Source of the DNA: a virus
Length of the DNA stretch: 25,414 bases
Reading direction: 5' to 3' (one strand)
Virus record (IMG/VR): IMGVR_UViG_3300038701_000692
Span: 1-25,414 of that record
Shown: positions 1 through 25,414 of the stretch, piece after piece
How the letters are laid out: each line of letters begins with the position of its first letter
How positions within the stretch are numbered: the first letter of the stretch is position 1
Position numbers and translations under genes: made by a program
Notes under the pieces: generated by a model
What the model was told of the DNA's origin: nothing
Seen by the model: only the letters and a program-made list of their open reading frames with translations
Databases searched by the model: none

Positions 1-355
1 TCCGCTCATCCTTGGCAATCCCTGCATCTACAGAAACCGCAGCAGCATAGTCCGCCTCGTTCCCGGTGCTATACGCCTTGAGGATATGAGCAATGGAAGT
101 CTGGCAAGTATCAACAGATGCTCGCCGGATGACATAGTGACCCCAGTACGCAGCGCCACCGTAGACACTTTCGAACGCTGGGGTTGGTAGTTGGGAACCA
201 TCGGAGGCCGGGAGAAGGTGAGGAGGCAGCGCCCCGAAACGGTTTTCATGTCCGTCCCGGGAGGCCCCGATGGCCCCAATATTGCGTAGACGGACAGACG
301 CTGGGACTGACCGATCTGTGAGAGAGTACGGCCAAGGACCAGTGTATAATTCCAT
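1..355 (-). CDS. Partial gene in the major-capsid position (5' end only)
   Basis: The frame is open from an ATG at 355 to the window edge, giving about 118 codons with no stop. A good Shine-Dalgarno AAGGA lies 7 nt before the ATG and overlaps the scaffold stop codon, so this is a real translated start. By T7 gene order (portal, scaffold, capsid) it should be the major capsid protein. The N-terminus (MELYTGPWPYSLTDRSVPAS) does not resemble the T7 gp10 start as I remember it, so the capsid assignment rests on position alone. The alternative is an extra gene inserted between scaffold and capsid. The shorter frame at 28-279 on the same strand is a shadow. Confidence 0.7.
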   Translation of the reverse strand, partial: MELYTGPWPYSLTDRSVPASVRLRNIGAIGASRDGHENRFGALPPHLLPASDGSQLPTPAFESVYGGAAYWGHYVIRRASVDTCQTSIAHILKAYSTGNEADYAAAVSVDAGIAKDER

Positions 356-365
356 CTACTTGTCC

Positions 366-1121
366 TTAGAGCTGAGAGCGACCGAGCTTCTCGGTTACCT
401 TGCGGTTAAAGGCTGAGTCTTTCTTGTAACGAGGGTCACGCATATCCGCTTGAACCTGTTGCCAGCTTTCGTAAACGTCAGCCGATGGAGGCTCACCACC
501 ACCGATGTTGCGCTGTGGTTCGGAGGTCTGCTCGTTATCGTAGCGAGCCTTGAGACCCCGGACTGCAAGCTGGATCGAAGAGACATCATTAGAGCTGATA
601 GTCGCATTGAAGCTGTCGATCTCAGATTCCGTCAGGTTGTCAGAAGCCCAAGTGAGCAAGTCACCATAAGCTTCCTGTCCACCAACGCTGTCATAGATCT
701 GAGCGGCTTCACGAGCGACTACAGCCTGTCGGCCTTCGATGTAGTTATCGACAATCTCACGAGAGTAACCCGCCTTCTCTGCGGCCTCGTAAGAAGCTTC
801 TGACAACTCACCGTTCTTGAGGAACTCTTGCTCCATCGTCGCCATGTCGAGGCCAGCTTCTTCAGCTTCTTCTCGGGTTGGCTGTGGGATAGGCTTAGGC
901 TTCTCAGCAGTCTCTTTGCTCTGCTTCTTCTCTAGCTCCGAATAGGCTTTCGCCATGTCCTCTGGTGAAGAGAACTTTTCAGGGAGCCAGTCCGGGCGTC
1001 CTGCGTCTTGAGCCTTCTGTTGACGCTCAAGCTCTGCCCGGTGTGCATCTTCAACCATCTGTTCTGGAGTTGGCTGAGTGCCTTCAGTCGTATTGATTGT
1101 TACGCTGTTAGTCGTTTCCAT
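366..1121 (-). CDS. Capsid assembly scaffolding protein (T7 gp9-like)
   Basis: This 251-aa acidic, hydrophilic, Cys-free protein is rich in Glu, Gln, Ala and Ser. It contains the WLPEKFSSPEDMAKAYSELE segment (about residues 45-64) typical of podophage scaffolds, in which a folded N-terminal motif is followed by helical, disordered sequence. The basic C-terminus (YKKDSAFNRKVTEKL) fits the capsid-binding tail of scaffold proteins. In the family it directs assembly of the procapsid and leaves before DNA packaging. Its ATG overlaps the portal stop codon as TAATG, so the two are translationally coupled, and the next gene begins 10 nt after its stop. The call rests on composition, the N-terminal motif and synteny. 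Confidence 0.88.
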   Translation of the reverse strand: METTNSVTINTTEGTQPTPEQMVEDAHRAELERQQKAQDAGRPDWLPEKFSSPEDMAKAYSELEKKQSKETAEKPKPIPQPTREEAEEAGLDMATMEQEFLKNGELSEASYEAAEKAGYSREIVDNYIEGRQAVVAREAAQIYDSVGGQEAYGDLLTWASDNLTESEIDSFNATISSNDVSSIQLAVRGLKARYDNEQTSEPQRNIGGGEPPSADVYESWQQVQADMRDPRYKKDSAFNRKVTEKLGRSQL

Positions 1122-2671
1122 TATTCACCTTGTTGGCCTTGGGCCATTTCCTGCGCTGCGCCAGCGGCAACACCCTGCTCAAGGGCCGATTGGGCCATCT
1201 GGGCCATCATCATCTGCTGCTGTTCTTCTTGGATTTGTTCTTGGGACTTGATTAGACCGTCCATATCCAGACCCAGCGACGTGCCTACTCGCTTCACCAG
1301 ATCACCTACGTTCACCATAGTCATAGCTTCTGGGATCTGAGCGACCATCTGGAGGAGTTGACCGTACTTGGTCAGGTCATGCCCACGACCCAGCGCCTCA
1401 AGACCAGTCACGATGGACGGTTTGACGACACCCTTGGGGAACCGTGGGAGACGTTTCGCTTTAGTCATCCGAGCCATCAGGCGGTTGACCAGAGGAAGCT
1501 GGAGTTCATTGGACAGTACGCTGTAAACACCACCAAGGGCGTTCTCCAGCATCGCACTGAGCATCCGGATCTCTTCTGCCGTAACTCGCTCTGCGTCTCG
1601 GGTCACTGCGGACTCCATAAGAAACGCTTGAGCTAGCCGTTGCTCGATACGATTGGCTGTCGAGGAGGCGACTTGTAGGTCTCCACCCTTGTTGACTTGC
1701 ATCATTTCGATGTCTTCGGCTCTACCTGTCACCACTTCGCCATTTGGTGCCTTAGCAACCGCTTCTTTACTGGTCAGACCGTTAGGCTTCACCAGAACAA
1801 GAAGACGTGCAGAGGCAGCAGAGGCGTCCACGATTGCCTTGGTCAGGCCTTCGAGGGACAGGAGATCACCATAGATCTCTTCTACATGACTGCGACCATA
1901 AGGCTGATCGGTCAAAGCACACCAACGGAGCGCCATGATCGGAGGAGCGTCGATAGGGAAGTCACCTTCGGTCCCCGGGATCATGATCTCGTTGACCTCT
2001 TGGTACGTCATCCACCGCAGCGGTCCCTTCTCAGACTTACGTCCTTTGTAGAAACATGTATAGATATCAATGACTTGGCTGGATCCATCACTAGCTGCTG
2101 GGTCAAACCCTGCAATCGCTAGTACGTCTGGATCTAGAGTATCTGGAGAGAAGGACTCTTTGATGATGACCTTCTTCAGTGCGCCGGATGGGTCCCGGCT
2201 GACAACATATTTGTCGAGAGAGAAACCTTTCATACTGCCCTCCGCTGGGAGGTACAGAAGATAGTTTCCGGTTACGACTAGATGTCGGAGGGCTTCGAAG
2301 AGGGGATTTCGCATCCCTTCGCCCTCTAGCTCGTTAATTACTGAGCGTTCAACGGTAGCAAGATCTTCGTCAATGGCTGCACGGGCTTCATCGTTACCAC
2401 CAGTAATCTCAGCGATTGTGTAGTCATCTACAGTCAATCGAAAGAAACTTTGGTTCGGAGGAAAGAGCGCCATTTGGAGCTTGGCTGCGAGGTTGTTTAC
2501 GCCTCGTGCGCCGATGGACTGGTAGGGTGTCCGGATCTTACTAGCGTCGGTGAACCCCTCACGGGGCATGATCGTTGGAATCGTCAGGAGGGCGCTTTCT
2601 CGCGCTCGCTCAAGGAAGACATTTCGTCGTGATTCCAGCCGACCGTATTGGGCCTTGCTAGAACTGTGCAT
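1121..2671 (-). CDS. Head-tail connector (portal) protein, T7 gp8-like
   Basis: This 516-aa protein is close to the 536 aa of T7 gp8. Typical connector segments are visible: an N-terminal helix with many Arg and Glu (YGRLESRRNVFLERARESA), then MPREGFTDASKIRTPYQSIG and VNNLAAKLQMALFPPNQSFF, and the central RSHVEEIYGDLLSLEGLTKA. The C-terminus is Gln- and Met-rich and probably disordered. The family forms the dodecameric ring at the capsid vertex through which DNA is packaged and ejected, and it nucleates head assembly. The start lies 1 nt after the stop of the preceding small gene. No strong Shine-Dalgarno is visible, so expression probably relies on translational coupling. Confidence 0.95.
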   Translation of the reverse strand: MHSSSKAQYGRLESRRNVFLERARESALLTIPTIMPREGFTDASKIRTPYQSIGARGVNNLAAKLQMALFPPNQSFFRLTVDDYTIAEITGGNDEARAAIDEDLATVERSVINELEGEGMRNPLFEALRHLVVTGNYLLYLPAEGSMKGFSLDKYVVSRDPSGALKKVIIKESFSPDTLDPDVLAIAGFDPAASDGSSQVIDIYTCFYKGRKSEKGPLRWMTYQEVNEIMIPGTEGDFPIDAPPIMALRWCALTDQPYGRSHVEEIYGDLLSLEGLTKAIVDASAASARLLVLVKPNGLTSKEAVAKAPNGEVVTGRAEDIEMMQVNKGGDLQVASSTANRIEQRLAQAFLMESAVTRDAERVTAEEIRMLSAMLENALGGVYSVLSNELQLPLVNRLMARMTKAKRLPRFPKGVVKPSIVTGLEALGRGHDLTKYGQLLQMVAQIPEAMTMVNVGDLVKRVGTSLGLDMDGLIKSQEQIQEEQQQMMMAQMAQSALEQGVAAGAAQEMAQGQQGE

Positions 2672-2672
2672 A

Positions 2673-3011
2673 TCAGTAGTTCACTGGCCGTCGTTGTTTC
2701 TGCATTCCAATGATCGGCAGTCCTAAGTTCGGATTGCCTGAGTTTGGAGGAGGGCTTGTAATGGGGGTTCGGTATCCACCGCCTCCCGGGCTTTGATCCT
2801 TACCTCCGATGATTACAGAAGACGTATCAGGAGAACCAGAGCCATCGTTAGGCAGGTTCTGGTTAGTTGAGGCTAGGTCGCCAGCTTGTGACCCATAGTT
2901 CGTTGATGGTTTGGGAGCTACAGGAGGCGTGTATTCCTCTTTCTTTTTTCCCCTACCGCCACCCATCATGAGTAGGAGGCCAACCCCAAGGGCGGCTGCG
3001 ATATTACACAT
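2673..3011 (-). CDS. Small Gly/Pro-rich protein in the T7 gp7.3 position
   Basis: This 112-aa protein starts with a short hydrophobic stretch (about residues 4-17, IAAALGVGLLLMMGGG). A basic patch RGKKK follows, then a long low-complexity Gly, Pro, Ser and Asn-rich tail ending QKQRRPVNY. T7 has gp7.3, a small virion and tail-assembly protein, directly upstream of the connector, and the position here is identical. No sequence homology can be claimed. The ATG overlaps the stop of the upstream gene by 8 nt, and the portal follows at once, so the gene belongs to the head operon. It may be a minor virion protein, possibly membrane-interacting. The function is inferred from synteny only. Confidence 0.7.
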   Translation of the reverse strand: MCNIAAALGVGLLLMMGGGRGKKKEEYTPPVAPKPSTNYGSQAGDLASTNQNLPNDGSGSPDTSSVIIGGKDQSPGGGGYRTPITSPPPNSGNPNLGLPIIGMQKQRRPVNY

Positions 3012-3195
3012 TGAAGGACTCTTCTCTTTGACGGGCAGCTATTTCCTGCAAGTGTCTGATGACGTGCTGTTGCCCTATTTTGAAATTGGTTTCGTTGAGA
3101 TCGTAAACAGAATCCTGTGGGAGACCGTCAGGAAAAACGGCCTCCAAGTATCGGATGATCTCATCGGAAACATATGGAATCTTTAGGTTATCCAT
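3004..3195 (-). CDS. Small conserved-looking protein at the head of the late operon
   Basis: This protein has 63 aa if it starts at the ATG at 3195. A GTG nine nt upstream (3204) is in frame, but it would lie only about 5 nt from the predicted phage RNAP start site at 3209, so I prefer the ATG. The sequence (MDNLKIPYVSDEIIRYLEAV then FPDGLP) is soluble, probably helical, and ends with a charged helix. I do not recognise a named family, though short proteins of similar type precede the connector in marine T7-like phages. It is the first gene after the head-operon promoter and overlaps the next gene by 8 nt. Confidence 0.75.
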   Translation of the reverse strand: MDNLKIPYVSDEIIRYLEAVFPDGLPQDSVYDLNETNFKIGQQHVIRHLQEIAARQREESFNV

Positions 3196-3207
3196 AGTTC
3201 TCACTCT

Positions 3208-3225
3208 GCTATATGGCGTGTTAGC
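3208..3225 (-). promoter_or_regulatory. Phage RNAP promoter before the head genes
   Basis: The minus-strand sequence GCTAACACGCCATATAGC differs at two positions from the 18-mer found three times elsewhere (GCTAACACGTCGTATAGC). It sits immediately after the RNR stop codon (3227-3229) and about 14 nt before the first head gene. By analogy with T7 promoters, in which TATA ends at -1, transcription would start at G3209. It would serve as the late promoter for the morphogenesis operon. Confidence 0.8.
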
Positions 3226-3226
3226 C

Positions 3227-5185
3227 TTATTTCACCGGACAAGCGCCTGTCAGACATTCGTCATCTTCCAGCTCATCGAGACTGTCAGAACCGGAGAAAT
3301 CCACGGTAGTTAGGGTACTGGCGTAAGCTTGGTACTCTTCCTTGGTCACTACCTCTTGAGGCAGATACGGATACCCGAGATCTTTAGCTGTCTTTGTCGG
3401 ATCATTCCTGAAGATCCACGACACACCAACGTAGGTGTCCCAGTTCTCAAGCAGCCAATCGATAGCCGCAGGGATCTCATCAACATCGTAGCTGATGGTC
3501 ACTGAGCAGTTGTGATCGACGTAGCTTTCCATGAGCAACTTGTATCGCTCAAGCTGATCTACAGCCGACTCAAGGTTCACTTCAACGCCATCAACCTCAT
3601 CAAACTTCACAGTCTCATTAGCGACCGGGAAGGTAACGATCATCGAGTCATCGTCGTAAGGGTCCTTGAAGTTCCGGTAGCCAGCTTCAACCAGCTTAGG
3701 AACCAGAGGATCGTGGACAGAGAACTTGACGTTGTTGAAGATGTACTTGCCCAGAGGCTTGTGTACGCCTTCTGTCGTGGACATGACCTTGGACAGGGTG
3801 CCTGATGGCTTCACAGTGGTTACTGCTTTGGCGTATGGAAGACCAAGTTCGTCAGCCATTTCCCGGGCAGCGTCGTGAGCCGCAGCACGTAGAGCCTCAA
3901 GGTACTCACGGCTAGGGTTAGCTGCTGCGATACCTGTGATACCAACGCCCATGAGACGGAGGTAGTCATTGGTCTCGTGCCAAGAGGGCTGGAGAACACC
4001 GTCACGGAAGTCCACGCAAGTCTGACGATAGTTGGCACGAGCTACGAGGCGCATGACCTGTAGAACCCGAGGGTTGTGCATACCAAACTTGGACAGGTCG
4101 ATCTCAACGAGGTTACAGAAGCTACCTTCGCCACCCAGAAGAATCTCTGCGCACGGATTGACACCTTGGAACCAAGGCGCTCGCTTCTTTGCAGAGGCAC
4201 CGTTGATAAATCCGGGTTCCGATCCACCACCTTCGACCATCTTTGCGAAGACGCCTTCTAGCTCTAGCCGCGTAGGTTTCTTCCAGAAGATGACAGAGTT
4301 GTTTGACTGTCCACGCCAAGGCTTGTCGATCCAGTGATCTTTCTTGGCAAGAATGAACTCTGGTGCCAGTGCGTTGTCGATGTCCATCAAGGCAATCTCT
4401 GCGGAGCGCCGGGAAGACAGTGTAGTGCCAAGGAGGTTGAGGATATCTAGGATATCGATCTCATCCAGCAGGTCACCTTCCTTGCCGTTCAAGACAGTAC
4501 AGATCTTCTCGAAGGCATCGGCCAAGGTCTTGTCGCCAGAGCTGATCCAGCCGTACCCTGCGAGACGTTCACCCGCTGGGCGGATCTCGGACAGGTCGAT
4601 CAACAGCTTCTCACAGTCAGCCGGGAGGGTCAGGATCTTACCGATAGACCGCGCCCATGACTCTGCGCTGTCACCTACGGACAAGATGTAGTGTCCTTTG
4701 ACAGGGCTGTGGAACTGGTTCTTCTCACGGCCACCCTTAGTCAGTCGGTTGGACCGCTTGATCTCAACGGATACTGGCTTGTGGAAGCCTCGGAGGACTC
4801 CTGTCTCTGGCTTGAAGCCCACTCCGCAGCCTTGGAGTAGAAGCCAGAAAGCGTCAACCACATCGGAGGGAGTGCGTACCGTGTTGAATGAACAATTAAA
4901 CTGGCTTGCTTCGCGAGTACGAGCGACATCAGTACCACCAAGCCAACGAGTGCGGCCAGACGGTGAGGCTTCCAGTTTGTAAAAGACATTCCAAAGCTCA
5001 TCCAGTTCGGTGAGTTCTTCGGAGTTGAGGTCACGACCGAGCGCACGTTCCCAAAGCCACTCTTGGTGCTTGATGATGCGGTCGGTAGTTTCTGCGAGGG
5101 TTTCAAAGCTCGTCCCATCGTCGTTCTTGGGGCGGCTGTAGGTTCGGCGGTGAACAATTTCCGCCCGAGTGTCTTTGAATGACAT
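3227..5185 (-). CDS. Class II (adenosylcobalamin-dependent) ribonucleotide reductase, monomeric type
   Basis: This 652-aa enzyme reduces ribonucleotides to deoxyribonucleotides for phage DNA synthesis. Expected cysteines are present: Cys98 in FNCSF and Cys357 as the redox pair, Cys345 in NPCAEI as the thiyl-radical residue, and the C-terminal shuttle pair Cys644 and Cys649 (CLTGAC). The motif TVKPSGTLSKVM (substrate phosphate-binding region) is also present. No partner radical subunit (NrdB) is nearby, which fits a B12-dependent enzyme as seen in cyanophages. The phage glutaredoxin and ThyX encoded nearby would work in the same dNTP pathway. The Shine-Dalgarno AGGTGAATC precedes the ATG. An intrinsic terminator lies directly upstream (5197-5223), so expression probably depends on read-through. 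Confidence 0.93.
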   Translation of the reverse strand: MSFKDTRAEIVHRRTYSRPKNDDGTSFETLAETTDRIIKHQEWLWERALGRDLNSEELTELDELWNVFYKLEASPSGRTRWLGGTDVARTREASQFNCSFNTVRTPSDVVDAFWLLLQGCGVGFKPETGVLRGFHKPVSVEIKRSNRLTKGGREKNQFHSPVKGHYILSVGDSAESWARSIGKILTLPADCEKLLIDLSEIRPAGERLAGYGWISSGDKTLADAFEKICTVLNGKEGDLLDEIDILDILNLLGTTLSSRRSAEIALMDIDNALAPEFILAKKDHWIDKPWRGQSNNSVIFWKKPTRLELEGVFAKMVEGGGSEPGFINGASAKKRAPWFQGVNPCAEILLGGEGSFCNLVEIDLSKFGMHNPRVLQVMRLVARANYRQTCVDFRDGVLQPSWHETNDYLRLMGVGITGIAAANPSREYLEALRAAAHDAAREMADELGLPYAKAVTTVKPSGTLSKVMSTTEGVHKPLGKYIFNNVKFSVHDPLVPKLVEAGYRNFKDPYDDDSMIVTFPVANETVKFDEVDGVEVNLESAVDQLERYKLLMESYVDHNCSVTISYDVDEIPAAIDWLLENWDTYVGVSWIFRNDPTKTAKDLGYPYLPQEVVTKEEYQAYASTLTTVDFSGSDSLDELEDDECLTGACPVK

Positions 5186-5196
5186 GATTCACCTGT

Positions 5197-5223
5197 AAAA
5201 GAAAAAGGGACCCGGAGGTCCCC
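5197..5223 (-). terminator. Rho-independent terminator between mazG and the RNR gene
   Basis: On the minus strand the stem GGGACC (5222-5217), loop TCCG and GGTCCC (5212-5207) form a perfect 6-bp GC-rich hairpin. It is followed by TTTTTCTTTT. The hairpin starts a few nt after the mazG stop and ends just before the RNR ribosome binding site. This is a standard intrinsic terminator and could attenuate transcription entering RNR. Confidence 0.88.
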
Positions 5224-5227
5224 TGTG

Positions 5228-5671
5228 TTATTCGAATAGATCGTCTAGGTTTGGTTTCTCGTAGTTAGGCCCCTTGAGAACCTTTCCATCTTCCCGGTAA
5301 ATGGGTTTTCCATCGTCACCGAGTTTACTCATATTGCTCCGATGGACCCGCTCGAATACCTCATCGATAGGAAGGCCGAACGTCACCGCCATACCGTAGG
5401 TAACGTAGAGTAGATCAGCCAACTCTTTGGTGAGTGCGGCTTTGTCCATGCGAGCACCGCCGGGGCGGTAGTCCATCGGCAGCTCTTTTAATACCTCTTC
5501 TACCTCTTCATCGATCAAATCCACCCGCATTTCCAGTAGTTCGGCGTTCTCAAGGGCTTGGATGTCCTCACCTACAGGCTGACCCATCGCCACCGTGAAT
5601 GCCTTTACAGCGTCGTAGTGGACGGAGGTTGAACGGAGGGTTCCGTTGGGGTTGTACTCTACCTCAGGCAT
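5228..5671 (-). CDS. MazG-like nucleotide pyrophosphohydrolase
   Basis: This 147-aa protein starts at the ATG at 5671 (MPEVEYNPNG). A longer frame from a TTG at 5740 overlaps the upstream membrane peptide in another frame and is not needed. Motifs of the all-alpha NTP pyrophosphatase fold are visible: EEVEEVLKE and KELADLLYVTYG (metal-binding Glu and Asp residues), then VHRSNMSKL. The family hydrolyses NTPs or dNTPs to the monophosphate. In phages it has been proposed to adjust nucleotide or alarmone pools, although which substrate applies here is unknown. AGGA lies 7 nt before the ATG. The start codon overlaps the end of the upstream tiny gene, so translation is coupled. A terminator follows the stop. 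Confidence 0.88.
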   Translation of the reverse strand: MPEVEYNPNGTLRSTSVHYDAVKAFTVAMGQPVGEDIQALENAELLEMRVDLIDEEVEEVLKELPMDYRPGGARMDKAALTKELADLLYVTYGMAVTFGLPIDEVFERVHRSNMSKLGDDGKPIYREDGKVLKGPNYEKPNLDDLFE

Positions 5672-5744
5672 TGATGCGTCCTGCCAAAAACCACCCAAGG
5701 GCAAAGCCACCAACGGGTCCCAAGAAAAGCAATACTTCAATCAT
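5664..5744 (-). CDS. Tiny membrane protein (26 aa), third of a coupled trio
   Basis: This ATG-started 26-codon frame begins MIEVLLFLGPVGGF and ends LAGRINA. It is one hydrophobic segment with Glu near the N-terminus and Arg near the C-terminus, so it probably crosses the membrane once. Its ATG overlaps the stop of the preceding peptide as ATGA, with GGAG 9 nt upstream. Its end overlaps the mazG start by 8 nt. The tight overlaps on both sides and the clean hydrophobic composition argue for a real gene. The function is unknown; a holin or another lysis-accessory role is possible. Confidence 0.65.
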   Translation of the reverse strand: MIEVLLFLGPVGGFALGWFLAGRINA

Positions 5745-5833
5745 TCTTCAATGCTCCATCTGATTAAAACGTAAGTGACACAGCCGAAGTATGTTACTAC
5801 CGCTGCGGCTAGAAGTATTTCTGCAAGGCTCAT
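5741..5833 (-). CDS. Tiny membrane protein (30 aa), second of a coupled trio
   Basis: The peptide starts MSLAEILLAAAVVTYFGCVT and ends RWSIEE. It has one hydrophobic helix of about 20 residues with an acidic C-terminus. Its ATG overlaps the stop codon of the upstream membrane gene (ATGA), and its own stop overlaps the next ATG in the same way. There is no database-level evidence for function. The arrangement suggests co-translation with its neighbours, perhaps as subunits of one membrane complex or as a small lysis or superinfection module. Confidence 0.65.
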   Translation of the reverse strand: MSLAEILLAAAVVTYFGCVTYVLIRWSIEE

Positions 5834-6000
5834 TCTTCATCATCCTTACCGTGGAACAGGTTGATCATGCCCAGCACTAGGCCGAGCATGACTTGAGAAA
5901 CTGCGAGGGTGAGACCCAGCACACTGCCAACACCAACGATGACGAAGGGGGCTATGAAACCGTGGACTGCGGCGACCATTAGAAGCTCTTCTAAGGTCAC
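5830..6000 (-). CDS. Small membrane protein (56 aa), first of a coupled trio
   Basis: The frame starts at GTG 6000 (MTLEELLMVA), which overlaps the DUF3310 stop as GTGA, with GAGG 7 nt upstream. An internal ATG (Met8) is an alternative start. The protein has a long hydrophobic region (about residues 8-49, including GFIAPFVIVGVGSVLGLTLA) that could form two membrane segments. It ends in a charged tail, HGKDDEE. Two hydrophobic segments followed by a charged C-terminus is the layout of class II holins, but I see no sequence proof. Its stop overlaps the next gene as ATGA. Confidence 0.72.
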   Translation of the reverse strand: MTLEELLMVAAVHGFIAPFVIVGVGSVLGLTLAVSQVMLGLVLGMINLFHGKDDEE

Positions 6001-6242
6001 AGGATATCCTCACCTTTGATCCTATTGATCTCCATTTCCGCGTAACGGCGTACCTTCTCGAGGTCAGTGATCCGTGACTGATTCCAGTCCATTCCGGGGT
6101 ATATCTTATCCCCTGCTCGACAGGCGTATTTGACGATGTTCCCGATCTCAAACGACAGTCGGTTGACCATGATGAATGTCACAGGTTCGATTTCGTACTG
6201 AGTGTAGTGGCTGGGCTCTCTGATTATATCTTCGGCGTCCAT
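5997..6242 (-). CDS. DUF3310-type protein (T7 gp1.7-related domain)
   Basis: This 81-aa protein has the DUF3310 pattern: PSHYTQYEIEPVTFI, GNIVKYACRAGDK, and DLEKVRRYAEMEINRI at the end. The domain occurs in many tailed phages. In T7 gp1.7 it is part of a nucleotide kinase, but here only the short domain is present, so kinase activity should not be assumed. GGAGAG lies 8 nt before the ATG, inside the 3' end of the exonuclease gene, with a 19-nt overlap. The stop overlaps the GTG start of the downstream membrane protein. It is part of the exonuclease transcription unit. Confidence 0.85.
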   Translation of the reverse strand: MDAEDIIREPSHYTQYEIEPVTFIMVNRLSFEIGNIVKYACRAGDKIYPGMDWNQSRITDLEKVRRYAEMEINRIKGEDIL

Positions 6243-6979
6243 AGAGAAATCTCTCCAGTATCGAGGTTGTAGTCAGTGTGTCGAAGGATTCGGGCGCATC
6301 TTGCCTGAACAAGTGCATCATCCTCAGTGAGTTTTGCCTTCTCGTAGGCCGCAACGACCCGCTCCCAAAGCTCCGGAAGCTCGTGTCTCCCGGGTTCACC
6401 GAGGATGTCTGCTGCTCTCTTGGGACCAACGCCGGGACAGCCTTTGTAGCCATCGGTGGCGTCACCAGAGAGCGTCTGGCTCATCCAATACCAGTCGGCG
6501 ATAACCTCGCTGTTCTTGTAGGCGAGGCGGTCATCTTGAGACCATAGCCTGACTGGTAGGGTCTTCATGTCCTTGTCGGCGCTATAGACGAACGAGTTAG
6601 GACGGTGACCCGCTAGGATTCCAAGACAGTCGTCCCCCTCAAGTCGAGGGAGAGAGGCAACCTCATATTCGTCCTTAGACCAGTCCCGCAGTGCTGCGAG
6701 GTTCATCGGTTTACGGACGGACTTACGGTTGCCTTTGTACGTTGGGAGTAGATCTTGACGGAAGTTGTCAGGGGACGTGTAGCAAAGGATCACGTCGTCT
6801 GCTTCTGTCGTCTCAATGATCTTGTCTATGGCTTCTTTGAAGCTGCGTTTGACCTCTTTGAAGTCAGTGACCAAGGACCAGATGTCGTCTCCCCAGTCCC
6901 ATTCGATCTCAGCGCCACTACAGACTTGGTAAGCTGTAATATCCGCGTCGATCAGGGCTGTCTGCTTTTCGACTGGCAT
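6224..6979 (-). CDS. 5'-3' exonuclease (T7 gp6-like)
   Basis: This 251-aa FEN-like nuclease has the acidic metal-binding motifs in order: ALIDADI (N-terminal Asp pair), PTYKGNRKSVRK (helical arch), RLEGDDCLGI, SADKDMKTL, and the H3TH region GDATDGYKGCPGVGPKRAAD. In T7 the homologue removes RNA primers and helps degrade host DNA and recombine phage DNA. The start is an ATG with AGGAG six nt upstream (AGGAGAAAACC). A phage promoter lies about 20 nt upstream, overlapping the thyX stop. Confidence 0.93.
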   Translation of the reverse strand: MPVEKQTALIDADITAYQVCSGAEIEWDWGDDIWSLVTDFKEVKRSFKEAIDKIIETTEADDVILCYTSPDNFRQDLLPTYKGNRKSVRKPMNLAALRDWSKDEYEVASLPRLEGDDCLGILAGHRPNSFVYSADKDMKTLPVRLWSQDDRLAYKNSEVIADWYWMSQTLSGDATDGYKGCPGVGPKRAADILGEPGRHELPELWERVVAAYEKAKLTEDDALVQARCARILRHTDYNLDTGEISLWTPKI

Positions 6980-6999
6980 GGTTTTCTCCTAGTTGGATA

Positions 7000-7016
7000 G
7001 CTATACGTAGCATTAG
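7000..7016 (-). promoter_or_regulatory. Phage RNAP promoter before the exonuclease gene
   Basis: The minus-strand sequence CTAATGCTACGTATAGC keeps the CTAA and CGTATAGC ends of the repeated promoter but diverges in the middle, making it the weakest match of the set. It overlaps the ThyX stop codon (7013-7015) and lies about 21 nt before the exonuclease ATG. The predicted start is the G at 7001. Confidence 0.65.
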
Positions 7017-7672
7017 TGGATTGGTTCCCCTTGTGGGATCAAATGACCGCACAAAACCTCCCAAGCGACAGGGAAGTGAGGAGCCAAAAGCTCACTGATC
7101 ATCTCGGCTACGTAACGAGTTTCGGCTTGAGAATCTTCGTGCATTCGCTGCTTACAGACACGAGCAAAGGCAGCAAGACTTCCGGTCCAGTACCAGCTTG
7201 TCATCATAGATTGAGGCAAGATCATACGGGCCTGTTCTGGCGCTACACCTTCCTCGATCATGTGATCATAAGCGGCTAAGGCCATATGAACTGCGTCAAG
7301 GTAAGCATGGTTGATGCTCTCCTGATCTGGATGAGGACCACCGCTACCTTGTTTCTTGTTCTCAGCCTTGGTGCGCCATTCCCCGGGGTGAAAGATCCCC
7401 GGTTCATCATCGACATAACGCCTAGAAATCTCGTTTTCAGAGATACCAACTTTATGTTTAAACAACTGTCTAGCGCAGAACACTGGAGCTGTGATCATAA
7501 ACGTCGCGGTGCAATGACTGAACGGGGTCCAGTGGTTATGCTTGGCGAGGTACTGAATTAGCTTTGTGTCAGACTCATCGAACTCTTCTTTGTACTTATC
7601 AAAGGAGACCCGAGCACTGTTGACGACCGATAAGTCATCGCCCATCAGGTCAATTAGGGAAACTGAAATCAA
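7013..7672 (-). CDS. thyX: Flavin-dependent thymidylate synthase ThyX
   Basis: This 219-aa enzyme makes dTMP from dUMP using FAD and methylene-tetrahydrofolate. The family N-terminus is recognisable (SLIDLMGDDLSVVNSARVSF). The signature motif reads KHKVGISENEISRRY (residues 72-86), where the family usually has RHR at the start, so both arginines are lysine here. The later region ILPQSMMTSWYWTGSLAAFA also fits. The start that preserves the family N-terminus is a TTG at 7672, with AAAGGAG 10 nt upstream. This lies within the 3' end of the HNH gene and overlaps it by 23 nt. With RNR, MazG and glutaredoxin it forms a dNTP-supply set. Confidence 0.93.
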   Translation of the reverse strand: MISVSLIDLMGDDLSVVNSARVSFDKYKEEFDESDTKLIQYLAKHNHWTPFSHCTATFMITAPVFCARQLFKHKVGISENEISRRYVDDEPGIFHPGEWRTKAENKKQGSGGPHPDQESINHAYLDAVHMALAAYDHMIEEGVAPEQARMILPQSMMTSWYWTGSLAAFARVCKQRMHEDSQAETRYVAEMISELLAPHFPVAWEVLCGHLIPQGEPIH

Positions 7673-8156
7673 ACTCTGGTTGCTCCTTTAGATTAATTTC
7701 GCGGACGTAATCTGCGACTTTTAAGAATACTTCTGGATCGGTGCAGTTATTTTTGACGCGGTTAGCAAGCCAAGAGACCCACGCCACGTTACCAATAGTG
7801 TATCCTTGGTTCGGTATTAATTGATCTAGCGTGGCTTTATAGTCCTCATACTGAGGAGCAAACAGATCAATATCTATATCCAGTATAGCACACTTTCCTG
7901 ATTGCTCGTTCCATAGATTTTGCAAGTAATCTTTTGTTACATTGAAAACCTTACCATGATGTTTGCAATGACTTCTTTTTCTTTTAAATACTTGATCGAA
8001 TACATCTTCGCGACGTTGTTCAGCTTTGAGGTTGTTTCTGGTTAGGTTGAAACAGGCCTTACAGTCTGTCCTGTATTTCTCTTGGTCTGATCTCCAAAAG
8101 AAATCGGAGATTGGCTTAGTTACATCGCATTTAGTACAGGTCCTAGTCTCCTCCAC
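7650..8156 (-). CDS. HNH-type homing endonuclease, probably a mobile insertion
   Basis: This 168-aa protein has an N-terminal zinc-ribbon (CTKC at about residues 7-10 and CKAC about 25 residues later), a basic middle and a C-terminal HNH-like region. That region ends TLDQLIPNQGYTIGNVAWVS then ANRVKNN, a signature of phage-borne HNH endonucleases that cut DNA and spread themselves. The start is GTG at 8156, overlapping the end of the glutaredoxin gene by 14 nt. The gene is visibly more AT-rich than its neighbours, which fits recent acquisition. Its 3' end now carries the thyX Shine-Dalgarno and start codon. Confidence 0.82.
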   Translation of the reverse strand: MEETRTCTKCDVTKPISDFFWRSDQEKYRTDCKACFNLTRNNLKAEQRREDVFDQVFKRKRSHCKHHGKVFNVTKDYLQNLWNEQSGKCAILDIDIDLFAPQYEDYKATLDQLIPNQGYTIGNVAWVSWLANRVKNNCTDPEVFLKVADYVREINLKEQPEFDFSFPN

Positions 8157-8388
8157 GAGAAGACTCCTTGACCATACGCTCGTACTCTACATACCCACCG
8201 ATATGCTTACCGTTTACCCAGATCTGAGGAACCGTATCGAACCGCTCGATCTCGATGTAGTTCTTGATCTCAGCGTTTCTCTCTTTGTCGAGGTCAATAT
8301 ACTCCCATTTGTGGGACGATTTAGATGCAAGTTGACGGGCAAGGCGGCAATACTTGCAGCCCTGTTTACCAAGGATGGTTACTTTCAT
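8143..8388 (-). CDS. Glutaredoxin-like protein
   Basis: This 81-aa thioredoxin-fold protein starts at the ATG at 8388, which overlaps the phoH stop as TAATG; a longer upstream frame is not needed. The redox motif is CKYC (residues 11-14), followed by the cis-proline region TVPQIWVNGKHIGGYVE (glutathione binding). It probably recycles the C-terminal cysteines of the phage class II RNR, although host thioredoxin could do so too. The C-terminus overlaps the HNH gene. Confidence 0.92.
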   Translation of the reverse strand: MKVTILGKQGCKYCRLARQLASKSSHKWEYIDLDKERNAEIKNYIEIERFDTVPQIWVNGKHIGGYVEYERMVKESSRGGD

Positions 8389-9143
8389 TAGAGGCCTTCT
8401 TCGTGGAACGCTTCGAGCCACTGACGAACGATGCCAGACCTAACGATATCTTCGAGGCCTAGTTCGACGTGGACGCAATCGATGTTGTGAGTTTTGGAAA
8501 GATCAATCAGATGCTGGAGACCGGACTTCTCAGCGAGGTCTGTCTGATTGGTGTCGCCAGTGATGACGAGTTGAGTCCCCTCGCCAACACGAGTGACCAA
8601 CATCTTGAGTTCATGGAGTGAACAGTTCTGCGCTTCATCTACGATGACAAAGGCATTCTTGAACGTGCGTCCCCGCATGGTTTCTAGGGGCGCAATTTCG
8701 ATGACCCCCTTGTCCATGCAGTACTTGAAGTGACCAGAGCCTAAGCGCTCAGAGAGCGGCTCCGTCAGAGGGATCATCCACGGGGCCATCTTTTCATCGA
8801 TGGACCCCGGGAAGTGACCGAGCGTCTTGCCAGCAGCCACGTTGGGTCGTGTCAAAACGATCTTCTCGATCTGGTTTGCTGCCAGCATATCCGCCGCAAT
8901 GACGGAGGCGATGTAGGACTTACCCGTCCCCGCTGCTCCGCTTACGAGTACTTGGCTTGCTGACTTTATTGCCTTGATCAGCCTTAGCTGCCCCGGCGTC
9001 TTTGCCTTTAGGGGTGGCCTGTCGGCCTTTGGCCTTGGCTGGGGTTGGACTTGATCGCGCTGCTGTAGAAGCTCCCGAGCTAATGCTCTTCGCTGGCGCT
9101 TCTGTTCCCGCTTCTCCTGACGGGTTTGTCGCTTTTGGTTCAT
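8388..9143 (-). CDS. phoH: PhoH-like ATPase
   Basis: This 251-aa P-loop protein has a Walker A motif GAAGTGKS at about residue 70, TRPNVAAGKTLGHFPGS, Walker B FVIVDEAQN and sensor-like VITGDTNQTD. This is the standard PhoH domain common in marine phages. Its role in phages is unsettled (RNA metabolism or phosphate stress have been proposed). The N-terminal 50 residues are very basic and Gln/Arg-rich and look disordered. The ATG lies 3 nt after GGAG. The first 224 nt overlap, out of frame, the 3' half of the upstream Zn-finger gene. The stop overlaps the glutaredoxin start. Confidence 0.93.
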   Translation of the reverse strand: MNQKRQTRQEKREQKRQRRALARELLQQRDQVQPQPRPKADRPPLKAKTPGQLRLIKAIKSASQVLVSGAAGTGKSYIASVIAADMLAANQIEKIVLTRPNVAAGKTLGHFPGSIDEKMAPWMIPLTEPLSERLGSGHFKYCMDKGVIEIAPLETMRGRTFKNAFVIVDEAQNCSLHELKMLVTRVGEGTQLVITGDTNQTDLAEKSGLQHLIDLSKTHNIDCVHVELGLEDIVRSGIVRQWLEAFHEEGL

Positions 9144-9258
9144 GCTCTCCGCACCAATAGGTCGCTGCCACGTTGATGGATCGTGGGTAGCGATTGCATT
9201 GAAGTCCGAAGGATCTTTGAGTGAGGTACTTACAGTTAAGACAACTGACTGTCGTCAT
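8920..9258 (-). CDS. Small zinc-finger-like protein overlapping phoH
   Basis: This 112-aa frame has an N-terminal Cys-rich module (CLNCKYLTQRSFGLQCNRYP then YWCGEHEP), four cysteines spaced like a zinc knuckle, a type often seen in small phage proteins. A strong GGAAGG lies 8 nt before the ATG, so the start is well supported. The C-terminal half is low-complexity Ala, Ser, Lys and Thr and lies wholly inside the phoH N-terminal region in another frame. The Cys module is probably conserved, whereas the tail may be constrained by phoH. No specific function is known. Confidence 0.72.
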   Translation of the reverse strand: MTTVSCLNCKYLTQRSFGLQCNRYPRSINVAATYWCGEHEPKATNPSGEAGTEAPAKSISSGASTAARSSPTPAKAKGRQATPKGKDAGAAKADQGNKVSKPSTRKRSSGDG

Positions 9259-9320
9259 GTCGGCTTCCTTCCTTTCCGGCTGTATTTCTTGAGGTTCTTG
9301 TTGCGCCGCTGCTGGAACAT
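9255..9320 (-). CDS. Possible 21-aa basic peptide
   Basis: A short ATG frame between DNA polymerase and the Zn-finger gene encodes a very basic peptide (MFQQRRNKNLKKYSRKGRKP). Its stop overlaps the next start codon as ATGA, and the same purine-rich stretch serves as the downstream Shine-Dalgarno. No clear Shine-Dalgarno precedes its own ATG. The frame extends further upstream into the polymerase gene without a good start. It may be only a leader that happens to be open; confidence is low. Confidence 0.3.
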   Translation of the reverse strand: MFQQRRNKNLKKYSRKGRKPT

Positions 9321-9354
9321 CGGTGACCGAAGTTTCAGTGCGACAGGATTACGC

Positions 9355-11121
9355 TTAGTGGGTCTCGGCCCAGTTCCGTCCGACATTGAACTCTCCATCG
9401 AGGGGCATTCTAAAGTTGAAGAACTTCTCGGTTCTCTTGATTGCATCGATGCAGGTCTGTCCGACCTCTTCGGCTATCTCAGGAGGACAGGAGAGTTGGA
9501 CTTCGTCGTGGACCCAAGCGTGCCACTGAACGTCGAGACTGCGCTCTTTGAAGAGGACATCCATCTCGACAAGCATCTTTTTGCAGATAGCGGCCCCGGC
9601 CCCTTGAAGTAGGGTATTGAGGGCTGCGTGTGCGCTGCGAACGTGGATCTTTCGACGGTCCAGTCCGTAGAGAAAACCTTCTTTGGCTTTGTCTTTGACG
9701 GAGTTGGACAGGTGCTTGATTGCAGGAACGGCCTTGAGAAACTTTTGCTTGAGGTAAGCGCCTTTGTTCTCATTGCCGCCAACAATGCTACCGATCTTCG
9801 CGTTACCAGCTCCGAAAAGCCAAGCGTAAATGAAAGTCTTCGCTTGGTTCCTAGTCTCTAGACCCGCAGCCTTCTGGTTGGCTGTGTGGATGTCACCGTT
9901 AAGGATCTCATCCCCATAGTCACCATCGTCCCATCGGGCCATGTAGTGAGCGAGACACCGAAGCTCCAAGCCTGAAGCGTCGAAGCCAAGCAACACGCGA
10001 CCCTCGGGGGCGGTGAACAGACTTCGGCACTCCTTACCGTATGGAGCATTGACCCCCGGAACTTGGGCCACGTTTGGCGAAGAATGTGTCGCTCGCCCTG
10101 TGACCGCATGGTTGGTATTGACCCGTCCGTGGATTCTTCCGTTCTTGACCTTCTTGAGCCAGCCTTGGCTACCCTGTGCCAGTTGTCCTAGCCGCTTCTC
10201 GATTGTAAAATTCTCGGCTAGTAGTTTGGCTTCAGGGTAGGGGAGGCTGTTGAGTACAGTCTCATCGATCTTCGGCTTCAGTCCATCGGTCAGAACCGTT
10301 GGCTTCCAGCCTTTGACTTTCATCAGGCGGTCAGCGATATGGTCCCGAGACGCTGGGTTGAAGACGATCTCTTTGGTCTTGTACGTCAACTCGCCCTTCA
10401 CGTAGCCCCGGGTCTTGTTGTTGACCTTGGGAATGAAGGGAGTCTTGATCTCCCACGGTGGAAAGATTTCAGCCAGCTCCTGATGGAGTTGAGCCTGACG
10501 GGATTGGAGACTACGAAGGAGACTCTCGGCTGCCTCAACATCAAAGGGGAAGCCCGTCGCTTCCTGCCGAGACATGATCCGTGCAACGTCCTGTTCAAGC
10601 TGTCGAGCGACTGGAGAATACTCCTGTTTCTCGATCCACTCCCACAAGGCGAGTGTCACCTCGACATCTTGCTGGGCGTAGGTGAACATGGACTCATTGA
10701 ACTGAAACCAATCTCCCTCGTAGTCGTCCTTGAGGACGCCAAGACGCATACCCCACGCCTTGAGACTGTGACGACCCCGGAGTTCTTTTGGGAACTCTAG
10801 GCCCTTGCTGATCTGACGCTCATCATCGTCCCACAGAGTAGGCCAGATGAGGCGTGTATCAACGATGGTGTCAAAGTCTCGGCGGTCATCTACGCGGTCC
10901 CACCAATCATAGATTTTTGCTAACGCACGGTTATCAAAGTTCCAGATGTTGTGACCGATCAGTCCGTCACTTTCGTAAAGCTCACGGGCTAGATCTTCAC
11001 ACTGCGCTGGGCGAGCGGCTAGGCGCTCTCCAGTGTCTAAGTTGATTGCAGTGATACAGTGGACAGTATCGAGTTGGTCGAGCAGACCGTTGGTCTCGAT
11101 GTCGTAGATAAACTTGGGCAT
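9355..11121 (-). CDS. T7-like family A DNA polymerase with 3'-5' exonuclease domain
   Basis: This 588-aa replicative polymerase has Exo I YDIETNG (Asp7, Glu9), later exonuclease motifs including HNIWNFDNRAL and YAQQDVEVT, and polymerase motif A FDASGLELRCLAHYM (Asp381). Motif B is RNQAKTFIYAWLFGA (Lys428, Tyr432) and motif C is VHDEV (Asp539, Glu540). Tyr432 is at the position of T7 Tyr526. T7 polymerase has 704 residues; most of the deficit falls between FPPWEIK and FNPASRDHI (about 220-262), where T7 carries its thioredoxin-binding loop. GAGGAG lies 5 nt before the ATG. It is preceded by the coiled-coil gene and is probably transcribed from the promoter at 11611-11628. Confidence 0.97.
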   Translation of the reverse strand: MPKFIYDIETNGLLDQLDTVHCITAINLDTGERLAARPAQCEDLARELYESDGLIGHNIWNFDNRALAKIYDWWDRVDDRRDFDTIVDTRLIWPTLWDDDERQISKGLEFPKELRGRHSLKAWGMRLGVLKDDYEGDWFQFNESMFTYAQQDVEVTLALWEWIEKQEYSPVARQLEQDVARIMSRQEATGFPFDVEAAESLLRSLQSRQAQLHQELAEIFPPWEIKTPFIPKVNNKTRGYVKGELTYKTKEIVFNPASRDHIADRLMKVKGWKPTVLTDGLKPKIDETVLNSLPYPEAKLLAENFTIEKRLGQLAQGSQGWLKKVKNGRIHGRVNTNHAVTGRATHSSPNVAQVPGVNAPYGKECRSLFTAPEGRVLLGFDASGLELRCLAHYMARWDDGDYGDEILNGDIHTANQKAAGLETRNQAKTFIYAWLFGAGNAKIGSIVGGNENKGAYLKQKFLKAVPAIKHLSNSVKDKAKEGFLYGLDRRKIHVRSAHAALNTLLQGAGAAICKKMLVEMDVLFKERSLDVQWHAWVHDEVQLSCPPEIAEEVGQTCIDAIKRTEKFFNFRMPLDGEFNVGRNWAETH

Positions 11122-11156
11122 GCTGGCTCCTCAATGGGATTATCGCGTTTGTGGGA

Positions 11157-11558
11157 CTAATAGGCCAAACGAATGGGCAAACCGTCCCTGATAACAATGT
11201 CCGCACGGATCTTGAACTCAGTCAGATCGCGGCACTTGTCAGCGAGACCGATGGTGTCACGGATGATTTCGTCATCAGCGATGATGGTCTCAGCTCTCAT
11301 GAAGGCATCGACGGGGATACCCCAATACTCGAAGTCTGGCTCTGGAGCTTTGTCATCACCAGAGGCTAGGAGTTCTGCGAGCTGTTCGGACTGGAAATCC
11401 AGTTCGTCCTGCTTGCGTGTCAGGATCTGTTCAAGGTGATTTGCTTCATCGCAAAGCTCTTCGATCGCTTCATCTGCATTGGCTAAAGCTTCTCGCAGTT
11501 GGTCATTCTCGCGGACCAAATCTTCGATGATCTTGCGAGCTGATGGTACATTAGACAT
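11157..11558 (-). CDS. Coiled-coil acidic protein between helicase and DNA polymerase
   Basis: This 133-aa protein starts at the ATG at 11558, with AAGGAAACAACA upstream. The longer frame to 11696 overlaps the helicase gene and lacks a ribosome site. Residues about 5-65 form a strong heptad-type helix (IIEDLVRENDQLREALANAD, then EELCDEANHLEQIL), followed by an acidic linker and an alpha/beta-like C-terminal part ending DGLPIRLAY. I recognise no family. Its placement in the replication cluster suggests an accessory or structural role in replication. A phage promoter lies 50-70 nt upstream, inside the helicase 3' end. Confidence 0.82.
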   Translation of the reverse strand: MSNVPSARKIIEDLVRENDQLREALANADEAIEELCDEANHLEQILTRKQDELDFQSEQLAELLASGDDKAPEPDFEYWGIPVDAFMRAETIIADDEIIRDTIGLADKCRDLTEFKIRADIVIRDGLPIRLAY

Positions 11559-11568
11559 TGTTGTTTCC

Positions 11569-13203
11569 TTAGAAATCTGAGTGTTCTTCAGGCCAAGCAG
11601 AGTTTTGGCTGCTATACGACGTGTTAGCTTCAGCAACGGCTGACAGACGCCCCGTGGTCTTGTCGTACTGGAGCTGACCAGCGACCCCACAGTCACCAGA
11701 GAACCTGTTCTTCAGGACGCGGATGGTCGTGAGGTTCTTGGTCTCTTCGTCCTGCTGATTGCGCTCCAAGCCGATGACCATGTCACAGACCTGACCGAGA
11801 CCTGCGGACCCACGGAGCTGACCGAGACGTGTCTGAGCGCCTTCCTCGTGTGGAGTTCCTTCAGGTCGCTTGAGGTGTGAGATCACGATCAGGCCGATGC
11901 CTGTGTTCTCCACCAGTGAGCGCAACTTAGTGGCGAGATTATCGATAAGTCTTCGCTCATCACCTTCGCCCAATCCTGAGACCACGATGGAGACGTGATC
12001 GAGAATGATGTAGTCACACTCACAGGACACAGCGAGGTAGCGGATCTTGCCGATAAGAGCGTCGATGTCCGACGATCCCCAGTGGTCGTAGAGGTAGAGG
12101 CGACCCGTGCCGCACGTAGCATCGAAGGCCTCCTTGAGATCCTCGTCACCGACCTGATAATCAGGAATATGGATCGGAGCATTCAGGTGGAGGCCCATGA
12201 TACCCTTAGCGGTGCGGGTCGTGTTTTCCTCTAGCATCAACGCACCAACAGTCATCGACTGGTTTATGAGTAGGTCGTACATGATCTCTCGGATGACCGA
12301 GGACTTACCCATGCCCGAGCCTGAGGTGAAACAAACCATTTCCCCCTTGCGGAGACCGTGGGTCATTTCATTCAGCTTGGGCCACGGGTAATCGACAGCC
12401 TCGTGAAGCTGGACCTTAGACACTTCATGCCAAAGGTCTTTGGCGTTTAGGATGCCGTCAGGACGGTACGCCTTGGCTTGCCAGCAGCTATCTACGAGTT
12501 CCTTACCCTTACCAGCCAGTAACGCTTCACTAGCGTCCTTGGCAGGAAGCGTAGCGATGTAAGCCTTACCGGGAGGAAGTTTTTCCGCAGCTTCTTTGGC
12601 AGCGGTCTGACCAGCGTCGTCCATGTCGAATGCGATAACCACACGCTCGAATGTTGATAGCCACTCGGACTGCTGCGCAAATATCTTGGCTGCGCTCTGT
12701 GCGCCGTTTGGTAACGACACCACAGGCCATTTACCCTGTCCCATGACTTGAGCCATTGCGAGGCAGTCAATCTCACCCTCAACAATGGTGACCATCTTAC
12801 CACCTTGTCCGAAGAGGTGTTGGCCGAAGAAGCCAGCGTCCTTGAGCGAACCCTTGATGCTGAACTTCTTATCGGCTGTGCGGATCTTCTGACCCACAAG
12901 CTGTCCGCCTGATCTGTAGTTGGCAATATGGACAGTCTTGTCACCTTGCTTGCCTACTTGATAACCATACTTGCGGCAGATATCTTCAGTTATCTTTCGC
13001 TTTCCAAGAGCCTGATATTCACCAGTCAAGAACTCGCTGGGAGTGACTGGTTTCTCGATGGTTGTGCCATCAGTCTGTACTCGATAGCTACACCCGAAAC
13101 AGAAGGAATGAGTATCGTACACCGCAAGGTTGTCCTTGCTCCCACATGAGGGGCAGGGTTCATGGCGGATGAAGGTACTCTCAGGATACTGGTCGTCTTG
13201 CAT
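11569..13203 (-). CDS. Primase-helicase (T7 gp4-like)
   Basis: This 544-aa protein has an N-terminal zinc-binding domain (CPSC at 17-20, CFGC at 35-38), a TOPRIM primase core (VEGEIDCLAM near 141-150, FDMDDAGQ near 192-199) and a C-terminal RecA-like DnaB-family helicase. The helicase has Walker A SGSGMGKS (294-301), LEEN, IILDHVSIVV as Walker B, and the SHLKRP motif. It primes lagging strands and unwinds the fork. The acidic tail ends with an aromatic residue (WPEEHSDF), as in T7 gp4, where that tail contacts the polymerase. AAGGGAAGCCA precedes the ATG, which lies inside the 3' end of the amidase gene. A promoter is embedded near its C-terminal codons. Confidence 0.96.
   Translation of the reverse strand: MQDDQYPESTFIRHEPCPSCGSKDNLAVYDTHSFCFGCSYRVQTDGTTIEKPVTPSEFLTGEYQALGKRKITEDICRKYGYQVGKQGDKTVHIANYRSGGQLVGQKIRTADKKFSIKGSLKDAGFFGQHLFGQGGKMVTIVEGEIDCLAMAQVMGQGKWPVVSLPNGAQSAAKIFAQQSEWLSTFERVVIAFDMDDAGQTAAKEAAEKLPPGKAYIATLPAKDASEALLAGKGKELVDSCWQAKAYRPDGILNAKDLWHEVSKVQLHEAVDYPWPKLNEMTHGLRKGEMVCFTSGSGMGKSSVIREIMYDLLINQSMTVGALMLEENTTRTAKGIMGLHLNAPIHIPDYQVGDEDLKEAFDATCGTGRLYLYDHWGSSDIDALIGKIRYLAVSCECDYIILDHVSIVVSGLGEGDERRLIDNLATKLRSLVENTGIGLIVISHLKRPEGTPHEEGAQTRLGQLRGSAGLGQVCDMVIGLERNQQDEETKNLTTIRVLKNRFSGDCGVAGQLQYDKTTGRLSAVAEANTSYSSQNSAWPEEHSDF
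11611..11628 (-). promoter_or_regulatory. Phage RNAP promoter inside the helicase 3' end
   Basis: This is an exact copy of GCTAACACGTCGTATAGC (minus strand), identical to the copies before RNAP and SSB. It lies within the C-terminal codons of the primase-helicase (encoding part of EANTSYSSQ), about 55 nt before the coiled-coil gene. The perfect identity inside coding sequence argues for selection as a promoter driving the coiled-coil and DNA polymerase genes. Confidence 0.85.
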
Positions 13204-13606
13204 TGGCTTCCCTTACGAAATCTTGCAGAGGGTCGTAACCCTCGATTCCAAGTAACTTCGGGGCTGCAACCGCTGTGACGTGATAGTAGTGATAGAGGCT
13301 GTCGAGCAGGTCGTGTGCGTGACTGGCTGGACCTGCGGGTAGGGGTGTCTTGCCATCCCAACCAACGAAGGCAACGCCGATTGAGTGCGTGTCCCAGCCA
13401 TCTAAGTGATGGCCGATGGTGTCAGGGTGGCGGGTCGTACTTGAGCCTTTCGGATCGACGCAGAAGTGCATACCGCAACAGAAATACCCAGCGCGTCGGT
13501 GGAGAATATCTAGCTCGTTGGCTGTCTCGGCTCTCGTGAGTGCGTGAACGATAATCACTTCCGTAGCTGGACGGTCGTTTGTCCACTTACGTAATTCGAA
13601 GTTCAC
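13181..13606 (-). CDS. T7 gp3.5-like amidase homologue with missing zinc ligands
   Basis: This 141-aa protein starts at GTG 13606, which has an excellent GGAGGAG 7 nt upstream. The fold is recognisable against T7 lysozyme: VIIVHALT (His21, first zinc ligand), CGMHFCVDPKGS (T7 has VGYHFII), and DGWDTHSIGVAFVGWDGK. In the C-terminal segment T7 has His122, Lys128 and Cys130 (HHEVAPKAC). Here the aligned segment is TAVAAPKLLG, which keeps Lys117 but has Thr111 and Leu119 in place of the His and Cys. Tyr46 of T7 is Met46 here. Peptidoglycan hydrolysis is therefore doubtful. T7 lysozyme also binds and inhibits T7 RNAP, and that role may be what remains. It sits between endonuclease I and primase. 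Confidence 0.85.
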   Translation of the reverse strand: MNFELRKWTNDRPATEVIIVHALTRAETANELDILHRRAGYFCCGMHFCVDPKGSSTTRHPDTIGHHLDGWDTHSIGVAFVGWDGKTPLPAGPASHAHDLLDSLYHYYHVTAVAAPKLLGIEGYDPLQDFVREANARRPVS

Positions 13607-14033
13607 GGGGAGGCTCCTCCAGCCATGACTCAGGAATAGGCTCTTTGTCTGAGTATCCGTGCCACAGAAAGTTATTTCGGTCGCACCACATGGCGTAGGT
13701 AGTTTTGCTCTTCTTACCGATTTTGGAGCGAGGGTTACTAAAGACAAACCGGATATCTAGGTGAGGCTGAGAGTCTCGCAACATCAGGAATTTTAGCCTG
13801 TCTGAGGTCACCCAGCGGCCTTTGGTCTCAATTATGATGCCGTTAGGCAGTATGAAATCAGGAGTGTACTTGCGTGGCTTGGCTGGCTGGATGAACGGAA
13901 CCTTCAGAGGTTCGTACTCAAAAGGAATACGGGACTCCCTAAGAAATCCCGCAACCTTCTCTTCCAACCCAGATCGATAACCCTCAACGATCCCCCTATC
14001 CTTGGTAGAGGGTTTAGAAGTCATCGTGGTCAT
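13587..14033 (-). CDS. Endonuclease I / Holliday junction resolvase (T7 gp3-like)
   Basis: This 148-aa protein starts at ATG 14033 (a second ATG at 14024 is possible), close to the 149 aa of T7 gp3. The core is clear: EGYRSGLEEKVAGFLRES, FEYEPLKVPF, and the catalytic YTPDFILPNG followed by IIIETKGRW. The last supplies the Asp, Glu and Lys of the nuclease site. It resolves branched DNA during phage replication and helps break down host DNA. GGAG lies just upstream, inside the end of the SSB gene, with a 20-nt overlap. Its 3' end overlaps the amidase homologue by about 20 nt. Confidence 0.95.
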   Translation of the reverse strand: MTTMTSKPSTKDRGIVEGYRSGLEEKVAGFLRESRIPFEYEPLKVPFIQPAKPRKYTPDFILPNGIIIETKGRWVTSDRLKFLMLRDSQPHLDIRFVFSNPRSKIGKKSKTTYAMWCDRNNFLWHGYSDKEPIPESWLEEPPRELRIT

Positions 14034-14607
14034 CAATCTCCACAATTTCTTCCTCGAACTCCGTGACATCAGCATCGTCAGAAGCGGAGTAACCGTCTTC
14101 CTCTTCGATGCCGAAGTCAGCCAGAGATACGGATGACGTACCTTCGACCAGCTCGATCACTTGGACGATGACAGGCTGAAGGCTGACGCCTTTCTTGCCG
14201 TTGCTGTCCCAAGCGTACAATTCGCATCCGATGCGGATGGTGGATCCCTTGCCAATCACAGCCTTTGTCGGTGCGCCTTTGGCGTCAACGATCTTAGGTT
14301 TCCGGTCCCAGATCTCGTTTGTCTTACGGTTCTTTCGATTGACCGCCTTACAAGTGAAGGACACTAGCCCTGTTCGCTCGCCTTGGTCGTCTTCGTCAAA
14401 CTTCCAGCAGGTGTTGTCGCTGGGGTTCATCTTCTTGCCCCACGTTTGTTCGTAGAACTTCGAGATCTTATCCATGACTGGCTTCGCTGCCTCAATAGGC
14501 ACGGAAAGACGAGTCTGGTAAGCGCCGTACTCAGCGAATTTGAAGTCCGGCTTATTTAGATGTGGATGGATCGCAATCCCCTTGGGGAGAGTTACAACTT
14601 CAGCCAT
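14014..14607 (-). CDS. Single-stranded DNA-binding protein (T7 gp2.5-like)
   Basis: This 197-aa protein shows the gp2.5 layout: a beta-rich OB-fold core and a strongly acidic tail ending in phenylalanine (EEEIVEIDDHDDF). In T7 this tail contacts polymerase and helicase. Recognisable stretches include KPDFKFAEYGAYQTRLSVP and VIGKGSTIRIGCELYAWDS. It protects and anneals single strands during replication and recombination. AAAGGA lies 6 nt before the ATG. The phage promoter at 14636-14653 is about 30 nt upstream. Confidence 0.92.
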   Translation of the reverse strand: MAEVVTLPKGIAIHPHLNKPDFKFAEYGAYQTRLSVPIEAAKPVMDKISKFYEQTWGKKMNPSDNTCWKFDEDDQGERTGLVSFTCKAVNRKNRKTNEIWDRKPKIVDAKGAPTKAVIGKGSTIRIGCELYAWDSNGKKGVSLQPVIVQVIELVEGTSSVSLADFGIEEEDGYSASDDADVTEFEEEIVEIDDHDDF

Positions 14608-14635
14608 CTTAAATCCTTTCTTGAGGGTTTTGGTT

Positions 14636-14653
14636 GCTATACGACGTGTTAGC
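14636..14653 (-). promoter_or_regulatory. Phage RNAP promoter before the SSB gene
   Basis: This is an exact copy of GCTAACACGTCGTATAGC (minus strand), in the 80-nt gap between RNAP and the SSB gene. The predicted start is G14637. It is preceded by AAAAAA and a short inverted repeat, TAGG/CCTA. Confidence 0.88.
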
Positions 14654-14687
14654 TTTTTTCTGTAGGTTAAGCCTATTTTTGGGACTA

Positions 14688-17243
14688 TTAGCTGAAAAAG
14701 AAAACAGACTCCTCCACCTCAGACAGATCATATGACCCGTACTCAGGCAGCTCTGGAAGGTCTGCATCCTCACCAACTACTTCTCTGACTGTCTCAGCAA
14801 ACTGAGCCAAGACATCATTCTCCGAATACATTCTCTTGAATGCTCCTCGGATGGTTCCAGCAAACAGGGGCATGACTGTCGCATGGACAGCAAACGAGTC
14901 ATGTACCAATGCAAAGCTCGGCGTATATCCGTCCCACGATTGTACCTTTTCTAAGAAATCGAGAACAGTCATACGACAATGAGTTGCATCCATCGAATGT
15001 ACGAAATTCGGTGGAGTGCAGTTACGAACGGCTCTTATGTCCTGTCGTTGCCCGGGTACACGATAGCGAACGTCGTGCTGCCGCCCGTCCAGCGTGGTCG
15101 TGACACGCTTCATCACGCTCTCTGGCTCATCAACTTGAACAACGAAACCGTCTGGCGTCTTCCACTGGATCGGAGCGGTACGGTCGGCCTTGACGGACGC
15201 TGACGCACACTTGGTCAGGTAATCCATAGCCTCCCGAGCCTTCACTACGATGTCAGCAATAGACGCCCAGATGTGTTTGGACACAAACCGGGAGAATTGT
15301 GTTCGGTTGTGCCAAGGGGCAGGGGTTCCTTTCTCTATAGCTTCTCGGACAAAATCATCAGTGTACTCATCACAAGCCCGAAGGGTGCCAGAGTACGGCT
15401 GGATCATCGTGGGTCGCTTACAGATGGACCGGGTTATCCCGAAATCCAACGCAGCCAGCGCCATGTCTGCCTCTTCACCTTCTCCTTTCGCCATTTCCTC
15501 AAACTTCGCACGGGTTCGTTCGGCCACCTCGCCATAGATGTCCCGACGCTCATCGAGAGCGCAGAGGTTCACGCTCTCAGCGCCCTGTCGATCCCGGGTC
15601 ATCGCTGAGTAGTGTTGAAGGCCGGAGCATGTAGCGTCTACAGCAACGGGCAGGGTCGTCATGAAACCCTCGCCCCCGTGTTGGTGGAGGAGATAGATCT
15701 CACGACAGGCACGGAGGAACTGCCAAGGTTCTTCATCCGCAAGCTCGATGGCCCACCACAGATCAGCACGGTAGTCTTCCCCAGTCGCAAGGATTCGTTC
15801 GAGGTTGTCTTCGACCCACTTGATCCGGTCTTCCATAGCCAGCTTGTCTTGCCCAGCGCAGTTGGCAGTGTGGACGTAGATCCAAGCCACCTGTTCCTCA
15901 GAAGTAATCGGAGTGCCTGTGCCAAACTCCAAGATGCCTTTGTGTAAATCAGATCCTTGAGGACTGAGAGCAGAGGTCTTCGGATACATACGGCCCCGGC
16001 TATCCAGATCCCAAGCGTACCAGATTTTTTCGAACTCCGCGTAGTCCTCGGCCATACGGAAGGCCTGAAGCACTTGATACCGCTCAGAGCGAGCCTTGCG
16101 GTTCGCCTGATGCGTTTCCCAACACGCACGACGATAAGCCTTACCACCCGGTCCCTCCGGGTCAGCCTCGGCCTCTGGAGTAACTGGCGGTACTGGACGG
16201 TCTCCAGATCTAGGCAGTCCGCCTAAATCATTGTCCGCATCGAAGGCCCACTTCGCCGCCTCCAAAACCCAGGAGTTGACGTGCCACGGTGTATCCTGAA
16301 CGGCGTTGACGGAGGTGAGGATCGAAGAGAAATCGGAGTGACTGGCGTCGTACAAAAATCCTTTAGTGGATCTCTTGATAAGCGGGAACGGAGTGACGTG
16401 GTTTGTCAGGTAGGGTCCACCGATCAAATGTTCCTGCGTCCAAGGGAGTGGAGGGACTACCATTGGCATCCAAAAGTTCTCTCGTAACGCTGAGTTCTCG
16501 ATACGCTCAGTGACCTGTTTGACCAGTTCCTCTGTGGCGTAAACCATCTTCTCTTTGACCTTGCCTCGGACACCAAAGATATCAACGATGTCCAGAAGAC
16601 CCGTTCCATTCTGAAAACACTCCAAGAACATCAGGCCAAATTTCAAGCAGTTCTCTGGTGTCCAGTTAGGATGACGCCAAACAAGTTCTTCACGGCGGAA
16701 TTGGCTTTGGATCAGATCCTTCGTCCGATGACGCGGAAGCCCTCGCTCTTTAGCTGTCCGCATGAGACGTTTGAGCATCATGAACTTGTTGTCTCGGAAC
16801 CAACGCATCCGCAGCTCGTCGTGAACACGTTCTGCAATCGCAAAGGCCAAAGCTGTTCGGGTCAGCTTGACCTCACGTCCCCGCATGGCAACGGTGTTGA
16901 CGATGGCCTTAGTACCAAGGAAGCCGATGGTCTCTATGTCGAGGTATTTGTCCTGACACATCGCCAAAGCTGCATGACGCCGCCCGGGGCGATCTGCGTC
17001 CTTCATCCAAGACGCAAGTTCTTCAGTCACTCGACGGTCGAAGGTATTGACCACGTTTGTCCCTGCAGGAGATTGACTGAACTCACCGACGTTCTCTAGT
17101 CGATCATGGTTCGCGATGTATCTTTGGTATCCAATGCTCCGAGACTTGGCCTCTAAAGAGACCTGAGTCTTCACAAGATCTTCTCCATATTCATCAATAT
17201 ATTTTCTTAGGATCTTGGGGTTCTTGAGATCTTTAGTATCCAT
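14688..17243 (-). CDS. Single-subunit DNA-directed RNA polymerase (T7-like)
   Basis: This 851-aa enzyme (T7 has 883) contains the catalytic motifs: DLDSRGRMYP near 412-421, VAVDATCSGLQHYSAM (Asp536), RSICKRPTMIQPYS (Lys609, Tyr617) and VHDSF (Asp782). T7 has Gly after the motif-B Tyr, but here it is Ser. The predicted promoter-recognition loop lies near residues 714-741, just before NCTPPNFVHSMD. The C-terminus ends in aromatic residues (VFFFS), like the T7 foot. It transcribes the middle and late genes from the repeated 18-nt promoter. The gene is preceded by its own phage-type promoter and by the box-rich control region. Shine-Dalgarno GAGG lies 10 nt before the ATG. Confidence 0.98.
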   Translation of the reverse strand: MDTKDLKNPKILRKYIDEYGEDLVKTQVSLEAKSRSIGYQRYIANHDRLENVGEFSQSPAGTNVVNTFDRRVTEELASWMKDADRPGRRHAALAMCQDKYLDIETIGFLGTKAIVNTVAMRGREVKLTRTALAFAIAERVHDELRMRWFRDNKFMMLKRLMRTAKERGLPRHRTKDLIQSQFRREELVWRHPNWTPENCLKFGLMFLECFQNGTGLLDIVDIFGVRGKVKEKMVYATEELVKQVTERIENSALRENFWMPMVVPPLPWTQEHLIGGPYLTNHVTPFPLIKRSTKGFLYDASHSDFSSILTSVNAVQDTPWHVNSWVLEAAKWAFDADNDLGGLPRSGDRPVPPVTPEAEADPEGPGGKAYRRACWETHQANRKARSERYQVLQAFRMAEDYAEFEKIWYAWDLDSRGRMYPKTSALSPQGSDLHKGILEFGTGTPITSEEQVAWIYVHTANCAGQDKLAMEDRIKWVEDNLERILATGEDYRADLWWAIELADEEPWQFLRACREIYLLHQHGGEGFMTTLPVAVDATCSGLQHYSAMTRDRQGAESVNLCALDERRDIYGEVAERTRAKFEEMAKGEGEEADMALAALDFGITRSICKRPTMIQPYSGTLRACDEYTDDFVREAIEKGTPAPWHNRTQFSRFVSKHIWASIADIVVKAREAMDYLTKCASASVKADRTAPIQWKTPDGFVVQVDEPESVMKRVTTTLDGRQHDVRYRVPGQRQDIRAVRNCTPPNFVHSMDATHCRMTVLDFLEKVQSWDGYTPSFALVHDSFAVHATVMPLFAGTIRGAFKRMYSENDVLAQFAETVREVVGEDADLPELPEYGSYDLSEVEESVFFFS

Positions 17244-17272
17244 AGATCATGGTCCTCTCGGAGGTTTGGCTT

Positions 17273-17290
17273 GCTATACGACGTGTTAGC
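17273..17290 (-). promoter_or_regulatory. Phage RNAP promoter before the RNAP gene
   Basis: This is an exact copy of GCTAACACGTCGTATAGC (minus strand), about 30 nt before the RNAP start. It would give positive autoregulation once some polymerase is present. The first expression must come from a host promoter further upstream. Confidence 0.82.
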
Positions 17291-17511
17291 TTTTGTTCGC
17301 GTTCTGGTAGGTGTCAGTGGCCCTAAATTCCATTGGTTCCATTGGTGGAATTGTGCCACTTTTGTACGTATATAAGATGGACGTTTCCCATTGATTTCAT
17401 TGATAGAAATCGAGGTACTCCCACGTATAGGTCAATATGATTTCGAGGTTTGCGCTCTTATCATTGGTTAGTTTGAGGGGTTCGGACAATGTCTAAGTAT
17501 CTGAAATTAAA
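17291..17511 (-). promoter_or_regulatory. Control region upstream of RNAP with CCAATGA-type boxes
   Basis: This 220-nt gap contains no gene. It contains a tandem TTCCATTGG repeat (17328-17345), then TATATAAG (17369-17376). Two more boxes follow (CCATTGAT 17388-17395, TTCATTGAT 17396-17404), then TCATTGG (17461-17467). On the minus strand TATATAAG reads CTTATATA and is a possible host -10 region, without a good TTGACA at the usual distance. Boxes on both sides of it look like operators. Arm-type integrase sites are the alternative, because the integrase gene adjoins. Confidence 0.5.
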
Positions 17512-17545
17512 GGAAAAAAATGGGGTCCACAATGAGCAGACCCCA
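17512..17545 (-). terminator. Rho-independent terminator after the integrase gene
   Basis: On the minus strand TGGGGTC (17545-17539), an 11-nt loop and GACCCCA (17527-17521) form a perfect 7-bp stem. Seven T residues and CC follow. It lies 13 nt after the integrase stop and would separate early or lysogeny transcription from the RNAP operon. Confidence 0.9.
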
Positions 17546-17557
17546 ATGATTAGTAGG

Positions 17558-18547
17558 TTACCCAATGACTTTTGCAAGCTCATCGAGGTACGATGGAGCG
17601 AGGTGCATGTAACGCTGGGTTGTCTTTAGATCCGTGTGTCCTGCGAGCGCTTGGATCTTGGTTACACCTACGTCTTTCATAGCGAGACGGGAGAAACAGG
17701 TGTGCCTGAGTGTATGGATCACCACGTCATCCAGCCCTGCCCTGTGACAGGCGCGACGGAATGACCGGGCGTAGGAATCGTAGGTGAACGGAAAGTATCG
17801 TTGGTCGTACAACGTCCGCTCTGGTAGTGCCGATTTAGCCGTGTCACTCAGCGGAATGACGCGGTTCTTTCTGCCCTTGCCCAAGACCTGAAGGATAGAC
17901 CCTCGGGTTTCGTCGTCGGTACGGTCCATAGGACGTACAGAGAGAGCCTCGCCTACTCGTAGACCAGTGTAGAGCTGGAACTTCGTCAGGTCTCTCCAGT
18001 GCGTTTTGTTGAACGCACGGAGTAACCGAACCTCTTCCTCTTCGGTCAGGAAGCGGTGCCTTGTCAGCGGGTTCGGTAGCTTCCGAGGGAACTTGGGCTT
18101 CTCGGTAATCAAGCCCTCTTGGTAGGCGTGTTTCATGACAAGCTGCAAGACAAGACGGTGATGGTTCACGGTCGAGTTTTTGAAACTTAAATTGTCTTGT
18201 GCGTGGATCAGGAACTCACGAATCTCCCGTGTATCAATCGCATGAATGGGAGTATCGGGAGTCCAGTAGCGCATGAACGTGTTGCACATTGAGCGGTAGT
18301 TATCCTTGGTCTTGTTCACGGTACGGCTGGCCCTGTAGAAGCTCTCGACCACACTGAGGAGGCTAGAGTTCTTCACAGCGACACGATTGTCAGGAACGTC
18401 CATACCCTTAGCAACTGCATCCTTGGCTGCTGCTTCCCAAGTCAACGCTTGTTCTCGGGTGTCGAAGGTGAACGTGCGGCCACCGATGCGATTGCTACAC
18501 CAGCGGCCTTGCGGGAACTTCTTCGTGGGTTGTGTACGTGTTGGCAT
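17558..18547 (-). CDS. int: Tyrosine-family site-specific integrase
   Basis: This 329-aa recombinase has an N-terminal arm-type DNA-binding region (GRTFTFDTREQALTWEAAA), a SAM-like core-binding domain (about 60-150) and a complete catalytic domain. The catalytic residues are Arg197 (YTGLRVGEA), Lys224, His278-Arg281 (HTLRHTCFSRLA), His304 (LAGHTD) and Tyr313 (TTQRYMHLA). All are present, so it should be active. It would integrate the phage into the host chromosome or excise it. The start ATG overlaps the stop of the MarR-like gene (TGATG). Integrases upstream of RNAP are known in some marine T7-like phages. No host tRNA fragment was found next to it, so attP is not placed. Confidence 0.96.
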   Translation of the reverse strand: MPTRTQPTKKFPQGRWCSNRIGGRTFTFDTREQALTWEAAAKDAVAKGMDVPDNRVAVKNSSLLSVVESFYRASRTVNKTKDNYRSMCNTFMRYWTPDTPIHAIDTREIREFLIHAQDNLSFKNSTVNHHRLVLQLVMKHAYQEGLITEKPKFPRKLPNPLTRHRFLTEEEEVRLLRAFNKTHWRDLTKFQLYTGLRVGEALSVRPMDRTDDETRGSILQVLGKGRKNRVIPLSDTAKSALPERTLYDQRYFPFTYDSYARSFRRACHRAGLDDVVIHTLRHTCFSRLAMKDVGVTKIQALAGHTDLKTTQRYMHLAPSYLDELAKVIG

Positions 18548-18906
18548 CAGTCCTCCATCAACGCTTCAAGCTCACCACAGAAGGCACGGCCTTTGTGCGT
18601 GATTTGTACGAGTTTACGGCGGTAATCCTCTGGGTCAGGGATGGTCTTGAGGTAGCCATAGCCATCAGGACGTGATCCATCAGGTCGCTTCCAGCCTTCC
18701 TCGGCCCAGATCGATACGTTACGGGATACGTTGGATCTCGTGCCGCCATGAGCGAGAAGGATGTCACGAACGTCAGCGATGGTGGTGACATCTTCGTCAA
18801 TAGCGGCGCTTAGGAACGCATTTACTGCTAGCACAGACATCTGTGGGTCCATCGAAGAAAGCTTGCGGATGGCCTTGAGCAGTTTTTTGAGTTCGGTCTT
18901 TTTCAT
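18547..18906 (-). CDS. MarR-like winged-helix regulator
   Basis: This 119-aa protein has an N-terminal Lys-rich helix, a helix-turn-helix (TIADVRDILLAHGGTRSNVS then RNVSIWAEEGW), and a wing-like segment DPEDYRRKLVQITHKGRAFC. The latter resembles the wing and last helix of MarR-type repressors. It is translationally coupled to the integrase (TGATG). A DNA-binding protein beside an integrase is a natural candidate for a repressor or excision/integration regulator, and for the protein that recognises the CCAATGA boxes. That link is inference only. Confidence 0.8.
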   Translation of the reverse strand: MKKTELKKLLKAIRKLSSMDPQMSVLAVNAFLSAAIDEDVTTIADVRDILLAHGGTRSNVSRNVSIWAEEGWKRPDGSRPDGYGYLKTIPDPEDYRRKLVQITHKGRAFCGELEALMED

Positions 18907-18909
18907 AAG

Positions 18910-19125
18910 TTATCCATAGAGGTACATACTGATATCCTCCACTTTGCGGTCCCATGCAACGATGGTTGCGAATATCTCGGCGTGTCCATGCTCTGAAAAT
19001 TCGCAGATCTTCGTGAATGCTCCGCTCGGTGATTCTGCTACGACGCTGGCTTCTTTTGCGCCTACTCCAAGTGCGGTTTCTAGGATATCGTAAATTTTAG
19101 GGTGTTGCCACGTTGGATGCTGCAT
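18910..19125 (-). CDS. Hypothetical protein (71 aa)
   Basis: This small soluble alpha/beta-looking protein (MQHPTWQHPKIYDILETALG, ending DRKVEDISMYLYG) belongs to no family I recognise. Its stop lies 3 nt before the MarR-like ATG, so it is probably the first gene of the regulator-integrase unit. The upstream gap of about 70 nt (19126-19195) contains an AT-rich stretch but no convincing promoter. Confidence 0.65.
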   Translation of the reverse strand: MQHPTWQHPKIYDILETALGVGAKEASVVAESPSGAFTKICEFSEHGHAEIFATIVAWDRKVEDISMYLYG

Positions 19126-19195
19126 TGGAATATAATCTCACTCTTTTCGGAAGACTAGGGAAACAAAGAATGTTCTCATTACGTTCTCTATGCAG

Positions 19196-19387
19196 TCAAT
19201 AGGTCGGAGGCGGGTTCCAGACCTGCCCTTTAGTGTTGACGGTCCACCGAAGCGGATGATTCTGCGTGTCTGGTGTTTTCGAAAGCCAGCTCTGCGAAAA
19301 GAGCCAGCCTTTCATGCCGACTATAGGGATTGGCGTACGAGTGGCGAGGCCCCCCTGTCCGACGATTATTCGGCAACAGTTTTCCAT
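19196..19387 (-). CDS. Hypothetical protein (63 aa)
   Basis: This frame starts at ATG 19387, with AGGAG 5 nt upstream overlapping the stop of the preceding gene. The longer frame to 19585 covers that gene in another frame and is not the right start. The protein (MENCCRIIVGQGGLATRTPI, ending GQVWNPPPTY) is rich in Gly, Pro, Thr and Trp with two adjacent cysteines near the N-terminus. No family is recognised. Confidence 0.62.
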   Translation of the reverse strand: MENCCRIIVGQGGLATRTPIPIVGMKGWLFSQSWLSKTPDTQNHPLRWTVNTKGQVWNPPPTY

Positions 19388-19395
19388 CGTGTCTC

Positions 19396-19515
19396 CTATT
19401 CTTCGGGTCGCCCGGGTCCATGATGGATCCCCGGCTCGGTTAAGCCAATGTAGATAGGTAGCGCGAACACGTAGAGAAGAACTACGAGACAAATCGCGAC
19501 TGTGCGTAGGTACAT
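19396..19515 (-). CDS. Small single-pass membrane protein (39 aa)
   Basis: This frame begins MYLRTVAICLVVLLYVFALP, with GAGG 7 nt upstream, and ends GPGRPEE. It has one hydrophobic helix at residues 5-24 and a hydrophilic C-terminus, so it is a membrane-anchored peptide or signal-anchor protein. Its stop codon is part of the next Shine-Dalgarno. The function is unknown; small early membrane proteins in T7-like phages often affect host physiology or exclude superinfecting phages. Confidence 0.62.
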   Translation of the reverse strand: MYLRTVAICLVVLLYVFALPIYIGLTEPGIHHGPGRPEE

Positions 19516-19600
19516 CAAAAAACCTCGTTGATCGTGATGATAGTAGTAACATATGTATCAAATCTTTTCTTGCATTAAATAACAAAGTGAGACAAAAGAA

Positions 19601-20077
19601 TCACATGAATGCTGGCGTATTGCCTAGCTTCCACACCGCGAATCTAGATTTGTCGCCACGGTAGTACTGCTGATACGCGGTGACAGCGCTGGGTGCCTTG
19701 TACTCGTCGGGCATACACTGCGGCGGGTCAGTCCAGCCGTGGTTGTCGAGATTGCGCGGCGCTGGTGCGAGGGTGAAGAGAAGGCCGGATTTCTCGACCT
19801 TGTGAGTGCGTTGGTAGCGTCGGGTATAGTCGAGGCAACAAGCGTCCAGCAGCTTATGAAGCCAGCGGTAGTGCTGCATGGACGCGCGTACCCAGACAGC
19901 GCTGGGGTGGTTGCGGTGCGTCACCTTGTAAATGCCAGGTGGTGCAAGGTCACCGTCGAGGACGTGGTGAGCCGTGGACAGGAGCTGCGCATACTCAAGG
20001 ATCATCTTGACGCAGTGCTTGTCGCAATGGAGCTGTGCGCAGGTCGCTGGGTCAGGATCTAGATAGAAGATGTTCAT
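19601..20077 (-). CDS. Conserved phage protein of unknown function (158 aa)
   Basis: The N-terminus MNIFYLDPDPATCAQLHCDK then HCVKMILEYAQLLSTAH is a pattern I associate with a widespread phage protein family that has no firm function (invariant His, Asp, Lys, Cys and Met positions near the start). The rest contains many His, Trp and Tyr residues and ends GDKSRFAVWKLGNTPAFM. CAGGAG lies upstream, and the ATG overlaps the stop of the preceding gene as ATGA. The concentration of His, Cys and Asp residues suggests a metal-dependent enzyme, but none can be named. Confidence 0.78.
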   Translation of the reverse strand: MNIFYLDPDPATCAQLHCDKHCVKMILEYAQLLSTAHHVLDGDLAPPGIYKVTHRNHPSAVWVRASMQHYRWLHKLLDACCLDYTRRYQRTHKVEKSGLLFTLAPAPRNLDNHGWTDPPQCMPDEYKAPSAVTAYQQYYRGDKSRFAVWKLGNTPAFM

Positions 20078-20292
20078 GCCTCGGTCTCCTGTTCTTCGGT
20101 GGCGATGATTGCATCGAGTGCTTCGAGCGCTGCGTTAAAGGCTTGCTCCGCTTGTTCGTTGCGCCCAGCCATGAGCATGAGGAGCGTGAACTCCATTTTA
20201 TGCTTCGCTGTCTTGGCGTTCTCAATGAGAGGTGCGGTTACCCGTTGGCGGTACTTGCTGAGGTCGAAGCCTTTGGTTGATGCGGTAAACAT
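20074..20292 (-). CDS. Small helical protein (72 aa)
   Basis: This all-helical, acidic protein (FDLSKYRQRVTAPLIENAKT, then QAEQAFNAALEALDAI) starts with a strong AAGGAG 8 nt before the ATG. Its stop overlaps the next start. Its last helix resembles that of the 60-aa protein at 21810-21992 (KALDGIDALYPEE), so the two may be distant paralogues. No family is recognised. Confidence 0.72.
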   Translation of the reverse strand: MFTASTKGFDLSKYRQRVTAPLIENAKTAKHKMEFTLLMLMAGRNEQAEQAFNAALEALDAIIATEEQETEA

Positions 20293-20340
20293 GGTGGTTA
20301 CTCCTTGTGAAATTTGTATTACCCCTATTCGTGGGATGAT

Positions 20341-21099
20341 TTAGTGAAGACCGTAAGACACATTCGGAACGTCTGCAGACCAACAGGCTCGGCAATTGCC
20401 GCAATGTCCGAAGTCATAGGGCTTGCGACCCTCGCGATTGAGCGAATGAAAATGTTCATCGCTAAGAACCTCAAACGTCCCGTCTTTGTTTTCATGGGTG
20501 CGGTACGCTGGGCATTCGTGACCGTGAACCTTCGGGTTGATATCCTTGCGATGCACGGTACTGGTGTGGCTATGGTTGGCGATAGGTGCATCGTCAATCA
20601 TGGTCGCACTGACACGGATAACAAGGTTAGTCGGTATGAACCCGCCAGCCTTGCGATAGCGTTTGACCATGCCAGCCTCGCGAGTAGGTAACCAGTGCGA
20701 GACTTCTGGGGTCATGACTGCGACTTGACAGATAGCCGATAGCATTTCGACGGATTGCAAGTCGCCGCTGTCGAACCAACGGTGATACGGTTGACCCGTC
20801 TTAGCAGCGAAGTGCGTTATCTGTCGCACCATAGCAGCAACCCATGCGTCGGGATCGTTGGTAATGGCGTCAACAGAACGGTGCAGGTTATTCGTCCAAC
20901 CCATGTTGACGCTAGGACGCATTTTTTGCAGCTTGATCGCGTAGCACTTGTGGCACGTCGAACCTTTAATCTTGGCTAACTTGCTACCCGCTTTGCAGTG
21001 AAGCGCGGATACGGCAAAGGCTGACCCGGGCATCTTGGTGTTGCGGATAGACACGGCACCAGCTGCATCACGGGCGGCACGTAGAGACATGAAAGACAT
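20341..21099 (-). CDS. gp88-like phage protein
   Basis: This 252-aa protein starts at ATG 21099 (MSFMSLRAARDAAG), with GAGG 7 nt upstream. It shows the pattern of the mycobacteriophage gene-product-88 family: an N-terminal substrate-like stretch NTKMPGSAFAVSALHCKAGS, then TCHKCYA, YHRWFDSGDLQSVEMLSAIC, HWLPTREAGMV, VIRVSATMIDDA and a C-terminal Cys cluster HCGNCRACW. The cysteines and His residues suggest bound metal (zinc or Fe-S), although the biochemical role of the family is not known to me. It is the largest early gene in the window. Confidence 0.78.
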   Translation of the reverse strand: MSFMSLRAARDAAGAVSIRNTKMPGSAFAVSALHCKAGSKLAKIKGSTCHKCYAIKLQKMRPSVNMGWTNNLHRSVDAITNDPDAWVAAMVRQITHFAAKTGQPYHRWFDSGDLQSVEMLSAICQVAVMTPEVSHWLPTREAGMVKRYRKAGGFIPTNLVIRVSATMIDDAPIANHSHTSTVHRKDINPKVHGHECPAYRTHENKDGTFEVLSDEHFHSLNREGRKPYDFGHCGNCRACWSADVPNVSYGLH

Positions 21100-21158
21100 A
21101 TATAAACCTCGCATGGTGATAGTGATAGTTCTGAGCGTGGGATTAAATGCGCTCAATC

Positions 21159-21188
21159 GGTGCGACACGGGGAGGAACGCATCGCACC
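21159..21188. other. Intercistronic hairpin
   Basis: GGTGCGA (21159-21165) and TCGCACC (21182-21188) are perfect 7-nt inverted repeats around a 16-nt loop. They lie in the gap between the 62-aa gene and the gp88-like gene. There is no T run, so a terminator is unlikely; an RNase processing site or mRNA-stabilising hairpin fits better. Confidence 0.5.
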
Positions 21189-21199
21189 TGTTGAATGCA

Positions 21200-21388
21200 C
21201 TACAGCCAGTCAGGTGCTTCGGGCGCTACTTGCACGGAATAGCCAAGCGCTTTGATTGCGCCTATCTCTCGTTCTGAGAAAGTCACGGAACCGGATAGGT
21301 CGCTAAACAATTGGGCAGTCTTGCAAGACGGATAGACACGCACTTTGCCGTAGCTGCTTTTGACGGTTACCTTGATCGTGTTGCTCAT
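21200..21388 (-). CDS. Hypothetical protein (62 aa)
   Basis: This small beta-rich-looking protein (MSNTIKVTVKSSYGKVRVYP, later FSEREIGAIKALGYSVQV) ends in PEAPDWL. It starts 4 nt after the stop of the HTH gene, with a G-rich sequence upstream. The composition and tight spacing fit a real early gene. No family is recognised. Confidence 0.65.
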   Translation of the reverse strand: MSNTIKVTVKSSYGKVRVYPSCKTAQLFSDLSGSVTFSEREIGAIKALGYSVQVAPEAPDWL

Positions 21389-21392
21389 GCCG

Positions 21393-21602
21393 CTACCCCC
21401 AGAAGCCGATGTAGTAGTAACGGCTATATCGCTGACCCGTGACAGGGTTCCTGCGCCACGTCTGCTCTATACGGTGACCGCGTTCCCTGAGACGGTGGAT
21501 TTCCTTTGTTGGCGACCCGATACACAGGTCAAGGATTGCCTCGCGTGGGCTAACGGTGCGGTTGGTTTTTAGGTGCTGCAACAATGCGTCGGTTTTGCTC
21601 AT
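21393..21602 (-). CDS. Small helix-turn-helix protein (69 aa)
   Basis: This protein has a helix-turn-helix: DALLQHLKTNRTVSPREAIL, then IGSPTKEIHRLRERGHRIE. It is followed by a beta-hairpin wing (RNPVTGQRYSRYYYIGFWG). This is the arrangement of the small phage HTH proteins that regulate or bind DNA. TGGAGAAACTC gives a good Shine-Dalgarno before the ATG. It is an alternative candidate for the protein that binds the CCAATGA boxes. Confidence 0.75.
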   Translation of the reverse strand: MSKTDALLQHLKTNRTVSPREAILDLCIGSPTKEIHRLRERGHRIEQTWRRNPVTGQRYSRYYYIGFWG

Positions 21603-21729
21603 GAGTTTCTCCAGTCATGGCGGTTACAAGCGCGGGTTAGTCCATCGCTTGAAAAGGCCCACGTCAGGGACATGGGCTAGTTCAAGGGAGGAGGTAGAGA
21701 GAGGTTTATTACATACGTGGGATTAATAC

Positions 21730-21813
21730 TCAAGCGGAATAAGCCCACGCAATGAGAAGAGCTGTCGGCACAAGCGGCAGGAAGATGGTCACGAGTACGG
21801 TTCCGAAGGTCAT
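21730..21813 (-). CDS. Tiny membrane peptide (27 aa)
   Basis: This frame (MTFGTVLVTIFLPLVPTALL, ending AWAYSA) is almost entirely hydrophobic and would span the membrane once. Its ATG overlaps the stop of the upstream 60-aa gene as ATGA, indicating translational coupling. An AATCCCACG intergenic motif follows the stop. The function is unknown. Confidence 0.55.
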   Translation of the reverse strand: MTFGTVLVTIFLPLVPTALLIAWAYSA

Positions 21814-21992
21814 GGACGCCATCCCTTCGCAATCATTGAGTACGTGTTGTCTTCCTCGGGATATAGGGCGTCGATACCGTCAAGCGCCTTGTGCAGTAGT
21901 TCACGGGCATTGTCGGGATTCCGGTTCGAGATGCTTAACGCTGCAAACTGCATTGCCATGCGTACTTGCTGGATGAATTTCTGGTCAGTCAT
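21810..21992 (-). CDS. Small helical protein (60 aa)
   Basis: This frame starts at ATG 21992 (MTDQKFIQQVRMAMQFAALS), with GGAGAA 5 nt upstream. The longer frame to 22259 is excluded because it covers the previous gene in another frame. The protein is helical, with NARELLHKALDGIDALYPEE resembling the protein at 20074-20292. The stop overlaps the start of the tiny membrane peptide. Confidence 0.68.
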   Translation of the reverse strand: MTDQKFIQQVRMAMQFAALSISNRNPDNARELLHKALDGIDALYPEEDNTYSMIAKGWRP

Positions 21993-22017
21993 AGGTATTC
22001 TCCAATCGTGGGATGAA

Positions 22018-22173
22018 TTACACGCGGTCATAGAGGACCACAGTTGAACCCGGGTAGTAATGCTCTGCCGCTTCATTGGCGCGGCGCAATGCATCCTTGA
22101 GCGTGTCAGTCTCACAAGAGTAAGTCTTGACGCCATGAGTACGGCAAAGGAACTTGAACGAGTAGATAAACAT
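22018..22173 (-). CDS. Small protein (51 aa), first early gene of the window
   Basis: This frame starts at ATG 22173 (MFIYSFKFLCRTHGVKTYSC), with GGAG 7 nt upstream. A longer in-frame start to 22221 has no ribosome site. The remainder is DTLKDALRRANEAAEHYYPG and ends VVLYDRV, a beta-alpha-beta-like mini-domain. No family is recognised. It is the first credible gene downstream of the terminal non-coding region. Confidence 0.66.
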   Translation of the reverse strand: MFIYSFKFLCRTHGVKTYSCETDTLKDALRRANEAAEHYYPGSTVVLYDRV

Positions 22174-22621
22174 TGGATAACTCCGGATAGGTAAGAGACG
22201 GGAAAGAAAGACAGCACGCATGTTGCCTTACTTATCCGTCCCCATGTTGTCACTGCCATAGGTAGTAAAACCTGCGACTAGGGGAGGGATAAGGCCAGTC
22301 ACTCCGCCCGGAATCCTATGGCGGTATGGCGGGACGCTACCTATTACTCAATCCCGGGCACGAACGGGGAGGCGGCAACATTTACGCGGGAACGCTGGGG
22401 CTGTCGGTTGACTCCCTGTACTAGACAGGACCGCTTGACCCGCTCAAGACGCGATACGCAAAGACCAAATAGGGTTGACAGCACGCCCGGATTAGCGCCC
22501 GCCTCACTGGTCAGTCCCCTACCTAGGGCAAGGGCGGCAGTCAGTGCCGTTGAACCGATGAATGCATTAAGCCTAACAATGGGATGGATGTAAAGAACCC
22601 AAGGTAGTAAATTGAGAAAAA
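22174..22621. other. GC-rich structured leader of the early region
   Basis: I support no gene here, although frames are open on both strands from about 22300 to 22600. The segment is GC-rich next to AT-rich flanks. It contains an 11-bp stem, 22252-22262 with 22315-22325 (one G-T pair), and a competing 8-bp stem, ATAGGTAG (22258-22265) with CTACCTAT (22337-22344). Smaller hairpins such as CCTGTACTAGACAGG are also present. It would form the 5' leader of an early transcript made from the boxed region. Confidence 0.45.
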
Positions 22622-22805
22622 AATTGGTTAGGCTGGTTAAAAAGCATCTAAACCATTGATATTAAACAAAACTTTTCTTGAAAAAAAATGCTTCAACCAA
22701 TGAAATCAAGGGAAAATCAAGGTTCATTGGCTCATATCAATGAACATAAATACAACTAAAAGGATTTTTTGCTTTTCCCATATATAAGAGCAACCAATGA
22801 GTGTA
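22622..22805 (-). promoter_or_regulatory. AT-rich region with CCAATGA boxes and TATATAAG
   Basis: The boxes are CCATTGAT (22653-22660), CCAATGAA (22697-22704), TTCATTGG (22723-22730, the exact inverse of the previous one), TCAATGAA (22737-22744) and CCAATGAG (22794-22801). TATATAAG (22781-22788) lies between the last two. On the minus strand this gives a CTTATATA element with boxes on both sides, as in the region upstream of RNAP. It is a candidate early host promoter with operators. Confidence 0.5.
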
Positions 22806-22811
22806 GGGAAA

Positions 22812-22937
22812 ATTTCCTGCTATCTAGGATTCAAATGGTCACTGACAGGCTCTGAGGGGTATCTGTGACCCATGACAAGCAAAGGGAGTCAAAGCCTGTC
22901 AGTGAGTCTCAGAAGGGCAGGAAAGGGCATTTGAATC
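22812..22937. repeat. Nested inverted repeat (possible cruciform)
   Basis: Three pairs of perfect inverted arms occur. TTTCCTGC (22813-22820) pairs with GCAGGAAA (22917-22924). GATTCAAATG (22828-22837) pairs with CATTTGAATC (22928-22937). TCACTGACAGGCT (22839-22851) pairs with AGCCTGTCAGTGA (22893-22905). A competing hairpin, GGTCAC (22837-22842) with GTGACC (22865-22870), is also possible. The position at the genome-end junction suggests a role in concatemer cutting, replication or packaging. Confidence 0.7.
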
Positions 22938-22961
22938 TGTGATTCTAGAGCCTCACTAGAA

Positions 22962-23080
22962 TGCAACCATAGAGAGAGTGAGGACAGTAGAGACTGGAGA
23001 GACTGCTGCAACTATAGAGAGTGTATGCAGTAGAGGCATGAGAGGCTTTTGCAACTATAGAGCAAGTGAGCTATGGTTGT
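22962..23080. repeat. Three direct repeats TGCAACYATAGAG with terminal inverted copy
   Basis: TGCAACYATAGAG occurs at about 22962, 23008 and 23050 (spacing 46 and 42 nt), with partly conserved sequence between (CAGTAGAG, GAGAGRC). It closes with CTATGGTTG (23071-23079), the inverse of CAACCATAG in the first unit. Short direct repeats next to the terminal redundancy are also known in T7. There are no spacers of CRISPR type. Confidence 0.65.
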
Positions 23081-23604
23081 AATGGTATAAGGAAAAAAAG
23101 CCTTTGGTGGTGTCGAGCGAGTGTGAGCGATTGACTCACAATCTGTAGCTCTGGTGCATCCACAGCCTCTTTTGCTACCTATGATCCCTTTGACCCTGCC
23201 TAACTTACTACAGGTTACATGGAAAGCTAATGTTTTCAATGGGTTAGCATGTGTTCATTGGGTCAATCATTAGTAATACGAGAGAAATGACCCCCATAAG
23301 TAGAAAAATCGATTGTCAGCTATCGGAAACCGGGAGGCTAGGGGGGGAAAATTGTTACGCGTATATACGATATACCCCCTCGAATAACTACAGCAAAACC
23401 AAAGCGGATCAAATGCCATCTATAGTCCCTCGTGTTCCCTCCAGCTCCACAGTGTCAAACGCGTATGAGTATGGAGTAGGGCCTTCATAGGATCACCAGT
23501 ATCTATAGTATCTATAGTATCTACAGATCTGAGTTCTCTCTAGAGGAGATCATTAATATATCTTTATGTCATCACCTTGAGGGGCCGAGGATCTTTAGAT
23601 CTAT
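23081..23604. other. Non-coding terminal region, remainder
   Basis: No convincing gene is present. It contains further boxes (TTTCAATGGG at 23234, TTCATTGGG 23254-23262), a run of seven G (23341-23347), the palindrome CGTATATACG (23360-23369), and a 9-nt tandem repeat AGTATCTAT x3 (23498-23524, last unit ending C). The terminal repeat boundaries of the virion DNA probably lie in this or the adjoining segments, but I cannot place them from sequence alone. Confidence 0.5.
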
Positions 23605-23626
23605 AGAGGGGAAGTTCCTTCCCTCT
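23605..23626. other. Hairpin just downstream of the terL-end promoter
   Basis: AGAGGGGAAG (23605-23614) pairs with CTTCCCTCT (23618-23626) with one bulge and a 3-nt loop, giving about 9 bp. On the minus strand it would form within the first 30 nt of the transcript from the promoter at 23631-23646. Followed by GATCTAAAGATC, it may act as a pause or processing structure. It is not a classic terminator because no T run follows. Confidence 0.5.
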
Positions 23627-23630
23627 CCCC

Positions 23631-23646
23631 CTATAGGACGTATTAG
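23631..23646 (-). promoter_or_regulatory. Phage RNAP promoter after terL (T7 phiOR/phiOL-like position)
   Basis: The minus-strand sequence CTAATACGTCCTATAG, followed by GGGGGAGAGGG, matches the internal promoter consensus. It also resembles the classical T7 promoter (TAATACG, then CTATAGGGAGA) with three nucleotides fewer in the middle. It lies about 20 nt after the terL stop and points into the terminal non-coding region. No gene follows for 1.4 kb, so it may prime replication or packaging as T7 phiOL and phiOR do. Confidence 0.8.
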
Positions 23647-23664
23647 GTATTTATCTGATCGTGT

Positions 23665-25389
23665 TCACCTCAGACTACTAGATATCCAGTTATTGTCATT
23701 ACCTATACCAGTCACTCCAAAGTGTTCATAAGCTTTCTGGATTTCTTTGTTGATCTGTTCTTGTCTAACCTCAAGCTCCCCTCTCTGCTCATCTTGAGCA
23801 ACTCGATCTGTCCAGTGACCACAAGCCATCGCTAGAGCATCAATTCTATCGTCATGTCTTAGACATCCACGTTCTCTAGTCAGTCGTGTCATCTGATACA
23901 CTAGAGACTTAGAGAGCCTCTTGTCCTGTTCGTACTTCTGTATCGATTTGTAATCATCATGGATGACACTAGGATCGACGATTAGTCGATGACGACCCAT
24001 CAGAGGTTCCAGAGTATCAGCGATCCTACGTTCCTTCTGTGTGTGATGTCTCACTTCACTCAAGGCACACTTATGGATCTTTAGAAGCACAGGCTGGAAT
24101 AGTTGATTGAACATGCCATCACCGAAGTTACTCTCGGTAATGATCTCATTGACCTCATATTCCTTTGCCAGCAGCGCTAGAGGTGTCAGGACCTTTTCCT
24201 GGTCGTAGCCTCCTTCGAGACCTCCGCACTTGTGGACATAGATGTAACCATTGAGAAATGAGGTTATAGCGTAACCAGTCTCGTCAGCACCTCTACCCGA
24301 GGGGTCAATGACCATGCAGGTTCCTTGGAACTTGGTAGACAGGTCTCCAGAGTCCTTGGGCCAGTAGAACTTATCGCCTCTCATGCCGACATTAGGCAGT
24401 TCATCGACAGTTCGGTCAGGATGAGGACTCCAAGTCCATGTCATAGGCATTCGTTCCCGGTCAATCGGAGTGACGATCAGGTCTCTGAGCTTCAGAGGGT
24501 ACTTCTCTTCGTCCGATAGCTGGGTGTTGAGCATGAATTGCAGTGAATACCCTGCTTTTCCGTAAGAAGCCTTACGTTCGATCAGGTCATCGATGTTAAA
24601 TCGCTTAGGATCTGTAGGTTCCCCGGACTTTAGCCCCATCTTTGGGATCATAGGAGCCAGAGTATCCCCATATTTGACCATATCAGCGTCTGTAGGCATC
24701 TCTGCTGGCCAGATGCGGGTGATATACCCACGATCTTGGATCTTTACGTACAAAGAGTCCTCAGTCTGAGGGGTCCCTAGATAGATGATACGTGCTTCTT
24801 CCAAAGGTTTAAGGACAGCATCGAACTCTTTTACCAGTTCTGACAGCTTATCCCGCATCAACTGTGTCTCAGAGTTCTTAGGAATCTCGATATCGTCTGC
24901 GATGATTGCGTCTGCACGTGACCCGGTTAGCATTCCACCAATTCCTACGCTCTTTACAGACGGAGAGTGATCAGGTGTTGCAGGTCCTACGTCCCAACCG
25001 TCGTTACGAGTACGTTGGTCTGGACTTGGGGCCAGATGGGACAAGAAGGGGACCTGAGTGATCAGACGTTTACAGAAGATCGAGAAGTCATTGGCTCGCG
25101 TTTCTGATGCAGAGACCACCATGATCTTGAGTTGAGGGTTCTTGTAGAGCTGCCACAGCACGAATGCCGATGTAATCCAGCTCTTCCCTACGCCTCGGAA
25201 GGCCTGAATGATCTGACGCTTGGGACCGTGCTGTAGAAACTGAGCGATGTCATATTGGACTGGGGTTGGATCTGGTAGATTCAGGTGATCCCAGATGACC
25301 CCAAGGAAGACCCGGAAGTCTCCCTTGAGCTTTTCTTCGATTTCTAGAGCGCTATTAGTGATACTTGGTCTCCTCCGGATCAATCTCAT
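23665..25389 (-). CDS. terL: Terminase large subunit (T7 gp19-like)
   Basis: This 574-aa packaging motor (T7 gp19 has 586) has Walker A FRGVGKSW (residues 64-71), Walker B AIIADDIE (161-168) and a coupling motif IIYLGTPQTEDSLY. The RNase H-like nuclease has VIDPSGRGADETGY (Asp362), IITESNFGDGMF and a late DDRIDALAMA. It pumps DNA into proheads and cuts concatemers at the terminal repeats. The ATG at 25389 overlaps the upstream gene by 35 nt, with GAGG three nt before it, so translation may be coupled. The whole gene is present. It is followed by the promoter at 23631-23646. Confidence 0.96.
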   Translation of the reverse strand: MRLIRRRPSITNSALEIEEKLKGDFRVFLGVIWDHLNLPDPTPVQYDIAQFLQHGPKRQIIQAFRGVGKSWITSAFVLWQLYKNPQLKIMVVSASETRANDFSIFCKRLITQVPFLSHLAPSPDQRTRNDGWDVGPATPDHSPSVKSVGIGGMLTGSRADAIIADDIEIPKNSETQLMRDKLSELVKEFDAVLKPLEEARIIYLGTPQTEDSLYVKIQDRGYITRIWPAEMPTDADMVKYGDTLAPMIPKMGLKSGEPTDPKRFNIDDLIERKASYGKAGYSLQFMLNTQLSDEEKYPLKLRDLIVTPIDRERMPMTWTWSPHPDRTVDELPNVGMRGDKFYWPKDSGDLSTKFQGTCMVIDPSGRGADETGYAITSFLNGYIYVHKCGGLEGGYDQEKVLTPLALLAKEYEVNEIITESNFGDGMFNQLFQPVLLKIHKCALSEVRHHTQKERRIADTLEPLMGRHRLIVDPSVIHDDYKSIQKYEQDKRLSKSLVYQMTRLTRERGCLRHDDRIDALAMACGHWTDRVAQDEQRGELEVRQEQINKEIQKAYEHFGVTGIGNDNNWISSSLR

Positions 25390-25414
25390 GATCCTCTTGT
25401 TCGAAGGTTGGAAG
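25355..25414 (-). CDS. C-terminal end of the gene upstream of terL (partial)
   Basis: The last 19 codons and stop (TAA at 25355-25357) of a frame open to the window edge encode an acidic tail (FEQEDHEIDPEETKYH). It overlaps the terL start by 35 nt in another frame. In T7 the nearby upstream genes are the small terminase subunit and the Rz spanins. The fragment is too short to decide between them. Confidence 0.55.
   Translation of the reverse strand, partial: LPTFEQEDHEIDPEETKYH

Follow-up and report, generated by a model that had tools for sequence, protein, structure and literature searches.

The 25,414-base window analyzed here, a virus record from IMG/VR, carries ahead of mazG what we read, with a probability of roughly 0.6, as one conserved gene followed by an occupied accessory slot rather than a three-part complex. 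The conserved gene, ORF A, is a real, inherited gene for a small hydrophobic protein under purifying selection, and in two phage lineages it lies shortly before mazG. Between A and mazG is a seam that is empty in many phages and in others is filled by small ORFs differing from phage to phage; most of the ORFs in this slot end in the same type of joint, an acidic tail and a stop together with the next start.

On the minus strand of the window, the ORF map gives the order exonuclease, DUF3310, A, B, C, mazG, and ribonucleotide reductase (RNR) (Table 1). The exonuclease, DUF3310, and MazG labels are backed by family matches in a profile search of the window proteins, and those of RNR and terminase by tblastn hits in annotated phages; PolA, RNAP, ThyX, Grx, PhoH, HNH, SSB, and portal are presumed from gene order. 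An Amidase_2-like protein in the replication region (13181-13747; phrog_822, E 7e-8), placed as in T7, is a possible endolysin. The original prediction of frames of 56, 30, and 26 codons, linked by GTGA, ATGA, and ATGA overlaps and followed by a start overlapping mazG, was confirmed on this strand, as was the hydrophobic dominance of all three products, with longest uncharged runs of 46, 19, and 19 residues and best 19-residue Kyte-Doolittle means of 2.36, 2.29, and 1.84. SD-like matches precede the starts of A, B, C, and mazG (AGGTGA, TAAGGA, and GGAG at 9 nt and AGGA at 7 nt, respectively). Overlapping neighbors are frequent in this genome, so the stop/start coupling of A, B, and C is by itself nothing special.

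TABLE 1 Coordinates of the features discussed (in the window unless a contig is named)
Feature	Position	Strand	Basis
RNR, next after mazG	3227..5185	-	tblastn to phage RNRs; gene order
mazG, 147 aa	5228..5671	-	PRA-PH/MazG-like; phrog_671
Divergent block versus ~95% identical relatives	5445..6000	-	blastn and alignment
C stop/mazG ATG overlap, 8 nt, ATGCCTGA	5664-5671	-	ORF map
ORF C, 26 aa, possibly also a slot occupant, with a single hydrophobic segment	5664..5744	-	frame, overlaps, SD-like GGAG
B/C overlap ATGA	5741-5744	-	ORF map
Joint 2, TGAAGAATGA, end of B and start of C	5741..5750	-	direct repeat of joint 1
ORF B, 30 aa, accessory slot occupant with a single hydrophobic segment	5741..5833	-	frame, overlaps, SD-like TAAGGA, 10-nt repeat
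A/B overlap ATGA	5830-5833	-	ORF map
Joint 1, TGAAGAATGA, end of A and start of B	5830..5839	-	
ORF A, 56 aa, small membrane protein at the core of the arrangement, GTG start	5830..6000	-	49 other contigs, alignments, dN/dS
DUF3310/A overlap GTGA	5997-6000	-	ORF map
DUF3310 gene	5997..6242	-	PF11753; alignment with L083/L084
Slot cargo, B+C	window		
Slot cargo, 48 aa	L003, L019, L020		
Slot cargo, 64 aa	L005		
Slot cargo, 43+54 aa	L010		
Slot cargo, 19 aa	L012		
Slot cargo, 69 aa	L112		
Slot cargo, run of small ORFs	L106		
Family D peptide copies	L085:3912-3992, L086, L088, L087:210-290, L019:619-699, L096:3912-3992		
59-aa soluble gene	L224:3301-3480, L226:3298-3477, L228:1384-1563		

That a normally missed, conserved hydrophobic protein sits in this nucleotide-metabolism operon is supported for A by its occurrence in 49 IMG/VR contigs besides the window, represented by 63 loci and recovered by three scans, one with mazG (of which 80 loci were kept) and two with alignments of A (48 loci, then 45, 44 of them already in the set). 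Its amino acids are conserved with an excess of synonymous change (median dN/dS 0.22, computed from those 230 of 406 pairs whose synonymous distance was usable), and a 19-row alignment has A10, P18, I21, V22, G23, G25, G29, L30, G40, and G44 invariant, with G25/G29 and G40/G44 forming GxxxG pairs. AlphaFold, run with 19 sequences, predicts one helix over residues 3 to 54 (pLDDT 92, pTM 0.56) and not a hairpin. Neither the window copy nor the other members have a family match in PHROGs, Pfam, or NCBIfam, and the single PDB match is at chance level (E 0.52). The A profile matched none of nine named phage genomes (CRP-738, -235, -125, -114, -113, -804, and -403, P12053L, and ICBM1); it did match 6/10 and 2/10 IMG/VR contigs picked from the loci above, all eight being known carriers. 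A tblastn search of named phages with A, which also found none, filters low-complexity sequence, and profile searches of selected genomes were used instead. A pattern scan of bacterial and archaeal genomes matched 26 stretches, none of them a relative of A, and a small membrane protein ahead of mazG was not described in the open-access papers retrieved with the terms used.

The carriers of A include both T7-like and siphovirus-like contigs. When the 63 loci were searched in translation, 46 of the 49 contigs had mazG downstream of A, either adjacent to it or separated from it by small ORFs; as for the other three, L124 ends a few bases after A, the series of small ORFs after A in L106 runs to the contig end, and another frame fills the last 157 nt of L085. 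RNR follows mazG in both lineages, and the A-mazG-RNR order is the same in the two although their RNR and exonuclease are only ~26 to 30% identical to those of the window; it is likewise kept in two siphovirus-like carriers of 43.8 and 44.9 kb, ~27 to 29% identical to the window in RNR and exonuclease, with long genes that look, by eye, like those for tape measure proteins. In the T7-like carriers, the gene upstream of A is DUF3310; in many of the siphovirus-like ones, it is a soluble gene of ~50 aa. Some carriers also have, between DUF3310 and A, a second tiny membrane peptide of 27 aa (family D; dN/dS ~0.1 for L019 versus L085), whose L096 copy is 52 to 60% identical to the others over 25 residues. 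In L023, where the A profile finds nothing, the 50-aa gene and mazG are separated not by A but by a 35-aa hydrophobic peptide (peptide E, 3865-3969), which might be a short or an unrelated stand-in for it. Neither peptide E nor family D shows a significant relation to B or C. A further variation is seen in L087, in which a resolvase-type HTH fused to an additional A-like start (287-574; PF02796 and phrog_125 DNA invertase, E 6e-8) lies directly ahead of an intact A.

The picture of a membrane trio working as one system fails in the closest relatives of the window (L082 to L084), which are ~95% identical to it in nucleotides on both sides and possess DUF3310, A, and mazG without B and C. The same place is taken in other carriers by small soluble ORFs of unrelated kinds, and the trio is rejected as a single conserved unit. 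The original prediction had named stops or frameshifts in these frames, in related phages that keep mazG and DUF3310, as the outcome that would refute it; the absence of B and C, with A itself present, comes close to this. By blastn, L083 and L084 match the window at 93 to 96% from upstream through A and at 94 to 95% from position 5445 on. In the alignment, similarity falls at the DUF3310|A joint, just inside A, and returns inside mazG, so that the GTGA stop/start shared by DUF3310 and A marks the upstream edge of the exchanged block, and the 5' half of mazG diverges from L084 down to about 5445. Inside the block, protein identity is 65% for A and 57% for MazG, and in the relatives A joins mazG by ATGA. 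The MazG of the window is 89% identical to that of L002, a contig whose RNR is 27% identical to the window's; judged by these identities, the region is a mosaic, with MazG near L002 and RNR far from it.

B is probably translated and C possibly so; both would be dispensable accessory peptides, a status suggested by their absence in relatives. The alternative, that B and C are not genes but a spacer with frames open by chance and that only A and mazG are translated, seems to us improbable. It draws on the failure to find relatives of either, whether by two exact-pattern IMG/VR scans (which need 9 or 10 consecutive residues and miss diverged copies) or by tblastn, run without filtering on 1.5 Mb of fetched loci, and on their absence from the 23 other distinct A-mazG intervals; being found in the window only, they display no conservation in relatives by which they could be recognized as genes. 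The codon-position GC of B (0.50/0.40/0.40) and C (0.58/0.42/0.50) is atypical next to a third-position value of ~0.60 to 0.65 in the surrounding genes, which counts either against their being genes or for recent acquisition. A fully overlapping ORF chain filling the B+C gap also arises in 714 of 20,000 dinucleotide shuffles (3.6%). Nevertheless, B and C are both hydrophobic and SD preceded, and when every ORF of the chain must reach a hydropathy of at least 1.8, a threshold picked after the data were seen, the chain appears in 0/20,000 shuffles, or in 176/20,000 when gaps of up to 15 nt are allowed. Further, B is flanked at both ends by the 10-nt direct repeat TGAAGAATGA, other phages have ORFs in the same slot, and two cargo families recur in other contigs. 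Matches to ORF C in L147 and L148 (E 0.031) lie on the opposite strand to the terminase gene and were attributed to chance.

The 24 distinct A-mazG intervals are empty, filled, or have an N-terminally longer mazG frame (L008 and L011). In empty slots, e.g., those of L082, L086, L098, and L113, the A stop overlaps or adjoins the mazG start, whereas filled ones are seen in L003, L005, L010, L012, L019, L020, L112, and the window, with further cases in L106 and L085. The cargo of the other carriers consists of unrelated, soluble small ORFs; the one from L005 recurs twice in L106 (78% and 49%), and that from L003 recurs in L019 and L020. The small ORFs after A in L106 (4171-5940), several of which are TAATG joined, contain internal repeats and include a beta-solenoid protein (PF18836, phrog_7964).

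The joints in this slot combine an acidic tail with an ATGA- or TAATG-type stop/start. Acidic ends, defined as two or more acidic residues in the final three positions, are present in 33 of 36 cases, comprising 22/22 A rows (which are homologous and hence not 22 independent cases) and 11/14 other slot ORFs, against 16/201 for a background of ORFs of at least 60 aa in four contigs. The exceptions are C, the 54-aa ORF of L010, and the 128-aa ORF of L106; the count leaves out the 56-aa ORF of L106 and the cargo of L020 and L085. In some contigs lacking A, the gene before mazG likewise ends acidic (seen by eye, uncounted), and so part of the tail may be merely the ribosome-binding context of mazG. 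In the window, TGAAGAATGA is common to the ends of A and B, but B and C share no joint at their ends, and C ends without an acidic one. Over the last 15 bases, consecutive joints agree at a mean of 9.9 positions (14 pairs), versus 5.4 in the within-genome background (5,517 pairs) and 7.0 in pairs ending in ATGA (276 pairs). At least 10 positions agree in 6/14 pairs (versus 1.4% and 6.9%, respectively), and 5/14 have a common suffix of at least 9 nt (versus 0.07% and 0.36%), such a long suffix being missing in the other 9. L085 and L086 share 99.9% identity across 4,159 bp, with the first regional difference at base 4160, directly after GACGAAGAATGA; the L085 contig stops 157 nt past this joint, so its mazG is out of view, and the divergence is possibly an assembly break.

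Taking the joints and their occupants together, we propose, at somewhat less than even odds, that marine phages have at the A|mazG seam a cassette slot driven by recombination, with a 10- to 13-nt joint of the type GAYGARGAATGA and anchored by a conserved, previously unnamed membrane miniprotein. Such a GAYGARGAATGA joint would serve at once as acidic C terminus, ribosome-binding context, stop/start overlap, and homology arm, allowing small genes of any function to be plugged in or dropped precisely with mazG undisturbed. In the main reading itself, each cassette would carry its own joint, and recombination between joints would insert or remove cassettes; because the joint comes with the cassette, mazG would stay translated by termination-reinitiation after either event. 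Cassettes would then be expected to start and end exactly at GAYGARGARTGA joints.

The nearest parallel is the nin region of lambdoid phages, described in PMC8022706 as tightly packed small nonessential genes with ATGA stop/start overlaps that are mosaic between phages. The slot resembles this region in its packed small genes, in the ATGA stop/start overlaps joining them, and in their variability among relatives. The likeness is one of arrangement; nin belongs to a temperate lambdoid early operon and the slot to T7-like and siphovirus-like gene sets; the slot further differs in being a single site before mazG and in its shared acidic-tail joint. In the nucleotide-metabolism block of Cobavirus/Autographiviridae roseophages (SIO1, P12053L, ICBM1, and CRP-113/114/125; PMC6775973), MazG is followed by RNR directly or after one small gene. 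They differ from the window in that ORF A was not found by profile in the nine named genomes searched, which include P12053L, ICBM1, and CRP-113/114/125. A 59-aa conserved, unnamed protein, soluble and not hydrophobic, lies between mazG and RNR in P12053L, ICBM1, and CRP-403.

The role of A can be suggested only tentatively. Purifying selection, the 46-residue uncharged run, and the GxxxG pairs together suggest a membrane protein packing against itself or a partner; A might reside in the inner membrane and, less certainly, oligomerize through the invariant pairs. Our first choice, weakly held, is that it could be a membrane partner of the mazG-RNR block during phage DNA synthesis. The neighboring gene encodes a phage MazG pyrophosphohydrolase; the preferred substrates of cyanophage MazG are dGTP and dCTP, (p)ppGpp not being hydrolyzed, and the abstract reporting this makes no mention of a membrane partner (PMC6850273). 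Our hesitation stems from A tracking the phage lineage better than it does MazG. Distance correlations of A (all, T7-like, and other carriers, respectively) are 0.39, 0.35, and 0.62 with the N-terminal half of MazG and 0.48, 0.46, and 0.79 with its C-terminal half, versus 0.69, 0.74, and 0.75 with the exonuclease, 0.73, 0.70, and 0.88 with ThyX, and 0.57, 0.63, and 0.88 with RNR; DUF3310 gives 0.40 and 0.49, the others being too few. Tight coevolution of A and MazG is hence unsupported, as the exonuclease, ThyX, and RNR values (0.57 to 0.88) exceed those of the MazG N-terminal half (0.35 to 0.62). Along with the two N-terminal types of MazG that occur after A, these correlations indicate that A is largely inherited with the phage and that MazG is exchanged beneath it.

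Small early membrane proteins of phages often act in superinfection exclusion, e.g., Imm of T4, and variable small cargo beside a conserved gene is typical of host-interaction genes. Both precedents, as well as the inheritance of A with the phage lineage, accord with A being an exclusion factor or a host membrane modifier that rides in the operon, with B, C, and the other cargo being phage competition or antidefense genes. We consider this rather unlikely: A has no match to an exclusion family in PHROGs, Pfam, or NCBIfam, and its constant place by mazG and RNR in two lineages would be left unexplained.

Least probable is the holin system that the original prediction had raised, with A, alone or with B and C, as a holin, pinholin, or antiholin, since both carrier lineages, represented by the species of the window (L141, 97% identical in terminase) and by siphovirus-like carriers, have a distinct small late membrane protein. 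In L141, this is a frame of 65 aa that lies upstream of the terminase genes and is truncated by the contig edge; without a holin-family match itself, it aligns at 32 to 35% with 68-aa late proteins from G001 and G002, which have weak ones (E 0.0085 to 0.23). A is indeed small, hydrophobic, and Gly rich with GxxxG, one of its 19 members touches a holin PHROG (phrog_920, E 0.35; the window copy has no match), and one siphovirus-like carrier has an endolysin with an N-terminal hydrophobic segment. However, no holin family in PHROGs, Pfam, or NCBIfam claims A across the 19 members, and A lies in the mazG-RNR nucleotide-metabolism block, outside the lysis and late genes, with candidate lysis genes elsewhere in its carriers. 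The siphovirus-like G002 has an M15 endolysin (phrog_465, 2e-49) beside a weak Rz-like (spanin-like) frame, and spanin-like frames are seen by eye near the terminase genes of the cultured CRP-804 and CRP-403, whose terminases are 56 to 58% identical. Together with a second frame upstream of the terminase genes, of 82 aa and hydrophobic near its C terminus, the 65-aa membrane frame (L141:1-443) provides candidate lysis genes that lie outside the window.

ORF A adds to the nucleotide-metabolism operon a conserved membrane miniprotein, none being annotated there in the cultured relatives examined, and if it binds MazG or RNR, this would suggest membrane tethering of phage dNTP metabolism. The joint offers a testable sequence rule for the exchange of small genes, and hidden small genes of marine phages can be sought at the A|mazG seam.

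Follow-up and report, generated by a model that had tools for sequence, protein, structure and literature searches.

The window analysed here is a whole viral record of 25,414 bases. The identified genes all lie on the minus strand, where their order is TerL, a long non-coding gap (the TerL-early gap, or early gap), the early genes, a MarR-like regulator, a tyrosine integrase (int), a T7-like RNA polymerase (RNAP), and the replication and head genes. The MarR-like gene, the integrase and the RNAP follow one another in the order of the MarR lysogeny module of temperate Autographiviridae. Judged by the RNAP, the nearest isolates are the Roseobacter phages CRP-804, CRP-403 and CRP-118, with 35-36% identity, and an RNAP-based search of genome_contigs found no related prophage. 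The early gap is A+T-richer than the neighbouring coding DNA, its G+C content going down to 33% at 22550-22849. The genes and signals concerned are as follows:

14688..17243, minus strand: T7-like single-subunit RNA polymerase (PF00940 2e-80, phrog_414 4e-205)
17270..17290, minus strand: promoter-like element GCTAACACGTCGTATAGCAAG of a repeated family, directly before RNAP
17521..17545, minus strand: intrinsic terminator of int (TGGGGTCTGCTCATTGTGGACCCCA TTTTTTT), its hairpin kept in the relative L001
17558..18547, minus strand: tyrosine integrase, int (PF00589 2e-23, phrog_1 8e-52)
18547..18906, minus strand: MarR-like winged-helix regulator, best candidate binder (phrog_9665 6e-13; temperate T7-like phages have homologues in this position)
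21393..21602, minus strand: HTH_39 winged-helix protein, less likely binder (PF14090 3e-10), encoded in the early region

Box clusters in the two gaps

An earlier note on this DNA had described CCAATGA-type boxes (YCATTGR in the motif search) on both sides of the octamer TATATAAG, which it placed in each of two non-coding regions, together with a tandem pair and a perfect inverted pair. All of these elements were found where the note had put them, and the cluster turned out to be larger than noted:

17328..17345, minus strand: tandem TTCCATTGG pair on the plus strand, CCAATGGAACCAATGGAA on the minus strand, a direct repeat of 9 bp that lies about 40-55 bp upstream of the RNAP promoter-like element
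about 17387..17403, minus strand: second tandem pair, CCCATTGATTTCATTGA on the plus strand, TCAATGAAATCAATGG on the minus strand (9-bp direct repeat), from the motif count
17461..17467, minus strand: box CCAATGA (TCATTGG on the plus strand), from the motif count
17543..17568, minus strand: two TCATTGG boxes with a 19-bp spacing, covering the stop codon and terminator of int, both kept in L001
22653..22659, minus strand: box TCAATGG of the early cluster, from the motif count
22697..22743, no strand assigned: CCAATGA, TCATTGG and TCAATGA of the early cluster, containing an 8-8-8 inverted repeat
22794..22800, plus strand: box CCAATGA of the early cluster, from the motif count
23236..23261, no strand assigned: third group, TCAATGG and TCATTGG (boxes at 23236 and 23255), between the early cluster and TerL

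The tandem boxes at 17328-17345 align in L001 as AATGGG-GCCAATGGAATTT, and CAATGAAATCAA of the second tandem pair recurs exactly in the early cluster. The latter also holds the perfect inverted pair, CCAATGAA at 22697-22704 and TTCATTGG at 22723-22730, and the perfect 8-8-8 inverted repeat GTTCATTG-N8-CAATGAAC at 22722-22745. The boxes starting at 17543 and 17562, which lie beyond the cluster noted earlier, run across the end of int and its terminator. Neither the spacing (9, 9, 13, 19, 27 bp and more) nor the orientation of the boxes is regular: two direct pairs have a 9-bp spacing, the criterion for Apl/Cox-type sites being about one helix turn, and the rest are irregular or inverted, most pairs not being one turn apart. 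Directly before the MarR gene, the whole-window motif search found no YCATTGR box. The TerL-early gap further contains nested inverted repeats (GATTCAAATGGTCACTGACAGGC ... GCCTGTCAGTGA ... CATTTGAATC) at 22828-22937, possibly near a genome end, and, at 22962-23070, a 43-bp tandem repeat in 2.5 copies with TGCAACTATAGAGAG.

In the whole window YCATTGR occurs 30 times against 14.1 expected, a count reached by 0 of 100 shuffles. The int-RNAP gap (335 bp) and the TerL-early gap (1,405 bp) hold seven boxes each, with 0.33 and 0.87 expected, respectively, and in neither case do any of 2000 local dinucleotide shuffles reach seven. The boxes are not equally frequent elsewhere, a point on which the earlier note had let its proposal depend: their density in the remainder of the contig is 0.68/kb. 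Because YCATTGR had been picked after being seen, a motif-free test was also run, in which the number of 6-, 7- and 8-letter words common to both gaps was compared with 300 shuffles. Word sharing between the gaps exceeds that of all 300 shuffles and of every other stretch of the contig, and it drops to background once the boxes are masked (52 seven-letter words vs. a mean of 46). These data confirm that the box clustering and its sharing between the two places are real.

Promoter-like elements and conservation

The note had also taken TATATAAG for a possible host -10 element. The octamer occurs at 17369 and 22781 on the plus strand, the identified genes being on the minus strand, and its double occurrence is weak, since 0.24 copies are expected and 5 of 100 shuffles contain two or more. 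The exact octamer is absent from the relatives L001, L002, L003, L005 and L006, and a search for sigma-70-type promoters near the clusters found neither a match close to TATATAAG nor a host early promoter. Being on the plus strand, not conserved and without such a match nearby, TATATAAG was rejected as a host -10.

The element directly before RNAP belongs to the promoter-like family GCTAACACGTCGTATAGCA, which has five copies (minus-strand starts 17290, 14653, 11628, 3225 and 23647), all in the gene direction. The 23647 copy, just after TerL, is T7-like (CCTAATACGTCCTATAGGGGGAGAG, close to the T7 promoter), and L001 and L002 carry their own version, CTAATGCTCCATATAGC, at the same place before RNAP. 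From its position and its likeness to T7 promoters we infer that GCTAACACGTCGTATAGCA is probably the promoter of the phage RNAP; such promoters were mapped in LUZ100 (PMC10134795). The family consensus, CTAAYRCGYCNTATAG, contains no box, and the boxes themselves were rejected as phage-RNAP promoters in view of this separate family of different sequence. In L006, TTAATTAACAGCCATA at 9713 and 15760, just after TerL and before RNAP, is likely a promoter of that phage, and TACTATGGAC occurs eight times in the gene direction and not once on the other strand.

Whether relatives carry the boxes was a further check named in the note; they do in L001, and related boxes are found in L006 and L005. L001, whose RNAP is 81% identical, keeps the two boxes at the int end and has one further on and CCAATGGAATTT before RNAP, its RNAP gap holding four YCATTGR against 0.45 expected (2 of 2000 shuffles). 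As in the window, the repeated sites of L001 adjoin the promoter-like element upstream of RNAP. Counted as CATTRG, a form picked after the relatives' sequences had been viewed, which makes the following figures softer than the window's own, the syntenic L006 (TerL 62%) has four boxes in the RNAP gap against 0.43 expected (0 of 2000 shuffles, strong) and four in the early gap against 1.16 (59 of 2000, weak), and L005 (TerL 97%) has five in the early gap against 1.09 (7 of 2000), YCATTGR not being enriched there. Alignments put some boxes at matching positions in L005, including the 22697 box, which sits in a TTTCATTRGTT stretch, and the CCAATGAA box of the third group; in L006 the match is less clear. 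The long words shared between the gaps of L006 come partly from promoter-like repeats, although the signal persists after these are masked, and masking the named boxes leaves part of it.

Outside this group, the MarR-int-RNAP order is common to roseophages, pelagiphages, LUZ100, YIMV22061 and L006. Two-place sharing, with gap limits for other phages set by hand from the record annotations, is recurrent but not universal among temperate T7-like phages. In LUZ100, five copies of TGTGTC lie in the int-RNAP gap and two in the left terminal repeat (TGTGTCG boxes), and masking this word removes the shared signal. CRP-125 has TTGGTGCAA at both places; some of what its gaps have in common is a promoter-like repeat, and the signal survives masking of that repeat. 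GTGACA and GTTGGA are common to both places in CRP-118/403 and explain only part of the signal, and YIMV22061, HTVC119P, HTVC201P and S31C1 are intermediate. The idea of class-wide sharing was dropped, as no clear word sharing between the gaps appears in CRP-804 (where it is at most marginal), Pasto, HTVC019P, HTVC134P and S46C10.

Candidate regulator and competing readings

The MarR family assignment is based on phrog_9665 (6e-13) and on a profile of ten homologues compared with solved MarR structures (1e-5). The protein alone gave no Pfam match above the cut-off, a MarR search of viral_contigs returned no match, and the AlphaFold model is too poor for use (pLDDT 52.6). The earlier note had proposed either this protein or the HTH protein as the binder. 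The MarR-like protein appears to be the better candidate of the two, given the conserved MarR-int-RNAP cassette and its presence in L006, whereas HTH_39 is less likely because L006 has related boxes and no HTH_39 match in its 34.5-kb record.

We infer binding of a protein to the boxes, its MarR-like identity and its repressive effect from the sequence evidence above, and consider it on balance probable that the boxes form an operator array, through which a regulator encoded by the phage, the likeliest being the MarR-like protein, would silence RNAP and the early genes in the lysogen. Bound to the array before RNAP and to the one that separates TerL from the early genes, the MarR-like protein would, in the lysogen, prevent expression of the phage polymerase together with that of the early genes, which would be host-driven. 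With its own promoter-like element of the phage-RNAP type, RNAP would amplify any leaky expression of itself, and the RNAP region may be where a lysogen most needs control. Several observations count against the operator reading: the irregular spacing and orientation of the boxes, unlike a uniform MarR palindrome; the five phages in which the gaps show no clear word sharing; the contribution of promoter-like repeats to the long shared words of L006 and CRP-125, and the signal left in L006 and CRP-118/403 after masking of the named boxes; the early boxes of LUZ100, which belong to its terminal repeat and lie at a distance of about 250 bp from the mapped promoter P1; and the lack of a YCATTGR box directly before the MarR gene. 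The shared repressor switch of the earlier note thus survives as a shared operator-like module, through the statistics, the partial conservation and the two-place pattern elsewhere, and loses its host -10 element.

The int-RNAP gap is also where attP would be expected, which opens two further readings, neither of them likely. One takes the boxes of this gap for integrase arm-type sites around attP and those of the early region for something separate or secondary. The gap follows int, two boxes run into the end of int, and a tandem arrangement at 9 bp is in keeping with arm sites; moreover, the corresponding gap of relatives carries attP-like tRNA sequence, that of YIMV22061 contains a whole tRNA-Leu with the phage's own boxes on both sides, and S31C1 has a tRNA at the int end. 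However, nothing about arm sites requires a second set over 5 kb distant, and the boxes are not confined to attP: the TerL-early gap has seven, which explain the word sharing. A tRNA fragment or att core was not found in the gap of this window, where a permissive Rfam scan gave no match. The conserved 22-mer of the int terminator is absent from genome_contigs and, besides the L001 contig, matches only an unrelated large viral contig. As a separate observation, the int-terminator 24-mer AATCATTGGGGTCTGCTCATTGTG recurs at about 479-503 of L113, a 196,721-base viral contig with no match to the RNAP of this window, where it lies inside an open frame, a recurrence unexpected by chance. The other attP-related reading, to which we give similarly little credence, invokes one winged-helix protein that, like Apl of phage 186 or Cox of P2, would act as a directionality factor at attP and as a transcriptional regulator at the early region. 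It would fit the presence of boxes in both the early region and the presumed attP gap, the two 9-bp tandem pairs and a small winged-helix gene directly upstream of int, and direct pairs about one turn apart are also seen in CRP-118, CRP-804, CRP-125 and LUZ100; on the other hand, the majority of the box pairs have spacings other than one turn, several are inverted, and MarR proteins are usually dimeric repressors.

It is quite improbable that the HTH_39 protein or a host regulator binds the boxes. A DNA-binding fold of the HTH_39 type is encoded in the early region both here and in L005, but the L006 record with its related boxes yielded none, and other phages in the class have different words, which is easier to reconcile with a co-evolving phage protein than with a host regulator. 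Least credible of all is that the clusters arose by chance in AT-rich non-coding DNA or are parts of phage-RNAP promoters: the composition of the early gap would favour chance, but the counts were never reached by local dinucleotide shuffles, which refutes it for the counts, and the promoter-like family differs in sequence and lies apart from the boxes. A wider version of the MarR-like operator reading, which we put forward only tentatively and regard as unlikely, is that of a dual switch in temperate T7-like phages: through the shared box word the MarR-like protein would silence RNAP and the early genes, it would also take part in integration or excision, because the RNAP array would lie at attP, and the lineage-specific words would correspond to separate immunity groups.

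Comparison with known systems

The boxes resemble lambda-type integrase arm sites in being short and repeated around a region expected to hold attP, but differ in forming a second cluster, more than 5 kb off, in front of the early genes. In the case of Apl of 186 (and Cox of P2), one small DNA-binding protein uses short repeats both at the early switch and at the attachment site, as the dual-role reading would have it here; Apl contacts att and pR-pL by way of direct repeats spaced 10-11 bp (PMC7498355). Those sites are regular, whereas here spacing and orientation are mixed, the candidate protein is MarR-like, and the position of attP is only presumed.

The findings bear on how dormancy is possible for a T7-like phage whose polymerase is self-amplifying; for LUZ100, stable lysogens were not obtained (PMC10134795). 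Lineage-specific words predict immunity groups, and named boxes at two places make the MarR hypothesis directly testable by binding and reporter experiments. According to PMC10134795, which cites Boeckman 2022, repression of RNAP by MarR via sites flanking its promoter had been proposed earlier. The arrangement described there for temperate T7-like phages and LUZ100 is the same as in this window, with a MarR-like gene immediately before a tyrosine integrase, followed by a terminator, by a phage promoter and finally by RNAP, and with proposed binding sites that flank the promoter upstream of RNAP. In contrast to that proposal as PMC10134795 gives it, the box word is named here and found in the TerL-early gap as well, and this sharing with the early region is the addition to the earlier MarR-RNAP proposal.
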